Shown: in pieces, positions 1 to 64,000 of the stretch
Position numbering within the stretch: position 1 is the stretch's first letter
Layout of the letters: every line of letters begins with the position of its first letter
DNA from: an uncultured Lachnospiraceae bacterium
GTDB taxonomy: Bacteria; Bacillota; Clostridia; Lachnospirales; Lachnospiraceae
Reading direction: 5' to 3'
Length of the DNA: 64,000 nucleotides
Assembly: GCA_947564645.1 (NCBI GenBank)
Contig: CANOCU010000001.1
Coordinates: 81,530 to 145,529, forward strand
Position numbers and translations under genes: made by a program
Notes under the pieces: model-generated
What the model was told of the DNA's origin: nothing
The model's database searches: none
What the model saw: the letters and a program-made list of their open reading frames with translations, nothing else

Positions 1-402
1 CGCGCCCGCAAAAGTGACGCCCACAGACATACCCTCCGGTATATTGTGCAATGTTACCGCCAGGACAAGCATAGTTGTTTTTTTTAAATCGGCTTCCAGT
101 CCTTCCGGCTGCGGGCTCTCCAGATGCAGGTGCGGCACCAGACTGTCCAGTCCGAGCAGGAATGCAATACCGCCCAGGAATCCCACCGATGCCGGGATCC
201 AGGCGATCTTCCCCTGCTCCGTGGCCATATCGATAGCCGGAAGTAACAGCGACCATACGGAAGCCGCGATCATCACCCCGGCAGCAAATCCCAGGAGCAT
301 TTTCTCCAATTTCCGGTTCAATGCGCCGCGCATCCAAAATACCATCGCAGAACCAAGCGTCGTTCCCGCAAAGGGAATCAATAGTCCAAGTGCCAGCTGC
401 AT
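1..402 (-). CDS. ZIP-family metal transporter (N-terminal part, runs off left edge)
   Basis: The minus strand reads an open frame from ATG at 402 to the window edge, about 134 residues. It begins MQLALGLLIPFAGTTLGSA and has hydrophobic segments near residues 3-22, 38-55 and 70-88. A stretch near residue 120 reads LHNIPEGMSVG; HNIPEG is the metal-binding signature of helix IV in ZIP zinc/iron permeases (ZupT/GufA branch). A polar stretch, HLHLESPQPEG, sits in the variable loop before that helix, as in the family. The role is therefore likely uptake of zinc or another divalent metal across the cytoplasmic membrane. A purine-rich site (AAGGCAGGG) lies before the ATG. The C-terminal half is outside the window. 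Confidence 0.85.
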   Translation of the reverse strand, partial: MQLALGLLIPFAGTTLGSAMVFWMRGALNRKLEKMLLGFAAGVMIAASVWSLLLPAIDMATEQGKIAWIPASVGFLGGIAFLLGLDSLVPHLHLESPQPEGLEADLKKTTMLVLAVTLHNIPEGMSVGVTFAGA

Positions 403-517
403 ACAATTACCCTGCCTTTCCTTCCCATCTTATCTCATAGGATTCGTACACTGTATTATTTTATGCACTTTTGGGAAAAATGACATCTATCGTATTGTGT
501 GCCCGAATCCGATCTTC

Positions 518-1114
518 TTAATCCAGCTCCACCAGCACCGCCCTGCAGGGCGCTCCGTCCAAACCGCCCAGGTTGATCGGCGCGGCATTCAGGAAATACA
601 CGCCTTCCTCCACCTCTCCCAGGCGGATGCCTTCCAGAAGCGTAACCTCCGCCCCCAGCAGCTGCAGGTGCACATCCCTCGAATCCTCCTCGGGTCCTAC
701 CGTCTGCGATTCATTGCCAAAAAGCAGGATCCCCGCCTCCGCAAATACCCTGGCAGCCTCCAGGGAAACGACGGCCTGTCCCTTGATCAGGATCCGTTTC
801 CTGCTCCGGCGGTCCGTCTCCCTGGCTTTCTGCAGGATGGCGATGGCGTCACCTGCCGTGACGACGCCGGTGTGTTCCGCCACATAGGCGATCCCGATAT
901 AACGGCCAAGGTCCGTCTCGTCTATGGCCTTCCCCTGCTCATAGAAGTGAAACGGCGCATCCACATGAGTGCCGTTGTGGGCACACATGAAAAAAGCCGA
1001 CAGATTGCACTTTCCGCCATCCGCGATCCGCATGACCTCCTGCATCTTCGGCGCAGGATCCCCCGGAAACACCCGGCTTCCGAATACTTCCTGCGATATA
1101 TCATAGATTCTCAT
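518..1114 (-). CDS. Cyclase-family (kynurenine formamidase-like) metal hydrolase
   Basis: A 198-residue protein beginning MRIYDISQEV. The motif HNGTHVDAPFHF near residue 46 matches the HxGTHxDxPxH metal-binding signature of the cyclase/formamidase family (PF04199 type). Length is typical for the family, about 200-260 residues. Members hydrolyse N-formylkynurenine, isatin or similar amides using a divalent metal; the substrate here cannot be assigned. It is a stand-alone gene, separated by a short gap from the ZIP gene and divergent from the helicase gene. No tryptophan-catabolic genes are nearby, so calling it KynB would be over-reading. Confidence 0.8.
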   Translation of the reverse strand: MRIYDISQEVFGSRVFPGDPAPKMQEVMRIADGGKCNLSAFFMCAHNGTHVDAPFHFYEQGKAIDETDLGRYIGIAYVAEHTGVVTAGDAIAILQKARETDRRSRKRILIKGQAVVSLEAARVFAEAGILLFGNESQTVGPEEDSRDVHLQLLGAEVTLLEGIRLGEVEEGVYFLNAAPINLGGLDGAPCRAVLVELD

Positions 1115-1181
1115 AATTATCCTCCCTCTGCTTCCTTGCTCTGCTACTATCTAATATAACATACATTGAAAAGAATAGCTA

Positions 1182-1211
1182 TTGTTACGTAACGCCCCAT
1201 CATGCTATAGT
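1182..1211 (+). promoter_or_regulatory. Probable sigma-A promoter for the Lhr helicase gene
   Basis: TTGTTA (1182-1187), an 18-base spacer and TATAGT (1206-1211) resemble a -35/-10 pair about 85 bases before the helicase start. A perfect 10-base palindrome, GTTACGTAAC (1184-1193), overlaps the -35 and could be an operator. Confidence 0.4.
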
Positions 1212-1296
1212 AATGCTAGTGTTACTTTTCACGAATCAGGAATGAGCACTTACCACGCATTCCGTGAAAACATGATAAGTCAGGAGTGTCAAAACC

Positions 1297-4200
1297 ATGC
1301 CAAACAACCAGCTTCCCAACTGCCTGCGTCTTTTTGCCCCAAATACCGCTCTCTGGTTCCAGGAGACCCTGGGCGCTCCCACCCCCGTACAGGAAGCCGC
1401 CTGGCCTGCCATCGCTGCAGGCTCTCATGTGCTTGTCTCGGCGCCCACCGGAACCGGCAAAACCCTGTCGGCCTTTCTCGTCTTCCTGGACCGGCTGAAA
1501 GAAATGGCAGGCGAGGGCGCCCTTAGACAGGAATTGTACCTGATCTACGTCTCCCCTCTTAAATCACTGGCGGCGGATATCCGCGAGAACCTGCACCGGC
1601 CCCTTACCGGCATCGATGCCGAGTCTTGTGTTCAGGTGGCGATCCGTACCGGGGATACCACGCCGGCAGAGCGCCGGCAGATGATCCGGAAACCGCCTCA
1701 CATCCTGATCACCACGCCGGAATCTCTCTACCTGCTGCTCACCGCCAAGACCGGTCAGAACATGCTGTGCACGGCCAAGGCCGTTATCATCGACGAACTG
1801 CACGCCTTAATCGACACCAAGCGCGGTGCCCACCTGATGTTTTCCCTGGCCAGACTGGATATCCTGTGCGGCGCGCCGCTGCAGCGCATCGGCCTGTCCG
1901 CCACCATCGCCCCTCTTTCCCTGGCCGCAGAATATCTGGCGCCGGAACCGGTGTTCGTAGCCGCCCCCGCTATGGAGAAAAAGATCCGGCTGCAGATCCT
2001 CGGATCCTACGTGGACACCAGCAGGCGGCGCAGAGATCCTGTCTGGCAGGAGCTGTCGGAACTCGTCTATCAGTATTGCCAGGGTACAGACAGTGTGATC
2101 GCCTTCGTGGAAGGCCGCCGTTATGCGGAGAAATTGGCATATTATGTAAACCAAATAGGCGGCGAGGACTTTGCCAGAGTGCATCACGGCAGCCTCTCCA
2201 AAGAACAGCGTGCCCAGACGGAACAGGCTCTGCGGGAAGGCCGGCTGCGGCTTCTGTGCGCCACCTCATCCATGGAGCTTGGCATCGACGTGGGTGAGAT
2301 CGGGCAGGTGCTGCAGGTCGGCTGCCCCCGCACCGTCTCCGGCACCATGCAGCGGCTTGGCCGGGCCGGGCACAATCCGGGCCTGACCAGCGTCATGTAC
2401 CTTTTTCCCCGGACGGCGGCGGAAAGCGTACTCTGCGGCATGACGGCGCAGATGGCCAGAGAAGGCCTTGTGGAAAAGACGAATCCACCGCAGGGCTGTC
2501 TGGATATCCTGGCCCAGCATCTGGTGTCCATGGCCGCCTTCAAGGGCTACGAAGTGGACGACGTGATGCAGCTGCTGCCCCGGGCATGGCCCTTCCGGAA
2601 CGTGACAAGAGAGGATGTGGAAGCCGTGCTGCGGATGCTCTCCGGCGACTACGAACACAAACGGGACATTCCGGTCCGGCCAAGGATCCTCTATGACCGG
2701 CTGCACGGCCGCGTGGAAGGCGACGGCTACAGCCGCATCCTGGCCGTCTCCGCAGGCGGCACCATCCCGGACAAAGGGCTGTATACGGTGCGCACGGAAG
2801 CGGGCGTGAAGGTGGGGGAAGCGGATGAAGAATTCATCTACGAGACGCAGACCGGCGACCGGTTTATTCTGGGCGCTTTTGCCTGGAAAGTGCTCCATAT
2901 CGGCCGGGACACGGTGACGGTGACCCAGACGCACACAGAAGGCGCCAGACTCCCCTTCTGGAAAGGCGAGATCAAGGGAAGGAGCAAGGAGACCGGCGAG
3001 CACTTCGGCCGGATACTGCGCAGCCTGGAACAGGCCGCCACAGAAGGCCGTCTGAACGATGCCCTGGCCGCTCTGGGCCTTGATGAATCGGCCGCCGTCC
3101 TGGCCGGAGAATATCTGAAAAGGCAGATCGCCGCCACCGACACGCTGCCCTCGGACAAGACCATCCTGGCGGAACATTTTAGGGACCAGTCCGGCAACAG
3201 CCAGCTGATGATCCATTCCGTCTTCGGCCGCCGGATCAACGCGCCCCTCTCGCTCCTGGCTGCCCAGGCTGCTGGAGAAGAGCGTGGCACGGAAGTGGGA
3301 AGCGTGGACGAGGAGGACGGCTTCCTGCTCTATTCCTACGATGACCAGACCATGCCGGAAGGACTTCTCACCCGGATCGATCCGGCTTCCTCAAGACGCA
3401 TTCTAGACGCCCTGCTCCCGTCCGTGCCCGTCTTCAATATGGCCTTCCGCTACAACTGCGGCCGGGCGCTGATGATGGGCGCTAAGGGCTCCGGGCGGCA
3501 TCCTTTGTGGATGCAGCGCCTGCGCAGTGCGGAAATGCTGGAGCAGGTGGTCCGGGATAAAGACCATCCCCTGATTCGCGAGACAACGAGAGAATGCATG
3601 GAGCAGTTCTGGGATCTGCAGGGGCTTATAGAAGTGTTGGAGCAGATCCGCTGCGGCGAGATCATCGTGCGGGAAGTCTATACGGATGCCGCCTCCCCCA
3701 TGTCCCTGCCTCTGCAGTGGAGTCAGGAAGCGGCGGTAATGTACGATTACGCCCCCACCCCCAGAAGCATCCATGCCGCGGTGGAAGAAGCGCTCCGGCA
3801 GGAAAAAGAACTGCTTGTACCCGGCAGCAAAGAACTGGCCGGGCTCCAGGAGAGAACCAGGCTCCCGGAAGATGCAAGGCAGCTCCACTCGCTCTTAATG
3901 ACGGAAGGCGACCTGGCCGCCGGAGATCTGGAAATCCCCGTGGAATGGCTGGAAACGCTGTACGAAGAAGGACGGGCTCTCTATCTGGAACAGGGCCTGT
4001 GGATCGCCGCCGAGCAGCAGGAAGATTATCACAGCGCGTTAGAAGAGCAGAACGAAGAAGCCTGCCTTTCCATCCTGCGCCGGATGCTGCGTTACCGCGG
4101 CGGTGCAAGCATAAGGCAGGCTGCAGTGCGCTACGGCTTTCCCATGCAGACCGCCGAAGCGCTGCTGCAGGAGTTATGCCGCCGCGGCGAGGCAGTCTGT

Positions 4201-5517
4201 CATGTGGATACCGACGTCGTCTATTATCACGCGCAGCTCTACAAGCGCGCCCGCACAAAGACCTTGAAAAACCGCCGGGAGGAGATCTCCACCTGTCCGC
4301 CCGCCTCTTACGCTTCCCTGCTGCTGTCCCGCATAAGCCGCACGGCGCCGGCGCAGGAGGCGCTTTCCCATGCCCTCTTATCCCTGTCCGGCACCTCCTT
4401 TCCCGCTGCGGCCTGGGAAGAGCAGCTTCTGCCCCTGCGGGTCAAAGGCTACCGTGAGAACCTGTTGGACAGCTTACTGGCCAGGGGGGAATTTTTCTGG
4501 CATATGGAAGAAGGCCGGATCCGGTTCGACCGCACAGATGATATCGACTGGGAAAGTACGCCTGCCGCCTGCATAAGACTATCCAGGGAGGCGCAGGCCG
4601 GGGACAACCTGCCTTCCGCCGAAACTTTATCAGCAGAAGCACAGGCCAAAGACGACATACCCGCCGCCGAAGCTTTGTCCGAAAAAGAGTGCCTGCTCTT
4701 AGAGGCTCTCTCCCGCAGAGGCGCCAGCTTCATGCAGGCGCTGGGTAACGTACTGCCCGGCGAAGCGCCCTACGACACGCTCCTGTCCCTGATGGAGAAG
4801 GGGCTTGTATGCGCGGACAGTTTCCTGCCCGTGCGACAGTGGCAAAACCGGGAGAAGATCAAAAAGTCCGCTGCCAGACAATGGATCGGCGCACGGGTAA
4901 AGGCTCTGAACGCCGGGCGGTGGGATCTGGTCCGGCCCCTGCGGTCTCTGACCATCGAGGAACAGATGGACCGGTGTTTTGACCGCTATCTGATCCTGTG
5001 CCGGGAAACCGCCGCTTCCTGCGGCCTGTCCTGGCAGGAAGCGTTATCGCTTCTGCGCGTTCAGGAATATACGGGCCAGGTACGCAGAGGCTATTTCGTG
5101 GAAGGCTTCTCCGGCGCGCAGTTTATCCGCAAAGAAGATTTCGCCGGCATCACGGCCAGGCTACTCCACCCTGTGACGGAACTGGTCTGGATCAATGCCG
5201 CGGATCCCATGCAGCCCTGGGGTAAGCTGCTGCCCCACCAGCAGGAACGCTCCTTCGCCAACCTGTCCGGCACCGCGGTGGCGCTGCGCGGCGGTCTGCC
5301 CGTAATGCTCTTCGAGAAACAGGGTAAGGGACTGCGTCTCTTTGATCCCTCATGCCTGGAAGAGGCATTGTCGCTCTTTACAGAAGAATACCGCCAGGGC
5401 CGGATCTTCCCTGACAGGAAACGGATCGTTGTCAGGGAATACCCGGCCGAGGCGGCAGATCTACTTGCCCGGAACGGATTTATAAAAGAAATGCTGGACT
5501 ATACGCTGTACCGGTAA
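1297..5517 (+). CDS. lhr: Lhr-type DEAD/DEAH superfamily II helicase
   Basis: A 1406-residue ATP-dependent helicase. Walker A is SAPTGTGKT (residues 49-57), the Walker B box is DELH (about 163-166), motif III is SAT (about 200) and motif VI is QRLGRAGH (about 351). A winged-helix region and the long Lhr-specific C-terminal part follow. E. coli Lhr is about 1500 residues and actinobacterial/archaeal Lhr-core about 900, so this is the long form. Lhr proteins are 3'-5' translocases linked to DNA repair. AGGAG lies 11 bases before the ATG, which fixes the start. Residues about 1095-1130 hold a low-complexity stretch with a near-duplicated unit (SAETLSAEAQAKDD, then AEALSEKE). The gene stands alone; transcription probably starts at the promoter near 1182. 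Confidence 0.9.
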   Translation: MPNNQLPNCLRLFAPNTALWFQETLGAPTPVQEAAWPAIAAGSHVLVSAPTGTGKTLSAFLVFLDRLKEMAGEGALRQELYLIYVSPLKSLAADIRENLHRPLTGIDAESCVQVAIRTGDTTPAERRQMIRKPPHILITTPESLYLLLTAKTGQNMLCTAKAVIIDELHALIDTKRGAHLMFSLARLDILCGAPLQRIGLSATIAPLSLAAEYLAPEPVFVAAPAMEKKIRLQILGSYVDTSRRRRDPVWQELSELVYQYCQGTDSVIAFVEGRRYAEKLAYYVNQIGGEDFARVHHGSLSKEQRAQTEQALREGRLRLLCATSSMELGIDVGEIGQVLQVGCPRTVSGTMQRLGRAGHNPGLTSVMYLFPRTAAESVLCGMTAQMAREGLVEKTNPPQGCLDILAQHLVSMAAFKGYEVDDVMQLLPRAWPFRNVTREDVEAVLRMLSGDYEHKRDIPVRPRILYDRLHGRVEGDGYSRILAVSAGGTIPDKGLYTVRTEAGVKVGEADEEFIYETQTGDRFILGAFAWKVLHIGRDTVTVTQTHTEGARLPFWKGEIKGRSKETGEHFGRILRSLEQAATEGRLNDALAALGLDESAAVLAGEYLKRQIAATDTLPSDKTILAEHFRDQSGNSQLMIHSVFGRRINAPLSLLAAQAAGEERGTEVGSVDEEDGFLLYSYDDQTMPEGLLTRIDPASSRRILDALLPSVPVFNMAFRYNCGRALMMGAKGSGRHPLWMQRLRSAEMLEQVVRDKDHPLIRETTRECMEQFWDLQGLIEVLEQIRCGEIIVREVYTDAASPMSLPLQWSQEAAVMYDYAPTPRSIHAAVEEALRQEKELLVPGSKELAGLQERTRLPEDARQLHSLLMTEGDLAAGDLEIPVEWLETLYEEGRALYLEQGLWIAAEQQEDYHSALEEQNEEACLSILRRMLRYRGGASIRQAAVRYGFPMQTAEALLQELCRRGEAVCHVDTDVVYYHAQLYKRARTKTLKNRREEISTCPPASYASLLLSRISRTAPAQEALSHALLSLSGTSFPAAAWEEQLLPLRVKGYRENLLDSLLARGEFFWHMEEGRIRFDRTDDIDWESTPAACIRLSREAQAGDNLPSAETLSAEAQAKDDIPAAEALSEKECLLLEALSRRGASFMQALGNVLPGEAPYDTLLSLMEKGLVCADSFLPVRQWQNREKIKKSAARQWIGARVKALNAGRWDLVRPLRSLTIEEQMDRCFDRYLILCRETAASCGLSWQEALSLLRVQEYTGQVRRGYFVEGFSGAQFIRKEDFAGITARLLHPVTELVWINAADPMQPWGKLLPHQQERSFANLSGTAVALRGGLPVMLFEKQGKGLRLFDPSCLEEALSLFTEEYRQGRIFPDRKRIVVREYPAEAADLLARNGFIKEMLDYTLYR

Positions 5518-5573
5518 AACCAATCCGTATTTTACCAACACTCTGTACTGAAAACCAGTATACCCGCGGCGGA

Positions 5574-6380
5574 TCAGTCTTCCAGGGCACGTCTGGCCTC
5601 GGCCACAACCTCCCTGTCCGTCCGGAAAATACTGTACTCACTCATGGCCGGTATCCCCATGGGCACCCCTGCCCGGCGGTAGACCATCCCGCTGTCTAAG
5701 ATCTTCTTGGCAGACAGGTGGAAGGCGGTGATATCCGTCTGTGCCCGGAATGTCCGGATCACCTCCGGCGTCACGCCCGCGCCCGCCATGATCTGCGGTC
5801 TTTCTACCGGCTTATGGGAATGCGCCGCCTCTTTCTCCTGCCGTGCTCCCTCTCTGCAGACATCCTGCCTTCGCAGGCCGCACAGCTTCTGAAGTAACGG
5901 CATCCCGCTCACACAATCGCTCTCCTGCCCGGATGTGAGGATCGTATCGATCCCCAGTTCCCACGCCTGCTCGTAAGTCCGTATCGGATCCGCGCACACA
6001 TCGAAGGCGCGGTGCAGCGTGACCTTCATCCCGCCGGCAGCCTCCATCAGCTCCCGCATCCGTTCCATGTGAAGACTCCCGTCCGCCCTAAGACAGCCGA
6101 TCACGACCCCTTCCGCCCCGGCCTCCCGGAACAGCTCCACCTCTCTTCTGATGATTCTAAACTCATGATCCGTATAGAGAAAATCGCCGAAGCGGGGCCG
6201 CAGCAGCACTCTCACCGGTAAATGACAGCACGTCTTCACCTGCTCAAACAAGGCCAGGCCAGGCGACGTACCGCCGATGATCAGCGCGGCGCACAGCTCC
6301 AGGCGGTCTGCACCGCCCTCTGCCGCAGCCAGAGCGGATTCCACACTGTCCACACAACATTCCAGTGTATACTGTGACAT
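5574..6380 (-). CDS. cutC: Copper homeostasis protein CutC
   Basis: A 268-residue TIM-barrel protein starting MSQYTLECCVDSVESALAAA. The family pattern is clear: EGGADRLELCA near residue 20, RPRFGDFLYTD near 63, VTLHRAFDV near 119 and a C-terminal GAGVTPEVI. CutC proteins are linked to copper tolerance; some authors regard them as barrel proteins of uncertain enzymology. A charged insertion (about residues 178-198, including KEAAHSHKP) makes it slightly longer than the usual 210-250 residues. AGAGAGG precedes the ATG. It lies 71 bases downstream of the alcohol dehydrogenase gene on the same strand and may be cotranscribed. Confidence 0.88.
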   Translation of the reverse strand: MSQYTLECCVDSVESALAAAEGGADRLELCAALIIGGTSPGLALFEQVKTCCHLPVRVLLRPRFGDFLYTDHEFRIIRREVELFREAGAEGVVIGCLRADGSLHMERMRELMEAAGGMKVTLHRAFDVCADPIRTYEQAWELGIDTILTSGQESDCVSGMPLLQKLCGLRRQDVCREGARQEKEAAHSHKPVERPQIMAGAGVTPEVIRTFRAQTDITAFHLSAKKILDSGMVYRRAGVPMGIPAMSEYSIFRTDREVVAEARRALED

Positions 6381-6451
6381 GATGCTACCTCTCTTTTACC
6401 TTCTCGTGGATATTGCCGGCCATGCCTGCAATATCCATGCTTCCAAACTTA

Positions 6452-7477
6452 TCACTGCTCCGGAACTACAATATACTTTCCTTCCGCCCGCATGGACGGA
6501 TCGGACAGCACCTGCGCAAGCTCTTCAAGCCCGATCGTCCTGCAGACCATGCTCTCCACATCCAGCCGTCCCGAATCGATCAGCTGCAGCGCTCTGTGCT
6601 GGGTATGCGGATTGATGTAAGACGCCCGAAGCGTCAGCTCCTTCTGGAAGATCTGAAAAGGCTTTACCGCGATCTGCGCATCCGGCTTCGTCAAGCCGAA
6701 CATCATCACCGTCCCCTTCTTACCCGCCAGATCGATGGCCTGCTCCATGGTGGCAGGAAGCCCCGCACACTCGATCACGGTACGGATCCAGGTCATGCCC
6801 GCCTGCGCAAGATGCGCCTTCACATCCTCGTGCAGCGGATCGATGCACACGTCGGCGCCCAGCTTCCTGCCCATATCGCGTTTCTTCTCCACCGGCTCTA
6901 ACAGCGCCACCCTGGCCGCGCCCGCCAGCTTCGCCAGCTGCAGCATCAACAGCCCGATCATGCCGCCGCCAATGACCACCACCTGATGTCCCGGTTCGAT
7001 GTCACACATGTCGATGCCGTGCAGACAACAGGCCACCGGCTCCGCCATTGCTCCCTGTGCGAACGAGGTATGATCGCCCAGACGATACACCTGACTCTCA
7101 TCCACCACACAGTACTCCGCAAAGCCGCCGTTCTTCGTCGTCCCGTAGCCTGTCATATGCTCACAGAAGTGTACCTGTCCGTTCCGGCAATAGTCGCAGG
7201 CACCGCAATAACCGTTGGGGTCGATACACACCCTGTCCCCGACCCGGAACCGCTCCACCCTGCCGCCTGTCGCGGCGACGATCCCCGAGAACTCATGCCC
7301 CAGGATCGTGGGCGGATGTACCTCCGCCGCACCCTTGTCTCCCTCGTAGATATGCACATCCGTGCCGCAGATCCCGCAGGCCTTCACCTGGATCAGCACC
7401 TCCCCCGGATCCGGAACAGGCGTATCCCTCTCTTCCACCCGCAGGTCATGTGTTCCGTAAAAAACCGCACTCTTCAT
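6452..7477 (-). CDS. Zinc-dependent medium-chain alcohol/polyol dehydrogenase
   Basis: A 341-residue MDR-superfamily oxidoreductase. Catalytic-zinc residues lie in KACGICGTD (about 32-40) and GHEF (about 61). The structural-zinc cysteines fall in NGYCGACDYCRNGQVHFC (about 88-105). The Rossmann glycine motif VIGGGMIG sits near 167. The closest families are sorbitol/threonine/butanediol dehydrogenases; the substrate is unknown, though a sugar alcohol would suit this region. AGGAGG lies nine bases before the ATG. Its ATG overlaps (ATGA) the stop of a possible 15-codon upstream ORF, and the leader contains an 11-base inverted repeat, so expression may be translationally tuned. Confidence 0.88.
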   Translation of the reverse strand: MKSAVFYGTHDLRVEERDTPVPDPGEVLIQVKACGICGTDVHIYEGDKGAAEVHPPTILGHEFSGIVAATGGRVERFRVGDRVCIDPNGYCGACDYCRNGQVHFCEHMTGYGTTKNGGFAEYCVVDESQVYRLGDHTSFAQGAMAEPVACCLHGIDMCDIEPGHQVVVIGGGMIGLLMLQLAKLAGAARVALLEPVEKKRDMGRKLGADVCIDPLHEDVKAHLAQAGMTWIRTVIECAGLPATMEQAIDLAGKKGTVMMFGLTKPDAQIAVKPFQIFQKELTLRASYINPHTQHRALQLIDSGRLDVESMVCRTIGLEELAQVLSDPSMRAEGKYIVVPEQ

Positions 7478-7521
7478 TGTCTCATCCCTCCTTCTGCCAT
7501 CAGAAGCGTTTCTAATGTCAT
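7474..7521 (-). CDS. Possible 15-residue upstream ORF coupled to the dehydrogenase
   Basis: ATG at 7521 opens a frame reading MTLETLLMAEGGMRQ. Its TGA overlaps the ATG of the dehydrogenase as ATGA. GGAGG lies 14 bases upstream, longer than ideal. The frame could be chance; the exact overlap with the downstream start is the only real argument for it. Confidence 0.25.
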   Translation of the reverse strand: MTLETLLMAEGGMRQ

Positions 7522-7526
7522 TTTCT

Positions 7527-7586
7527 ATACTTGCACCTCCATGTCATCTTTGACACAAATTCCCATGAAAAGTACGGTGCAAGTAT
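7527..7586 (-). promoter_or_regulatory. 11-base inverted repeat in the dehydrogenase leader
   Basis: ATACTTGCACC (7527-7537 on the plus strand) is exactly complementary to 7576-7586, with a 38-base loop. In the minus-strand transcript the 3' arm overlaps a GGAGG. It could be an RNA switch or a DNA operator. Confidence 0.4.
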
Positions 7587-7646
7587 CATGCACACAATGC
7601 ACACATGCAGCAAAGCTGCATGGGCTGCATGGCGCGTGTACGCTCA

Positions 7647-7692
7647 GCGCAGCAAGTGCGCAGAGCTGTTGCCATAGGTGTTCTTTTCATAC
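7647..7692 (-). repeat. Post-stop repeat with hairpin, copy A
   Basis: It begins at the MFS stop codon and runs downstream of it. A 30-base segment (7663-7692) matches 48624-48653 at about 26 of 30 positions, and is followed by the small hairpin GCGCA-loop-TGCGC (7647-7661). Copy B also lies exactly after a stop codon (ilvE). Confidence 0.5.
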
Positions 7693-9000
7693 TTTATCAT
7701 AACGATATTTCTTAAGTACCTGTCCGAATACCAGACAGATCAGTGTGCCGGCAACGCCCAGAAAAAACATCACCATCGCCGCACCCGAACCCTTGCCGGC
7801 GCCAAACATTCGCTTAAGCAGCCCGCCGGGATGCGCCTGCGCCATAAGCGGCTCGCAGACCTTGTCCACAAGCAGCCCGCCTAAGAAGAACCCTACCGGG
7901 ATCGTGAAAAACTGCAGGGTGTTTCTGCAGGAATAGACTCTGCCCTGCATCTCCACCGGAATACTCGCCCGCAGGATCACGTCCAGATTGGCATTCATAA
8001 TGGGCACCGGCAGCCATCCTATCAGCTGTCCCAGACACCACAGCGCCGGAATCCGTGTAAAGGCCAGCAGGAAATTTTCCATACTCAGCGACACTAACAT
8101 GGTCAGATAGATCACCCGCACCCTGTCCTTCGGTCTTTTCATGAAAGTCACCATCAGACTGCCGACTAACATCGCCACCCCGGCCGTGGACGTGACAAGC
8201 CCAAGCGCCATCTCACCGCCCTGGGGTGAAGGCAGAATCAGCGCCGGCAGCACCGCGTCGAAGGCAGACGCCACCAGATTCACCCCCGCCAGAAACAGGA
8301 TCAGGGTAAACACCAGCCCGTTTTCCTTCAGGAAGATAAGACCGCCTCTTGCAGACTGCAGCAACGGTTCCTGCTTCTCCTTCCCGCTGTCCCGGATCTT
8401 CGGGATCCTGATCCCAAACAACAGCGTCACAAAGGCCGCCGCAAACGTTCCCAGATCCACCGCTATGACCACTTCCATGCCAAACAGGGAAAAAAGCGTC
8501 GTCGCCAGTACCGGATTTAAGATCGTGATCAGGGAATTGGAGAAGGACCGCATACCGCTGGTCTTCTGGTAATGCTTCTCCGGCACGATCAGCGTCATCG
8601 CCACATCTCCCGCCGGCTGCTGCAATGTGTTCATCAGCCCGCTTAACACATTTAACAGATACAGATGCCCTGGCATCAGCAGGTCTGCCTTCAACAGCGC
8701 AAATACCGCCACCGTGCTGCAGGCCGCCAGCGCGTCGCAGACAAGCATCACCTTCTTCTTATCCCATCTGTCGCTGAGCGCCCCGGCAAAAATGCTCATC
8801 ATCACATAGGGCGCATAGGTGCAGATCGAGAGTAACGCCGTCTGCAGCGCCGACCCCGTCTTCTCATACAGCCACAGCGTCAGGGCAAAGGCCGTCATAC
8901 TGCTCCCCAGCTGCGACAGCGACTGTGTGCTCCATAAAGCCAGAAATGTCCTTAATTCTTTACAGGTTGTCTTAAAATGTATCTTAATCGATTCTTTCAT
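7687..9000 (-). CDS. MFS drug-efflux-type transporter
   Basis: About 437 residues with roughly 12 hydrophobic segments. The motif SDRWDKKKV near residue 80 matches the MFS A-motif (loop 2-3). The overall pattern (QSLSQLGSSMTAF at the N-terminus, RVYSCRNT near 380) resembles the macrolide-efflux (Mef-like, PF05977/PF07690) branch. It probably exports drugs or other amphiphiles by proton antiport. GTG at 9006 and ATG at 9000 are both in frame. AGGAG is only 4 bases from the GTG but 10 from the ATG, so the ATG is preferred. The leader holds two short ORFs and a hairpin that masks the Shine-Dalgarno, which supports an inducible antibiotic-resistance role. The substrate is unknown. Confidence 0.82.
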   Translation of the reverse strand: MKESIKIHFKTTCKELRTFLALWSTQSLSQLGSSMTAFALTLWLYEKTGSALQTALLSICTYAPYVMMSIFAGALSDRWDKKKVMLVCDALAACSTVAVFALLKADLLMPGHLYLLNVLSGLMNTLQQPAGDVAMTLIVPEKHYQKTSGMRSFSNSLITILNPVLATTLFSLFGMEVVIAVDLGTFAAAFVTLLFGIRIPKIRDSGKEKQEPLLQSARGGLIFLKENGLVFTLILFLAGVNLVASAFDAVLPALILPSPQGGEMALGLVTSTAGVAMLVGSLMVTFMKRPKDRVRVIYLTMLVSLSMENFLLAFTRIPALWCLGQLIGWLPVPIMNANLDVILRASIPVEMQGRVYSCRNTLQFFTIPVGFFLGGLLVDKVCEPLMAQAHPGGLLKRMFGAGKGSGAAMVMFFLGVAGTLICLVFGQVLKKYRYDKV

Positions 9001-9004
9001 TTTC

Positions 9005-9059
9005 ACTTTGCTCCTTTATATTAGTTAACATAACATCTACAAATATTTTCGAGCAAAGT
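9005..9059 (-). promoter_or_regulatory. Hairpin sequestering the MFS ribosome-binding site
   Basis: GAGCAAAGT (9051-9059) and ACTTTGCTC (9005-9013) are perfect 9-base complements. In the transcript the 3' arm contains the GGAG Shine-Dalgarno of the MFS gene, so the folded RNA should block translation. This is the arrangement seen in erm and cat translational attenuators. Confidence 0.6.
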
Positions 9060-9078
9060 CTGAGGACCACGGATGCAG

Positions 9079-9102
9079 TCAGAAGCGCACATCCGAATCC
9101 AT
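9079..9102 (-). CDS. Leader peptide 2 (7 residues) upstream of the MFS gene
   Basis: ATG at 9102 encodes MDSDVRF and then TGA. GGAGG lies four bases upstream (9107-9111). The basic residue next to the end recalls drug-responsive stalling peptides, but the exact sequence is not one I can match. Its ribosome-binding site lies inside the 3' arm of the upstream hairpin (9108-9117 with 9130-9139). Confidence 0.5.
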   Translation of the reverse strand: MDSDVRF

Positions 9103-9107
9103 ATTGC

Positions 9108-9139
9108 CTCCATACAGTGTCCTCATACTCTGCATGGAG
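9108..9139 (-). promoter_or_regulatory. Leader hairpin 1 between the two short ORFs
   Basis: 9130-9139 (transcript CUCCAUGCAG) pairs with 9108-9117 (CUGUAUGGAG) over ten positions including one G-U, with a 12-base loop. The 5' arm lies inside leader ORF 1 and the 3' arm covers the ribosome-binding site of leader ORF 2. Its loop (9119-9125) is also exactly complementary to 9061-9067, giving an alternative fold. Confidence 0.5.
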
Positions 9140-9161
9140 TCTTCACGATCTCTAAAAGCAT
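9123..9161 (-). CDS. Leader peptide 1 (12 residues) upstream of the MFS gene
   Basis: ATG at 9161 encodes MLLEIVKTPCRV and then TGA. The ribosome-binding site AAAAGGAGG (9170-9178), 8 bases upstream, is the best in this region, better than that of the MFS gene. It is only about 20 bases from the predicted transcription start. This is the expected position of an antibiotic-sensing leader ORF. Confidence 0.6.
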   Translation of the reverse strand: MLLEIVKTPCRV

Positions 9162-9190
9162 AGTCCCGTCCTCCTTTTCGTAATACTGTT

Positions 9191-9219
9191 ATTGTACGGA
9201 AATCCATTTTATCTGTCAA
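9191..9219 (-). promoter_or_regulatory. Consensus sigma-A promoter for the MFS leader
   Basis: On the minus strand, TTGACA (9214-9219), a 17-base spacer and TACAAT (9191-9196). The start is predicted near 9184, giving a leader of roughly 180 bases before the MFS start. Confidence 0.75.
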
Positions 9220-9322
9220 TGACATTTAATAGATCCACCGGCTATAAACCCGGAAAGCCGAAAGGTCCTTTCCCATTATTAAAAATGTCTTTAAAAAATA
9301 CATCAGCATGTATAGAAAATAC

Positions 9323-9350
9323 TTACAAGACTATGCTAATGTTGTATGAT
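9323..9350 (+). promoter_or_regulatory. Candidate promoter for the Spo0A-C-like gene
   Basis: TTACAA (9323-9328), a 16-base spacer and TATGAT (9345-9350), about 80 bases before the gene. A small AGCCC-loop-GGGCT hairpin (about 9387-9400) lies between promoter and gene. Confidence 0.4.
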
Positions 9351-9433
9351 AGGATTATACTTTATTTTAAGTTGAATTCTGAAAAGCCCTGACGGGCTCT
9401 TTACACATCGCATGAGATGGGAAAGGAAAGACT

Positions 9434-9667
9434 ATGAATCAGAATAAAAAAGAAAAAATTTCGGAGCATTTGCGGACAATTGCGGAAAAAGAACAGATCA
9501 CAGAACGCGAAGTCCGGAATGAGATTGCCCACGCGGTTTCCCTTGCCCTGAAAAGCAGCGATCCTAAAATTCAGAATTTTTGGAAAAAAGTTCCCTGTGA
9601 GGGCGCCAGTCCCACCATTGAGGAAATTATAGATTTCATCGTGACCGGAATCGCCATGCATAAATAG
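9434..9667 (+). CDS. Small Spo0A C-terminal-domain-like protein
   Basis: A 77-residue charged protein. Residues about 15-40 (IAEKEQITEREVRNEIAHA) and the PTIEEIIDFI stretch near 60 line up with the tail of the Spo0A DNA-binding domain, which has a similar pattern (...TTASRVERAIRHAIEVAW... and KPTNSEFI). There is no receiver domain and only part of the effector fold. Small stand-alone proteins of this type occur in Lachnospiraceae; whether they bind DNA is not known to me. GGGAAAGGAAAG precedes the ATG. It lies between an exporter with its own promoter and a convergent XRE regulator, so it is probably monocistronic. Confidence 0.55.
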   Translation: MNQNKKEKISEHLRTIAEKEQITEREVRNEIAHAVSLALKSSDPKIQNFWKKVPCEGASPTIEEIIDFIVTGIAMHK

Positions 9668-9798
9668 AAATACTCGTCCACTTCTGCAGACAGTTAAAAA
9701 TCAAAAAACAGGCATCTCCAAAGAGTAGATGGTTCCATTTTTGAACTACATGCGTAGAATATCGACAAAAGCTTTTCCTGTTCCGGCTTATTGTCATA

Positions 9799-9820
9799 CG
9801 GCCTGTCACATGACAGGCCG
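9799..9820 (-). terminator. Hairpin downstream of the XRE gene
   Basis: CGGCCTGTC-ACAT-GACAGGCCG is a perfect 9-base stem with a 4-base loop, 22 bases after the XRE stop. It lacks a clear U tract, so it could be a processing or stability hairpin instead. Confidence 0.4.
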
Positions 9821-9842
9821 CACCGGATGATCCTCTGCTATT

Positions 9843-10178
9843 CTATTTTTTTATCATCCGCAACATATAAGCAAACACCCTGTCCATAAATATATCCTTC
9901 TGTTCTTTATTACAGTTGGCTATGTAGTTATCCACATCAAAATCGTTTCTGAGGCAGGCGCCGGTAATCAAATAAGTAGGATCAATGCCATACTCATGAT
10001 ACAAGATCAACAGCTTGTCTGCTGACAGTCCTGTAGCGCCGGACTCATATTTTCGGTAATGCTCTTCCGATACCCCAAGCGATACAGCAATTTCTGCCTG
10101 AGTCCGACCAAGATTACTCCTTGCCTCCCTTAACCGTTTTCCCACCTGCATGTTTGCTTCTTTCCTGTAATCATCCAT
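9843..10178 (-). CDS. XRE-family helix-turn-helix regulator
   Basis: About 111 residues. Residues about 14-70 form a Cro/CI helix-turn-helix: RLREARSNLGRTQAEIAVSL, then GVSEEHYRKYESG. The tail is helical. A longer frame to 10226 exists, but AAGGAGG seven bases before the ATG at 10178 fixes the start as MDDYRKEANMQ. It is convergent with the Spo0A-C-like gene and divergent from the tRNA. No target is evident; self-regulation is usual for such regulators. Confidence 0.8.
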   Translation of the reverse strand: MDDYRKEANMQVGKRLREARSNLGRTQAEIAVSLGVSEEHYRKYESGATGLSADKLLILYHEYGIDPTYLITGACLRNDFDVDNYIANCNKEQKDIFMDRVFAYMLRMIKK

Positions 10179-10324
10179 GATTTTCACCTCCTTATAGAAA
10201 ATCATAGCAATACACAGGCAAAACATACAGCATATATATTAACCAAACACCAGGTATTTTATAACCGCTCCCTGGTTATTTAAAATTAAATTCTATATAC
10301 CAATCATCTTTATCAAAAAAACTA

Positions 10325-10352
10325 TTGTATTTCCTGCTCACCATGCTATAAT
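10325..10352 (+). promoter_or_regulatory. Promoter of tRNA-Val
   Basis: TTGTAT (10325-10330), a 16-base spacer and TATAAT (10347-10352), ten bases before the mature tRNA 5' end. Confidence 0.7.
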
Positions 10353-10361
10353 AATAGTCAT

Positions 10362-10435
10362 GGAAGCATAGCTCAGCCGGGATGAGCGTTCGCCTCACAC
10401 GCGAGAGGTCATGGGTTCGAGCCCCATTGCTTCCA
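10362..10435 (+). tRNA. tRNA-Val (anticodon CAC)
   Basis: A cloverleaf can be drawn: acceptor GGAAGCA with TGCTTCC, D-arm GCTC/GAGC, anticodon stem around loop CTCACAC (anticodon CAC, reading GTG), and T-arm with GGTTCGAGCC. No CCA is encoded. A run of six T follows the discriminator A and probably ends transcription. It is monocistronic. Confidence 0.93.
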
Positions 10436-10527
10436 TTTTTTATGTTCTTTCCTGCTCTATGATCGTTTTCCAGACCACCTGGTGTCCTTTTTACGACACT
10501 TTACCGTTTCTACCGGAATGATCCGCA

Positions 10528-11448
10528 TCACTGTCCGCTGCCTGCCCCGGGATTCACATGCACCATGATATGTTTTACTTTCGGAAAATCCTTCTCTATC
10601 GCATCATGTACATGCTCCGCGATGCCATGCGCTTCCCGCAGCGTTTTATTGCCGTCCACCCTGATTTCAATATCAACATATATTTTATTTCCAAAGACGC
10701 GCGTATGCAGAAGATCCACTCCCAGAATGCCCTCCTGCCTGGCCGCGCATTCTTCAAACGCTCTCTCCGTCTCCTCATCGCAGGCCTTATCCACCATCTT
10801 GTTCACCGCATCCATAAAGATCTCATAGGCCGCCTTTTCTATGAAGAAGCAGATTACCACGCTTGCTATGGGATCCAGGATCGGGAATCCCATCCTGGAT
10901 CCGGCAATACCGGCCAAAGCGCCGATCGAAGACATTGCGTCAGAGCGGTGATGCCATGCGTCCGCCATGAGCGCGCCGGAATCGATCCTTCTGGCATTTA
11001 CTTTCGTATACTGGAACATTCCTTCCTTGACAAGGATGGACACGACCGCCGCGACAAGCGCCAGCCTGCCGGGCACGGCCAGATCCGTGTAATTTCCTCC
11101 CACGATCTTCCCCGCCGCACTGTATCCGATCCCCAATCCCGTTACCGCAAGAATGGTGGCAAGGACGATCGCCGCAACGCATTCCATCCTTTCATGTCCA
11201 TAGGGATGATCCTTATCCGATTCCCTGCTGGATATCTTGACCCCGATGATCACCACCACGGTACTGAAAACATCTGATGCCGAATGGATCGCATCCGAGA
11301 TCATGGCCCCTGAATGCGCAATGACTCCCGCCAACAATTTAAATACCGTGAGCAGGAAGTTTGCCACGATGCTGACCATGGAAACTTTTATGGCCACCTT
11401 CTCATAATCCTGTACGCTCTTTGCTTTGTCCTGATTTCCTGTTACCAT
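10528..11448 (-). CDS. Cation diffusion facilitator (CDF) metal exporter
   Basis: A 306-residue protein with about six membrane segments and a cytoplasmic ferredoxin-like tail. Metal-site motifs are visible: HSASDV with SDAIH in helix II (about 52-60) and ADAWHHRSD in helix V (about 155-163), plus HPYGHER between them. The C-terminal part (DIEIRVDGNKTLREAHGIAEHV) is the CDF cytoplasmic dimerisation domain. It exports zinc, iron, manganese or similar metals in exchange for protons; the specific metal cannot be read. It starts 15 bases after lacM, so it is probably the last gene of the glycosidase operon. Bacterial beta-galactosidases use Mg/Mn, but a link is speculative. Confidence 0.88.
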   Translation of the reverse strand: MVTGNQDKAKSVQDYEKVAIKVSMVSIVANFLLTVFKLLAGVIAHSGAMISDAIHSASDVFSTVVVIIGVKISSRESDKDHPYGHERMECVAAIVLATILAVTGLGIGYSAAGKIVGGNYTDLAVPGRLALVAAVVSILVKEGMFQYTKVNARRIDSGALMADAWHHRSDAMSSIGALAGIAGSRMGFPILDPIASVVICFFIEKAAYEIFMDAVNKMVDKACDEETERAFEECAARQEGILGVDLLHTRVFGNKIYVDIEIRVDGNKTLREAHGIAEHVHDAIEKDFPKVKHIMVHVNPGAGSGQ

Positions 11449-11463
11449 CCTGTTTTCATTCCT

Positions 11464-12435
11464 TTACTGTTCTCTTTTCACAGCGCCGATCCAGAATCCA
11501 TATGCAATATCTTTTTCACCGCTGATATGATAAGCCGGTTCCACATCCGTTCCCCAGCTGTCAATACCGCCGACGCCTCTCACCGCGCCAAGGATCGTCA
11601 GGACCGTTCTCCGCGCAGGCGGAAGTTCCTCATGATGGGTCGCATTCTCAAGCTCCTCCGCCGTATAAGGAAGACACGCAAAAGCAAAATCCTTCCCTTC
11701 TTCCGCATGAAAACAAAGACATGTCTCTTTCTTTTCCCGGCAGGCATTATCCAGGACAACGCTGCGATATACCTTTACCCACTTTGTCCGCATATGCATC
11801 CCGCAGTCCTGCGGCACCATATAGGGCGTTACGGGCAGTCCCTCAACTTCATAGACTCCCGGAACACCGCCTGCCATTCTGTCCGGATAGGTTTCTCCCG
11901 ACAGACCCTCATAGCAGTATCTGTCCGCGCAGGTCGGCATAATAAACCGCATACCAAATACCGGAAGCTGCGGCAGCCCTTCCCTGCCTTTATAATGAAC
12001 TTTCACATGAATGCTACCGCCGGCAAAAACTTCATAAGACACCGTGACCTGAGTAACAGGTACCGTAAGCGTTTCATAAGTATAAGTGACCGATGCCCTG
12101 CTTGCTTCTACCGGTCCCTCATACCTGTTGTTTTCCGGAGGCATTGGCACTGTAACAGGTTTACCGTCTATTTCAACTGCAATTCCTCTATTCCTGATAA
12201 AGCAGTCTGCCCCAAGCCACATGCCGCTCTTTAATGCAAACCCGCTGCCCCTGTCATTATCCGTAAGCGCACGCCAGAAAGTAGGCACAGGAGCCCTGTA
12301 GATCCACTCTTTCCCATCCAGTACAAGAGACTCCATCCCGATCCTGTTTTCGGAAAACAGACAGGAAAAACCTCCGCTGCGCATTCCGATGGTCACATCA
12401 CCCACGATGACTTGTAACTTATTCATACAATCCAT
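11464..12435 (-). CDS. lacM: Beta-galactosidase small subunit (LacM type)
   Basis: 323 residues matching the C-terminal Bgal_small_N (domain 5) part of LacZ. WRALTDNDRGSGF near residue 54 is the LacZ active-site loop, and residues up to the C-terminus form the beta-sandwich. It carries no catalytic glutamate, so it must work with a large subunit. Its start overlaps the end of the LacL gene in another frame by 17 bases, exactly the lactobacillus lacL/lacM layout (LacM there is about 320 residues). GAGG lies seven bases before the ATG at 12435. A second in-frame ATG three codons later is possible. It is translationally coupled to LacL. Confidence 0.88.
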   Translation of the reverse strand: MDCMNKLQVIVGDVTIGMRSGGFSCLFSENRIGMESLVLDGKEWIYRAPVPTFWRALTDNDRGSGFALKSGMWLGADCFIRNRGIAVEIDGKPVTVPMPPENNRYEGPVEASRASVTYTYETLTVPVTQVTVSYEVFAGGSIHVKVHYKGREGLPQLPVFGMRFIMPTCADRYCYEGLSGETYPDRMAGGVPGVYEVEGLPVTPYMVPQDCGMHMRTKWVKVYRSVVLDNACREKKETCLCFHAEEGKDFAFACLPYTAEELENATHHEELPPARRTVLTILGAVRGVGGIDSWGTDVEPAYHISGEKDIAYGFWIGAVKREQ

Positions 12436-14371
12436 AATAATACCTCACCTCCTGCATCGCCGGTTTCTCGGTTCTGTCGGCAAATACGATACCATTGCCG
12501 GAAAACTCATAATCACTGGCCCTGTCGTCAAAATCTCCGCCATAGCGCAGCACTTTTCTTCCCGTTACATGATCCGTCACATACAGCGCCTGATCAATAT
12601 AATCCCAGATATAGCCGCCCTGATACATCTCAAAACGATCCAACAGATCGATATAGGACTTCATACCGCCCAGCGAATTGCCCATATCGTGCATATATTC
12701 GCAAAGAATAAAGGGCTTTTTCGGCTCCTTCTCAAGATATTCTATGATATCTTCCGGTTTCGCGTACATACGGCTCTCAACATCGGACACCACATCTTCA
12801 TAAGTCCTGTCATAGATCACCCCTTCATAGTGCACAAGCCGCGAGTCGTCCTTTTCCTTAAAGAGACGCTGCATCGCCGCAATGTCTTCTCCTACATAGG
12901 ATTCATTGCCCAATGACCAGAACAGAACCGAAGGATGATTCTTAAAGGTCTCAAAATTAGTCCTTGCCCTGTCCACCACCGCTTCCTTCCACTGCGGCAG
13001 ACTCCCCGGCACATTCCACGAGGGTTCCGTAACTACCTTCTGCCAGGAGCCATGGCTCTCCAGATTTGTTTCCGACATCACATAGATACCGTTTCTGTCA
13101 CACAGATCATACCATGCCATCTGATCCGGATAATGACAGGTACGCACGGAGTTGATGTTGTTTCGCTTAAAGCAGTCGATATCCCATTCCATATCTTCAG
13201 TCGTAATACATCTGCCGCTTAGCGCACTCCACTCGTGACGGTTGACACCGTTGATGATCAGTCTTCTTCCGTTAAAATAAATTACCTTATCGCGAAGCTC
13301 GATACGGCGAAAACCAACCGCACAGGGTACGACTTCCACGGTTTTGCCCTGTTCTTCCTGCAAGGTGACCACGATTCTGTACAGGTACGGATTCTTATTT
13401 TCCCAGAGTATTATATTCCCGATCCCGTCGAAAGATAACTCCACCTCCGGCGCCGCTGCCACAGTCTGTTCACCGATTACCTGTCCATCCCGATCCTGCA
13501 GCATGACCAAAACGACGGCGCCCGTGTCTGTTCCGCTGAAAGCTCCTGTACTTGTCGAAGCTTTGACATTTTCACCATCCGTCCATGCCGCATCATCCCC
13601 GGCCGATATCTGCAGGCGCACTGCCACACTGCCACGCGTCAGATCCTCCGTGAGGACAGTCTTTACCCACATATCCTCAACATGCAGTTTTGGCTTGGCA
13701 TACAGTACCACATTCCTGAAAATCCCGAAAAAGCGGAAGAAATCCTGGTCTTCCAGATACGCGGCAGTACTGTTCTTGTATACTTCCACTGCCAGAACGT
13801 TTCCCTTATCCCGGATATAGGGAGTCAGATCAAACTCCGAAGGAGTAAAGCTGTCCTCCGCATATCCTACAAACTGTCCGTTCAGCCATACATACGCCGC
13901 CTGTTCCACACCCTCGAAACAGATACAGACCCGTTTCCCACGCAGTCCTTCCTCCAGGTCAAAAGTCCTGCGGTATGATCCCACCGGATTATAGGCAGCT
14001 TCGCTGAAAGAGCCTTCTTCCTTCCTGTCCTCGCCAAGCGCATAAGCCGGCCGGCGGTACACCTGCCCTTCCCACGGATACATGGTATTGATGTAATGGA
14101 TCTTATCATACCCGGCCATCTCTATATGGCAGGGAACCGCAATCTCTCCGAAATCGCTCGTATCATATTCCTCTTTATAGAAATCTGCCGGACGACTCTG
14201 TGGATTCAAGGAATAGCAAAACTCCCATATACCATTCAATGACTGGTATAACGAACTTGCCTGCCTCTCCATCTCCACCGCGTTCCCATACACCTTATGA
14301 TCACTATGTGCCGGAAGCTGTCCCACCCGAAAAACCTGCGGATCATCCAACCACTTAATCTCTGGCTGCAT
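12419..14371 (-). CDS. lacL: Beta-galactosidase large subunit (LacL type, GH2)
   Basis: About 650 residues containing LacZ domains 1-3: N-terminal sugar-binding jelly roll, immunoglobulin-like domain and catalytic TIM barrel. NRHEWS lies in the barrel; the acid/base glutamate is in WSLGNESY (about 457) and the nucleophile in LCEYMHDMGNS (about 531). It stops where the barrel ends, and the missing C-terminal sandwich is encoded by the overlapping lacM. It hydrolyses terminal beta-galactosides in the cytoplasm. AAGGAGG eight bases before ATG 14371 fixes the start; the nine residues before it are spurious. It follows the GH20 gene by 55 bases, indicating one operon. Confidence 0.9.
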   Translation of the reverse strand: MQPEIKWLDDPQVFRVGQLPAHSDHKVYGNAVEMERQASSLYQSLNGIWEFCYSLNPQSRPADFYKEEYDTSDFGEIAVPCHIEMAGYDKIHYINTMYPWEGQVYRRPAYALGEDRKEEGSFSEAAYNPVGSYRRTFDLEEGLRGKRVCICFEGVEQAAYVWLNGQFVGYAEDSFTPSEFDLTPYIRDKGNVLAVEVYKNSTAAYLEDQDFFRFFGIFRNVVLYAKPKLHVEDMWVKTVLTEDLTRGSVAVRLQISAGDDAAWTDGENVKASTSTGAFSGTDTGAVVLVMLQDRDGQVIGEQTVAAAPEVELSFDGIGNIILWENKNPYLYRIVVTLQEEQGKTVEVVPCAVGFRRIELRDKVIYFNGRRLIINGVNRHEWSALSGRCITTEDMEWDIDCFKRNNINSVRTCHYPDQMAWYDLCDRNGIYVMSETNLESHGSWQKVVTEPSWNVPGSLPQWKEAVVDRARTNFETFKNHPSVLFWSLGNESYVGEDIAAMQRLFKEKDDSRLVHYEGVIYDRTYEDVVSDVESRMYAKPEDIIEYLEKEPKKPFILCEYMHDMGNSLGGMKSYIDLLDRFEMYQGGYIWDYIDQALYVTDHVTGRKVLRYGGDFDDRASDYEFSGNGIVFADRTEKPAMQEVRYYYGLYE

Positions 14372-14426
14372 CTCATAAACCTCCTTCTGTCCTAACAATT
14401 GTTCCTCTTATCCTTGTATCATTTTA

Positions 14427-16277
14427 TCACTCCCGCAGCAGATCCGCATAGCGGAACACGACTTCCTGTATCCGGTACAGCTCCGACTCTCTGCTCACGC
14501 TGCGCCAGACCTCTTTATAAAACAGAAACCATTCTTCCAGTTCCGCCGCCAGAGTACGACCGTCCACCTCGACCGGCAGATCCGCCCGGTACTCCCTGAC
14601 AGCGATCCAGACGCCGATCTTCTGTAAAAGCTGTATACCGCGGATCGCCACAAGACACGCATGCAGCATATCATTCGTCCGCGCAGGCAGCCCCGGCATC
14701 AGCCGGCGAATCCTGTCTGCAATATCCTCCAGGTTCTGAAGAATCTTCCCCGCATCAGCCATGCCGCTCATCACCTTTGCCACCGCTTCTGCTTCTGCCT
14801 CGGCAGGCAGCATGTTTCCTGTCTTCTCTATATAGCCTACCGCCATCTGCCAGTCAAACACCTGATTATGCGCAATCTCCGCCATGACGGAAACAAGCTT
14901 GCCGGATTTATCGCCAAACTCCACCTGGGATATCCTGCTGTTCATCTCTTCAAACGACGGAATCTTTCCGTTCCAGGAAAAAGCCGCCCCGTAGATCCTG
15001 CCCGGAATCCCGAAATCCGGATGATTGATATGTCCGTAATCTCCCCAGTCCGTGGTCAGAACACCTTCCGTGTGATATTTACGGGCATAAGTGCACATAC
15101 GTCCGATATTCTCATAGGCCACATCCAACCGGTTTACAAACTGATTCCATCCGCTTACACCCGGACAATTATACAACACCGCTCCCGCCCCTGCAAGCTT
15201 TCTGGTAGATTCTTCACTCTGGTCCGCCGCATAGCCCCAGTTTAAGCAGATCGTCTGCGGCGGAAGTTCTTCGATCACTTCCGGAAATTCGCAGATAATA
15301 TCTCCCCAGAACATGGGGATCTTCCCCTTCTCCACCAGGAACTCACACAGCTTCCGCACATGGTCGATATACAGACGCTTCACACCGACCCGCTCCGCTT
15401 CCGCAAGGCTTCTTCCTTTGCCCAGATCGAAGGTCTCGTCCGCCCCGATATTAAAGTGCTTCGATGTAAAAAGGGGCATGAACTCCTCGATCAGGCCTTT
15501 GATCAGTATAAGGCTCTCCTCCTGCGTCACATCGATCGTATGGTGCATCATCCGGTCCACTAATCCAAAAGGCTCCTTCTCCGCATCCGGCAGTTCGCAC
15601 AGATGCGCATAAGATCTGGTGCGCAGCAGCTTATACAGATGCCCGAAGCAGGAGATATTCGGGATCAGTTCGATTTGCAGTCTCCGGCAGTAAGCGTCAA
15701 GCTCCAGAATGTCCTGGGCCGTCAGCGGCGTATCGTCCCGCCACATCTCGCTTAGCCCCTCGAACAGATAGGAATGCTCGATATACAGCTGCATCTGATT
15801 GATCTTATAGAACGCCAGATTGTCCGCTAACCCTTTTAAATAAGAAAGCGTCGGGATCCGCCCTCTGGTCACGTCATGATAGAATCCCCTGTTCTTCATA
15901 TCCGGGAAATCATGGATCCGCAGGCAGGGCACGCAGGCGCCGGTCTGCCGGACGATCTGCCGGAGCGTCTGCACGCCGTACAGCAGGCCTCTTTCCCCGC
16001 CTCCCTCGATCCTGATGCCGTCCGCACTGACTGACAGACGGTACGCCTCCTCGCCTGACACAGCGCCCATCGCCAGCGTCACCGCCGCCTTCCCGGATCT
16101 TCCTCTGGTGATCGCCGGACCGTATCCCATGCATCCACGCAGCTCTTCCTGCAGCAGCTTCGCATATCCGTAAGCCTCCGTTCCGCAGGAGTCGTCGATC
16201 ACAATCTTATGGTCAAACCGGATCGTATACTCCCCCTCCAGGATATCCATCTGCTGTGGTTCCGGTATGATGTACAT
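14427..16277 (-). CDS. Glycoside hydrolase family 20 beta-hexosaminidase
   Basis: 616 residues. Residues 1-110 form the GH20b alpha/beta domain and a TIM barrel follows from about 125 (KNRGFYHDVTRGRIP). The catalytic Asp-Glu pair lies in NIGADETFDLG near residue 280. There is no signal peptide, so it acts in the cytoplasm on imported oligosaccharides, releasing N-acetylglucosamine or N-acetylgalactosamine. It sits between two beta-galactosidases, which suits stepwise trimming of Gal-GlcNAc (lacto-N-biose or LacNAc) type glycans. GGAGGAGAG precedes the ATG, and the 48-base gap after lacZ suggests cotranscription. Confidence 0.88.
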   Translation of the reverse strand: MYIIPEPQQMDILEGEYTIRFDHKIVIDDSCGTEAYGYAKLLQEELRGCMGYGPAITRGRSGKAAVTLAMGAVSGEEAYRLSVSADGIRIEGGGERGLLYGVQTLRQIVRQTGACVPCLRIHDFPDMKNRGFYHDVTRGRIPTLSYLKGLADNLAFYKINQMQLYIEHSYLFEGLSEMWRDDTPLTAQDILELDAYCRRLQIELIPNISCFGHLYKLLRTRSYAHLCELPDAEKEPFGLVDRMMHHTIDVTQEESLILIKGLIEEFMPLFTSKHFNIGADETFDLGKGRSLAEAERVGVKRLYIDHVRKLCEFLVEKGKIPMFWGDIICEFPEVIEELPPQTICLNWGYAADQSEESTRKLAGAGAVLYNCPGVSGWNQFVNRLDVAYENIGRMCTYARKYHTEGVLTTDWGDYGHINHPDFGIPGRIYGAAFSWNGKIPSFEEMNSRISQVEFGDKSGKLVSVMAEIAHNQVFDWQMAVGYIEKTGNMLPAEAEAEAVAKVMSGMADAGKILQNLEDIADRIRRLMPGLPARTNDMLHACLVAIRGIQLLQKIGVWIAVREYRADLPVEVDGRTLAAELEEWFLFYKEVWRSVSRESELYRIQEVVFRYADLLRE

Positions 16278-16325
16278 ATAGTCTCTCCTCCTCTTCCTAT
16301 TCTTTCAATGCCCGGGTGTCCCGCC

Positions 16326-19300
16326 TCAGATAGTCCCCGGTGCCATCCGCACCGCAAACCGGAACTCTTCCCCGATCCGGTACTTCTCAAGCAGCACCGG
16401 TCCGCAGCTGTTGGATCCGATCCCGCTCTGCCTGTAATCCACACACAGCACCGTATAGGGTGACTCTTCCAACTCATAGTTATGCGCCTTCCGCGTCAGC
16501 TCCTCCTGCGTATACACCGAAGCATTGAAGGCAAAAGTCTCTCTGCCCGCCACGGTAAGCGCCGCCAGTTCTCCGTACACGGTCACATAATCGCAGTCAT
16601 GATGGCTCCCGTTCTCCTGCGGCCGCACATAGTCCTCATGCATCGCCCTGACCGCGCCCTCAAACACGCCATGCCAGCCGGCCCGCCTCTTATCCACATA
16701 GCTCTCTGCCGGCCCGATACCGCAGTACTTCACCCGCTCCATGTTCCCCGGCAGAAACAGCCGCAGCCCGAATCTGGGCAGGAACGGGAACTCCGGATCC
16801 TTCTTCACCGTAAATTCCGCATCCACGGCCCCGTCAGCACGGACCGTCCAGCACGCCCTGATATCCAGTATCCTCTGGATATAGACGGCCGATATGGACA
16901 GCACGGTCTCGATCTCCACCGCGCCTTCCTGCACCCTTACCTGCGTATCATAGGCTCTTGTCACGGTGCGGTCGTACTGCGCTTCCGTCCACTTATGCCT
17001 GATGTTGCGGTCATTATCCGTAGGCGCCCGCCAGATATTGAACTCCATGGGCCGCTCCAGCAGGGATCTGTTCTCATAGACCATCCCGGCAAACAGACCT
17101 GTCAGCTTATCGTATTCATATCTGAACTGTGGTGTGGACACCGTCACCGTGCAGTCATCCTCCCGGATCCGTATGTCTCCCGCCGCGGCATCCCTGCCAA
17201 ACAGCGCCGCCACCTTCTGGTTCTCCTTCTCCTCCGTCTCCACCGGCACTTCCTCGAAGCCAAGCAGGAATCCCGCCGGAAGAAGCGTCATCGCCTCTTT
17301 CAGTTCATAGGAGACTTTCAGGTAACACTTCCCCTTCTCCGGCGCCGTGAAGGCGATGGGCACTGCCTTTTCCTCATGGGGCGCGATGTTCAGCAGCTCT
17401 TCGTCTACGGTGCCGCCCTGTTCTGTCACGATACCGTCACAAAGCACTTCATAACGCACCCTGCAGTAGTCCCGCAGATTCAGGAAATCCATATAGTTGT
17501 GCAGCACCAGCTCCTTTGCCTGCTGCCGGAATGCCGCCACTCTGGCCGGCCGGTATACGTTCTTGAATTCCAGCAGTCCCGTGTGCGGCCTGCGGTCGGG
17601 ATAGACCAACCCGTCCATACAGAAATTGCCGTCCTGTGGGTATTCCTCGTGATCTCCCCCGTAGGCATAGATCTTCCTGCCGCGGATCGTTTTCCCCAGA
17701 TCGATGGCATGATCGCACCATTCCCAGACAAAACCGCCGCAGGCTCCCTCGTACTGCTGTATGACCTCGAAGTAGTCCTCCAGATCTCCGGGACCGTTGC
17801 CCATGGCGTGGCAGAACTCACACATCACATAAGGCTTCGACCCATCCTTCTCAAAATAGTCGTGTATCTCCTGCAGGGGCGGATACATACGACTGTGCAG
17901 GTCGATCCGGCTGTAATCATAGTCTCTTCTGTCCGATACGTACCGGCAGCTTTCAAAGTGCGTCAGCCTTGTGTCATCATACTGCTTCGTCCACCGAAGC
18001 GCCTCCTCGAAGGTGCATCCGTAGGCGCATTCATTCCCCATGGACCAGATCACCACGCTGGGCCGGTTCTTGTCCCGCTCCACGCAGCGTCTCGTCCTGT
18101 CCAGCGTAGCCTCCGTGAAGGCCGGATTGTCCGCGATCGCCTCATTCCAGCGCTTGCTCCTGACAGTCCAGTCCGCGTCGTCCAGGTAGATCTCCGCCGT
18201 ACCGTGGCTCTCATTGTCCGCCTCGTCGATCACGTAGAAGCCCAAGTGATCATACAGCTGATAACACCAGGGCGCATTCGGATAATGGCTAGTACGGATC
18301 GCATTGATATTGTGTTCCTTCATCAGCCGCAGGTCCGTCAGCATCTGCTCCCTGCCGATCGTAAAACCGGTAACCGGATCGCTGTCGTGGCGGTTCGTGC
18401 CGTGGAATTTGATCTTCACGCCGTTGAGATACAGCACCCCGTCCTGCGCATGGATCTCCCGGATCCCCACATGATCCGTGATCACTTCCCCTGCAGTCTC
18501 CAGTACCAGCGTATACAGATAAGGAGCTTCTGCATTCCAGAGTACGGCATCCTTCACCTGCAGCGTCACATAACCTGCCCATTTGTGTTCCCCGGTCTGC
18601 TCCGCCTGCGCCACACCTTCCGCCGCCAGCCGTCCTTCCCGGTCGTACAGTCTCACCTTCGTCTCCACGGGCTGATGCAGATAGGAAAAGCCGATCCTGA
18701 CCGTCCCCTCCCTGCCATCCGCGTCCGGCCATGCTTTCACGAAATAATCAAAGATCCCCTCCTTCGGCCTTCTGAGAAGGTAGACATCCCGGAAGATACC
18801 GCTCATCCGGAATTTGTCCTGATCCTCCAGATAACTGCCGTCGCACCATTTTAACACCAGCACGGACAGCGTATTCTCCCCTTCCCGCAGCAGTTCGGTG
18901 ACCTCGAACTCACTGGTGGAATGAGATACCTGGCTGTATCCCACGAAACTGCCGTTCAGCCACACATAGAAACAGGAATCCACCCCTTCAAAGTTCAGGA
19001 ATGCCCTCGGCGCCTTCTCGTCTTTATCATAAGTAAAGGTGCGCACATATTCCCCGCAGGGATTGGCATGGGGCACATAAGGCGGATCCATCGGGAAAGG
19101 ATACCTTGTGTTGGTATACTGGTGCCTGTCATAGCCGTAATTCTGCCACACACCCGGCACCTTCACCCTGTCAAAGCCTTCCGTGTCGAATCCTTCCCGC
19201 CAGAATTCTTCCTTCGCCTCATAGATACTGTCATAATAGCGGAATTTCCACTGACCGGAAAGCTGCACAAACCGGTCCGACCACTCCCGCTCCTCCCAGA

Positions 19301-19400
19301 GCGCGTCCATTCTCACGGATGCCGGAATATAATACGCCCTGTCGGGCAGGGTGTTCTTGTGCAGCACGCTCAGATCCTCATAATATTTTGGTACGATCAT
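16326..19400 (-). CDS. lacZ: Beta-galactosidase LacZ, full-length GH2
   Basis: 1024 residues with all five LacZ domains. GTNRHDSDP lies in the barrel (about 334), the acid/base glutamate in WSMGNECAYG (about 449) and the nucleophile in VMCEFCHAMGNGPG (about 526). The C-terminal Bgal_small_N domain contains WRAPTDNDRN (about 793). Length equals E. coli LacZ (1024). No signal peptide is present. GGAGG lies five bases before the ATG. It is the first gene of the minus-strand glycan operon and is divergent from an AraC regulator, its likely controller. It coexists with the split LacL/LacM enzyme, so the two probably differ in linkage or substrate preference. Confidence 0.93.
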   Translation of the reverse strand: MIVPKYYEDLSVLHKNTLPDRAYYIPASVRMDALWEEREWSDRFVQLSGQWKFRYYDSIYEAKEEFWREGFDTEGFDRVKVPGVWQNYGYDRHQYTNTRYPFPMDPPYVPHANPCGEYVRTFTYDKDEKAPRAFLNFEGVDSCFYVWLNGSFVGYSQVSHSTSEFEVTELLREGENTLSVLVLKWCDGSYLEDQDKFRMSGIFRDVYLLRRPKEGIFDYFVKAWPDADGREGTVRIGFSYLHQPVETKVRLYDREGRLAAEGVAQAEQTGEHKWAGYVTLQVKDAVLWNAEAPYLYTLVLETAGEVITDHVGIREIHAQDGVLYLNGVKIKFHGTNRHDSDPVTGFTIGREQMLTDLRLMKEHNINAIRTSHYPNAPWCYQLYDHLGFYVIDEADNESHGTAEIYLDDADWTVRSKRWNEAIADNPAFTEATLDRTRRCVERDKNRPSVVIWSMGNECAYGCTFEEALRWTKQYDDTRLTHFESCRYVSDRRDYDYSRIDLHSRMYPPLQEIHDYFEKDGSKPYVMCEFCHAMGNGPGDLEDYFEVIQQYEGACGGFVWEWCDHAIDLGKTIRGRKIYAYGGDHEEYPQDGNFCMDGLVYPDRRPHTGLLEFKNVYRPARVAAFRQQAKELVLHNYMDFLNLRDYCRVRYEVLCDGIVTEQGGTVDEELLNIAPHEEKAVPIAFTAPEKGKCYLKVSYELKEAMTLLPAGFLLGFEEVPVETEEKENQKVAALFGRDAAAGDIRIREDDCTVTVSTPQFRYEYDKLTGLFAGMVYENRSLLERPMEFNIWRAPTDNDRNIRHKWTEAQYDRTVTRAYDTQVRVQEGAVEIETVLSISAVYIQRILDIRACWTVRADGAVDAEFTVKKDPEFPFLPRFGLRLFLPGNMERVKYCGIGPAESYVDKRRAGWHGVFEGAVRAMHEDYVRPQENGSHHDCDYVTVYGELAALTVAGRETFAFNASVYTQEELTRKAHNYELEESPYTVLCVDYRQSGIGSNSCGPVLLEKYRIGEEFRFAVRMAPGTI

Positions 19401-19704
19401 AGTTTCCTCCGTTTCCGAATGTCATTCCGGTTAGACGTCACCGCCCGACAAGCCCTGTCTGATCTTGTCCCGCTCTTCCGGGCCTTTCGCAGACGACATT
19501 CATGCCTGTCATTTATAGTAAACGAAATTTCTAATGCCGTTAACTATAATATAGCAGGGCAGCCGCTCAAAATCCATGCCTTCTATTGGACAAAACATGC
19601 ACAAAATGATACAATCGTAACAGCGCACACACCTTCACTTTTACCGCTGTCCGACCATCTCTGATCGTTTTACGATGAGCCGGAGCCCCGAAAGGAGACT
19701 GCCC
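19401..19704. promoter_or_regulatory. Divergent lacZ / araC control region
   Basis: The 304 bases between two divergent genes hold no gene. The only strong structure I see is the 35-base quasi-palindrome at 19514-19548. No convincing consensus -35/-10 pair is present for lacZ, as expected if an AraC protein activates it. Confidence 0.5.
19514..19548. repeat. 35-base quasi-palindromic repeat, copy 1
   Basis: Arms TATAGTAAAC and GTTAACTATA surround a 15-base centre containing TTTCTAATG. It matches 40915-40949 at 33 of 35 positions. It is AT-rich, so it is unlikely to be a strong terminator; an operator or a dispersed palindromic repeat are both possible. Confidence 0.65.
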
Positions 19705-20544
19705 ATGTATTCCAACACCGGTTATCTGCACGATGCAGACGTAGAGATAGAAGATACCGCCCATCCCTTAAGCATTGCCAGCTGCGGCGTCTACCGCCTT
19801 ATGAAACAGCCCGTGATGCCTACGCTGCGCCCCGAAGGACGCAGGGATTACCAGCTTCTGTACATCTCGGCAGGCAGGGCGTTCTTTCATCTGGAGGGCC
19901 GGCGGCAGGAGATCCCGGCAGGATATATGGTGCTCTACCGTCCCGGTGAGAGCCAGCAGTACTACTACTATGCCAAGGACACGCCGGAAGTGTACTGGGT
20001 CCATTTCTCCGGCTCTGAGGCGTCGTACATTCTGGACAAAATTGGATTCGCAGACACCCACACGCTCTTCTGCGGCATGTCCTTCCATTACCCGGAACTG
20101 TTTCGCCAGATCATCCTGGAACTGCAGCTGAAACGCCCCTGCTTCGAGGAACTGCTCTGTTTCTATCTGCAGCAGGTCTTTACGACGATCCATCGCAGCC
20201 AGCTGGAGATCTCCGCCGACAAGTACAGGAATATGGAGGATATGGAAGCTGCCGTTCATTTTTTCAACGAGTCCTTTACAACGGATATCTCCATCGAACA
20301 ATATGCCGGCAAGCAGCACATGAGCGTGAGCTGGTTCATCCGCAGTTTCAAACACTACATGGGCATGACGCCCATGCAGTATATCACCTCCATCCGTATC
20401 AACAAAGCCAGAGAGCTCTTAAAGAACACGGACTATTCCATAAAGGAGGTCAGCGCCCTCTCCGGTTACGAGAACCCGCTCTATTTCAGCAGGATCTTCC
20501 ACAGGCAGACCGGCTACTCCCCTTCCCGGTACCGGCAGGAATAA
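19705..20544 (+). CDS. AraC-family transcriptional regulator
   Basis: About 279 residues. Residues 1-150 form a cupin-like ligand-sensing domain (GRAFFHLEGRRQEIPAGYMVLYRPGE region). Residues about 180-279 form the double helix-turn-helix: SIEQYAGKQHMSVSWFIRSFK, then IKEVSALSGYENPLYFSRIF with the usual GYSPSRYR end. The start is ATG 19705, nine bases after AAAGGAG; an earlier ATG at 19675 lacks a site. It is divergent from lacZ and lies 72 bases before a second AraC gene, so it most likely activates the glycosidase operon when a sugar is bound. Confidence 0.9.
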   Translation: MYSNTGYLHDADVEIEDTAHPLSIASCGVYRLMKQPVMPTLRPEGRRDYQLLYISAGRAFFHLEGRRQEIPAGYMVLYRPGESQQYYYYAKDTPEVYWVHFSGSEASYILDKIGFADTHTLFCGMSFHYPELFRQIILELQLKRPCFEELLCFYLQQVFTTIHRSQLEISADKYRNMEDMEAAVHFFNESFTTDISIEQYAGKQHMSVSWFIRSFKHYMGMTPMQYITSIRINKARELLKNTDYSIKEVSALSGYENPLYFSRIFHRQTGYSPSRYRQE

Positions 20545-20616
20545 AATAGCCGGATCCACGGTGATACGATAATGCGCTGACAAATTCACAAGACAGAAAG
20601 CACAGGTAATCCCATC

Positions 20617-21537
20617 ATGAGCAAAGAGACCCGTAAAGTAAGCTACCGCAATATGCAGCTGCCCCTTGGCAGTCCGGTACTGGCTGTATTGGAGAAGACC
20701 GGTACGCCCGGAGACCATACCGAGCCGGACTGTCTTCATTTCCATAATTATCTGGAGATCGGTTACTGCTATTACGATAACGGATATATGCAGCTTGACA
20801 ACAGAAAAGTTCTTTACGGCAGCAACATATTCACCGTAATTCCCTCCGGCTTTCCGCATCTGACCATAAGCAATGATACCATCGGCTATCTGTGGGAATA
20901 TCTGTTTATCGATGTAAGCGGGTTCCTGACCGATGTATACAAGGGCAACCCTCATCTGGCGGAACAGCTGATCCTTCGGATCAACCGGCAGGCCCATCTG
21001 GTCAAAGCCAACGATCAGCAGGAGATCGCTGCCCTGATTCGCAAGATCCTCGGCGTGATGCGGGAACAGAAAGATCTGTATCTTGAGGAAGCGAAGGGAC
21101 TTGTGCTGGCGCTGCTGATCCGCCTGGCTCGCTGGAACAAGACGTTGTCGCAAAGTGAGGGCTATATCTATCATGCAAGCAGCACGATCATCTCTGCCGC
21201 TCTGGAGTATATCAACAAAGAGCCGGAGCATCCCTTCCGGATCGAAGAACTGGCCAGGATGTGTCATATCAGCGAGACGCACTTCCGGCGCGTCTTTTCC
21301 GAATATATGAAAATGTCCCCGGTGCAGTATATCAACCGGATCCGGATCAGACGGGCCTGTGACGAGCTGAAACGGACCAATGACTCCATCAACGCCATAG
21401 CCGCCCGCACCGGCTTCTCCTCCCTTTCCACCTTCAACCGGAATTTCCGGCAGATCACCGGTATTACGCCCCAGCAGCTCAGGAAGCATCCGGAGCTTTA
21501 CACACGGGATCTGCCAAATACCCCCCCCCACATTTGA
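20617..21537 (+). CDS. Second AraC-family transcriptional regulator
   Basis: 306 residues. The N-terminal cupin sensor contains HFHNYLEIGYCYYDNGYMQLDNR (about residues 43-65, metal/sugar-binding fold). The C-terminal AraC domain (about 200-295) reads RIEELARMCHISETHFRRVFSEY and then INAIAARTGFSSLSTFNRNFRQ. Only a weak AGGT site precedes the ATG. It lies directly upstream of the ABC importer genes, which suggests it controls them. It shares architecture but little sequence with the preceding AraC protein, so the two are not a recent duplication. Confidence 0.88.
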   Translation: MSKETRKVSYRNMQLPLGSPVLAVLEKTGTPGDHTEPDCLHFHNYLEIGYCYYDNGYMQLDNRKVLYGSNIFTVIPSGFPHLTISNDTIGYLWEYLFIDVSGFLTDVYKGNPHLAEQLILRINRQAHLVKANDQQEIAALIRKILGVMREQKDLYLEEAKGLVLALLIRLARWNKTLSQSEGYIYHASSTIISAALEYINKEPEHPFRIEELARMCHISETHFRRVFSEYMKMSPVQYINRIRIRRACDELKRTNDSINAIAARTGFSSLSTFNRNFRQITGITPQQLRKHPELYTRDLPNTPPHI

Positions 21538-21596
21538 ATGGTTGATTTTGCATAGTTTGTGTTCGTTTATGGCAACACGGACATTCTTCATTATGC

Positions 21597-21602
21597 TACA
21601 AT
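21597..21602 (+). promoter_or_regulatory. Possible activator-dependent -10 for the ABC importer
   Basis: TACAAT about 115 bases before the binding-protein gene. No recognisable -35 stands 16-18 bases upstream, which would suit an AraC-activated promoter. Confidence 0.3.
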
Positions 21603-21717
21603 GTACAAGAATTGTTTATGATTTGTCTATAAACTGTGCACATTGCCTTTTTTATCTGCAAGCAGGCATCGTCTATAGGCAAAATAAGCAAAATCTAACT
21701 CATAGGGAGGATATAAA

Positions 21718-23115
21718 ATGAAGAAAAAAGTAATTTCCGTATTGCTGGCTCTGACCATGGTTGCATCTCTGACAGCCTGTGGCGGTTCTGACGGCGGCAG
21801 TACATCAGCCGGCACGGACGCAACGCCCGCTGAAGACAGCGCACCCGCCGAGGATGCAGCGCCTGCAGAGGACGCTGCCGGCGAAGAGGCAGCAGTGACA
21901 GAAGGGGCTTCCGCTGACGACAATACGCTGACGGTATGGACATGGGATCCGAACTTCAACGTATATGCAATCAACAAGGCAGCCGAGATTTATGCACAGG
22001 ATCACGAGGGCTTCAAGGTAGAAGTAAGCGAAGTACAGTCCGATGACATTGAGACACGTATCACTACGGCAGTTTCCGCAGGCGACTTAAGCACACTGCC
22101 CGATATCTTCTTAATGCAGGATAATTCCTTCCAGAAATACGTGATCAACTATCCTGACGTATTTACGGATCTGACAAGTTCAGGCATCAACTTCGGTGAT
22201 TTCTCTGCCGCTAAGGTAGCTTACTCTACGATCGACGGCAAGAACTACGGCATTCCGTTCGATAACGGTACCGTTATCAACTGTGTACGTACCGATATCT
22301 TAGAGCAGGCCGGCTTTACCGTAGATGATTTCACGGACATCACATGGTCAGACTACATGGAGAAAGCGAAAGTCGTTCTGGAGAAGACAGGCGTGCCGAT
22401 GCTGACCGCTCAGGCAGGTTCTCCTGACCAGGTTATGATGATGCTCCAGTCCTGCGGTTCTTCTCTCTTTAAAGAGGACGGCTCCGTTAATATCGACGGC
22501 AACGCAGAGCTGAAAGAGATCATGAACGTTTATATTCAGATGGTAAAAGACGGTACTCTGGTAGAAGTAACAGACTGGGATCAGTATATCGCTTCCCTGA
22601 ACAACGGTACCGCTGCAAGCGCGATGAACGGCTGCTGGATCATGGCAAGCATCACACCGGTGGAAGACCAGTCCGGTAAGTGGGCTCTGACCAATATGCC
22701 GAAGCTTGACACCATCGCCAACGCAACCAATTACTCCAACAACGGTGGTTCCTCCTGGGCAATCTCCGCTAACTGCCAGAAGGTTGATCTGGCCGTGGAT
22801 TTCATGAATTCTACTTTCGCGGGAAGCACGGCTCTGTATGACGACGTTATCTCCAAGGGCGCTCTGGCAACATGGGCACCGGCAGGCGAATCCGAGGCAT
22901 ATGCACAGCCCGTTGAGTTCTTCGGCGGCGATGCGATCTATGCGAAGATCGTTGACTTTGCTACCAAGACTCCTTCCAATATCACAGGCGCGTTCTACTA
23001 TGACGCACGTGATGCCGTTGGTGTTGCTCTCTCCAATATCTGCCAGCAGGGCGCTGACATTGATTCCGAGATCAAGACGGCACAGGAAACTGTAGAGTTT
23101 AATATGGGCGGCTGA
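21718..23115 (+). CDS. Extracellular sugar-binding lipoprotein of an ABC importer
   Basis: 465 residues. The signal peptide MKKKVISVLLALTMVASLTAC ends in the lipobox LTAC, with Cys21 as the lipid anchor. An Ala/Glu/Asp-rich linker (about 25-66) follows, then a family 1 solute-binding fold starting LTVWTWDPNFNVY and containing GIPFDNG and SWAIS. It binds an oligosaccharide outside the cell and delivers it to the two permeases downstream. GGGAGG precedes the ATG at ideal spacing. A strong hairpin after the stop (23144-23186) would keep this gene more highly expressed than the permeases, a common arrangement. The ligand is unknown; the neighbouring enzymes suggest galactose/hexosamine glycans. 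Confidence 0.92.
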   Translation: MKKKVISVLLALTMVASLTACGGSDGGSTSAGTDATPAEDSAPAEDAAPAEDAAGEEAAVTEGASADDNTLTVWTWDPNFNVYAINKAAEIYAQDHEGFKVEVSEVQSDDIETRITTAVSAGDLSTLPDIFLMQDNSFQKYVINYPDVFTDLTSSGINFGDFSAAKVAYSTIDGKNYGIPFDNGTVINCVRTDILEQAGFTVDDFTDITWSDYMEKAKVVLEKTGVPMLTAQAGSPDQVMMMLQSCGSSLFKEDGSVNIDGNAELKEIMNVYIQMVKDGTLVEVTDWDQYIASLNNGTAASAMNGCWIMASITPVEDQSGKWALTNMPKLDTIANATNYSNNGGSSWAISANCQKVDLAVDFMNSTFAGSTALYDDVISKGALATWAPAGESEAYAQPVEFFGGDAIYAKIVDFATKTPSNITGAFYYDARDAVGVALSNICQQGADIDSEIKTAQETVEFNMGG

Positions 23116-23143
23116 TCCTTATCTGACGATCCATGCTGAATAG

Positions 23144-23186
23144 AAGGTCTGTTGCTGCTGTCAAAGCAGCAGACAGACCTTTTTTA
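23144..23186 (+). terminator. Attenuating terminator between binding protein and permeases
   Basis: The stem AAGGTCTGT-TGCTGCT pairs with AGCAGCAGACAGACCTT around a short loop and is followed by a T tract. Its position allows partial read-through into the permease genes. Confidence 0.8.
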
Positions 23187-23235
23187 AACAAAAAAAACCA
23201 TCAACTACAACCATCAAGAGGGAGGGAACGATTCT

Positions 23236-24123
23236 ATGAGTGGTCAAAAGAAAAACGGTCTTACTCTGCAGCAAAAGCACGGCCTTACAGGCTGGGCCTT
23301 CCTGGCTCCTGCTGTGCTGCTGATCTGCTGGACCAGCTTTTATCCCATGATCCGGGCATTTATCCTGTCGCTTCAGACCGGTATGGGCGTCAACTTAAAG
23401 TTTACAGGATTCAGCAACTACACACGTATCCTGAAGGATCCGACTTTTAAGCAGACACTGTTTAATACATTTTTCTACCTCATCATTCAGGTACCGATCA
23501 TGCTGGTTCTGGCCTTGATCCTGGCATCTTTGCTGAACAACAAACAGCTTCGGTTCAAGGGCCTGTTCCGCACCTGCATATTCCTGCCGTGCGCAACGTC
23601 ATTGGTATCTTACGCCATGATCTTCCGCTCCCTGTTTGCCAACGACGGTTTCATCAATACCGTACTCCGTAATTTCGGCATGAATCCCGTTATGTGGTTT
23701 GCCAACGCCTGGACGGCAAGGGCAGTTATCATCATAGCCCTGGTCTGGAGATGGACCGGATACAATATGGTCTTCTATCTGTCCGGCCTGCAGAATATCG
23801 AATATTCCGTATACGAAGCTGCCAGGATCGACGGCGCAAGCCCATTACAGACTTTCTTCAAGATCACGGTCCCGCTGTTGAAGCCGACCATCCTGCTGAC
23901 AACGATCACCTCCACAAACGGTACGCTGCAGCTGTTCGATGAGTCATTAAACCTGACCAACGGCGGCCCCGGCAAATCAACGATGACCATGTCGCATTAT
24001 ATTTACAATACATCCTTCGTACAGAGTCCGAACTTCGGCTATGCGGCGGCGATGTCCATTCTGATCCTGATCATGGTTGCCATCCTGGCGATCCTGCAGA
24101 TGAAAGTAGGTGATGAGAGATGA
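23236..24123 (+). CDS. ABC sugar permease, UgpA/MalF type
   Basis: 295 residues with about six membrane segments; the first is FLAPAVLLICWTSFYPM. The cytoplasmic EAA loop reads YEAARIDGASPLQTFFKITVPLLKP (about residues 192-216), which docks on the ATPase. It forms the transmembrane channel with the next gene. GGAGG lies ten bases before the ATG. The stop overlaps the start of the second permease as ATGA. Confidence 0.92.
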   Translation: MSGQKKNGLTLQQKHGLTGWAFLAPAVLLICWTSFYPMIRAFILSLQTGMGVNLKFTGFSNYTRILKDPTFKQTLFNTFFYLIIQVPIMLVLALILASLLNNKQLRFKGLFRTCIFLPCATSLVSYAMIFRSLFANDGFINTVLRNFGMNPVMWFANAWTARAVIIIALVWRWTGYNMVFYLSGLQNIEYSVYEAARIDGASPLQTFFKITVPLLKPTILLTTITSTNGTLQLFDESLNLTNGGPGKSTMTMSHYIYNTSFVQSPNFGYAAAMSILILIMVAILAILQMKVGDER

Positions 24124-24929
24124 TGAGCAAAGGTAAAAAATTCGCAATGTATGCATTCCTGACGATCTTCTCCCTTATTTCTGTCTTCCCGCTGTATTAC
24201 ATGTTCTGTGCAGCCACGAATAAGAGCGTAGACGTCATTGCCGGAAGGCTTTATCCCGGCACCTATCTGTTCGAGAATTACAAGGCGCTGATCGCCAACC
24301 AGAATCTTGGGCTGGCGCTCTGGAACTCCTTCCGCAACGCCGCCGTGCTGACTCTCCTTTGTCTTTTGGTCTGTTCCATCGCCGGATACGGCTTCGAGAT
24401 CTATCACGACAGAGGTAAGGACGCGGTGTTCACGGTGCTTCTGACAGCCATGATGATTCCCTTTGCGGCTGTTATGATCCCCATGTTCCGTATGTTCTCG
24501 ACACTTGGCATGGTCAACACGATGGCGGCCTTCATGCTTCCGTCCATCTCCACGCCATTCATGATCATGATGTTCCGGCAGGCTTCCCGTTCCTTCCCTC
24601 ACGATATCATCGAGGCGGCACGGATCGACGGACTGAGTGAACTTGCGATCTTCTTCCGCATGTTCTTCCCTACCATGCGTTCCACCTACGCGGCGGCGAT
24701 GACGATCGTTTTCATGAACGCATGGAACAACTACCTGTGGCCGAAGGTTATCTTACTCACGAATGATTCCATCACCATGCCGATGTTGGTTGCCAACCTT
24801 TTAGGCGGCTATACGGTTGACTACGGTATGCTGATGCTGGGCGTATTTATCTGTACCATTCCTACCGCGATCGTATTCTTCTGTTTGCAGAAGAGCTTCG
24901 CCGAAGGTATCACAGGCGCTGTCAAGTAA
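24120..24929 (+). CDS. ABC sugar permease, UgpE/MalG type
   Basis: 269 residues, six membrane segments, with the EAA motif IEAARIDGLSELAIFFRMFFPTMRS near residue 163. It is translationally coupled to the preceding permease by an ATGA overlap. No ATPase gene follows; family 1 sugar importers of Firmicutes usually share a MsmX-type ATPase encoded elsewhere. Transcription ends at the hairpin at 24962-24995. Confidence 0.92.
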   Translation: MMSKGKKFAMYAFLTIFSLISVFPLYYMFCAATNKSVDVIAGRLYPGTYLFENYKALIANQNLGLALWNSFRNAAVLTLLCLLVCSIAGYGFEIYHDRGKDAVFTVLLTAMMIPFAAVMIPMFRMFSTLGMVNTMAAFMLPSISTPFMIMMFRQASRSFPHDIIEAARIDGLSELAIFFRMFFPTMRSTYAAAMTIVFMNAWNNYLWPKVILLTNDSITMPMLVANLLGGYTVDYGMLMLGVFICTIPTAIVFFCLQKSFAEGITGAVK

Positions 24930-24961
24930 AATACACTAAGCAATTTCCAAGGGGTTACATT

Positions 24962-24995
24962 AAGAAAGAAGCAGGTTACGACCTGCTTCTTTCTT
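24962..24995. terminator. Bidirectional terminator
   Basis: A perfect 15-base stem: AAGAAAGAAGCAGGT, loop TACG, then its complement. A-rich and T-rich arms serve both the importer operon and the convergent amidase/deacetylase gene, whose stop is only 16 bases away. Confidence 0.85.
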
Positions 24996-25010
24996 ATCTG
25001 CTTTTCCGTC

Positions 25011-26453
25011 TCAAAACTGCACCGGCTTAAGCTGCACCGTAAGCGGCTCCATCCGGTATTCCGGGAAGGCGTCCAGCAGATCCGGCAGAGCATCCGCCGT
25101 ATGCGCGACCCTGTCATGAGCCAGCAGCACGACCCGCTCTCTTCCCCGTGCCGTATCCACCGCATTGCTCACCAGCTTGTCCGGACTGCACTCCTTACCG
25201 ACGGCATCCTCCAGACTGGCATTCCAGTCATAGTAGATAAACCCTTCCGCCTCCATCGCCTCTATGATCTCTTCTCTCACTTTCTTGTTAAACGCATTCA
25301 CACTACCCCCGGGAAAGCGAAAGAGCTTCGTCTCCACGCCCGTCACCTCATACACGGTATCATAGGCTTTCCGGAAATCTTCCAGATAGCTGTCCACACT
25401 GGCGTACAGCGTCTTATAATCGTGCACATCACAGTGAATGCCGATGGCATGTCCTTCCCGCACGATCCTTCTGGCGGTCTCCGGATATTTCCGCACATAT
25501 TCCCCGATCACAAAGAAGGTGGCTTTTACATTTCTCTCTTTCAGGATATCCAGGATCCTGTCCGTATTCTCTTCGGAGGGACCGTCGTCAAAGGTCAGAT
25601 ACATCGTCCGGGGATTCAGATATTTATCGATACCGCCGGCAATTCCTTCCGCCAGCTGATCTCTGTACTCTGCCGTGATCAATTTACTGCGCTCATCCCG
25701 GTTTGAAAGAAACCCCGTCTCGATCAGACAGGACGGCATGTTACTCTTACTCGTCACGCACAGCTCCGACTCCGACACCAGTTCCCTGCTCACCGCACCG
25801 GTGGCCCGCACCGTCTCCTGCTGGATCAGCTGCGCCAGCCGCCCACTGTCCCGTCCGGTGTCGGTCCCGTCATACCAGGTCTCGATCCCCGCCACGCTGT
25901 CGTCCTCACAGAAATTCTGATGGATGCTCACATAGAGCAGCGCATTCCGGGCATTGGCCTTCTCCACCCGCTCCGTCTTATCAATGAAATCGTCGCCTTC
26001 CCGGGCAAGTTCCGCCTGATAGCCCATATCTTTAAGCTTCACCACCACACGGGCCGCGATCATCCGGTTGATATCCTTCTCCACCACATCATCTGACACA
26101 CAGCCGCCGTCCATTCCGCCGTGTCCGGGATCAATGATGATCACCGAAGCCGGTTCACTCTCCTCCGACACGTCCTCGTTTTCCTGCTGCCCGTCACTGC
26201 CATACTTCGCAAGTGTGCCGTCCTCTTCCACACCGGTCTTTGCCACGGCCTGCGTCTTTATCGTCACATCGGATGCCTGCATCAGCGCCGTCGCCGCCTC
26301 CACGGACTGCGTAGCCCTCCGCGTCTTAAAGGCCACAGCGGCACAGACTATGATGATACAGAGAACCGATACCCCTACCAGTATCCTCTGTACATAACCT
26401 TTCAGCTCTTCTCTTCTTCGCCGCGATCTGCGGTATCGTCTTCTTCCGTACAT
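25011..26453 (-). CDS. Fusion of N-acetylmuramoyl-L-alanine amidase and polysaccharide deacetylase
   Basis: 480 residues. An Arg-rich cytoplasmic N-terminus is followed by one membrane segment (about 23-42). An Amidase_3 domain (about 98-285) has zinc-site motifs IDPGHGGMDGG, a DINR-type glutamate, SIHQN and ETGFLSN. A NodB/CE4 deacetylase domain (about 286-470) has TFDDGPSEENT, HCDVH (H-x3-H metal site), RFPGG and a late AHD. All key residues of both enzymes are visible. It probably acts outside the cell on peptidoglycan, cutting the stem peptide from MurNAc and deacetylating the sugar, possibly at sporulation or division. AGGAG lies nine bases before the ATG. The fusion order (amidase then deacetylase) is uncommon in my knowledge. 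Confidence 0.88.
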   Translation of the reverse strand: MYGRRRYRRSRRRREELKGYVQRILVGVSVLCIIIVCAAVAFKTRRATQSVEAATALMQASDVTIKTQAVAKTGVEEDGTLAKYGSDGQQENEDVSEESEPASVIIIDPGHGGMDGGCVSDDVVEKDINRMIAARVVVKLKDMGYQAELAREGDDFIDKTERVEKANARNALLYVSIHQNFCEDDSVAGIETWYDGTDTGRDSGRLAQLIQQETVRATGAVSRELVSESELCVTSKSNMPSCLIETGFLSNRDERSKLITAEYRDQLAEGIAGGIDKYLNPRTMYLTFDDGPSEENTDRILDILKERNVKATFFVIGEYVRKYPETARRIVREGHAIGIHCDVHDYKTLYASVDSYLEDFRKAYDTVYEVTGVETKLFRFPGGSVNAFNKKVREEIIEAMEAEGFIYYDWNASLEDAVGKECSPDKLVSNAVDTARGRERVVLLAHDRVAHTADALPDLLDAFPEYRMEPLTVQLKPVQF

Positions 26454-26559
26454 AAAATGATGCTCCTCTCCTGTGATCTGTTCTTATCATACAGAAGCGG
26501 TGCATCATAATTTCATCATTTTTGTAACTAAGTTACATCATTTTTGCATCAAAGTTGCA

Positions 26560-27405
26560 TCATCTGGAAATCTTCAGGAACAATTCATTGATCCCTTCGT
26601 AAAAACCGATCGTCACGACCGTCCTCTCTTCTCCGTTACCGGAAAAGACATATTTCTTATAGTAGGGCGTCGTCTCCAGAAGAGGATTGTCCGTCTCATA
26701 GACTTCGGGTGACGACAGGCCCATATAACTGCCCCACGCCTCTATCAGGGCGTCCGGATCGATCTCCTCCCATTTCAGCTGCGCCCGCACATAGAACTCA
26801 TAGATCTTACCGTCATCCGCATCGATATATGCGTCGATCAGCCGGTTCTCCTTATTGGCATTCTGCAGGCTGCCCGTCAGGCTCAGCTTCCAGACCGCCA
26901 CATTGTTCCTCGGCTCCGGCACATCGATAGCAGAGTAAAGGGTCGCCTCATAAGCCTGCGCCCGGATCTCCCGGATCGCCTCCGGCAGAATACCCGCCTC
27001 CTTCAGCACAGAAAGCTCGTCATTCGCCGTCTCATAGATCTCCTCATCCGTGATCTCCTTGCCCGACGGGCCATTGTGATTGACCACGAAGGCATAAGTG
27101 CCCGTAAGTTCCTGGTAGACCGTCTCCGCAGCCCTGGTCTTCGCACTCTGTTCCGTCTCCGGCAGTGTCTGGGCGTTCAGGCACTGGGACAGAATATAGA
27201 GCTTCTCATTGCTGCTCAGCTGATACCGGTATCCTTCCCCGCCGGTCTCTTCCTCCCGGGTATGGATCTGGTTCAGGATTCCCTTGTCAGTGTAGGCGGC
27301 AAGCGCCTCCGGCCCCCAGACGGACAATATGACCACCAGCACGGTCAGCGCCAAAAGCGCCGGACTAAGAAACCGCCGCCGGTTTTCAGGAATGGTCTTC
27401 TTCAT
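26560..27405 (-). CDS. Membrane-anchored extracytoplasmic protein of the sensor operon (unknown)
   Basis: 281 residues; not recognised. The N-terminal MKKTIPENRRRFLSP is followed by one hydrophobic segment (about 16-36), then an acidic soluble domain with regular strand-rich segments (YIDADDGKIYEFYVRAQL near 205). The start overlaps the histidine kinase end by 20 bases and has GGAGG upstream, so it is translated with the kinase. By position it could modulate the kinase from outside the membrane, like YycH/YycI for WalK, but no sequence similarity to those is evident. Confidence 0.7.
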   Translation of the reverse strand: MKKTIPENRRRFLSPALLALTVLVVILSVWGPEALAAYTDKGILNQIHTREEETGGEGYRYQLSSNEKLYILSQCLNAQTLPETEQSAKTRAAETVYQELTGTYAFVVNHNGPSGKEITDEEIYETANDELSVLKEAGILPEAIREIRAQAYEATLYSAIDVPEPRNNVAVWKLSLTGSLQNANKENRLIDAYIDADDGKIYEFYVRAQLKWEEIDPDALIEAWGSYMGLSSPEVYETDNPLLETTPYYKKYVFSGNGEERTVVTIGFYEGINELFLKISR

Positions 27406-28942
27406 GCAGCGCCTCCTTTCCCTCTTCCCATAGAAGGAAGCTCACCGTGGTTCCCTGTCCCGGCACGCTCTCGATCTTCAGACTGCTTTCGTGCAGCGAC
27501 AGGATCTCCGCACAGAGAGCCAGTCCCAGACCCGCGCCGTTTCTGCTGCGCGCCCTGGATTTATCTACCATATAGAAGGCCTGGGTAACCTTAGCTATTT
27601 CCTCCTCCGGGATCCCGATCCCATAATCCCGCACACTGAACCGGTACGCCTTCATCCCCCGCTCTTCCTTCTCCGTCCTTTCCGCTTTCGTCCTCTCTAC
27701 CCTTTCCGCCTTGCTTTTCTCCGGCTTATCCTTCGCTGCCCTTCTTTTCTCCATTCCTGTCTGTTCTGCCGGAGTCATTTCCACGACCTGTCCGCCAATC
27801 TCGATCCTGCTGCCCGGCTCCGATGCCTTACAGGCATTGTCGATCAGGTTCACCAGCACCGTCTGAATCAGACTGGCGTCCGCGGTCACCACTCCCTGCT
27901 CATAGGCAAAGCAGAAGTCCATATTCTCCCTGGGAAGAAACAGATTCTGCAGATACTCAAACAGCGTCTTTACGGCGACTTTCTGCAGCCTTGCCCCCTC
28001 CTTCTTTGTCACCATGATATCCAGGAGGCGCAGCGACATGGTCTCCAGGCGTTTACCCTCCGTATAGATATAATTGGCAGAGCGGAAACTCTTCTCCTCA
28101 TCCAGCTTCCGGGAACGCAGCATGTCCGCATACCCGATGATGGAGGTCAGCGGCGTCTTGAGCTCATGGGCAAAAGCGCCCACGAACTCTTCCCGCGACT
28201 GTACCTCCTCCTCCAGCTGGCCGATGGTCTTCTCCAGCTCCTCCGACATATGATTGAAGTCCTGTGTCAGCTGTCCCAGCTCATCGCTGCTGACCTGCCT
28301 GGCCCGGTATCCATAATCTCCGGCTGCCATCTCCTTCGTCGCCTTCATCAGCAGGCGGATCGGCTTCGTCAGCCTCGATGCGATAAAATGCATGATCACG
28401 ATCCCCAGCGCCAGCATCAGCACCATCAGTCTGCGGTACACCGTAAATCCCGTGTCCCGCTCCGCAAACACCTGTGACACATCCCTGAGCGTTTCCAGAT
28501 ATAAATCTCTGCCCAGCGCATTGACGCTGCTGCCCGTCTGGATATAGTAATGATCCCCCTGCCGGATCACACGATAAGCATACCGGCTTTCCGCCGTCTG
28601 CTCCAACAGTGCGTCATCCGCCTCAAAACCGTCACTGGCATAGAGTACCCTCTGCTCCTCATCGGACAGCCGCAGCAGACGACCGCTTCCCTGCCCGCTC
28701 GCCTCCAGATTCGAAGCAATCTGTTCCACGGACCCGTCCTGCAGCAGATCATACTTCAACGGCACGTTTAAAGCCGCCGTCTGAAAGGCAAACCGCAGGA
28801 TGCTGTTCTCGTCAAGCGCCTGTCCCACTTCCCGTTCCAGCGAAGTCCGAAACACATAATTGACGAAATAGAATCCGCTTAAGCCCAGTGTGATCGCTAT
28901 GATGATCGTCGTCCAAAGCAATAACTTCCGGGAAAATTTCAT
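27386..28942 (-). CDS. Membrane sensor histidine kinase
   Basis: About 518 residues. Membrane helices lie near residues 7-26 and about 172-190, flanking an extracytoplasmic sensor. Then come HAMP (about 192-245), HisKA with the phosphorylated His in AFAHELKTPLTS (about 258), and an HATPase with N-box NLIDNACKA (about 368) and G-box GNGAGLGLAL (about 469). A Lys/Arg/Glu-rich insertion (about 394-427, with repeats like AERVERTKAERTE) interrupts the ATPase domain just after the N-box. An upstream GTG at 28966 is possible, but ATG 28942 is preferred. It is the partner of the response regulator immediately upstream. Confidence 0.9.
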   Translation of the reverse strand: MKFSRKLLLWTTIIIAITLGLSGFYFVNYVFRTSLEREVGQALDENSILRFAFQTAALNVPLKYDLLQDGSVEQIASNLEASGQGSGRLLRLSDEEQRVLYASDGFEADDALLEQTAESRYAYRVIRQGDHYYIQTGSSVNALGRDLYLETLRDVSQVFAERDTGFTVYRRLMVLMLALGIVIMHFIASRLTKPIRLLMKATKEMAAGDYGYRARQVSSDELGQLTQDFNHMSEELEKTIGQLEEEVQSREEFVGAFAHELKTPLTSIIGYADMLRSRKLDEEKSFRSANYIYTEGKRLETMSLRLLDIMVTKKEGARLQKVAVKTLFEYLQNLFLPRENMDFCFAYEQGVVTADASLIQTVLVNLIDNACKASEPGSRIEIGGQVVEMTPAEQTGMEKRRAAKDKPEKSKAERVERTKAERTEKEERGMKAYRFSVRDYGIGIPEEEIAKVTQAFYMVDKSRARSRNGAGLGLALCAEILSLHESSLKIESVPGQGTTVSFLLWEEGKEALHEEDHS

Positions 28943-29024
28943 TTTCCGTATCCATATCCTTCCCACAGTGTGCAGTTTAGCATCATGACACTTCCCTGCA
29001 TCAGCATTCCCAAGAGGATACCGG

Positions 29025-29678
29025 CTACAGCTCCAACCGGTATCCTACCTTATACACCGCCACCAGATTCTTCTCCCAGCCCAGCTTTCTCCGCAGCCGC
29101 TGCACATGAAGATCCAATGTCCTGCTGTTGGCAAAATACTCGTCGTCCCAGACCCGCTCATACAGATTCTCCCGGAATAACGCCACATTCCGGTTCTCCA
29201 CAAAGAGCAGCATCAGATCGAATTCCTTACTGGTCAGCGGAACCGGGCTGCCGCAGCGCTTCACCCTTCTCGCTTCCACATCGATCTCCACATCGCCAAG
29301 CGTGATCACCTTGTCGGTCTTGTTGTACCTGCGCAGGACCGCTTCCACTCTGGCTAACAGTTCCGTCACGTCAAAAGGCTTGATCAGGTAATCGTCCGCC
29401 CCCAGCTTAAGTCCCTTTACCCGGTCCTTCACCTCATGCTTCGCCGAGATGAAGATCACCGGCACTTTATAGGGCCTGATATATTCCATCACATCATAGC
29501 CGTCCGCCCCCGGCAGCATGATATCCAGAAGCACCAGGTCAAAGGTGTTCTTCTCCACTGCCTCTATGGCCGCCAGCCCGTCCTGCACCGCCACGCAGGA
29601 ATACCCGGCCGCCGACAAGTTCATGTCGATCAGGTCGCAGATCGGCTTCTCGTCATCCACTATCAATATCTTGATCAT
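29025..29678 (-). CDS. OmpR-family response regulator
   Basis: About 217 residues. The receiver domain has IVDDE (about 5-9), the phosphoacceptor Asp in LVLLDIMLPG (about 51) and Lys in FISAKH. The OmpR winged helix follows (about 125-217), ending VYKVGYRLEL. ATG 29678 starts at the usual MIKILIVDDE and sits six bases after the stop of the upstream gene, indicating translational coupling. It pairs with the downstream kinase. Confidence 0.92.
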   Translation of the reverse strand: MIKILIVDDEKPICDLIDMNLSAAGYSCVAVQDGLAAIEAVEKNTFDLVLLDIMLPGADGYDVMEYIRPYKVPVIFISAKHEVKDRVKGLKLGADDYLIKPFDVTELLARVEAVLRRYNKTDKVITLGDVEIDVEARRVKRCGSPVPLTSKEFDLMLLFVENRNVALFRENLYERVWDDEYFANSRTLDLHVQRLRRKLGWEKNLVAVYKVGYRLEL

Positions 29679-29683
29679 AATTC

Positions 29684-30820
29684 TTACGGACTCCATCCCC
29701 AATAGGCTCTCGCCCTGTCTACAAGCTCCGCCACCGTATCTTCCTCACTGCAGCGGATCTTCCTCTTCACTTCCGTATCCGTCTCAAAACCACTGGTCCT
29801 CTGGTAATAGATCTGATAATCACTCTCGATCACCACCTCGTCCAGACTTCCCTCATAACTGTACCGGGCAAACACCAGCAGATCCTTCATGCCGTCCCCG
29901 TCGATATCCCGGCAGGTGATCCCCTTGAGCGCATACAGATTATCGTAATCTCCCATCGGCTGGAAGCTCCAGACAATATTGCCCTGCTCGTCCACCAGAT
30001 AGATCATGAAGATCGAGAACTCCGCCACCGTGTAGCTGCCCGGCATCACTTCCAGATATCCCAGCTTCTCGAACTGCCTGAAATAATCCTGTTCCTTCGT
30101 GATGACAAAACCGTTCCTAAGCAGCTCCGCCTTCGTGGACGCCGTATAAAGGAACTCCGCGGAACGTCCGTCCCTGACATAGGCGACGATGCTCTCCGCA
30201 CTCTTGTTCATCCCGAAGCGGTTGATCTTGTCCGAGAGCCTGTAATCCCGGTAGAACCCCTCTTTTCCCTGAAAAAGCACGTCCCCGACCTTATACTCCC
30301 TGCCGGCACACACACCCGTCTTATTCCGGCAGGAGACGATCAGCACGATATCCATTCGTCCGTCCCGGTTCAGATCCTGAAAGGAAACGGCACCGATCTC
30401 CACGATCGGCTGTTCCAGCGCTCCCACATTCCAGTTGTTGGCCGCCAGCTGATCCGTCCGGTACACGACGTTTCCGTCTTCCTTCGTAAAAAAAAGCGCC
30501 AGCCTCTGATACCGCTCCTCCATGGCAGGCACCAGAAGGATCTCTCCGTAACAGTCCGTCTCCAACGGGAAGATCTGATCCTCGATCACGGTAAACCCGC
30601 TGCCTCCGATCTCCTCCCGCCGTGCGATCCCCTGTAACCTTCCCTGGTACTCCTCATAGGCCTCCCGCACCTGACGGTCCGCCTCCTTTGCCGCCTCCGA
30701 TGCCTCCGCCGTACTCTCCTTCGCCGCCGCAGGCATCCCCAGACAGGCACACAGCACTGCCACGGTCACTGACACTCCTATGGATCTAAATACTGTACCT
30801 TTCTTATACAATGCCTGCAC
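29684..30820 (-). CDS. Secreted FG-GAP/VCBS-like protein of the sensor operon
   Basis: 378 residues with a GTG start; GAGG lies eight bases upstream. A signal peptide ends near MPAAAKES (about residue 34). Two calcium-loop-like repeats, DLNRDGRMDIVLI (about 150) and DIDGDGMKDLLVF (about 305), match the FG-GAP/VCBS beta-propeller pattern. The protein is probably outside the membrane. It lies directly upstream of, and is coupled to, the response regulator gene, so it may present the signal to the kinase. It could instead be an ordinary exported output of the system. Specific function unknown. Confidence 0.75.
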   Translation of the reverse strand: MQALYKKGTVFRSIGVSVTVAVLCACLGMPAAAKESTAEASEAAKEADRQVREAYEEYQGRLQGIARREEIGGSGFTVIEDQIFPLETDCYGEILLVPAMEERYQRLALFFTKEDGNVVYRTDQLAANNWNVGALEQPIVEIGAVSFQDLNRDGRMDIVLIVSCRNKTGVCAGREYKVGDVLFQGKEGFYRDYRLSDKINRFGMNKSAESIVAYVRDGRSAEFLYTASTKAELLRNGFVITKEQDYFRQFEKLGYLEVMPGSYTVAEFSIFMIYLVDEQGNIVWSFQPMGDYDNLYALKGITCRDIDGDGMKDLLVFARYSYEGSLDEVVIESDYQIYYQRTSGFETDTEVKRKIRCSEEDTVAELVDRARAYWGWSP

Positions 30821-30884
30821 CCACTTTTCCTCTGTGTCTCACCTTATCTCATCCTGCATCAGATGTTATCTTCTCTTACGCCTT

Positions 30885-32336
30885 CTACACATTGATCTTT
30901 GCCGTCACGCCAAGCAGCCCCTCGTTCTCCTTAAGGATCGGTTCCACGACTTCCTCCAGGAACTTCTCCACCTGCAGCGGCGCACGCCCCACGTATTTCT
31001 TCGGATCCATCGTCTCTAAGAGCGCCTCCGCGGACAGATGAAAGACCGGATCGGCCGCGATCAGCTCCAACAGATCATTCTCCTTCCCGTCCCGCTTCAC
31101 ATGGGCGCCGGCCTCCATGGACAGCTCTCTGATCCGCTCGTGCAGCTCCTGCCTGTTGCCGCCTGTCTTCACCGCATCCATCATAATATTCTCCGTGGCC
31201 ATGAAAGGCAGCTCGCTCATCAGCCGCTTCGTGATCACCTTGTCGTACACCACCAGTCCGTCCACCACATTCAGACACAGATCCAGGATCCCGTCCACCG
31301 CCAGAAAGGCCTCCGGGATCGACAGCCTCTTATTGGCGGAATCATCCAGCGTCCGCTCGAACCACTGGGTCGCCGAGGTGATGGCCGGATTCAGCGCATC
31401 CACCATCACGTAGCGGGACAGCGACGCGATCCGCTCACTCCGCATCGGATTGCGCTTATACGCCATGGCCGAGGATCCGATCTGGTTCTTCTCGAACGGC
31501 TCCTCCACTTCTTTTAAATGCTGCAGCAGCCTGATATCGTTGGACATCTTGTGAGCCGACGCCGCGATCCCGGCCAGTACATTGCACACCCTCGTGTCCA
31601 CCTTGCGGGAATAAGTCTGTCCCGAGACCGGATAACATTTCTCGAATCCCATCTTCGCCGCGATCATGGGATCGATCTTATCGATGGTCTCCTGATCCCC
31701 GTTAAACAGTTCCAGAAAAGAGGCCTGCGTACCGGTAGTCCCCTTAGATCCCAGCAGCTTCATCGTCGAGAGCACATAGTCGAGATCCTCCAGATCCAGA
31801 CAGAATTCCTGCGCCCAGAGAGTCGCCCGCTTGCCCACCGTCGTAGGCTGGGCCGGCTGAAAATGCGTAAAGGCCAGGGTCGGCAGCTCCTTATACTCCC
31901 TTGCAAACTTCGCCAGCTTGTCGATCACATTCACTAGCTTCTTCTTCACCAGGCGAAGGGCCTGCGTCATCACGATGATATCCGTATTGTCCCCCACATA
32001 ACAGGAGGTCGCCCCCAGATGGATGATACCCGCCGCCTTCGGACACTGTTTGCCGTAAGCATAGACATGGCTCATCACATCATGCCGCACTTCCTTCTCC
32101 CGGGCTTTTGCCACATCGTAATTGATATCCTCCGCATGGGCTTTTAGTTCGTCGATCTGCTCCCTGGTGATGACCGGCTGCCCGTTCTGGCTCAGTCCCA
32201 GCTCCATCTCCGTCTCCGCCAACGCGATCCACAGCTTCCTCCACGTCCGGAATTTCATATCCGGCGAGAAGATATACTGCATCTCCTTACTAGCATACCG
32301 CTCCGACAACGGGCTCACATATCTGTCTGTACTCAT
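30885..32336 (-). CDS. purB: Adenylosuccinate lyase
   Basis: 483 residues, fumarase/aspartase superfamily. The signature GSSAMAYKRNPMRSE (about residues 290-304) is the mobile catalytic loop. HLGATSCYVGDNTD near 105 and TTGTQASFL near 200 are the other family motifs. It catalyses two steps of purine synthesis, removing fumarate from SAICAR and from adenylosuccinate. GGAGG precedes the ATG. It begins 52 bases after the coiled-coil gene with no evident promoter, so it may be read from the cassette upstream. Confidence 0.95.
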   Translation of the reverse strand: MSTDRYVSPLSERYASKEMQYIFSPDMKFRTWRKLWIALAETEMELGLSQNGQPVITREQIDELKAHAEDINYDVAKAREKEVRHDVMSHVYAYGKQCPKAAGIIHLGATSCYVGDNTDIIVMTQALRLVKKKLVNVIDKLAKFAREYKELPTLAFTHFQPAQPTTVGKRATLWAQEFCLDLEDLDYVLSTMKLLGSKGTTGTQASFLELFNGDQETIDKIDPMIAAKMGFEKCYPVSGQTYSRKVDTRVCNVLAGIAASAHKMSNDIRLLQHLKEVEEPFEKNQIGSSAMAYKRNPMRSERIASLSRYVMVDALNPAITSATQWFERTLDDSANKRLSIPEAFLAVDGILDLCLNVVDGLVVYDKVITKRLMSELPFMATENIMMDAVKTGGNRQELHERIRELSMEAGAHVKRDGKENDLLELIAADPVFHLSAEALLETMDPKKYVGRAPLQVEKFLEEVVEPILKENEGLLGVTAKINV

Positions 32337-32388
32337 CTTGTCTTATCCTCCATCTTTTTATGACCAATCCTGTTTTCCGGTATAACAC

Positions 32389-33588
32389 TCATGGCTGCGT
32401 ACTTCGCTTCTCAATGTTCTTCTCGTACTCTTCCACAGCCTTCATGATCTCCCCCGCATACTGCGGATATTCTTCCACCAGTTCCTTGATCTCCTTCTGG
32501 GAACCGCCGGCCACAACCTCTCTGTTATAATCCATCCTGCGGCGCAGAGATTGTCTTCTGATGATCAGATTGTGCCTGATCTCCACCATTTCCTTACGAT
32601 CCAGGATCGCTTCCGTCTGATGCAGCCATATAGCCGGGTCTTTGATCTGGTAACATTTCAACATCTGCAGCAGTTCACGCTCATTGTAATCCAGATCTCT
32701 CTCTGCTTTCCTGAGACTCTCGCGCTCTGCCTTCTCCGTCTGGTAATTTCTGAACAGATCCGTCAGTTCCTTTGCGCTGCCCACTCCGTATTTCATCTGC
32801 AGATAGTCCAGCAGATTCGTATTGTTGACATATCTGATCTTGACTTTATTCTGCAAAAGGATAATCTTATTGATCCCGTTCTCCACCCGGATCAGCTCGC
32901 GTCTTGCATCCAGATGCTTAATATAAATTATTGTGATCGCACCGGCTGCCACTGCCGCAGTCAGCAGATATCCCACCCGGGTATCCATATCCAGGAAAAA
33001 CTGCAATAACAAAAGAAGCAGCACGCATAATCCCAATGCCACGACACAGATCACAGCCATGCCCCGCGTATCTGCGATCGTACCCATCACCTCGCTCTTA
33101 CGATACAGATAGGCATGTTTCTCACCGTCCAAGCGTCCCAGATCCTGTTTGATCAGAATCTGATACTCTTCCGCCTCTCGTAATTTCTCATATGCCTCGT
33201 CCACCTCATCGGCAATCCGCTCCATAAGATGATATTTTTCATCGCTGATCCGGCGCGGCCGTTCCATGAAGTCCGCCTTGCTGTCCTGCAGCGCGGCGAC
33301 TCTGCCGGCACATTCCTTCAACTGGTCGCTCTCTTCTTTTGGCAGCGCCTCAATCTCCTCCATATCTTTCAGATAAGACGTCACCATGTCATATTCATAA
33401 GTCAGATTTTCCAGTTCTTTTGTGGCGTCCGCCATCTTTTCCAGACAGCTTTTCACATAATCGTCCCGCTGCTCCTTGTTGTCATAGTCGACCGGGTGTT
33501 CGGCGCCAAGCTCCTCCCAGCTCTCCTCCTGGAACGCATCTGTGTCTTCCTTATGAAATTTGTTCTTTAGCTTTTTAAACCATCCCAT
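32389..33588 (-). CDS. Coiled-coil membrane protein of the DUF5717/DUF5716 cassette
   Basis: 399 residues; not recognised as a named family. Long charged helical segments (about 45-165 and 225-395) flank two hydrophobic stretches (about 176-197 and 203-222). It thus looks like a membrane hairpin carrying two cytoplasmic coiled-coil arms. AGGCGG lies before the ATG. It is the last gene of a four-gene same-strand cassette with an actin/Hsp70-like ATPase and two helical-repeat proteins. It could anchor that machinery to the membrane; this is inference from topology only. Confidence 0.7.
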   Translation of the reverse strand: MGWFKKLKNKFHKEDTDAFQEESWEELGAEHPVDYDNKEQRDDYVKSCLEKMADATKELENLTYEYDMVTSYLKDMEEIEALPKEESDQLKECAGRVAALQDSKADFMERPRRISDEKYHLMERIADEVDEAYEKLREAEEYQILIKQDLGRLDGEKHAYLYRKSEVMGTIADTRGMAVICVVALGLCVLLLLLLQFFLDMDTRVGYLLTAAVAAGAITIIYIKHLDARRELIRVENGINKIILLQNKVKIRYVNNTNLLDYLQMKYGVGSAKELTDLFRNYQTEKAERESLRKAERDLDYNERELLQMLKCYQIKDPAIWLHQTEAILDRKEMVEIRHNLIIRRQSLRRRMDYNREVVAGGSQKEIKELVEEYPQYAGEIMKAVEEYEKNIEKRSTQP

Positions 33589-33646
33589 TATTATTCCGCC
33601 TGTCCAAATCTTTTCTTTAAACTATTCTCACCAAGCCGCCTTTTCA

Positions 33647-34522
33647 TTATGATACATATTCTCTGTACCGCTCCTTAAGTCCATCAGTCAGTTTCTCGAT
33701 CTCCTGATAATACAGCGTATCATTTCCGGCAGTACTGTTACCCTCCTCCTTGAAAACCTGGAGCGTAAAAAGCATACGGTTCTCATCCGTAGCCTCAAAC
33801 TGCCCGGATGCCTGTTCGATCCTCCGCTCTACCTGCAGGGATGCATTGTGATATTCCGGATGATCTCCAATAAAGGCAATATAATCCTTATCCTGACTGG
33901 ACAGCCGCAGGGAGGTCAGATACAATGTCAGGCTCTCCTTTGCCCCGTCTGCCTCATAGGCCTGCTTAAACCAGTCTGCAGCCTGCTTAAACATAAACAG
34001 CCTGGCATAGACCGCCCCGATATTGTGCAGAACCTGTGCCATAAGCGTCCTGTCCGCCTCTTTGATCTGTGTAAGCAGCGCATAATACTGTTTCAGTGCA
34101 CCATAGTATCTGCCGCTTTGCAGCATATAATCCGCTTTGGATTTCCAACGTTCCCAGGGGCTTAACCCTTCGTTTCCCCTGATGATCTCCTCTGTCCTTG
34201 CTATGACATCCGTTGGATACAGATTCACATATTCCAAAATGATCCCTGCAAAAGCCGCAATGGATCCGTTTTGATTCAGCAGGGAATACAATGCATGTGC
34301 CAGCTGATTCAGCCCGCACTCCTCATCCAGCCACTGGATCAGCTCCCGCTGCATGATCTCCTCATCCAACATCTCCGCTTTCTCCACAAGCAGATAACAC
34401 AGTTCCTCAACAGAGTATAAATTGATATAAAATTTCTCCACAAAATAAGGTTTTCCGGCATATCTGCCGGTACCCAGTATGATCTGTCCCATTCTCTTTT
34501 GTCCTTTATAGAGCGATGCCAT
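33647..34522 (-). CDS. TPR-like helical-repeat protein of the cassette
   Basis: 291 residues. The centre (about 125-215) shows paired amphipathic helices with TPR-like spacing: WKSKADYMLQSGRYYGALKQYYALL, then LHNIGAVYARLFMFKQAADWFKQAYEADG. No membrane segment or signal peptide is present, so it is cytoplasmic. It follows the ATPase gene by 16 bases. TPR proteins often serve as cochaperones or scaffolds for Hsp70-fold ATPases, which would suit its neighbour. Exact role unknown. Confidence 0.7.
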   Translation of the reverse strand: MASLYKGQKRMGQIILGTGRYAGKPYFVEKFYINLYSVEELCYLLVEKAEMLDEEIMQRELIQWLDEECGLNQLAHALYSLLNQNGSIAAFAGIILEYVNLYPTDVIARTEEIIRGNEGLSPWERWKSKADYMLQSGRYYGALKQYYALLTQIKEADRTLMAQVLHNIGAVYARLFMFKQAADWFKQAYEADGAKESLTLYLTSLRLSSQDKDYIAFIGDHPEYHNASLQVERRIEQASGQFEATDENRMLFTLQVFKEEGNSTAGNDTLYYQEIEKLTDGLKERYREYVS

Positions 34523-34538
34523 GCTCTCTCATGAATCC

Positions 34539-35852
34539 TTATGGCACCTGGAAGGTTTCCTCCCATACGCTGCCGCCTGTGGCAAACAACTCACCAAATC
34601 CAAGATCGGTCACTTTCACAACCACCATATTCGATGCGCTCATCTTTATTTCCATATGATATCTTGTAAAAGGCCCTCTGCCTTCGCCTGCATCTGACAA
34701 CAGGATCCTTCTTGTCTCCACATTCTTGCCGTTAAGCGGCGTGATCACCAGGGAGATCTCCCTCTCCTGCGCAAGCAGAAAATCACATTCCTTGTACAAT
34801 TCGTACCAGTTCTCACCGGCATCCAGGAGTGCATAGTAAGACTCCTTTCCCTGCCGCATCACATGGATGCCGATATTGGCCTTCAACATGTCCCTGCCAA
34901 GAAAAATATGACTCTTACCCACTTCACTCGGTTCCAACTTCTCCAACAATCCATAACAGGCGCCCCTGCTAAACAGGTTATTTCCTTGAAAAACTCTCCC
35001 GTTATGGCAGAGAAACTGCAGGGATCTTTCCTGCCATCCGCTCTTAAATCCGTCTCCCAGAAGATAAACGGATGAGACAAATCTTGACTCGCACATCTTC
35101 TGCAGGATTCCCAGGAATCTCTCGTCCGCCAGGCGGCAGGCATCCTGTCTGATCTTCTCGTCCTCCGCCTGATCGGGGATCACAAGCGTCTCATACATCT
35201 GCTCTTCGATCAGAACCACCACCGGTGTGGTGCGCTTATTACACTCCATTCGATAAATCTTCAACCGCATACCGTCATGTTCACAGGCTATCACCTGGTG
35301 ATACCACAACTCTGCCGGCTGATGCAGGATAAAAGAATAGAAGCTCTCCGTATGCCCCTGGAAATAGATATGCGGCGTTCTGAGGCCAAGATTGGCGGAC
35401 ACCAGGGACAAAACCTCCACCATCCTGTCGTCCAGCTCATCTGCCGTAAACATGATCGCATCGATCTTCTCGACAGGCGCTATGAAGTTCATCAACGCCA
35501 TACTGCGCTTAATGAACAGGGTAAGCAGCGCCACCGGATCAAAAACCTCCCCATCCAGTTCGATCTCTTCACCCGCTCTTGCCAGCGCAGGAATATGATC
35601 CACCGGAAACATATCCTCCTGCCCGGCATTCCTGACGGCATCCTTGCCGTAGAACCATTGGTTCGCACCTTTGCGCTTACATAACATCGTCGGTATATTG
35701 TATTGCTTCGTCCCCACCACCGTCGCCACCGTATCCACATCTTCCTGTCCGTAAATACAGTAGCTGATCTGAGAATACCGCTCCCCGATATCATAGCCGA
35801 CCAACACGCTTCCTTTATGCAGTTTGTTCCCTTCCCTGTGCTCCAAGAACAT
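34539..35852 (-). CDS. Hsp70/actin-fold ATPase-like protein (DUF5716 type)
   Basis: 437 residues. Three stretches resemble the actin/Hsp70 fold: VGYDIGERYSQISYC near residue 18 (phosphate-1 loop), VYLLGDGFKSGWQERSL near 255 (adenosine loop) and NLFSRGACYGLLE near 282 (the following helix). The phosphate-2 motif is unclear, so ATPase activity is uncertain. The C-terminal 130 residues are strand-rich and may be a substrate-like domain. I believe this belongs to DUF5716, found in Lachnospiraceae, but could not check. The start is ATG 35852, with GGGAG ten bases upstream. It lies between the giant repeat protein and the TPR protein. Confidence 0.65.
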   Translation of the reverse strand: MFLEHREGNKLHKGSVLVGYDIGERYSQISYCIYGQEDVDTVATVVGTKQYNIPTMLCKRKGANQWFYGKDAVRNAGQEDMFPVDHIPALARAGEEIELDGEVFDPVALLTLFIKRSMALMNFIAPVEKIDAIMFTADELDDRMVEVLSLVSANLGLRTPHIYFQGHTESFYSFILHQPAELWYHQVIACEHDGMRLKIYRMECNKRTTPVVVLIEEQMYETLVIPDQAEDEKIRQDACRLADERFLGILQKMCESRFVSSVYLLGDGFKSGWQERSLQFLCHNGRVFQGNNLFSRGACYGLLEKLEPSEVGKSHIFLGRDMLKANIGIHVMRQGKESYYALLDAGENWYELYKECDFLLAQEREISLVITPLNGKNVETRRILLSDAGEGRGPFTRYHMEIKMSASNMVVVKVTDLGFGELFATGGSVWEETFQVP

Positions 35853-35950
35853 CCTTGCCCGTCTCCCTCTCTTCCGTATCTGATGCGCCCTCTGAAGGCT
35901 CTCTACGCCGCATTATACTCATCATACACAGCCTGCCTGGGCCTTCCATA

Positions 35951-38900
35951 TTATCGGAGCCTGAACAGACTGTCCACCACAAATTCCTGCCTGTAATATT
36001 GCAGCAGCAGGCTATTCACCGTATCATAATCATGCAGTGTCTTCCCGATCATAATGTCATTTAGCAGGGTAAAGCGGCTTTCGAAATCATCCTGCTCCTG
36101 ATCATCTGCGGTTATGCTGTTGCTGCGGGTAGGCCGGGAACCGTTCTCTGACTCCTCCGTGATATAATACTGCAGCCTTTCCCCGAAAAACAGGATAAAC
36201 TCCTTAACACAGATACCTGCAAACATATCCCGCATCTCTTCCCTGCAATACTCCTTCTCTGCACTCCCTTCATCCTGGATCATATAGTGAATGACTGCCC
36301 GGCAGCCGGGCTTTACTCTGTATTCTATCAATGTCTTATCCTGATATTCATCCATTTGGGGAATATAGCCCTGATAGTCCTTATAAAGCGGCAGCACAAT
36401 CCGCTCTGACAGCAGATCCCTCAGGAAAGCACAGCATGTCTGTCTGATCCTGTCATCCTGCTCATGTCTGTTCTCTGCGTAATACTGCAGAAAAGCCATC
36501 TTGCACACCCGGTGCATAAAAGCGTCCTTCTGATACAGCTGCATAACGCCCCGGAAAATGTAGGGATCCACGATCTGTTCCTTGACGACATAATCATAAC
36601 AGCACTGGGACAAAAACGCCATTCTCAGATTCTCGTTGCCCATTTCTTTGCTGTATGTCCTGAAGATCGCGATCTTGTCTCCCACATGAGCGCCCGTATA
36701 AAGCATCTGCTCAAGCATACGCTCACACAATTCATAAGTATTCACACCGAAAGACTCCGCCGTCTGCCATACATCCCGCATATCCTTGATACTTCCGGAG
36801 TAATAGCGGATCAGATAATCGAGTACATTCTCATCGTACTTTCCCTTTCTGACCACATAGCATAATACGCCTGTCATTACGGGATCTTCCTGCATCTGCT
36901 CCGCATCCAGCAATCTGCTGCACAGCTGCAGCAATACCTTGGCATCCATACCGTACGGCCCGAAATACTGTACCCACTGCCATGCTTCCTCATACATTCC
37001 ACGGACTACCATACAGCGGACCACTTCCTTACGGTCCTTCTTCAGAATATGCCACGGTTTTAAAGTAAGCAGGAAAGCATCCAGTTCCCGCATACGGTCT
37101 TTCGCATAATAGAACCGTACCAACATCATACGGATTTCCTGCTTCATGGATTCCGCTATCCTGTCAGACTGAGAAAGCAGCATAAAAAGATCTACATTAT
37201 CCTCCTGCACCGCGAGCATCTTCTGATACTCGAAGCAGGTATATACCGCATACCAGAGATTATCCCGTACAAAAGGTGCGATCATAAGCGCCAGTCTGGC
37301 CGGACCACACAGCATTTCGTCCTGATACGCCACGCTTACCGTGTATCGGTTGCCCGTTCTGTCTCCTAACAGGATCCTGCACTCGGAATCATAGACCGGC
37401 AGCTGTGCCCTGCCGGAAATCACCGGATAGACACTCTCTTTGACCCCGTAAGGATACACGGCGATCACCTCCGTGATCCTGTCCGACTCCACCCTGACCT
37501 CTTTCATAAAGAGAAGGGTTACCAGCTGCGCTGCGCTCTCCTCGTCGATCATCGGCAGACTAATCACATTACGATATAAATAGGCCAGATCCCTGTTGAT
37601 CCTCCCGTACCGGATCTGCTCGGCAACAAATCTCTCGATCGCCGCCATGTAGTTTACATAAATCTCCGTAATCTCCGCTCTGTGCTGATGCACATAAGCA
37701 TACAGATACGCCGTGATCTCATAATCCAGATTACTCTGATATGCAAAATACATCAGTACAATCTTAGGCAGCGGCTCGCTGTAATCCAGAGGAGACGACA
37801 TCATATAATATTCGTACAGACGTGTGATTCGAAGATTCTGCTCCACGCCGGCCTTATACCATTCAAAATACTCATGTCCCTTGCAATTTCCCTTGATCAG
37901 CAGAGTGCAGATCGCGTGCAGGATGTCATTGCCCGGCCGCCTCGCATAACAGCCCTTTAAAATGCGCAGGATACTTTGCGAATACGTCTTTTCTTTCTGT
38001 GCCAGATAGACGAACTGCAGGACGATCTCTTCCTTCATAAGATCGTTTCTGACGGCAAAGGAAAGAATCTGCTGTTCAAACAGATCCAGTTTCATGAGCA
38101 TCGCCGGGTTCATGCACAGCAGATGCCAGGCCTCTATGTAAATAACCGGAGACGTACAATGATATCTCGACTGCTCTTCCAGCAGTTCCCATTTCCTGAC
38201 AGGACTCTTAAGATAATCATCCGACAGATACATGAGCAGCCAGGCGATCCTCCAGTTTCCCCTGTTACGGACATAGATATCGGCGACCGCCTCCGCAACC
38301 TCATCCACATAACTGTCTTCCCTGCTGTACAGAGTTGTCAGATACAGATAATAACACCACAGCTCCGGACAGGCTTCTCTCTGCTCATACACACGTTCCT
38401 CGTATTTCTCGATCATCCACTTGGCTTCGTTATACCGCTCTTCCGTGAGCATGATCTGTGCCTGGAACAGCTTCAGCGCCACATCCTTATCATCAAGCTC
38501 GAGCAGCCTGTTCAACAGCCTGTTAGTCTCTGTCATCCATGTCCTGGTACTGATCCTCTTAAGACGGAAGGTCTGATAATACTCCATCAATTCCACCGTC
38601 AGCGCCTTTTTCTCCCTGTGTCGTTCGAAAGTCCTCCTGCCTGTCACCTGCCGTATCACTGTGACAGGGATCGTGATCACCCGATTGTCAAGGATCAGCT
38701 TGATGGATCCGTAATTATTTCCGCCATGCAATTTTTCATGGTTTACATAATAGTACAATCTATAAATATTCCCCAGAAAAGAGGAATCCGTCACGTCATC
38801 TTCCTCCACGGACAGAAATTCTCCTTCCGTCTCGACCCGGAAGTGCGCATATCCCCAGCCATTCCGATTCACCACCAGCGTATAACGCATCTCCTCTGGC

Positions 38901-39535
38901 GGATTCTCCAGTCTGATCTCCGTTTCCTCCGGAATATATTCCACCGGCCTTTTCTTATTGATCTCCAACAGAAATTCTTCTACGTTATGTTCGTTCCCCC
39001 GAACCGCACTAAGCCCCAGATATGAGGCATAATACTGACGGTCGTTGGATTTGAATACCCCGGCAAATTCCTCCGAATAGAACAGACGGACCGCCTCTTC
39101 CCAGTTGCTTTTGGCCAGATTGGTAAAATGAAACAAATTCTTGATATTACCCAGACTGGAGACGATCGTCTCTGCCATGATCACGACCGTAAAGAGAATA
39201 TAATATTCCCCCTGATTGGAAATGATATGAAACGCACCCTTGATCTCTTCCCCCGGCTCCGCCCCATGAGCATCAAAACGATAAAAAATCTCATCCTGCG
39301 CGCCGCTGAATTTGCGGCTTACACATTCCATTCTCAGATCAGAAGATATCACATGCCCTTCCGTCACCTTCCCTGCCGGACCATAAACCGTAAAGCTGCC
39401 TTCCGCCACCGTATCCGCGTGTACTTCCAGCGAAAGCCTCTGACAGGAAAAATCTAATGAGCCGTTCTCATGATTAAATTTGCCGTTTAAGATTTCTTCT
39501 ATGACCTGCCGCACGTTTCTTATCTGCCTTTCCAT
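35951..39535 (-). CDS. Giant helical-repeat protein (DUF5717 type)
   Basis: About 1194 residues; no signal peptide or clear membrane helix. Residues 1-330 are strand-rich, like two immunoglobulin-like or beta-sandwich domains (RYTLVVNRNGWGYAHFRVETEG near 230). From about 345 to 1060 the protein is continuous helical repeats, TPR-like, very rich in Tyr and Leu. I believe this is DUF5717. The preferred start is ATG 39535 (MERQIRNVRQ); a GTG frame extends to 39580 but runs through the predicted promoter. The transcript would have almost no leader and no Shine-Dalgarno. It is the first gene of the four-gene cassette. Function unknown; a large scaffold is likely. Confidence 0.7.
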   Translation of the reverse strand: MERQIRNVRQVIEEILNGKFNHENGSLDFSCQRLSLEVHADTVAEGSFTVYGPAGKVTEGHVISSDLRMECVSRKFSGAQDEIFYRFDAHGAEPGEEIKGAFHIISNQGEYYILFTVVIMAETIVSSLGNIKNLFHFTNLAKSNWEEAVRLFYSEEFAGVFKSNDRQYYASYLGLSAVRGNEHNVEEFLLEINKKRPVEYIPEETEIRLENPPEEMRYTLVVNRNGWGYAHFRVETEGEFLSVEEDDVTDSSFLGNIYRLYYYVNHEKLHGGNNYGSIKLILDNRVITIPVTVIRQVTGRRTFERHREKKALTVELMEYYQTFRLKRISTRTWMTETNRLLNRLLELDDKDVALKLFQAQIMLTEERYNEAKWMIEKYEERVYEQREACPELWCYYLYLTTLYSREDSYVDEVAEAVADIYVRNRGNWRIAWLLMYLSDDYLKSPVRKWELLEEQSRYHCTSPVIYIEAWHLLCMNPAMLMKLDLFEQQILSFAVRNDLMKEEIVLQFVYLAQKEKTYSQSILRILKGCYARRPGNDILHAICTLLIKGNCKGHEYFEWYKAGVEQNLRITRLYEYYMMSSPLDYSEPLPKIVLMYFAYQSNLDYEITAYLYAYVHQHRAEITEIYVNYMAAIERFVAEQIRYGRINRDLAYLYRNVISLPMIDEESAAQLVTLLFMKEVRVESDRITEVIAVYPYGVKESVYPVISGRAQLPVYDSECRILLGDRTGNRYTVSVAYQDEMLCGPARLALMIAPFVRDNLWYAVYTCFEYQKMLAVQEDNVDLFMLLSQSDRIAESMKQEIRMMLVRFYYAKDRMRELDAFLLTLKPWHILKKDRKEVVRCMVVRGMYEEAWQWVQYFGPYGMDAKVLLQLCSRLLDAEQMQEDPVMTGVLCYVVRKGKYDENVLDYLIRYYSGSIKDMRDVWQTAESFGVNTYELCERMLEQMLYTGAHVGDKIAIFRTYSKEMGNENLRMAFLSQCCYDYVVKEQIVDPYIFRGVMQLYQKDAFMHRVCKMAFLQYYAENRHEQDDRIRQTCCAFLRDLLSERIVLPLYKDYQGYIPQMDEYQDKTLIEYRVKPGCRAVIHYMIQDEGSAEKEYCREEMRDMFAGICVKEFILFFGERLQYYITEESENGSRPTRSNSITADDQEQDDFESRFTLLNDIMIGKTLHDYDTVNSLLLQYYRQEFVVDSLFRLR

Positions 39536-39547
39536 ATAATTACTTAA

Positions 39548-39577
39548 ATTATACCATTGATAATACCGCCTGTGCAA
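39548..39577 (-). promoter_or_regulatory. Promoter of the DUF5717 cassette, almost leaderless
   Basis: On the minus strand, TTGCAC (39572-39577), an 18-base spacer and TATAAT (39548-39553). Only 12 bases separate the -10 box from the ATG at 39535, so the transcript leader would be about five bases. Confidence 0.55.
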
Positions 39578-39646
39578 CACGAAATCCGGGAACTATTCTC
39601 TCCACGCCACATATCATAGTTAAGAAGAAACGATTAGAGGTATTTT

Positions 39647-40912
39647 ATGGAAAAGCCCGTTTTAAGAAGCGCACAGATTGATAACATTGATCAAGGGCAG
39701 CTGCAGATCAATGTCACTGCCAACGTAGGCATGATCCCGATCCAGAATGCAAGCATTACGATTTCCTATACCGGAGAACCGGACAGCACACTGGAGACCC
39801 TGACCACCGATTCCTCAGGACAGACGGAATCGGTAACGCTCAATGCACCTCCTCTCGAATACAGCCTCACGCCAAATTCCCCCATGCCTTATTCGGAATA
39901 TACCCTGACAGTCACCGCGCCGGGATATGAACCTGTTACCGTCTCCGGTGTCGAAGTTCTGCCGGAGGTTACCGCTATGCAGAATATTGAGATGGTGCCC
40001 ACCGAGACATCACAGGAAGAGTCCGAGACGATCGTGATACCGGATCATACGCTTTATGGAGACTATCCGCCCAAGATTCCGGAAGATGAGATCAAACCTA
40101 TGGATGAATCCGGCGAGATCGTCCTTAGCCGTGTCGTGATCCCGGAGTATATTATCGTACATGACGGCGTGCCTTCTGATTCTACTGCAGGCAATTACTA
40201 TGTTCGCTATCGGGATTATATCAAGAATGTAGTTTCCTCGGAGATCTATGCTACCTGGCCGGAAAATGCCATCTATGCCAATACACTGGCGATCATGTCA
40301 TTTACGTTGAACCGGGTATATACGGAATGGTATCGGAGTAAAGGATACAATTTTACCATCACCTCCTCCACCGCCTACGATCAAAAATGGATCTATGGAA
40401 GAAATGTCTATGCAAATGTTGACAGACTGGTAGACTCCATCTTCGCCAACTATCTCTCCCGTCCCGGTGTGAGACAGCCGATCTTCACCTCCTACTGTGA
40501 CGGTAAGAATGTAACCTGCAACGGCTTAAGCCAATGGGGCTCCAAATACCTGGGAGACGAAGGCTACACCCCTATTGAGATCATACGTTATTACTATGGC
40601 AGCGACATGTATATCAACACTGCCGTAGCCGTATCCGGCGTACCTTCCTCCTGGCCCGGCTATAACTTAAGTGTCGGAGCTTCCGGCGGCAAAGTACTGC
40701 AGATCCAACAACAGCTCAACCGGATCGCCCAGAACTATCCCGCCATCCCGAAGATCACGGCAGACGGTATCTACGGTCCCCGCACCGCTGACGCCGTACG
40801 CGTATTCCAACGCGTGTTCAATCTGCCCCAGTCGGGTATCGTAGACTATCCTACCTGGTATAAGATCTCCGAGGTCTACGTGGGCGTGAGCCGGATCGCG
40901 GAGCCGGGATAA
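39647..40912 (+). CDS. SpoIID-like protein with peptidoglycan-binding domain
   Basis: 421 residues. Residues 1-115 contain a carboxypeptidase-regulatory-like beta domain (NASITISYTGEPDSTLETL). Residues about 165-320 resemble the SpoIID/LytB fold: YIKNVVSSEIYATWPENAIYANTLAIMSF, then SYCDG. Residues about 340-410 are a PG_binding_1 domain (VLQIQQQLNRIAQNYPAIP, DGIYGPRTADAVRVFQ). There is no classical signal peptide, which is common for proteins acting on the forespore side. A role in spore cortex or cell-wall remodelling is likely but unproven. AGAGG lies before the ATG. It is divergent from the DUF5717 gene with only 66 bases between the annotated frames. Confidence 0.75.
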   Translation: MEKPVLRSAQIDNIDQGQLQINVTANVGMIPIQNASITISYTGEPDSTLETLTTDSSGQTESVTLNAPPLEYSLTPNSPMPYSEYTLTVTAPGYEPVTVSGVEVLPEVTAMQNIEMVPTETSQEESETIVIPDHTLYGDYPPKIPEDEIKPMDESGEIVLSRVVIPEYIIVHDGVPSDSTAGNYYVRYRDYIKNVVSSEIYATWPENAIYANTLAIMSFTLNRVYTEWYRSKGYNFTITSSTAYDQKWIYGRNVYANVDRLVDSIFANYLSRPGVRQPIFTSYCDGKNVTCNGLSQWGSKYLGDEGYTPIEIIRYYYGSDMYINTAVAVSGVPSSWPGYNLSVGASGGKVLQIQQQLNRIAQNYPAIPKITADGIYGPRTADAVRVFQRVFNLPQSGIVDYPTWYKISEVYVGVSRIAEPG

Positions 40913-40914
40913 GA

Positions 40915-40949
40915 TATAGTAAACAAAATTTCTAATGTCGTTAACTATA
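40915..40949. repeat. 35-base quasi-palindromic repeat, copy 2
   Basis: It is near-identical to 19514-19548. It lies directly after the stop of the SpoIID-like gene and five bases before the -35 box of the riboswitch promoter, so it could act on either. Confidence 0.65.
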
Positions 40950-40953
40950 ATAC

Positions 40954-40982
40954 TTGACACAGAACTCACACCGTACTATTCT
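40954..40982 (+). promoter_or_regulatory. Promoter of the riboswitch/ribU transcript
   Basis: TTGACA (40954-40959), a 17-base spacer and TATTCT (40977-40982): a near-consensus sigma-A promoter. Confidence 0.75.
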
Positions 40983-41004
40983 GTTCTTGACAACCAAATA
41001 GCGT

Positions 41005-41120
41005 TAATGTCTTCAGGGCAGGGTGAAATTCCCGATCGGCGGTCACAGTCCGCGGGCGCTTCGGCGCGGGGTCCGGTGAAATTGTTCTGCTCTGTTGACA
41101 GTTTAACACTCCTGAAAATC
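41005..41120 (+). ncRNA. FMN riboswitch (RFN element), 3' half divergent
   Basis: The 5' half is textbook RFN: TTCAGGGCAGGGTGAAATTC, then CGATCGGCGGT, a GC-rich helix with CGCTTCGGCG, and TCCGGTGAAATT (to about 41083). After that the expected CCGGAGCCGACAGT...AGTCTGGATG is not present; only TTGACAGT remains. TTCAGG (41012-41017) can still pair with CCTGAA (41111-41116) as a P1 helix. CACTCCTGA can alternatively pair with the downstream TCAGGAGTG. It would control riboflavin-transporter expression in response to FMN. The altered 3' half may mean decay or altered specificity. Confidence 0.8.
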
Positions 41121-41171
41121 CGACACCCGGAAGCATTGCCTGCTTTTGGGTGTTAATTTTTTCAGGAGTGT
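41106..41171 (+). promoter_or_regulatory. Expression-platform hairpin of the riboswitch
   Basis: ACACTCCTGAAAA (41106-41118) is exactly complementary to 41159-41171, with an inner ACACCC/GGGTGT helix. It competes with the possible P1 helix for CCTGAA. The U run lies inside the 3' arm rather than after it, so this is not a classic terminator. Confidence 0.5.
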
Positions 41172-41195
41172 GAATCACTCCGGAACGGAGGAGAA

Positions 41196-41406
41196 ATGAA
41201 CAATAAAACCAAGAAACTCGCAACAACAGGAATGCTCTGTACCCTCGCTTTCATCGTGGCAGCCGTCTTTAGGATCCCGGCCTCTGTCGGCCTTTTTACC
41301 TTTTAATCTGATTAAAGGCAGCCTGAATGCCGCCGGAACAATACTGTCCTTAGGTGCTATAATACTGTGCATTTTATTTATACTCTACCTTAATAGAAGA
41401 GTTTGA
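41196..41406 (+). pseudogene. ribU: ribU riboflavin-transporter remnant with internal deletion
   Basis: ATG 41196, with GGAGGAG upstream, opens MNNKTKKLATTGMLCTLAF, the usual RibU N-terminus, and stops after 36 codons (41304-41306). In the +1 frame the C-terminal RibU signature PFNLIKGSLNA follows at once and runs to a stop at 41404-41406. About 100 central codons, carrying most membrane helices of this ECF-transporter substrate-binding subunit, are missing, and the two ends are out of frame. The gene therefore cannot make a working transporter, although its promoter and riboswitch remain. An assembly or sequencing artefact is possible but unlikely for so clean a junction. Confidence 0.8.
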
Positions 41407-41434
41407 TCATAGAAAATGTAATTACCCAAAGGAC

Positions 41435-41466
41435 AAGAAAAGTGCGCCTGGCGGCGCACTTTTCTT
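41435..41466. terminator. Bidirectional terminator between ribU remnant and htpG
   Basis: A perfect 14-base stem AAGAAAAGTGCGCC, loop TGGC, then its complement ending TTTTCTT. It serves the riboswitch transcript and the convergent htpG. Confidence 0.85.
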
Positions 41467-41480
41467 ACCATTCTATTATT

Positions 41481-43727
41481 CTATTTCGTTAACAGCATCA
41501 TGATCTCATTGCTTCTGGCAACGAACTTCGTCATCGCCTCCGGCTCAAGCGGCGCCTGCTGCAGCAGCGCCAGATCGTAGAGCTGTTCGCAGATCATCTT
41601 CACGTTCTCGCCGTCCTGATGCTCTAATACATACTGTACAAGCGGATGGTTGGCGTTCAGGATCAGTGTCTCACCCTCCTTGCCAAAGCCCATGCCCATA
41701 TCCATCCCCTGCATGGAGTACATCTTCATCATATCCTGCATCCTGCGGGACTCCTCCGACAGTGTGATCATGGAAGAAATCTTCTTGTTCTTCAGCTTCT
41801 CGATCTTCACCTTGATGGCATCCTTCTTGAGCACCTTCTTCATCAGCCCTGCAACTTCTTCTGCCTGCTTCTCCATCTGCTTCTCAGCCTTCTTGGAGGT
41901 CTTGGCTTTGAACACGTCCGTCAGGTCCGCATCGATCCTCTGGAACTTGATGCCTTCATTCTTCATCTCCAGCTGGGAGACGAAAGGCTGGTCGATATTG
42001 TGCGTCAGGATCACGGCATCCATCTTGGCAGCCTTGAACATATTGATATACTGACTCTGCTGTTTCTCATCCGTCACGTAGTAGATGACTTTCTCTTTCT
42101 TCTCCTCTTCGGCTTCCTCTAAGTCCTCCTCGTCCTCATCCTCGACGACTTCGGCCTCCACTTTCTCGCCGTTCTCGTCCACCGCACCGGACTCTGCTGT
42201 CTCTGTCTGTCCGTCCGTCGTCTCGCTGTCGGCTTCCGCCTTCCCGCCGTTCTCATCGATCCCGGCTTCCACCTTCTCACCGCTCTCAACGATCCCGGCT
42301 TCCGCTTTCTCACCGCTCTCATCCACGATCTCGGCTTCCACTTTCTCACCGTTCTCGTCTACGGCGCTCTCGCCGTCCTTCACCTCGTCCGGATCAACCT
42401 TGTTGACTTCCAGGCACTCTGGCAGTGTCAGATAGACACCCTCCAGGTTCTTAAAGAGGATATAATCCGTCATCTTCTCGCAGAACTTATCGTCCTTTAA
42501 GCAGCCGAACTTGATGAACGGGCTGATGTCATCCCAGTATTTCTCGTACTCTTCCTTCTCTGTCTTGCACATGCCGGACAGCTTGTCTGCCACCTTCTTG
42601 GTGATGTACTCGCTGATCTTCTTCACGAAACCGTCGTTCTGCAGCGCGCTTCTGGACACGTTCAGCGGCAGATCCGGGCAGTCGATCACACCTTTTAACA
42701 AAAGAAGGAACTCGGGAATGACTTCCTTGATATTGTCCGCGATAAATACCTGGTTATTATACAGCTTGATGGTTCCCTCGATGGATTCATACTCCATGTT
42801 GATCTTCGGGAAATACAGGATACCCTTCATATTAAAAGGATAATCCATATTCAGGTGGATCCAGAACAGCGGCTCCTTGTAATCCTGGAATACCTTGCGG
42901 TAAAACTCCAGATACTCCTCCTTCGTGCACTCATTAGGGTGCTTCGTCCAGAGAGGATGGGTCTCATTCAAAAGCTCGGGACGCTTCTTTATCTTGAACT
43001 TCTGCTCGTCCTCCTCCTTCTCCTTCTTGATCTCCTCCACGACCTCATCCGTGTCCAGCTTCTCGTCTGCCGTAACCGTCTGTGTCTCCGTGGTGTTGGC
43101 CTTGGAGAGATAGATCTCCGTTGGCATGAAGGAACAGTATTTCTTGATGACCTCTCTCGCCTTATACTCATTGCAGAACTCCAGGCAGTCCTCATTGATC
43201 AGCAGCGTGATCTCGGTACCGACCTCGGTTCTCGTGCCTTCCTCCATATCGAATTCCGTGCCGCCGTCGCACTCCCAATGTACCGGGCTGGCGCCTTCCT
43301 GCCAGGACAGAGAGTCGATATGCACCTCATCCGCCACCATAAACGCCGAATAGAATCCCAGACCGAAATGTCCGATGATCTGATCCTCATTGGCCTTATC
43401 CTTATACTTCTCGATGAAATCCGTCGCGCCGGAAAAAGCGATCTGGTTGATATACTCCTCCACCTCGTCCGCCGTCATACCGATACCGTTATCAATAAAC
43501 TTAAGCGTCTTCTCCTCCGGATTCACGATCACCTGGATCTGCGGCTTATAACCGTCCGGCAGGGCATATTCCCCCATCATATCCAGTTTCTTCAACTTCG
43601 TGATCGCATCACAGCCGTTGGAGATCAGTTCCCGGAAGAAGATATCATGGTCGGAATACAACCATTTCTTGATGATCGGGAAAATATTGTCGCTGTTAAT
43701 TGATAAATTACCATGCTTTGCTGCCAT
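41481..43727 (-). CDS. htpG: HtpG (Hsp90) chaperone with acidic repeat insertion
   Basis: About 748 residues; usual HtpG is about 620-640. The GHKL ATPase shows ELISNGCDAITKLKK (about 33), DNGIGMT (about 78) and GHFGLGFYSAFMV (about 118). The middle domain follows, and the C-terminal dimer part ends near NANHPLVQYV. The extra length is an acidic, repetitive insert (about residues 450-550, gene 42130-42385) built of units like ENGEKVEAE and ESGEKAEAG, placed just before the middle-domain strand VIYYVTDE. The start is ATG 43727; the 30 residues before it are not HtpG-like. It is heat-inducible through a CIRCE operator at 43833-43859. Confidence 0.93.
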   Translation of the reverse strand: MAAKHGNLSINSDNIFPIIKKWLYSDHDIFFRELISNGCDAITKLKKLDMMGEYALPDGYKPQIQVIVNPEEKTLKFIDNGIGMTADEVEEYINQIAFSGATDFIEKYKDKANEDQIIGHFGLGFYSAFMVADEVHIDSLSWQEGASPVHWECDGGTEFDMEEGTRTEVGTEITLLINEDCLEFCNEYKAREVIKKYCSFMPTEIYLSKANTTETQTVTADEKLDTDEVVEEIKKEKEEDEQKFKIKKRPELLNETHPLWTKHPNECTKEEYLEFYRKVFQDYKEPLFWIHLNMDYPFNMKGILYFPKINMEYESIEGTIKLYNNQVFIADNIKEVIPEFLLLLKGVIDCPDLPLNVSRSALQNDGFVKKISEYITKKVADKLSGMCKTEKEEYEKYWDDISPFIKFGCLKDDKFCEKMTDYILFKNLEGVYLTLPECLEVNKVDPDEVKDGESAVDENGEKVEAEIVDESGEKAEAGIVESGEKVEAGIDENGGKAEADSETTDGQTETAESGAVDENGEKVEAEVVEDEDEEDLEEAEEEKKEKVIYYVTDEKQQSQYINMFKAAKMDAVILTHNIDQPFVSQLEMKNEGIKFQRIDADLTDVFKAKTSKKAEKQMEKQAEEVAGLMKKVLKKDAIKVKIEKLKNKKISSMITLSEESRRMQDMMKMYSMQGMDMGMGFGKEGETLILNANHPLVQYVLEHQDGENVKMICEQLYDLALLQQAPLEPEAMTKFVARSNEIMMLLTK
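42140..42375 (-). repeat. Imperfect tandem repeat coding the acidic HtpG insert
   Basis: Units of about 30-40 bases encoding variants of (D/E)ENGEKVEAE recur about five times. The first and last copies (around 42151-42180 and 42331-42360) are nearly identical. It is likely to expand and contract between strains. Confidence 0.7.
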
Positions 43728-43832
43728 TTTCTCACGTTCCTTTCTGATCCTGTTAAATTTCAATTTCACATAGATTCTTTCCTTGTCTGCTAGATAGTTT
43801 AATACGCTCTTACGCATAAGTCAAGAAAAATA

Positions 43833-43859
43833 TTAGCACTCACCGTTAATGAGTGCTAA
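43833..43859 (-). promoter_or_regulatory. CIRCE operator (HrcA binding site) of htpG
   Basis: TTAGCACTC, 9 bases, GAGTGCTAA: an exact CIRCE consensus, with the dyad extended to 17-base perfect arms. It lies just upstream of a -35 box TTGACT, 17-base spacer and TAAACT on the minus strand. HrcA bound here should repress htpG until heat or misfolded protein titrates the system. Confidence 0.93.
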
Positions 43860-43930
43860 TATTTTTCTAAAATATCTGTAAACTTCCCGTAAACAGCGCA
43901 TATAACCGTATGATCTGTTTGTTTTGCACC

Positions 43931-43959
43931 TTGCACACCAATAAAATATGCTGTATGAT
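43931..43959 (+). promoter_or_regulatory. Promoter of the first DUF4258/YgiT pair
   Basis: TTGCAC (43931-43936), a 17-base spacer and TATGAT (43954-43959), followed by a purine-rich ribosome site (AAAAGGGGGGG). Confidence 0.6.
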
Positions 43960-43989
43960 TGATGAAAAACAGCAAAAGGGGGGGCAACG

Positions 43990-44310
43990 TTGTTGATTGA
44001 CATTGAAACGCTGAGGGAATATTACAAACAAGGAAGCGTGATCATAACAATCCATGCTCAAGAACGTTTAAGGCAAAGAGGGATAAGGGCAAGAGATGTT
44101 AAGAATTGCATTATGTCTGGAGAGATCATAGAGCAGTATCCGGATGACTTCCCCTTCCAAAGCTGTTTAATCTTTGGATATGCTGTAGACGGCAAAATTA
44201 TACATGTTGTGGCCAGCGATGAAGGAACAGGGAGTCGAATCATAACGGCATATTTCCCAGATAATAAAAAGTTTAAGGACAATCTAAAAACCAGAAGGGA
44301 GCGAGAATAA
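43990..44310 (+). CDS. DUF4258-family protein, probable toxin of a TA pair (copy 1)
   Basis: 106 residues. Motifs: ITIHAQERLRQRGI (about 18-31) and SCLIFGYAVDGKIIHVV (about 58-74), the DUF4258 core, which resembles RelE/MqsR-type folds. The start is probably TTG (43990 or 43993), after a G-rich ribosome site; no ATG is suitable. Its TAA overlaps the ATG of the next gene as TAATG. The same two-gene unit recurs at 62146-62690 with the same TAATG overlap and about 45-50% identity. Toxin activity is inferred from pairing with a YgiT/MqsA-type partner. Confidence 0.75.
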   Translation: MLIDIETLREYYKQGSVIITIHAQERLRQRGIRARDVKNCIMSGEIIEQYPDDFPFQSCLIFGYAVDGKIIHVVASDEGTGSRIITAYFPDNKKFKDNLKTRRERE

Positions 44311-44540
44311 TGCGTTGTATGAGTTGTAAACACGGAGAAATGAAAGAAGCGTTAACAACCTATTTTACACGTTTGAACAATTGTTATGTGATCATTGAGA
44401 ATGTGCCATGTTTAAAGTGTAATCAATGCGGAGAAGAGTTTATCAACACTTCTGTAGCGGAAAAGATTGATGATATTTTAGACAGTATCGAGAAAATCGC
44501 AAGTAAGATTTTTATTTTAGATTATGCCTCGGCGGCATAG
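44310..44540 (+). CDS. YgiT/MqsA-type zinc-finger protein, probable antitoxin (copy 1)
   Basis: 76 residues. Cysteine pairs CMSC (3-6) and CLKCNQCG (about 34-41) form a YgiT zinc finger. The C-terminal tail AEKIDDILDSIEKIASKIFILDYASAA is helical. Full MqsA (131 residues) carries a C-terminal DNA-binding helix-turn-helix that is absent here, so any autoregulation must work differently. It overlaps the DUF4258 gene by one base, giving translational coupling. Confidence 0.78.
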   Translation: MRCMSCKHGEMKEALTTYFTRLNNCYVIIENVPCLKCNQCGEEFINTSVAEKIDDILDSIEKIASKIFILDYASAA

Positions 44541-44556
44541 ATCATAAAATCACTTT

Positions 44557-44598
44557 CGGCCCTGCCAAAGCTTCCGTATATTGCTTTGGCAGAGCCGG
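44557..44598. terminator. Hairpin between the YgiT gene and the metallo-hydrolase gene
   Basis: CTGCCAAAGC pairs with GCTTTGGCAG around an 11-base loop, extended by CGGC/GCCG. It lies between convergent genes. There is no long U tract. Confidence 0.5.
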
Positions 44599-44622
44599 AA
44601 TGTCATACAGATGCTCCCTCGA

Positions 44623-45261
44623 TCACCCTTCCATCCTGATCTCGACCCTGACAGGCTCCTTCACATTCTCCCGGAACACATCCGCATCCTCCCTCTTCCC
44701 TACAATGCTTCCGTAATGGGTGGGAATCGCCACCGACGGGCGGATCGTGTTGACAAGCTCCGCCGCCTTCTTCGCATTCATCGTATACGTACCGCCGATG
44801 GGCACCAGCGCGATATCACATTTCACCTGTTTATTCTCCTTCGTCATGTCCGTATCGCCGGCAACATAGATCCGTTTTCCGTCCAGGCGCAGGACATACC
44901 CCACCCACTCCGCGCTTTTTGGATGAAAAGGCTTCACGTTGTTGTAGGCGGGCACAGTCTCCAGTTCCAGCCCGTCGAACTCATGATAAGTCCCCGGTTT
45001 CACAGTACAGATCCGGCCCACGGACAAGGCAGCCTTCTGTGCTTTCGCCTCCATCTTCTCCGGCACGACCAGCACGGTATCGCTTTTTCCCACCTTCTCG
45101 ATATCTTCCGGTGAGAAATGATCATAGTGGTCATGTGTGATCAGAATATAGGCCGCGTCGTGAGGCGTCTCCTCCATCCGGAACGGATCCAGATAGATGT
45201 TCCCCACGCGGCTGCCGATCCTGATGCTGCTGTGCGTAAATACTTTGATATTGTCTGTCAT
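44623..45261 (-). CDS. Metallo-beta-lactamase-fold hydrolase (UlaG-like)
   Basis: 212 residues. Metal motif THDHYDH (about 44-50), then AGDTDM (about 117) and a late THYGS histidine (about 180), as in small UlaG/RNase Z-like hydrolases. Length matches the compact family. The substrate is unknown; relatives include ascorbate-6-phosphate lactonase and phosphodiesterases. GGAGG seven bases before the ATG fixes the start. It follows the Asp-box protein gene by 37 bases on the same strand. Confidence 0.85.
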   Translation of the reverse strand: MTDNIKVFTHSSIRIGSRVGNIYLDPFRMEETPHDAAYILITHDHYDHFSPEDIEKVGKSDTVLVVPEKMEAKAQKAALSVGRICTVKPGTYHEFDGLELETVPAYNNVKPFHPKSAEWVGYVLRLDGKRIYVAGDTDMTKENKQVKCDIALVPIGGTYTMNAKKAAELVNTIRPSVAIPTHYGSIVGKREDADVFRENVKEPVRVEIRMEG

Positions 45262-45298
45262 GCTGACTCCTCCCCTTACTCCTTATCTCATTCTCCGA

Positions 45299-46492
45299 TC
45301 AGAAAGAACCGTCTGCTTCCACCGTCCCCACATACCGCCAGTTCTTCCCTCTGTCCTTCGACTCATACAGTCCACAGACCTTGACCCCGTCCTCATAGTG
45401 ATCCCCGTCCGGTCCCTGCCCGGCCTGCATAAATAATCTCCCCTCTTCTTCCCATACCTTCTCCGGCATGATGAAAGGCTGATACAGACTTCCGTCCGGC
45501 AGTTCCATCTCCGCGGAAGGGTAAGTGACTGCCTGGAAACTTCTTCCGCCGTCTTCCGTGCGGTAGAGTAAACCGCGGCTTCCGCCGCTATAGGCCAGGC
45601 AGGAAAACCCGGTCTTCTCATCCTCCAGGAAATCGATCCACTTCGCATAACCGCCGCTGCCCAGATAGGGATCCGGATTTACCACGGAAGTATTGACGCC
45701 GTCCACGGCTTCCAACAGCACATAGTAGCTGCTACCCGCCGCCCGGTCTACGCCGACCATCCGCAGCTGTGTGCCGTCCTTTCTCTGGTAGAAGCAGTCC
45801 GCTTCATAGTCTCTCCATATCTCCGGCATCTCCTCCATAATCTCCGCTGACGCCCCCGCGCTCTCGCCGGACTCTTCCTCTGCGCCTGCAGATGTCCCGG
45901 CGCTGCTTTCTGCGCGCTCCTCCTGCTGTTGCCACACTTCCAGGGAATCCTGCTCCACCTGGCGGTAGACCGCATTGTAGAATCGTGTCCTGTCATACGG
46001 TTCCAGATAAGGCAGGATGTCGAAATAGCGCCGGTCCTCCTCCGGGAAATATCCGATCCTTTCAAATCCCACCTTCTCCTGCAGTTCCTCCACAAGATCG
46101 CAGCATGCATTGCTGAATGCTTCCACTTCTCCCGGCTGTCTGCCGTGAAAACCGACTATGGCAATATACGCTGTCTCCCCGTTATCCTCACTCTTCTCAA
46201 ATGTCGTGATTCTGTTATGTCCATAGGAGAACTGCTGTGCCAGCTCCGCAAGCCAGGACTCCTCAGGATCGTCCGCCTCTTCCGGCAGTGCTTCCTCCAC
46301 GGCAGGCTCCTCATTCGTCTGCTGCCGCCCGGTCCGAACTTCCTCCCTGCCGCTCCGGTCTGCCCGTATTTCCTCCCTGCCGCTCCGGTCTGTCCGGCTG
46401 TCCGCCGTATGGATCAGCCATCCCGAGATGCCGCAAAGCGTCAGCAGCGCAAGACCCAGGGTCAGCAACAATGCTCTTGTCTGCTCTTTCAT
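45299..46492 (-). CDS. Membrane-anchored Asp-box (BNR-like) protein of unknown function
   Basis: 397 residues. An N-terminal membrane anchor (about 7-27) is followed by a short charged tandem repeat, DRSGREEIRADRSGREEV (about 35-52), then a linker and an extracytoplasmic part. Near the C-terminus, LLYRTEDGGRSFQAV and GLYESKDRGKNWRYVG match the Asp-box (BNR) pattern S/TxDxGxxW of sialidase-type propellers, but only two copies are seen, too few for a full propeller. A Ser/Glu/Gly-rich stretch (about 197-220) breaks the middle. AAAGGA precedes the ATG. It lies downstream of the PrsA-like gene. Function unknown. Confidence 0.65.
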   Translation of the reverse strand: MKEQTRALLLTLGLALLTLCGISGWLIHTADSRTDRSGREEIRADRSGREEVRTGRQQTNEEPAVEEALPEEADDPEESWLAELAQQFSYGHNRITTFEKSEDNGETAYIAIVGFHGRQPGEVEAFSNACCDLVEELQEKVGFERIGYFPEEDRRYFDILPYLEPYDRTRFYNAVYRQVEQDSLEVWQQQEERAESSAGTSAGAEEESGESAGASAEIMEEMPEIWRDYEADCFYQRKDGTQLRMVGVDRAAGSSYYVLLEAVDGVNTSVVNPDPYLGSGGYAKWIDFLEDEKTGFSCLAYSGGSRGLLYRTEDGGRSFQAVTYPSAEMELPDGSLYQPFIMPEKVWEEEGRLFMQAGQGPDGDHYEDGVKVCGLYESKDRGKNWRYVGTVEADGSF

Positions 46493-46554
46493 ATCGCGTG
46501 TCCTTTCCGTTCAAACGCCTTTAGACATAGCATAAATCAGATCCCGCCCTCCGG

Positions 46555-47649
46555 CTATCCGAAATACTCCGTATACACCTCAAAGAAATCCATCGTCTTC
46601 ACATTCTCGTCATGGATAAAGCCCACTCTGTTCCACAACTCTTCATTCAGATTTCTGGTCAGCGTCTCCACATAGGCATCATATTCCTGTCCGAAGGCTT
46701 CCGCTCGTCTCTGGTCCACGATCTTGATCTTGTTGGCATCCGTCTCATCCTTGTCAAACGTATTCAGGCACTTGATGATATGATACCCGAATTCCGTCTC
46801 CACCACATCGCTGATCTCATCTTTCCCCAGATTAAAAGCCGCCGTCTCAAAGGCCTCATCCATCTCACCCTTGCCGAATGAATAGGTGCTCTTGTCATCC
46901 TCGCTGTAGCGGCGGATCAGCTCATCAAAGTCCTCTCCCTCTCTTGCCAGCCTCAATGCTTCACTGGCCTGTCTGTAAGCGTCCTGTTTCGCTTCCTCCG
47001 TATACTCCACTTTCTTGCCCGTACCGTCTAAGGCATAAGTCTTGATCAGGATATGCTCCACCGTGATCGTCCTCGCCTCGTCGTCGCTGATCTCCGGGTT
47101 GATGTCCTTGATCGTATACTGATACACCTTCTCCGCCAGTGCAAATTCCGTATACAGATCGCTGATCGTCTTCCTGGAGATTCCCATCTGCTCTATTTCC
47201 GCATCGTTTAAAGATTCATAGTAAGCCGAAGCCGCATTCTTTACCTGCGCTTTCTCCTCGCTGCTTAACTCCACCTGATAGCGCTCCGCCATCAGATTCA
47301 TCGTCTTGATGCGCGCGATCTGCGCCAGGGCGATATCCTTCACGTTCTGTTCCAGCGTCACACCGTCCACATTCGTGGCCCAGATCTCCGGTCCGTAGAC
47401 GCTCTCGTAACGATTCTGTATGTTGGTCAGGTATACCATGATCTCCGGCAGGGAACAGGTACTGGTCTCGATCCGGAAGATTTCATCCCGGTCAAATCCC
47501 GTAGTCAGCACCACCTTCGTGCCAAACCCCTTCCCCTCCCCGCATCCGGTCAGACTGCCCAGACACAGCCCCCCTGCCAGGAGCATTCCTGCCGCATATT
47601 TCCACGTCTTTCTCCTCATAGATCTGTTATGCTCTCTCTTTCCATTCAT
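46555..47649 (-). CDS. PrsA/SurA-type peptidyl-prolyl isomerase lipoprotein
   Basis: 364 residues. The signal peptide ends in the lipobox LTGC (about residues 34-37). A parvulin domain (about 195-305) shows VEHILIKTYALDG, DFDELIRRYSEDD, SFGKGEMDEAFETAAFNLGKDEIS and FGYHIIKCL. The surrounding helices resemble SurA-N. It helps secreted proteins fold outside the membrane, as PrsA does. An ATG ten codons further in is also possible. It sits upstream of the Asp-box membrane protein, which might be a client or partner. Confidence 0.88.
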   Translation of the reverse strand: MNGKREHNRSMRRKTWKYAAGMLLAGGLCLGSLTGCGEGKGFGTKVVLTTGFDRDEIFRIETSTCSLPEIMVYLTNIQNRYESVYGPEIWATNVDGVTLEQNVKDIALAQIARIKTMNLMAERYQVELSSEEKAQVKNAASAYYESLNDAEIEQMGISRKTISDLYTEFALAEKVYQYTIKDINPEISDDEARTITVEHILIKTYALDGTGKKVEYTEEAKQDAYRQASEALRLAREGEDFDELIRRYSEDDKSTYSFGKGEMDEAFETAAFNLGKDEISDVVETEFGYHIIKCLNTFDKDETDANKIKIVDQRRAEAFGQEYDAYVETLTRNLNEELWNRVGFIHDENVKTMDFFEVYTEYFG

Positions 47650-47691
47650 CCATCTTCCTTCCTGTCGTTGACGAGATCAGGCTTGCTTTTC

Positions 47692-48447
47692 TTATTGTAT
47701 CCGGTTTCCTGCCTTGTCAAACCATATTTCCCCGTTGGTCAGCACATAATCCTCACCGTTTAAGATCGCCTGCGCATAATCCCCGGCCGAGCGGATCCTG
47801 CGTCTGAAAGCGATCCCGCCTCCAAGCAGATCTGTCGTGTGGATATCCGACCCGCCAGTCAGCGGCAGTTTATGCTGCCCGGCATAAGCGATCGCCCTCT
47901 GGTCAAAAGCCGGATCATTGTGCGCCATACTCCGGGAATTGGAATGGGTCGCATTTACCCCCTCCACACCGTCCACCCACTGCGGGTAAAGCCGGATGTC
48001 CGGAATATAACCCGCCTCCCGAAACGGATGCGCATGGATCACCAGACCGCCCGCCTCATGGATCAGCCGGTACTGCTCTTCCACCGTCGCCGTCCTGATC
48101 TGCGGATGCGACTTCATCCAGGCCCCGTCCACGCCGTAGATCAGAAATTCCGTGCCGTCATACCCGGCCTCATATCCATAGAAGACATCCAGTCCGATTC
48201 TGCTGCCCTCTTCTTTTGCATGAAGATAGCCCTGCTCAAACCGGTCCACCCATTCCTCCCAGGGCAGGCTCCTGTTAACCGCCGTATTGCCACCCCAGTT
48301 ATGATCCGTCACAAAGATTCCCGTATAGCCGTATTCCTTACACGCTCCCGCCATCCTAGCCCCGCTGCTGCGCGCACACGCGCTGGACTCTTCCGTGTGC
48401 AGATGTGTCTCGTACAAATAAGGGTACTGTTCCCGTATTGCTGCCAT
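47692..48447 (-). CDS. PHP-domain phosphoesterase
   Basis: About 251 residues. Metal-site motifs of the PHP fold are HLHTEES (about 15), TDHNWGG (about 47), HAHPF (about 155) and GGSDIHT (about 206). This family includes histidinol phosphatase-like and polymerase-associated phosphoesterases; the substrate cannot be given. The frame remains open to 48588, but ATG 48447, after AAAGGA, matches the family start. A 7-base GGGGATT/AATCCCC inverted repeat lies in the leader (about 48521-48561). Confidence 0.85.
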   Translation of the reverse strand: MAAIREQYPYLYETHLHTEESSACARSSGARMAGACKEYGYTGIFVTDHNWGGNTAVNRSLPWEEWVDRFEQGYLHAKEEGSRIGLDVFYGYEAGYDGTEFLIYGVDGAWMKSHPQIRTATVEEQYRLIHEAGGLVIHAHPFREAGYIPDIRLYPQWVDGVEGVNATHSNSRSMAHNDPAFDQRAIAYAGQHKLPLTGGSDIHTTDLLGGGIAFRRRIRSAGDYAQAILNGEDYVLTNGEIWFDKAGNRIQ

Positions 48448-48569
48448 ATGATATCCGTTCCTTTCTCCGCGCTGCCATGATAGAATCCGGCACGCATCTT
48501 TCGATCCTCTCAACACAAAGGGGATTAAATCGCGTGCTGATACACCCAAACCTAATCCCCCTCTGTCCT

Positions 48570-48653
48570 GGCGCAACAAGTGCGCCAAACTCCCTATAAG
48601 TACTCTCTGTTCATACTATATAAGAGCTGCTGCCATAGTCTTTCTTTTCATAC
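48570..48653 (-). repeat. Post-stop repeat with hairpin, copy B
   Basis: 48624-48653 matches 7663-7692 (about 26 of 30), beginning right at the ilvE stop. The hairpin GGCGCA-loop-TGCGCC (48570-48586) follows 37 bases on, separated by an insertion that repeats TAGTATGAA. Copy A has the hairpin directly adjacent. Confidence 0.5.
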
Positions 48654-49678
48654 TATGCGATCACATGGATCCATCCTGCGGGCGCTTCGATCCGCCCCAT
48701 CTGGATCCCTGTCAGCGTATCGTACAGTTTCTTCGTCACAGGCCCCATCTCGCTCATGCCGCTTGGGAAAGCGATCTCTCTGCCATGATCCACGATCTTG
48801 CCCACCGGAGAGATCACGGCCGCCGTACCGCAGAGACCGCACTCCGCAAACTCAGCAACTTCCCCGATCGGAATCTCTCTCTCTTCCACTTCCAGACCAA
48901 GATACTCCTTCGCCACCACCATCAGCGAACGTCTCGTGATCGAAGGCAGGATGCTGTCGGACTTAGGCGTCACCACCTTATTGTCCTTCGTCACAAACAG
49001 GAAGTTAGCCCCTCCCGTCTCCTCCACCTTCGTCCTGGTAGCCGCATCCAGATACAGATTCTCATCATACCCTTCCTCATGCGCTGTCACGATGGCATGC
49101 AGGCTCATGGCATAATTCAGTCCCGCCTTGATATGGCCCGTGCCATGCGGTGCCGCCCGGTCGAAATCACTCACTTTCAGGGTAAGCGGCTTCACACCGC
49201 CCTTGAAATAAGGCCCTACCGGCGTGGTAAACACTCTGAACTGATACTCGTCGGCCGGCTTCACACCGATCACCGCAGAGCTGGCGAACATATAAGGCCG
49301 GATATACAGCGTGGCGCCGGAGCCGTAAGGCGGTACATAGGCCGCATTGGCCGCTACCGTATCGCTCACCGCCTGCACGAATCTGTCCTTCGGAAAAACA
49401 GGCATCTCCAGTCTTTTACAGGTATCTTCCATACGCTGTGCATTCAGATCCGGGCGGAAGGTCACAATACGGCCGTCCTCCGTCGTATAGGCTTTCATTC
49501 CCTCGAAACAGGTCTGCGCATACTGCAGCACGCCGGCGCACTCGTTGATCACAAGATTTGCCTCAGATGTCAATGCGCCCTCGTCCCACGCGCCGTTCTT
49601 ATAATTTGCCACAAACCTTTTATCCGTCTCCTGATACCCAAATCCAAGGTTTGCCCAGTCAATATTCTTTTTCTCCAT
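48653..49678 (-). CDS. ilvE: Branched-chain amino-acid aminotransferase
   Basis: About 341 residues, class IV PLP aminotransferase. The PLP lysine lies in the GHIKAGLNYAMSL stretch (about 183). The class IV signature TKVEETGGANFLFV (about 213-226) is clear, with EIPIGEVAEFAECGLCGTAA near 275 completing the site. It interconverts leucine, isoleucine and valine with their keto acids using glutamate. GGAGGAG lies just before ATG 49678; the 27 residues before it are not conserved. It is monocistronic. Confidence 0.94.
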   Translation of the reverse strand: MEKKNIDWANLGFGYQETDKRFVANYKNGAWDEGALTSEANLVINECAGVLQYAQTCFEGMKAYTTEDGRIVTFRPDLNAQRMEDTCKRLEMPVFPKDRFVQAVSDTVAANAAYVPPYGSGATLYIRPYMFASSAVIGVKPADEYQFRVFTTPVGPYFKGGVKPLTLKVSDFDRAAPHGTGHIKAGLNYAMSLHAIVTAHEEGYDENLYLDAATRTKVEETGGANFLFVTKDNKVVTPKSDSILPSITRRSLMVVAKEYLGLEVEEREIPIGEVAEFAECGLCGTAAVISPVGKIVDHGREIAFPSGMSEMGPVTKKLYDTLTGIQMGRIEAPAGWIHVIA

Positions 49679-49802
49679 CTTCTCCTCCGTTCCAAACACA
49701 GCGCAGCGGCTTCTCTTTGCCGCGCGTATCCCTTCTACACTGTTACCATTACTTCCCACTCCCTAATTATATTATACTTTTCACTCTAAAAGTCAAGTGC
49801 TG

Positions 49803-50294
49803 CTATTTCTTCCTCTCATATTTCACAAATTCATACGCAATGTCAAAATAAGTCTGCTCCTCACTGTCCGCCGTGATCTCCCATGCCTCATCCTGATCTA
49901 AGTCCGGGAAATAAGCGTCCGCCTCATACACATGATCGATCTTCGTCACATGCGCCACATCGCAGTAAGGCAGCATCATACGATAGACGCTCTCACCGCC
50001 GATGATATAGACATCCTCACTCGGATACTGTTCCAGCTTCTTCAGAAGCTCCTCCTTACTGTGTACGACCACCGCATCCTTCACCTGGTAATCCGGATTC
50101 GTAGACAGAATAATGTTCGTCCGGTTCTGTAAGGGCATCCCCTGGGGAAACGTCTCAAGCGTCTTGCGCCCAAGCACCACAACCTTCCCCATAGTCTCCT
50201 TGCGAAACATCTTATGATCCGCCGGAATGCTGACAAGCAGCCTGTTCTTACAGCCGATCGCCCAGTTACTGTCCACCGCTACAATTAAATTCAT
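49803..50294 (-). CDS. folA: Dihydrofolate reductase
   Basis: 163 residues starting MNLIVAVDSNWAIGCKNRLL, the classic DHFR N-terminus (substrate Asp/Trp region). GKVVVLGRKTLETFP and VYIIGGESVYRMML give the NADPH-binding site. It reduces dihydrofolate to tetrahydrofolate, regenerating the cofactor used by the thymidylate synthase encoded just upstream in the same operon. AGAGG precedes ATG 50294. The length is normal. Confidence 0.94.
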   Translation of the reverse strand: MNLIVAVDSNWAIGCKNRLLVSIPADHKMFRKETMGKVVVLGRKTLETFPQGMPLQNRTNIILSTNPDYQVKDAVVVHSKEELLKKLEQYPSEDVYIIGGESVYRMMLPYCDVAHVTKIDHVYEADAYFPDLDQDEAWEITADSEEQTYFDIAYEFVKYERKK

Positions 50295-50362
50295 AAAAAA
50301 TACCTCTTTTCTGCTCGCTCCCGTTACCACCAACAAAATCCTCCCGCACGCGATCTGTCCGT

Positions 50363-51211
50363 TCAGATCGCCACCGGAATATTCTCCACCTGCGGCCCGG
50401 TCACATAGTTCTCCACACTCACGTCATTGCGCGTAAACTGATAGAAATCCCTCACATCCGGATTCAGCCTGAAGACCGGCGCGTCGTAGACCGGCCTCTC
50501 GATCAGCTCCCGAATAATCGGAATATGTCTGTCATAAATATGCGCATCCGCGATCACATGCACCAGTTCCCCTGCCTCCATATCACACACCTGTGCCAGC
50601 ATATGCAAAAGCACCGCATACTGCACCACATTCCAGTTGTTGGCCGTCAGCACATCTTGCGATCTCTGGTTCAGCACCGCATTCAGGGTCAGCCTGTCAT
50701 GGCCCTTCTTCTGCGTCACATTGAAGGTCATGCTGTAGGCGCACGGATACAGATTCATCTCATGCAGATCCTGATGCACATAGAGATTCGTCATGATGCG
50801 GCGGCTGAAGGGATTGTGTTTCAGGTCATAGAGCACCCGGTCAACCTGATCCATCATCCCTTCCTTATATTGATGCTTCACCCCCATCTGATACCCGTAA
50901 GCCTTACCGATGGAACCGTCCTCGTCCGCCCACTCATCCCAGATATGACTGTGCAGATCATGCACATTGTTGGACTTGCGCTGCCAGATCCACAGCATCT
51001 CGTCCGTGGCGCTCTTAAGAGCCGTCCTGCGCAGCGTTATGATCGGAAACTCCTGCGAAAGGTCATACCGGTTTACCACCCCGAACTTCTTGACCGTATA
51101 GGCTTTCGTCCCGTCTGCCCAGTGGGGCCTGACCTTCTCCCCCTCCGTACTCGTTCCGTTCTCCAGAATATCCTTACACATTGCAATAAAAATATGATCC
51201 GCTGCGCTCAT
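50363..51211 (-). CDS. thyA: Thymidylate synthase
   Basis: 282 residues. The catalytic cysteine lies in NLYPCAYSMTF (about 160). Folate/dUMP motifs are HSHIWDEWADEDGSIGKAYGYQ (about 98), NQRSQDVLTANNWN (about 183) and HIYDRH (about 225). It makes dTMP from dUMP with methylene-tetrahydrofolate. It lacks the usual C-terminal PxI/V-MAV exact ending but finishes NIPVAI, equivalent. GGAG lies ten bases before the ATG. It forms an operon with folA and the beta-CASP nuclease. Confidence 0.95.
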   Translation of the reverse strand: MSAADHIFIAMCKDILENGTSTEGEKVRPHWADGTKAYTVKKFGVVNRYDLSQEFPIITLRRTALKSATDEMLWIWQRKSNNVHDLHSHIWDEWADEDGSIGKAYGYQMGVKHQYKEGMMDQVDRVLYDLKHNPFSRRIMTNLYVHQDLHEMNLYPCAYSMTFNVTQKKGHDRLTLNAVLNQRSQDVLTANNWNVVQYAVLLHMLAQVCDMEAGELVHVIADAHIYDRHIPIIRELIERPVYDAPVFRLNPDVRDFYQFTRNDVSVENYVTGPQVENIPVAI

Positions 51212-51225
51212 TTCTTATCTTCTCC

Positions 51226-52824
51226 TTAATTCCTGTCCCATTTGTCACAGAGCGAATTGATCTGATCCGCAAACTTCGCCAGATCCTTATTCGCACCGCC
51301 TTCGTTCTTATGTATGACGGCAAGCAGCCTCTGCCCGCTGGCCAGCAGTCTCGCGAATACATCCGAAATACCATGCAGTTTCTTCTTCAGAGCCTTCGGC
51401 GCCGCCTCGTAGATAAACGCACCGTCAATCAGGTCAAACCGCGTACCGCTGTACGGCGCATAGGCCTCCAGCCCGTGTTCCACCTTCAGGCATTCCGTAA
51501 ACAGCTTACACACGCTGTCCTCGCCGTGTACCACGAACACCTTCTCCGGCTTTACCTTAAATCCCTCGATCCAGCGCAGCAGCCCGTTCTTATCCGCGTG
51601 GCCGCTCATACCCACCAGTTTCACGATATCGGCCCTGATCTCGATCTGCTCGCCGAACAGCTTGACCTCTTTGGCGCCTTCCACGATATGCCGTCCGAGC
51701 GTACCCACCGCCTGATAACCGACGAACAGGATCGTACACTCCGGCCGCCACAGGTTATGTTTCAGATGGTGTCTGATACGGCCTGCCTCACACATGCCGG
51801 ACGCCGATATGATAACCTTGGGCGCCATATCGAAGTTGATCGCCTTGGACTCGTCGCTGGTGATCGCCAGCCTGAGCCCCGGAAAAGCGATCGGATTGAT
51901 GCCCTGTCTGATCAGCTCCATCGCCTCTTCATCGAAACACGCATACTCGTTCTTCTGGAAAATGCCCGTAGCCTGCACCGCCAGCGGACTGTCCACATAG
52001 ACCTCGAAGTCTTCGTGGCCCTTTATCATCCTGTCTGCCTTCACCTGTCGCAGGAAATAGAGCATCTCCTGGGTCCTGCCCACCGCAAAGGACGGGATCA
52101 CCACGTTACCGCCCCGGTCAAATGTCCTCTGCAGGATCCTCGCCAGCTCTCCGATGTAATCCGGATGCTCTGCACCGTGCAGCCTGTCGCCGTAAGTAGA
52201 TTCCATCACCACATAGTCGGCGGCTTCCGTAAACTTCGGATCCTTGATCAGCGGTTGGTTGCTGTTCCCGATATCACCGGAAAAGACCAGCTTCCTCGTC
52301 GTCTCTTCTTCCGTCGCCCACACCTCGATGCTGGACGAACCAAGCAGATGCCCGATATCCGTGAACCGGATCCGCACTCCCTCGCAGACATCCACTTCCC
52401 TGTCATACTCGCAGGGGACAAGTCTCCTGATCGCGCCGTCCGCATCCTCCATCGTATACAGAGGCTCTATGACCGTCCCCGCGCTTCGCTGTGCCTTACG
52501 GTTCTTCCACTCCGCCTCCTGCATCTGGATATGCGCGCAGTCACGAAGCATGATGCTGCACAGGTCGCAGGTGGCCACCGTGGCGTAGATCCCGCCCCGG
52601 AATCCCCTCGCATACAGAAGCGGCAGAAGTCCCGAGTGATCCACATGCGCATGTGTCAGAAACACATAATCGATCAGCGCCGGATCCACCGGCAGCTCAC
52701 AGTTCTCGAAAACATTAGCCCCCTGCTCCATACCATAGTCAACTAAAATATTCTTCTCCCCGACACGCAGATAATGACAGCTCCCCGTCACCTCATGGTC
52801 GGCCCCAATAAACATAAGTTCCAT
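51226..52824 (-). CDS. Beta-CASP metallo-beta-lactamase RNase (CPSF-like)
   Basis: About 532 residues. The MBL part has GADHEVTGSCHYL (about 7) and the metal motif THAHVDHSG (about 57-65); GDIGN and MESTYGDRLH follow. The beta-CASP part has PSFAVGRTQEML (about 240), and the C-terminal RMMBL motif GHADKNGLL (about 408) supplies the last histidine. The family includes RNase J, CPSF73 and bacterial YsgD-like RNases; RNA cleavage is likely, though the target is unknown. GGAGG seven bases before ATG 52824 fixes the start. It is 14 bases upstream of thyA, so probably cotranscribed. Confidence 0.88.
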   Translation of the reverse strand: MELMFIGADHEVTGSCHYLRVGEKNILVDYGMEQGANVFENCELPVDPALIDYVFLTHAHVDHSGLLPLLYARGFRGGIYATVATCDLCSIMLRDCAHIQMQEAEWKNRKAQRSAGTVIEPLYTMEDADGAIRRLVPCEYDREVDVCEGVRIRFTDIGHLLGSSSIEVWATEEETTRKLVFSGDIGNSNQPLIKDPKFTEAADYVVMESTYGDRLHGAEHPDYIGELARILQRTFDRGGNVVIPSFAVGRTQEMLYFLRQVKADRMIKGHEDFEVYVDSPLAVQATGIFQKNEYACFDEEAMELIRQGINPIAFPGLRLAITSDESKAINFDMAPKVIISASGMCEAGRIRHHLKHNLWRPECTILFVGYQAVGTLGRHIVEGAKEVKLFGEQIEIRADIVKLVGMSGHADKNGLLRWIEGFKVKPEKVFVVHGEDSVCKLFTECLKVEHGLEAYAPYSGTRFDLIDGAFIYEAAPKALKKKLHGISDVFARLLASGQRLLAVIHKNEGGANKDLAKFADQINSLCDKWDRN

Positions 52825-52992
52825 ACGCAACCCTCCTTACTTTATGATACCATTTTTTCAAATGACCGTAAACATAATTTACGGACTATATTCCAACAGA
52901 CTCTGTAACAGGTGTAAAGTACCAGGCATAACAGTAACAACTTTGCAGCAACCCGATAAGATAATAGTAACTGATATCGAGGTATTCCCGTC

Positions 52993-53628
52993 ATGTCCAC
53001 CACGCTTCCTGCCCTGCTCCTCTTCCTGACCGCCGTATCCATGGATTCCCTGACCGCCGGGCTCACCTACGGAACCCAGCGGGTAGCGCTTCGGCCCGCG
53101 GCCTGCCTGATTCTTATTTTTGTCCCTTCTCTTTTTATCACGGCAGCCAACCGGATCGGTTCCTTTCTCTATTTCTTCCTTCCACAGACCGCACTGCCCT
53201 TTTTGTCCTTTACGCTGCTGACAGTCCTTGGCATAAGCAAACTGACAGAAAGCCTGCTGCGTCTCCTGACACGCAAATACCCCGGTCTCACCAGAAACCG
53301 GGGCCTGAAGATCAAACAACTCAATATCATCCTTACCGTCTACCTCTCCCCTGAAGATGCCAACCAGGAAGATCTGCAGATCCTGAGCGCCAGGGAAGCG
53401 CTTCTCCTGTCCCTGGCACTGTCGCTTGACAGCGTTCTGGTGGGGATGGCTTTTACCGCCGAGCGTCTGCCCATGATGCCCCTCTTCCTGCTCGCTGCCC
53501 TCTTCAATCTGCTGCTCTTCGGCGCCGGGTACGGGTTCGGGCATCTGGTCTCCTCCGTACTCCGCATCGACTTATCCTGGCTCAGCGGCCTGTTTCTCCT
53601 CCTCTTAGCGCTGCAGGCCCTGCTGTAA
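52993..53628 (+). CDS. ytaF: YtaF/MntP-like sporulation membrane protein
   Basis: 211 residues, about six membrane segments arranged as two related halves. AVSMDSLTAGLTYG (about 14-27) and LALSLDSVLVGMAF (about 142-155) carry the paired acidic residues of the MntP/YtaF family. The loop between the halves is hydrophilic (SPEDANQEDLQILSAREA), as in YtaF. Function is probably metal export or a spore membrane role. GAGGT precedes the ATG. Its last 47 bases overlap, in antisense, the end of the P-type ATPase gene. Confidence 0.82.
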   Translation: MSTTLPALLLFLTAVSMDSLTAGLTYGTQRVALRPAACLILIFVPSLFITAANRIGSFLYFFLPQTALPFLSFTLLTVLGISKLTESLLRLLTRKYPGLTRNRGLKIKQLNIILTVYLSPEDANQEDLQILSAREALLLSLALSLDSVLVGMAFTAERLPMMPLFLLAALFNLLLFGAGYGFGHLVSSVLRIDLSWLSGLFLLLLALQALL

Positions 53629-56344
53629 CGGTTTTAGCACATTCCTTCTTCTCCTGCTCCCTATACCGGTTCCCGTATCCTACCGCCACGAGCAGTTCAT
53701 GCACGATCAGCGGGGTGGCTGACAGTGCGATCAGCTGTCCCCATTCCGTCAGTCCAAGACGCACGGAGCCGAACAGTGTGATCAGCGGCGGGATTTCCGT
53801 CACCGCCACCTGCAGGGCGATCCCGACTACAAACGCGCCGATCATATAAGGATTATTCCTGTGATTCATCTTAAAAACAGAACGGTTCACATCCCGCATA
53901 CCGATGGCATGGAACAGCTGGCTGATCCCCAGGACCGTAAAGGCATGTGTCTGCGCCTTGGCAAGCACCGCCGAGATCCGCAGCCCTTCCACCACATTGT
54001 GTAACGTGACAGGCAGTCCCTCCGCCACGATCCGGTCATAGGGCACTTTCAGGAAAGCCGCCAGACTGACGCCGCCGATCACCAGACCGTAGCAGATCAC
54101 ACACAAAAGCCCTCCTTTCGCGAACAGTGAGTCCTCCTTCCTGCGGGGTTTCTCCATCATCAGGCGCTCGCTCTCATTGTCATCTACTCCCAGAGCCAAT
54201 GCCGGCAGCGAATCCGTGATCAGATTGATCCACAGGATAAAGCTAGCCTTCAACGGGCTGGGAAGCCCGGCCACGATGGTGAGTAACATCGTGATGATCT
54301 CCCCCAGATTGGAGGATAACAGGAATAACACCGACTTCCTGATATTCTCATAGATGCCTCTTCCTTCCTTGATGGCCGTATGTATGGTGGCAAAATTGTC
54401 ATCCATCAGCACAAAATCCGCCGCTCCGCGGGCCACATCCGTGCCGTTCATGCCCATGGCGATACCGATGTCCGCCGCCTGCAAAGAGGGGGCGTCGTTC
54501 ACGCCGTCTCCGGTCATGGCCACGGTCTTACCCAGCGTCCGGTAGCCCTCCACGATCCTCACCTTATGCTCCGGCGTCACTCTGGCAAATACTTTCAGTT
54601 CCTGCAGCCGCTGCAGGAAGCTGTGCTCCTTCAGATGATCCAGTTCCCTGCCCGTGATACACTGCTTCGGGCTGTCCGCGATCCCCAGTTCCCTGGCTAT
54701 GGAAAAAGCCGTATCCGGATGGTCACCCGTTATCATCACCGTAGATACGCCTGCCTGCTCAAAATCAGCCACCGCCCGGACCGCCTCCGGCCGCACCGGG
54801 TCCTGCATGCAAAGAAGCCCGAGGAAGATCATGTTCTTCTCTGTCATATTGCCGTCCGGCGCCATGGAGAGTGCCAGAACACGCCGTCCTTCCTTCATCA
54901 GACTGCCCTGCACCTTCGTGACTGCGTCCCGGTCACTCTGCGTCATGGCCTGAATATCGCCACGCACATAGATACGGTCGCATCCCTCCAGAATCCGCTC
55001 CGCAGCGCCCTTGGAGTAGGCGATAAGATCCTGCCCCTCGCGATGCACCGTAGTCATCATCTTGCGCTCCGAATCAAACCCTCTCTCCCTGACTCTTGGA
55101 AAACCTGCCCGCAGTTCGTCTATCTCTGCCCCGCAGTCCCGCGCCATATAAAGCAGGGCAAGTTCCGTCGGATCCCCGATTCTTTCCTCCCCGCTTAAGA
55201 CGCTGTCATTGCATAGAATGCTGCCCAGCAGGAAATGCCGTCTGGCATCGTCAGGCGCCCGTCCCTTCTCCCATGTTGTGAACAGATCCGCAAAGTGTTC
55301 TTTCCCTGTCAGCCTTCCTTCCAGATAGCATTCCGTCACCGTCATTCTGTTCTGTGTCAGCGTGCCTGTCTTATCGGAGCACACCACCTCCACGGCACCC
55401 AGCGTCTCCACCGAAGACAGTTTGCGCACGATCGTTTTGGCCCGCACCATCCGCGACACGCTAAGCGCCAGCACGATGGTTACGATAGCCGGCAGCCCTT
55501 CCGGAACGGCCGCCACCGCAAGCGACACGGAAGTCAGAAGCATCTCTCCCACGTCCCGCTTCTGCAGGATGGCCACCACAAACAGAAAGACACAGATTCC
55601 TACCGCCAGTGCACTGAGGATCTTGCCCAGTTCTCCCAGCTTAACCTGCAGGGGAGTCAGTTTCTCCTTCCCTTCATGCAGCATGTCCGCAATATGCCCG
55701 ATCCTGGTATCCATACCGGTGGCCGTCACCACACCACGGCCTCGGCCCTTTGTCACATAGGTGGACATATATGCCATGTTCATACAGCTGTTATCCCCCG
55801 TACTTTCCACCACATGGTCCGCATCTTTTTCCACTGGCACAGACTCTCCTGTTAGGGTAGACTCTTCTACGCAAATCCCGTTTGTTTCAAGCAGTCTTAA
55901 GTCTGCCGGAATCATATTTCCGGCCTCCAGAAGCACGATATCCCCCTGGACCAGATCCTCTGCAGCGATCTTCATCCGCTGCCCTTCCCGCAGAACGACA
56001 GCCTGCGGCGAAGAGATCTTCTTCAACGCTTCCACCGCCTTGCCGGCTTTTCCCTCCTGAATGATACCTACCGTCGCATTTAAGACCACCACGGTGACAA
56101 TGATGATAGCATCCCCCAGTTCGTGGAGCATAAGGGAAACTGCCATTGCCACCACCAGGATCAGGATCAGCGGATCGTTCAGCTGTTCCAGGATCATCTG
56201 CCCCAGACTCTTCTGTTCCTGATCCTTAAGCCGGTTCGGCCCGTATTTTGCCCTGCGCTCCATCACCTCTTTCTGTCTGAGTCCCTTCTCCTTGTCCGTT
56301 CCAAGCATACGAAGTACTTCCGCTGCCGTCTTCACCTCATACAT
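53582..56344 (-). CDS. Calcium-type cation-transporting P-type ATPase
   Basis: About 920 residues. N-terminal cation-ATPase domain; phosphatase motif TGES (about 166); phosphorylated Asp in CSDKTGTLTQNRMT (about 325-338); hinge GDGVNDAPSLQAADIGIAMG (about 610-629). The membrane ligands ...VAAVPEGLPAIV (helix 4) and NLITDSLPALALGVD (helix 6) match the SERCA/PMCA/LMCA group, so Ca2+ (or Mn2+) export is likely. AGGAGG before ATG 56344 fixes the start. The 3' end overlaps ytaF convergently; the last 20 or so residues (EQEKKECAKTVTAGP) are polar and family-unlike. Confidence 0.92.
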   Translation of the reverse strand: MYEVKTAAEVLRMLGTDKEKGLRQKEVMERRAKYGPNRLKDQEQKSLGQMILEQLNDPLILILVVAMAVSLMLHELGDAIIIVTVVVLNATVGIIQEGKAGKAVEALKKISSPQAVVLREGQRMKIAAEDLVQGDIVLLEAGNMIPADLRLLETNGICVEESTLTGESVPVEKDADHVVESTGDNSCMNMAYMSTYVTKGRGRGVVTATGMDTRIGHIADMLHEGKEKLTPLQVKLGELGKILSALAVGICVFLFVVAILQKRDVGEMLLTSVSLAVAAVPEGLPAIVTIVLALSVSRMVRAKTIVRKLSSVETLGAVEVVCSDKTGTLTQNRMTVTECYLEGRLTGKEHFADLFTTWEKGRAPDDARRHFLLGSILCNDSVLSGEERIGDPTELALLYMARDCGAEIDELRAGFPRVRERGFDSERKMMTTVHREGQDLIAYSKGAAERILEGCDRIYVRGDIQAMTQSDRDAVTKVQGSLMKEGRRVLALSMAPDGNMTEKNMIFLGLLCMQDPVRPEAVRAVADFEQAGVSTVMITGDHPDTAFSIARELGIADSPKQCITGRELDHLKEHSFLQRLQELKVFARVTPEHKVRIVEGYRTLGKTVAMTGDGVNDAPSLQAADIGIAMGMNGTDVARGAADFVLMDDNFATIHTAIKEGRGIYENIRKSVLFLLSSNLGEIITMLLTIVAGLPSPLKASFILWINLITDSLPALALGVDDNESERLMMEKPRRKEDSLFAKGGLLCVICYGLVIGGVSLAAFLKVPYDRIVAEGLPVTLHNVVEGLRISAVLAKAQTHAFTVLGISQLFHAIGMRDVNRSVFKMNHRNNPYMIGAFVVGIALQVAVTEIPPLITLFGSVRLGLTEWGQLIALSATPLIVHELLVAVGYGNRYREQEKKECAKTVTAGPAALRGGETGR

Positions 56345-56563
56345 GCACTTTCCTCCTGCACCTGTCATCAATCGCTTTTTGAAGCAGCCCTGATCACGGT
56401 CGCATGAAGAACTCCTTTCCACAACCATCGGACTGCTTGTCACTGCTTTGTATGATATATGCAGGGGATGTCCCGTTTATGCCTGCATCACCGACATCCA
56501 TACCAAATACCGCTTTCCATGCGGCATTTGCAGCCGGGATAACATAATGCGCAGGCAAAAACC

Positions 56564-57067
56564 TCAAAAGCTGCGCAGTTTATCGCTTCCGTCATCCACG
56601 GTATTCTCTATGGAACGGATCACCACATAATATCCGAATCCCGGATTCACCTCCACATAGACCCTGTCGCCCACCTTGTGGCCAAGTAACGCCTTCCCCA
56701 GCGGTGATTCCGTGCTGATCAGCCCCTCCAGGGAATTGCCGCGCACCGTAGTGACCAGCTTATACCTCTCCACAAGGTCATCCTCCTCGAAATAAACCTC
56801 CACCGTATTATTCATGCCAACCTCGTCCTCCGCCGATTCGTCCGAGACGATCACCGCCGTTTTGATCATCCTCTCCAGATAACGGATCCGGCTCTCATTC
56901 TGGTTCTTCACCTTCTTTGCCGCATGATATTCGAAGTTCTCACTCAGATCGCCATGCGCCCGGGCCGTCTTCACATCCTCAAGCGCCTCCTTGCGCACCA
57001 CAAGCTTGCGGTATTCGATCTCTTCCTCCATCTTCTTAATATCCTGCCGCGTTAATTCGTTATGCAT
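56564..57067 (-). CDS. greA: GreA-type transcription elongation factor
   Basis: 167 residues. The N-terminal coiled coil carries the acidic tip (HGDLSENFEYHAAKKVKNQNESRIRYLE, about 38-65). The C-terminal FKBP-like domain contains STESPLGKALLGHKVGD (about 118-134). It rescues stalled RNA polymerase by stimulating transcript cleavage. It lacks the usual first motif (LT..G...L..EL), and its end, SIENTVDDGSDKLRSF, is longer than in canonical GreA, so it may be a GreA/GreB paralogue rather than the housekeeping copy. AAAGGAG precedes the ATG. Confidence 0.88.
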   Translation of the reverse strand: MHNELTRQDIKKMEEEIEYRKLVVRKEALEDVKTARAHGDLSENFEYHAAKKVKNQNESRIRYLERMIKTAVIVSDESAEDEVGMNNTVEVYFEEDDLVERYKLVTTVRGNSLEGLISTESPLGKALLGHKVGDRVYVEVNPGFGYYVVIRSIENTVDDGSDKLRSF

Positions 57068-57115
57068 GTCTGATAACTCCTTTCTTTTTTCCTCCGTCCG
57101 GCCGCAGCCGGAAAC

Positions 57116-57932
57116 TTAATCGAACCAGTCTTCCACCCGGCCGGTAAAGTCCTCCGTCCACTCCTCCAGTTTCTGCTCCTGCAGCCGTTCCAGTTCCTCG
57201 ATCCTTTGCTGCAGTTCGTCGGAATATTCGTCCGCATTCCAATTCCCCATAAAAGCATTGATGAACGCTTCATCCAGATGCAGCTTCCACCCTTCTTCCT
57301 CCCGATATGCCATGACCGTAACCCGGGTCGTGCAGGTATCTTCCCTGTCCCGTTCCTCCATGACCGCCAACAGTCCTTTCCCCTCATCTGCTATATGGGA
57401 AAGATCTTTGATCATTTGTCCAAATCCGGTACCGCCGCTTGCGAGCATATTCTCATAGACAGAAATCTCATACAGGCCAACGACATCCGCCATATCCAGA
57501 TTGGTGATCTCCATCTCGATCTGCGCCCGGTCCTTCTCCTCTTCCACACGCTCTATTTCCCATGTCAGATTTTCCAACATTTTTACTGCCAGTGCATGAT
57601 GAAATTCATATTTTTCTTTTCTCTTTCCCCATTTTATCCCCGGCTGCAGCAATTCCTGAAACACCCGGTACTGTGCTTTCACAGGCACACCGATCCAGTT
57701 GTGCCTGGTTGAAACATAATTATCCGTACAGGCATTAAACTGATCCAAATCCAGTTCCTTTAAACTGTTCATCACACACTCTGCCGTTTCCCCCGCCGTC
57801 AGCGGATCGCCGGACACCTCCCTGCCTGCTGCCCGGGCACTGCATCCGTTCAGGATAAGCGCCCCCCAATAAGAGCATACCTGCTGCCCTTTTACAAATG
57901 TTGTTTTTTCTGTTCTGCCTTTTTATGTTCAT
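57116..57932 (-). pseudogene. Lipoprotein gene split by a frameshift in a six-G run
   Basis: ATG 57932, after GGAGG, opens MNIKRQNRKNNICKRAAGML. The frame loses register at a six-C run on the plus strand (57862-57867). With one base removed it reads on through the lipobox LILNGCS into about 245 residues ending VEDWFD at 57116. As it stands the longest piece (from 57817) lacks the signal peptide and start. The mature part has a Glu/Gln/Leu-rich tail (QQRIEELERLQEQKLEEW) and no known domain I can name. The shift may be a sequencing error, a true loss, or slippage-based switching. Confidence 0.75.
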
Positions 57933-58167
57933 ACCCTTTTCCTCCGTCCCGGCTTTTTCTTTATTGTATTTTTCCGTTTCCTGCTTAGCAACATCCATGG
58001 CAGAAATCGACGGTAAGACAACAAAAAAAGGCGCCTCCCTGGCCATCCGGGCGGCAGGCAGTGTATGATAACGGTTTACTGGGGAATTATCGCCGCAAAG
58101 GAGAACCAACCCTCCTCACATTTTAGTACGCTCGTCCCTTCGTTCTTCCTGATCACGGCATCTACAT

Positions 58168-58899
58168 TCAAAAGACCGATGCCATGTCGGGATCTGTCCC
58201 GCTTACTACGAAGGCCTCTTTTACCATACGAAACTTAAGCCGCGGAACAGGCAGCTGCTCCCCCGTATCCAGAAACGCCGTATAATTGCTAACCTTCCGG
58301 ATATGCCTTGTATTCACCAGATAACTCTTATGGATCCGCAGAAAACCATATCCGGCAAGCTTCCGTTCCACGCTGTCCAGTTTATCATAGATCTGGTATA
58401 CCGTCCTGCATGATGTCATGTAGTGAAAAACAGATTTGTGCGCCCTGCTCTCCACATAGATTATGTTGTCCGTATACAGATCCCTTTCTCCTTCCAGAAA
58501 GGAGAATCTTACCTGCGCAGTCTGCATGTTCTGAAAAATTGCCGACATACACTCCGCCAGGGCAGGCTCAAGCGCATCCTTCATAAGATAGCGAATCGCA
58601 TTCACCTTATATCCTTCCAGCGCATAATCCAGATAGGCAGTCACAAAGACAATGTACGTGTCATTATGGAAAGACCGGATCTGCATGGCCGTCTGCATCC
58701 CATCGACATTCTCCATATTGATATCCAGAAAAACAATATCAAATTTCACCCTGTTCTCACACTGCTCCAGAAATTCTTTCCCTGATATAAAAAGGTGCAG
58801 TTCACAGGCTACCCCACGCGCATCCAGATATTTTTCCAGGAGATCTTTGATCTTCTCCCTGTAAAACTGCTCATCATCACATATGGCAATCTGCAACAT
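58168..58899 (-). CDS. LytTR-family response regulator (AgrA/VirR type)
   Basis: About 243 residues. The receiver starts MLQIAICDDE with the phosphoacceptor Asp in FDIVFLDINM (about 57). A LytTR DNA-binding domain (about 130-235) shows IIYVESRAHKSVFHY and GFLRIHKSYLVNTRHI. The start is ATG 58899 by family comparison; a TTG at 58956 with GGAAGG upstream would add 19 residues. No histidine kinase is adjacent, though such regulators usually have one. It may control the ABC permease just upstream on the same strand or act as an orphan. Confidence 0.88.
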   Translation of the reverse strand: MLQIAICDDEQFYREKIKDLLEKYLDARGVACELHLFISGKEFLEQCENRVKFDIVFLDINMENVDGMQTAMQIRSFHNDTYIVFVTAYLDYALEGYKVNAIRYLMKDALEPALAECMSAIFQNMQTAQVRFSFLEGERDLYTDNIIYVESRAHKSVFHYMTSCRTVYQIYDKLDSVERKLAGYGFLRIHKSYLVNTRHIRKVSNYTAFLDTGEQLPVPRLKFRMVKEAFVVSGTDPDMASVF

Positions 58900-58974
58900 A
58901 TCCACTACCCCATTCCCGTCAAATTCAACCCGCTCTGCATGAGACTCTGTCTGCAATTTTACCTTCCCTCTTAC

Positions 58975-59002
58975 TGTATAAAAATGTTGTGCCCTATGTC
59001 AA
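58975..59002 (-). promoter_or_regulatory. Promoter of the LytTR regulator
   Basis: On the minus strand, TTGACA (58997-59002), a 16-base spacer and TATACA (58975-58980). Confidence 0.6.
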
Positions 59003-59111
59003 CATAAAAAACGGAAACAGTATTTTCCTCCTGTACTCGACGGTCTGCGAAATAGTATTACAGGCACTAATGATTTCGAACGGCAGTATTTGGAGAAAAT
59101 GGTTGATTATC

Positions 59112-61487
59112 TCAAAAAAGACTTGACTTGCTTTGCTGCTTTAAGGCTCCTGTTGTAATCAGCACGCTGCATAAAATAACAATCGCACAATACAAAATTG
59201 TAATACCCAATGGAAATTGATAATTCAAATAGTTCATCAGGTTGTTTTTCAAAAATGAGCAAAGAACATATCCAATTCCACCACCGATTATCACAGATAA
59301 TACAAGTCCCATGCCGACTACGATCAATCCCTCTTTATGGACCATCTCGGATAATTGTTTTCGAGACATTCCCACTGAATGCATGAGAGAAAACTCCCTG
59401 CGCCTTACGATAATTCCCGTCAAAATGGTATTTAACAAATTCATCACAGAAAAGCAGCCAATTAAGACAATGGTTATTGCAAGGGCGAACTGTGTTCCCT
59501 GCAGGAAGTTTTCATTCTGGGCAATCGCAGCAGAAAGGGAATCCACACTCAGCCGCGGGTGATCGGATACAATCCGGTCTATTTCATTTTCTGCCTGCTG
59601 TTCCAAAGAATCCTCTACACGAATTACATACTGATATGTCAAATTGCTGTGTGCGATTTTTTGCATGGAATCAACCGGCAATAACAGCATATCTATTTTA
59701 TCGCCATGATTTCCAATCTTACTTTCGTCAAGGACTGCCGCAATCTCAAATTCCAGGTTCTCCGTATGCTGCCCATCAAAAATCTTCAGCGTTACAGAGG
59801 AGCCGACTTTTGGATGAATGCCAAAATACTTCTCAAAGTCACCCGGCCTGCCAATCACCATCTGATTCTTAAGTGCCATTTGCTCATAATCTGATATTGT
59901 TCCATTTAAGAGACAGCTTTGCAGCAAATCCATATCTGCATTCTCAAATCCCACGATTTCAGCATCTGATTCCAGGGCCTGCAGGTCATAGGAAACCGGG
60001 AGATGCCGATCGTTCATGATCTTTTGCACACCTGATAATTGCGAGAGTTCTCTTTCCACGTCCTCCGTAAAAGGACTTGATTCCTGCAGAATCTCCAAAG
60101 GATTTTCCATCAGCTCCTGATTTGAGATTCTTAAAACGAACTGTCCTCTTGCAAATCCGGATAAAGACATATCTTTTGCATTGATGGAAGAAAGGACAGA
60201 GGATAAACCCAACAGCAGAACGCCAGTCAGGACAAGAGAGGCGACTGTCAGTATATTCTTTTTCTTATAACGCAAAACTTGATTTACCGCCAAAGACCCC
60301 GGCGTTAGTTTGCGCTGTCTGTGTTTCCGTTTGGGTTGGTTATCTTGTTCATAGCGGGAAGCCTCTATGGGTGAAACGGCCGCGGCTATTTTAGCAGGTT
60401 TTTTGACGGACAGGCGCACAGTGGCATAGGCTAACACAACAACGATCGGGCAGATCCACAGTACATTCCATAATCCAAATCCATGCGGAATTAAAAGATA
60501 GGCCACTACAATTCCCGCAATCAGCCCAATAGGGATTGCGGGTAACATCAGCAAAGTTCCCTCCCTGAGAACAAGTCTTTGCATCTGTTTTGCGGTCATC
60601 CCTATTGTGCGAAGCTGTCCATATTCTTTAATTGAATTGATAATAGAAATATAGAAAATGTTGTATATTACCAAAATACCGGCGATCACGATAACAAGCA
60701 GCCCGGCAGCAGCCGCCATAACCATCAATGCCGAAGGCTGACTGAGATTCAAATACGCTTCATTATAAGAAGGAGCCGCTTTACAGCCTGCATCAGCCGC
60801 TATCTGTGCTATTAAGTTTTTTACATCCCCAGAGCCCGCATCTAAATTTACACGAAGCATTGCTACCGGTGAAAAGCGATTCCACCCATCCATTTCCAGG
60901 AAATATTCTTCAGAAACCATAGCTGCGTATAAGGAACGGTCAGTGCCTTTCGCCCCTGTTTTCAAGTATCCTGTTATAAGAAAGGATTTTTCCCCGCCGT
61001 TGTTCGGATCCGGCAATCGAATGGTATCTCCCGTTTTTGCATTTATCTTCTGCCGAATTAGGTATTCCTGTTCAATCAGGATTTCATTGGCTTTCTCAGG
61101 CATTTTCCCCTGGTCAACAGACAGCCCGTTTAATGTAAGTGCATCCTTGTTGGAATACGAAATAGTAAGACGGTCCTTTCCGGATTTCACGCTGCCAATG
61201 GAAGCCGTGAATCCGCATAAATCCACTCGCACATCATCAGACAATTTCTGATATTGTTCTTGTTCTATGCCGGAAATAAGCGCATGATAGGACCCTGTTA
61301 TGTGATTGCCTCCATTTTGGTTCACTGTAATAATTCCAGAAACCAGAAGCAATACGGATGCCATCAAAAATGTTGCCAATGAAATTGCAATAATCGTAAA
61401 AATCTTCTTCAAACGCTCTTTCTTTAATTGAGCAGACGCTAATTTTTTAATGATAGCGCGGGTATCATTCTCAAAAGGCCATGTCAT
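59112..61487 (-). CDS. FtsX-type ABC transporter permease (MacB/BceB-like)
   Basis: 791 residues. Membrane helix 1 (about 32-55) is followed by a large extracytoplasmic domain, then three helices (about 255-365), a linker with KRKHRQRKLTPGSLAVNQVLRY, helix 5 (about 415-435), a second outer domain, and three C-terminal helices (about 665-780). These are two FtsX domains, typical of lipoprotein- or antimicrobial-peptide-related exporters. Its start overlaps (ATGA) the stop of an ATPase remnant, so the usual ATPase partner is broken here. Base composition is more AT-rich than the region to the left, suggesting acquired DNA. Confidence 0.85.
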   Translation of the reverse strand: MTWPFENDTRAIIKKLASAQLKKERLKKIFTIIAISLATFLMASVLLLVSGIITVNQNGGNHITGSYHALISGIEQEQYQKLSDDVRVDLCGFTASIGSVKSGKDRLTISYSNKDALTLNGLSVDQGKMPEKANEILIEQEYLIRQKINAKTGDTIRLPDPNNGGEKSFLITGYLKTGAKGTDRSLYAAMVSEEYFLEMDGWNRFSPVAMLRVNLDAGSGDVKNLIAQIAADAGCKAAPSYNEAYLNLSQPSALMVMAAAAGLLVIVIAGILVIYNIFYISIINSIKEYGQLRTIGMTAKQMQRLVLREGTLLMLPAIPIGLIAGIVVAYLLIPHGFGLWNVLWICPIVVVLAYATVRLSVKKPAKIAAAVSPIEASRYEQDNQPKRKHRQRKLTPGSLAVNQVLRYKKKNILTVASLVLTGVLLLGLSSVLSSINAKDMSLSGFARGQFVLRISNQELMENPLEILQESSPFTEDVERELSQLSGVQKIMNDRHLPVSYDLQALESDAEIVGFENADMDLLQSCLLNGTISDYEQMALKNQMVIGRPGDFEKYFGIHPKVGSSVTLKIFDGQHTENLEFEIAAVLDESKIGNHGDKIDMLLLPVDSMQKIAHSNLTYQYVIRVEDSLEQQAENEIDRIVSDHPRLSVDSLSAAIAQNENFLQGTQFALAITIVLIGCFSVMNLLNTILTGIIVRRREFSLMHSVGMSRKQLSEMVHKEGLIVVGMGLVLSVIIGGGIGYVLCSFLKNNLMNYLNYQFPLGITILYCAIVILCSVLITTGALKQQSKSSLF

Positions 61488-61672
61488 AGTCTGCCACCTC
61501 CTAATTGCGATCTTGGCACTTTTCCCACGATCCTGCCGTCCCGGGTCCTTACGATCCGGTCAGCAAGCCGGACAATCTCGTTATTGTAGGTAATCATGAC
61601 AATTGTCTGGTTAAACTCCATGCCGGTACGCTTTCAAAACTTTCTGCCTGTTGGTAAGGATATTATAAAACC
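61484..61672 (-). pseudogene. Degraded ABC ATPase gene of the FtsX transporter
   Basis: The last 45 codons are clean: NQTIVMITYNNEIVRLADRI, then a short tail, and a stop overlapping the permease start as ATGA. The switch histidine of ITHN is Tyr here. Upstream, fragments LPTG (from EPTG) and QKVLKAYRH appear in other frames, showing a deletion and a frameshift. The Walker A and signature regions are absent. Without another ATPase the permease cannot function. Confidence 0.75.
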
Positions 61673-61756
61673 TAAATGTCCGCGAAATGTTACAGAGACC
61701 AAAAATTTACAAGAGTCTGAAAAAGAAAGTCCAGCTTATCCGTCTGACTGCAGCAT

Positions 61757-61813
61757 GAAAAAAGGGGCGCCCACCTGTTAAATTTTGTCGTTAATGAAGC
61801 AGCCCCTTTTTTC
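61757..61813. terminator. Long-loop terminator-like hairpin
   Basis: GAAAAAAGGGGC (61757-61768) and GCCCCTTTTTTC (61802-61813) are exact complements with a 33-base loop. U tracts arise in both directions. Confidence 0.55.
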
Positions 61814-61933
61814 GATATTTCTCTCGTCAGATTTCAACTTGGAATAGGAATGGAATAAATGACGGCAAACGCTCAACCCCTTTGACATGGCGAACGTATC
61901 ATCCAAAGCAGAATAGATTTTACTCGTTTACTT

Positions 61934-61981
61934 TCATGCGGCTTTGTTGTAATCAATAATCATAACTTCACTGATGCAGAT
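61934..61981 (-). pseudogene. C-terminal remnant of a third YgiT-type antitoxin
   Basis: The minus strand reads ISEVMIIDYNKAA and a stop, matching the ends of the two intact copies (QEIAVIDYSKAA and KIFILDYASAA). Nothing of the zinc finger remains; the homology ends where the tRNA-like duplication begins (61991). Confidence 0.55.
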
Positions 61982-61990
61982 ACAAAGAAA

Positions 61991-62054
61991 AACGGAAACG
62001 CTGTATTTTCAACGTTTCCGCGACTTTAATCAAAGCGCGAGACGTAACTCGAAC
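61991..62054. repeat. Degenerate copy of the tRNA-Gly 3' end (candidate attachment site)
   Basis: A hairpin CGGAAACG/CGTTTCCG (61993-62020) is followed by AGCGCGAGACG, two mismatches, ACTCGAAC (62034-62054). The same order and sequence occur at 63910-63973, where they are the terminator and 3' end of tRNA-Gly: 19 of 21 core bases match. Beyond the core the tRNA similarity is lost. Confidence 0.6.
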
Positions 62055-62145
62055 AATATAGCCGGTCTGAAAACCGTATAAAATCAAGAAAGGAAAAGGT
62101 ACGTTACCTTGTGTGATTCAACTTTGATTCAACACTTTTGACAGA

Positions 62146-62379
62146 CTAAGCTGCTTTAGAATAATCAATGACAGCGATTTCCTGCATAAGCTGTTTCGCC
62201 ATATTTACAAGAGATTCAACTTGTTGTGCTACCTCATCTGAATAATATTTTTCCCCACATTGCTCACACTCTTCGCAAGGCACATTCTTAATAATGATAA
62301 TACAATTTTTATAATTTACGACATGCGTTGTCAAGGATGAGATTGTGGTCTTACACTTACAATACATACACATAATCAT
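62146..62379 (-). CDS. YgiT/MqsA-type zinc-finger protein, probable antitoxin (copy 2)
   Basis: 77 residues, MIMCMYCKCKTTISSL onwards. Cysteine pairs CMYCKC (4-9) and CEECEQCG (about 35-42) form the zinc finger; the helical tail ends IAVIDYSKAA. Like copy 1 it lacks the MqsA helix-turn-helix. It overlaps the DUF4258 gene by TAATG, the same junction as copy 1. Confidence 0.78.
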   Translation of the reverse strand: MIMCMYCKCKTTISSLTTHVVNYKNCIIIIKNVPCEECEQCGEKYYSDEVAQQVESLVNMAKQLMQEIAVIDYSKAA

Positions 62380-62690
62380 TACCTCTTTCTTGTTTTCAAA
62401 TCCTCTTCAAATTTATCCGTGTTCGGAAAATAAGCTGTTACGAAAAATAAATTGCTGTTATCTGAGCCGACAACAATGTGCAATATTTTATCGTCTTCTG
62501 TACGTCCGAAAATGAGACAGCTGGGGTGAGGGTAATCGTCTGGATAGTCCTCGATAACCTCTCCAGTTTGCAGGCAGGATTTCACATCCGCGATACTGAT
62601 ATCTCTTTCCTGCATACGTTCTAAACAGTGCTTTGCCCATTTTATATTGAATGAATTCTTTAATATTTTTCGAAGCTGTTCTATATCCAT
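62379..62690 (-). CDS. DUF4258-family protein, probable toxin of a TA pair (copy 2)
   Basis: About 103 residues, starting MDIEQLRKIL at ATG 62690. DUF4258 motifs: IKWAKHCLERMQERDI and SCLIFGRTEDDKILHIVV. It is similar to copy 1 throughout (shared IEQ/ETLR, DYPDDYP/QYPDDFP, TAYFP and LKTR). A TATAAT box on the minus strand about 45 bases upstream, with a weak -35, may drive it. It lies inside the decayed tRNA-Gly element, a usual place for addiction modules. Confidence 0.75.
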   Translation of the reverse strand: MDIEQLRKILKNSFNIKWAKHCLERMQERDISIADVKSCLQTGEVIEDYPDDYPHPSCLIFGRTEDDKILHIVVGSDNSNLFFVTAYFPNTDKFEEDLKTRKR

Positions 62691-62696
62691 AGTCAA

Positions 62697-63261
62697 TTTC
62701 TTTCTTTAACGTTTGTAAATATTATACACCATACCAATACTAAATAAAATACATGCATTTATGTTTTTTATTACAGTTATCGCCTTATGTGAATCATAGA
62801 TACGGTCTGCAAAGTGTCTACAATCAAAAAAATATCTATGTCTTATTGAAAAAATCTAGCATAGAAATATTTCATATCCACCCCAACATGAATATAAGAG
62901 ACTGATAAAACATACCGATCAGTCTCTTGTTTATTGTTTTTCTATCAAGCTATCCAAACTCACATCCTTATAAAGTCATGAGATAAGTCAACCATTTCTG
63001 CAAGTTGGGCTGACGTCATTCTCTTTTCTTTGCGATATTTTTTGATATTGCGACGTATTGCATTACAGATATCATTATCAAATTCTAACTGCGTTATTTC
63101 ATTCTGCATGTGAACCATCATCTAACAGAATTTTAACCTCTATTTGGTTGTTTTTATGTGAGGCAATAACTAATAAATTCAGACACTTCACTATTGGTCA
63201 GTTGTACCGATGAATCTAACTTGTTTCATAAACATATTAGAATCTAAACGGACATTTATTC
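62697..63261. other. Gap within the decayed element
   Basis: Apart from the XRE fragment at 62960-63121, this AT-rich stretch shows only a likely promoter for the DUF4258 gene near 62735. A short AGAGACTGAT/ATCAGTCTCT inverted repeat at about 62897-62926 is also present. Confidence 0.5.
62960..63121 (-). pseudogene. N-terminal fragment of an XRE-type regulator
   Basis: A short frame of 53 codons reads MMVHMQNEITQLEF, then NIKKYRKEKRMTSAQLAEMVDLSHDFIR, which is the first half of a Cro/CI helix-turn-helix, and stops where the recognition helix should continue. A short tail in another frame (DVSLDSLIEKQ) may be the former C-terminus. It is likely a remnant of an element regulator. Confidence 0.6.
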
Positions 63262-63855
63262 ATGATAATCAAGAAGCAAGAGACATGCAATACAGAAGAA
63301 TTGCAGGAATTGAACCGGTATCTGGAAGGTATGTATGCAGAAACAGACGATACTGTATTTCTTGCAGTAAAGATTAATTTCTTATTAGGCTTACGAGTGG
63401 GCGAACTGGTCGCATTAAAGCGGGAAGACTGCCAAACCATTTCCCACCTTCATGTAGTCCGTGAAGAGGTCAGAAATCAAGTGACAAACCATTATGAGGT
63501 AGTAGAGCATACGAAGACCAACCGCGATCGATACGTTATCCTTGTTCCAAAAGCTGTCTCTCTCCTGCAAAGGATTCCGAAACAGGGGGAATATATTTTC
63601 ATGAGAAATGGGGAACGCATCACTGCAAGGCAGGATGCTTATGTATTGGAAAATTTGCTAAGCGACAGGGTGTTATGACGAAAAGCACTCATAAAATGCG
63701 CAAGACCTACGCAAGCAATCTAAACGCTAATGGCGTACCTCTGGATTGTATCCGGGAAATGTTAGGAACATAGCAACCTTTCTACAACCTTGGAATATAT
63801 CTACAATCCATTGACCGAAAAGGAAACCTATGACCTCATAGCAAAGGCATTGTAA
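63262..63855 (+). pseudogene. Tyrosine recombinase (integrase), truncated and frameshifted
   Basis: Only the catalytic half is present and it is in three frames. Part 1 (63262-63678) has the first active-site Arg in LLGLRVGELVALK. Part 2 (63675-63773) has the H-x-x-R box in THKMRKTYASNL and ends EMLGT. Part 3 (63775-63855) has the tyrosine in TLEYIYNPLTEKE. All catalytic residues can still be found, but no single frame joins them, and the N-terminal core-binding domain is gone. It lies next to tRNA-Gly, the normal site of such an integrase. Confidence 0.8.
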
Positions 63856-63909
63856 TGGTACTAAAGTACTGTCTACAACTGTCTACCGATTTGTAGGTAT
63901 ACAAAAATA

Positions 63910-63940
63910 GCGGAAATGCCGTATTTATCAGCATTTCCGC
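63910..63940 (-). terminator. Hairpin downstream of tRNA-Gly
   Basis: GCGGAAATGC (63910-63919) and its exact complement (63931-63940) with an 11-base loop, 13 bases after the tRNA 3' end. A related hairpin accompanies the degenerate tRNA-end copy at 61993-62020. Confidence 0.65.
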
Positions 63941-63952
63941 CTTATTAAAAAG

Positions 63953-64000
63953 AGCGCGAGACGGGACTCGAACCCGCGACCCCGACCTTGGCAAGGTCGT
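63953..64000 (-). tRNA. tRNA-Gly (anticodon GCC), 3' part, cut by window edge
   Basis: On the minus strand the visible part is the anticodon arm with loop TTGCCAA (anticodon GCC), the T-arm GCGGG-TTCGAGT-CCCGT and the acceptor 3' strand CTCGCGC. No CCA is encoded. The D-arm and 5' end lie beyond base 64000. Confidence 0.88.

Follow-up and report, generated by a model that had tools for sequence, protein, structure and literature searches.

The leader of about 180 nt that separates a consensus promoter from an MFS exporter gene, on the minus strand of the window (the whole 64,000-nucleotide stretch of Lachnospiraceae DNA that was analyzed), is best read as a translational attenuator, with a probability of roughly 0.75. 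Under this reading, the exporter would be silent unless a ribosome stalls at about codon 5 of a short leader open reading frame (ORF 1), in which case the freed end of ORF 1 would capture a second sequence, segment 3. The preliminary description had proposed a leader-peptide translational attenuator ahead of the MFS exporter, and conservation together with covariation strongly supports that proposal; on the comparative sequence evidence, the attenuator reading appears well supported. The elements of the leader are as follows.

9191 to 9219, minus strand: promoter-like TTGACA-17-TACAAT, with 11 of 12 consensus matches
9170 to 9175, minus strand: Shine-Dalgarno AGGAGG of leader ORF 1, by direct reading
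9123 to 9161, minus strand: leader ORF 1, MLLEIVKTPCRV, 12 codons plus TGA, by direct reading and counterparts in orthologues
9144 to 9155, minus strand: proposed stall segment, ORF 1 codons 3 to 6 (Leu-Glu-Ile-Val), from the ribosome-edge scan and Leu conservation
9130 to 9139, minus strand: 5' arm of stem 1, CTCCATGCAG, inside codons 8 to 11, from covariation
9119 to 9133, minus strand: segment 1', GCAGAGTATGAGGAC, the 3' end of ORF 1 and complement of segment 3, from covariation
9108 to 9117, minus strand: 3' arm of stem 1, CTGTATGGAG, from covariation
9079 to 9102, minus strand: ORF 2, MDSDVRF, present in the window and not conserved
9053 to 9067, minus strand: segment 3, GTCCTCAGACTTTGC, whose partner is segment 1' or (via CTTTGC) the MFS Shine-Dalgarno region, from pairing and covariation
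9051 to 9059, minus strand: anti-Shine-Dalgarno arm, ACTTTGCTC, by direct reading
9005 to 9013, minus strand: GAGCAAAGT, overlapping the MFS Shine-Dalgarno (AAAGGAG, 9017 to 9011), by direct reading
7687 to 9000, minus strand: MFS exporter gene, 437 aa, Mef-like but under the Mef cutoffs, from Pfam and NCBIfam profile matches

On direct reading, every coordinate previously given for the promoter, ORFs, stems, and pairings was correct. Stem 1 joins 9139-9130 with 9117-9108 through 10 pairs, one of them G-U, and 9059-9051 forms with 9013-9005 a perfect 9-base stem covering the MFS Shine-Dalgarno. The pairing of 9119-9125 with 9061-9067 that had also been described is present, but its full extent had been missed: the helix between segments 1' and 3 (1':3) runs from 9133-9119 with 9067-9053 and contains, by eye, 13 Watson-Crick pairs, one G-U pair, and one mismatch. 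The structure exceeds what chance would give: the parts are kept in relatives, and the 205-nt leader had a folding energy of -55 kcal/mol versus -43.3 ± 3.9 in 200 shuffles, 3 standard deviations below the mean and lower than every shuffle. Promoter-like sites numbered 3 in 521 bases versus 2.0 expected by shuffling, with TTGACA-17-TACAAT scoring best. A simple consensus scan of 8900 to 9420 found no Rho-independent terminator. The Rfam scan of the window gave no match in the leader, the best E value obtained for the leader was 2.1, far under the gathering score, and Rfam likewise gave no matches among 12 related loci.

These elements suggest how the switch could operate. Without stalling, stem 1 would form and segment 3 would bind the MFS Shine-Dalgarno region, leaving the exporter silent, perhaps with an added pseudoknot between the stem-1 loop and segment 3. 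The CTCC of ORF 1 could also pair with the complementary Shine-Dalgarno GGAG, as it does in some predicted folds (L121 and L045; L numbers denote individual loci). A ribosome stalled when its P site has reached approximately codon 5 (Ile) would cover CTCC and open stem 1, leaving the last ORF 1 codons (TGC ARR GTY TGA GGAC) free. This free end would then capture segment 3, exposing the Shine-Dalgarno and permitting translation of the MFS gene. A ribosome at the stop codon would instead cover segment 1', and the gene would stay off.

A search with the leader DNA found matches in 9 of 61 genomes. In an MFS search of the genus (77 genomes), 58 matched at an E value of ≤1e-60 and 66 of 67 matches were read, and a protein-alignment search of named genomes contributed the best 80 of 528 loci, mainly labelled Lachnospiraceae. 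The orthologue set drawn from protein searches comprised 108 distinct upstream regions with an MFS identity of at least 50%. The RNA module was present in 102 of these 108 loci, and a counterpart of ORF 1 was recognized in 98 via the peptide motif [ATSP]PC[RKGE]x*; the 98 leaders were selected by [ATSP]PC[RKGE], so the invariance of Pro and Cys among them is by construction. Four loci outside the peptide motif (L047, L124, L129, and the truncated L040) were matched by the RNA model R3, three (L109, L144, and L054) came without upstream sequence, and three with upstream sequence (L111, L125, and L048) lacked the module.

Some loci depart from this arrangement. In L003, from a genome of the same genus, 57 bp including the promoter are 84% identical to the query, the leader ORF and MFS gene are absent, and a dehydrogenase gene resembling that at 6452 to 7477 of the window comes next, so the leader and MFS gene may have been lost there as a single unit. 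At L190, L213, L216, and L274, the leader is followed by a shortened or disrupted MFS gene.

Covariation was measured in leaders picked by the peptide motif and not by pairing, although the motif fixes the bases of the Pro and Cys codons in the 5' arms. Alignment A2 omitted 14 of the 98 leaders, mainly because the middle segment was long or an anchor was misplaced, and alignment A3 omitted ten more, a clade with a different loop pairing, so that 74 remained. Across these 74 sequences, 96.5% of 740 cells were paired in stem 1, with two-sided changes at 4 pairs. The 1':3 helix was paired in 95.0% of 1,097 cells, with two-sided changes at 5 pairs (28 cells), versus about 50% at most in slid controls; its weakest measure, further pair types, was equaled in 35 of 500 shuffles. 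The ten omitted leaders carry GGGCAGT (or a near variant):ACTGCTC in place of TGAGGAC:GTCCTCA at the same position, and L133/L137 have TGAACG with CGTTCA. A more distant set was obtained by filtering 50 loci for GGAG, a matching 6-base complement, and no fewer than 8 of the 9 stem-1 pairs, which left 46 sequences (44 distinct). There, stem 1 had two-sided changes at 6 of 9 pairs; the 98.7% pairing in this set is not independent of that selection, and its further pair types were not above shuffles (491 of 500 as high). Thus both stem 1 and the 1':3 helix covary in a leader alignment, the check that the preliminary description had called for, and segment 3 has a mutually exclusive alternative, 1':3 versus 3:Shine-Dalgarno, that is retained with covariation.

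The same alignment bears on a second proposal, in which two leader ORFs act in tandem and a stall on either of them opens the MFS site. ORF 2 and its GGAGG (9111 to 9107, 4 bases ahead of the ATG) are present in the window, and L076 and L077 retain the 7-codon MD... frame, but these are 88%-identical orthologues, and none of the remaining 95 of 98 leaders has it. An ATG lies 0 to 13 nt from the stem-1 GGAG in 31 of 98 leaders, but the ORFs are heterogeneous. In addition, the GGAGG is accounted for as the stem-1 partner of CTCC, and 2 to 5 bases separate GGAG(G) from ATG in the window, L076, and L077. With a second ORF in only 3 of 98 leaders, tandem use is not supported, and we consider it very improbable. 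In the single-ORF attenuator favored here, the element freed by the ribosome would be the 3' end of ORF 1, capturing the anti-Shine-Dalgarno strand, and not the ribosome site of ORF 2.

To follow the predicted switch along ORF 1, the 98 leaders were folded with the sequence upstream of a moving ribosome edge removed (positions are counted from codon 8), using fold energies that ignore pseudoknots, cotranscriptional folding, and ribosome geometry. This edge scan was undertaken because an earlier after-stall fold from +19, with the Shine-Dalgarno window placed differently, had given no net opening (mean, 0.376 in the full leader and 0.378 after; 12 of 98 leaders up and 12 down). With the edge just ahead of TGC (+6/+7), 1':3 pairing was 0.70/0.69 and the 3:Shine-Dalgarno helix dropped to 0.29; the latter stood at 0.82 at +9 and 0.97 from +13 onward. 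Mean openness of GGAG was 0.22 in the full leader, 0.14 to 0.19 for edges from -30 to 0, 0.34 at +3, 0.45 at +6, and 0.28 to 0.29 from +9 on (to +18). Shuffling 16 bases of the ORF 1 end (196 shuffles) abolished the effect, giving 0.00 for 1':3 and 0.96 for 3:Shine-Dalgarno. At the level of single leaders, 1':3 exceeded 0.5 at +6 in 71 of 98, and Shine-Dalgarno opening exceeded 0.1 relative to both the full leader and +15 in only 56 of 98. The predicted switch of the window's own leader is partial: at the best edge, 1':3 was just 0.39 to 0.41, and GGAG openness went from 0.25 to 0.44 to 0.45.

A ribosome protects about 15 to 16 bases downstream of the P-site start. Assuming this protection, the best edge places Ile5 in the P site, plus or minus one codon, with codon 6 in the A site; a stall at about codon 5 is thus a structural prediction of the folding model.

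The N-terminal half of ORF 1 may be conserved at the peptide level. The consensus is M-x-L-[C/M/E/A]-I-A-x-[A/T]-P-C-[R/K]-V, and 74 of 98 leaders were counted as 12 codons, a few of these being one codon longer. Leu is found at codon 3 in 94 of 98 leaders, via six codons, and the synonymous fraction of single-base differences was 0.96 at codon 3 (0.33 expected) and 0.86 at codon 4 (0.14 expected). Codons 5, 6, and 7 had no synonymous excess (0.21, 0.28, and 0.18 versus 0.22, 0.33, and 0.22 expected). Codons 11 and 12 had one (0.50 versus 0.20 and 0.79 versus 0.33 expected), which we would ascribe to RNA pairing. Because codons explained by pairing show an excess and codons 5 to 7 show none, the synonymous test alone is no proof of selection on the peptide. 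Within the 74 leaders counted as 12 codons, Leu3 occurred in 73 and L/I3 combined with I/V5 in 61. Position 3 is not absolute, since ten of eleven 11-codon leaders have Leu at position 2. L-x-I is missing from the MFS leaders of L239 (MRRCSDKAPCRA), L217 (MVSCSVLAPCRV), and L237 (MFRATAEAPCKV), and some MFS leaders have other N termini, such as MRRCLAS, MVSCSVL, and MRRCSDK.

For the C-terminal (A/T)PC(R/K)V, RNA pairing appears to be the better explanation, given that the frame in which this RNA is read differs at related loci. R or K at codon 11 reflects the fact that its second and third bases are purines opposite UU, with both positions paired in 98 of 98 leaders. Stem 1 is changed on both arms in leaders reading APRRV (L124/L181, L129, and L194) and in leaders reading ALCKV (L250, L251, L260, L269, and L234). 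On the grounds of the codon-11 pairing and these compensated stems, (A/T)PC(R/K)V was set aside as an arrest motif.

Two further explanations start from residues of the peptide. Phenicols and oxazolidinones stall ribosomes with A, S, or T before the P site, and a stall of this type at Ala/Thr-Pro, ahead of Cys, would agree with the presence of A, T, or S at residue 8 in 97 of 98 leaders (though the selection motif permitted only A, T, S, or P) and with the CatA-like and Cfr-family genes that carry the module. We regard such a stall as unlikely, however. Stem-1 pairing constrains the CT of codon 8 and thereby already restricts the residue to A, T, S, or P; a ribosome at this site would cover segment 1', where folding favors the closed Shine-Dalgarno helix; and related leaders instead have ALCKV, APRRV, or a different frame. 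An attenuator responding to cysteine or arginine starvation could draw on Cys at codon 4 (61 of 98 leaders) and at codon 10 (98 of 98, as the selection motif requires), but it is hardly credible given that 37 of 98 leaders have no Cys at codon 4, that L124/L181, L129, and L194 carry Arg in place of Cys10 together with a compensated stem, and that the downstream genes resemble exporters and modifying enzymes.

For the attenuator with a stall near codon 5, we infer from the peptide and the downstream gene that the stall, at a codon close to the predicted one, responds to a ribosome-targeting antibiotic, most likely a macrolide in the MFS branch, and that the MFS protein exports this ligand. Macrolide is a tentative first guess, held at well below even odds, because the predicted nascent chain is M-x-Leu-x-Ile, because Leu or Ile at position 3 is reported as critical in erythromycin pentapeptides, and because the exporter is Mef-like. 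In the portion of PMC10314930 available, Leu3 of MsrDL adjoins erythromycin, and Leu or Ile at position 3 of the erythromycin-resistance pentapeptides is described as critical. Against a macrolide stand the ten 11-codon leaders with Leu at position 2 and the same RNA before CatA-like genes. The MFS protein matches MFS_1/MFS_3 in Pfam, and its best NCBIfam matches, H+ antiporter 2A0121 (176.5 versus a cutoff of 319.6) and Mef(A), did not reach their cutoffs; NCBIfam Mef cutoffs were missed by a wide margin (MefA, 121.6 bits versus 675).

The module extends beyond these orthologues. Model R2 matched 56 of 397 family genomes (E ≤ 0.01) and 37 of 392 order genomes (E ≤ 0.02). Model R3, for which 53 of 57 anchored sequences were used, non-MFS R2 matches among them, matched 26 of 391 class genomes and 8 of 398 phylum genomes (E ≤ 0.001) and had one single site in the window's own genome. 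These samples overlap, and stem 1 or 1':3 was part of the models by which the loci were picked. By reading, the module lies mostly ahead of MFS genes, including 51 of 59 family loci read (some with truncated genes), 13 of 22 new order loci, and 19 of 26 class loci. Among MFS paralogues with 35 to 42% identity, 8 of 21 loci had the module (R3, E ≤ 0.1), six of the eight having CTCTGTRC:GTRCAGAG stems and, in most cases, a leader resembling VIDL. MFS loci on two plasmid records, L269 (Monoglobus) and L270 (Subdoligranulum), carry the module (E values of 1.8e-8 and 2.9e-10), and L237 has the module and a related MFS gene on one contig of a viral collection (IMGVR_UViG_3300023713_000092, putatively viral).

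Genes of other classes also follow the module. In L245, a Cfr-family 23S rRNA methyltransferase (436 to 1467) passed three NCBIfam Cfr cutoffs and is preceded by a leader ending in ..THNRLHAKSDVLGDICME, and the Cfr-family locus L247 is similar by eye; at the four plasmid loci read for cfr (L267), cfr(B) (L266), and cfr(C) (L264 and L265), there was no module match. CatA-like acetyltransferases follow the module in L208 (211 bits) and L258 (210 bits, versus a CatA cutoff of 270) and, by eye, in L259 and L261; three of these four leaders read MKRGLD[A/N]APC[K/E]A and one reads MKFCIAVFPCKA. A plasmid CatA-like locus (L268) gave only a match at E 0.43, distant from the gene. Small proteins resembling the CD3324 family follow the module in L204, L210, L214, L227, L236, L257, L263, L271, L272, and L273, with the L214 protein passing NCBIfam and the others assigned by similarity; in L214, a Vat-like acetyltransferase below the cutoff comes after the CD3324 gene. 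Further examples are a SpoU-type rRNA methylase in L229, with a leader ending in ..GKLHAKSER, an esterase in L184, and a protein of 430 to 438 residues in L221, L222, L223, L225, and L226, whose leader MRLTI[AV]xxPCKV retains L-x-I; the first 250 residues of one such protein had no Pfam match. At the CD3324, Cfr, and SpoU loci, the likely leader, judged by eye, is mostly in the LHAK frame and SMQS in L204, with the RNA constant and the peptide different. In L275, a module-like match precedes a gene whose product contains ISGSPWVGKTT, a P-loop-like motif; L205 has a module match with no assigned gene, and L211, L212, and L276 appear to be chance matches.

RNA helices better conserved than the peptide, and a reading frame that differs among gene classes, could also point to a riboswitch, an RNA that binds a ligand itself and for which the peptide would be incidental. 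We find this highly doubtful, as the MFS branch keeps the ORF start, its Shine-Dalgarno, and the six-codon Leu, and the loops vary freely provided that pairing holds. A modular extension of the attenuator strikes us as about evenly balanced between right and wrong: a transferable Bacillota RNA switch with the core CTCCATGCARRG ... TGCATGGAG ... complement of the ORF 1 end ... CTTTGC ... GGAG, in which N-terminal sensor peptides may be swapped and frames differ (..APCKV, ..LHAK, and, at one locus, ..SMQS), such that different ribosome-targeting drugs would induce MFS, Cfr-family, SpoU, CatA-like, and CD3324 genes (one with a Vat-like gene).

If the attenuator reading holds, Clostridia would share a widespread family of switches that control resistance-type genes inducibly. 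Sensing seems to reside in a few N-terminal residues and switching in a conserved RNA, so that a drug rule could be proposed for each peptide from comparative data. The reading also predicts induced exporters and Cfr-family methyltransferases in commensals, which would be possible reservoirs of such genes.

The leader probably represents a new family of translational attenuators of a known general type; no description of it was found among the open-licence PubMed Central papers listed by the searches. As in erm- and cat-type systems, there is a leader ORF with its own ribosome site and a helix over the target Shine-Dalgarno. Translational attenuators of the erm type with stalled leader peptides are described in general terms in the part of PMC4335068 available, and they share with this leader a short ORF, mutually exclusive helices, a hidden Shine-Dalgarno, and, as predicted here, a decision made by ribosome position; here, the leader ORF's own 3' end would capture the anti-Shine-Dalgarno, and the leader peptide is different. 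The mef(E)/mel system of streptococci, as outlined in the same excerpt (PMC4335068), also has a leader peptide ahead of a Mef-type MFS exporter, but Mef(E)L is MTASMRLR and acts by transcriptional attenuation through a Rho-independent terminator, whereas no terminator was found here and neither ORF 1 of the window nor the orthologue leaders have a peptide of the MTASMRLR type. MsrDL (MYLIFM) is likewise a short hydrophobic leader with Leu3, but in the available text of PMC10314930 its stall is at the stop codon, its mechanism is terminator based, and its target is an ABC-F gene. For ermB, two leader peptides, ermBL and ermBL2, were already reported in the section available from PMC8274638, with the second ORF needed, unlike the second ORF here, which is not conserved. 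In cplR of C. difficile, the accessible part of PMC10201436 describes a clostridial translational attenuation that, as proposed here, frees a Shine-Dalgarno, but with a 3-residue uORF (MRI), an ABC-F gene, and an additional terminator.
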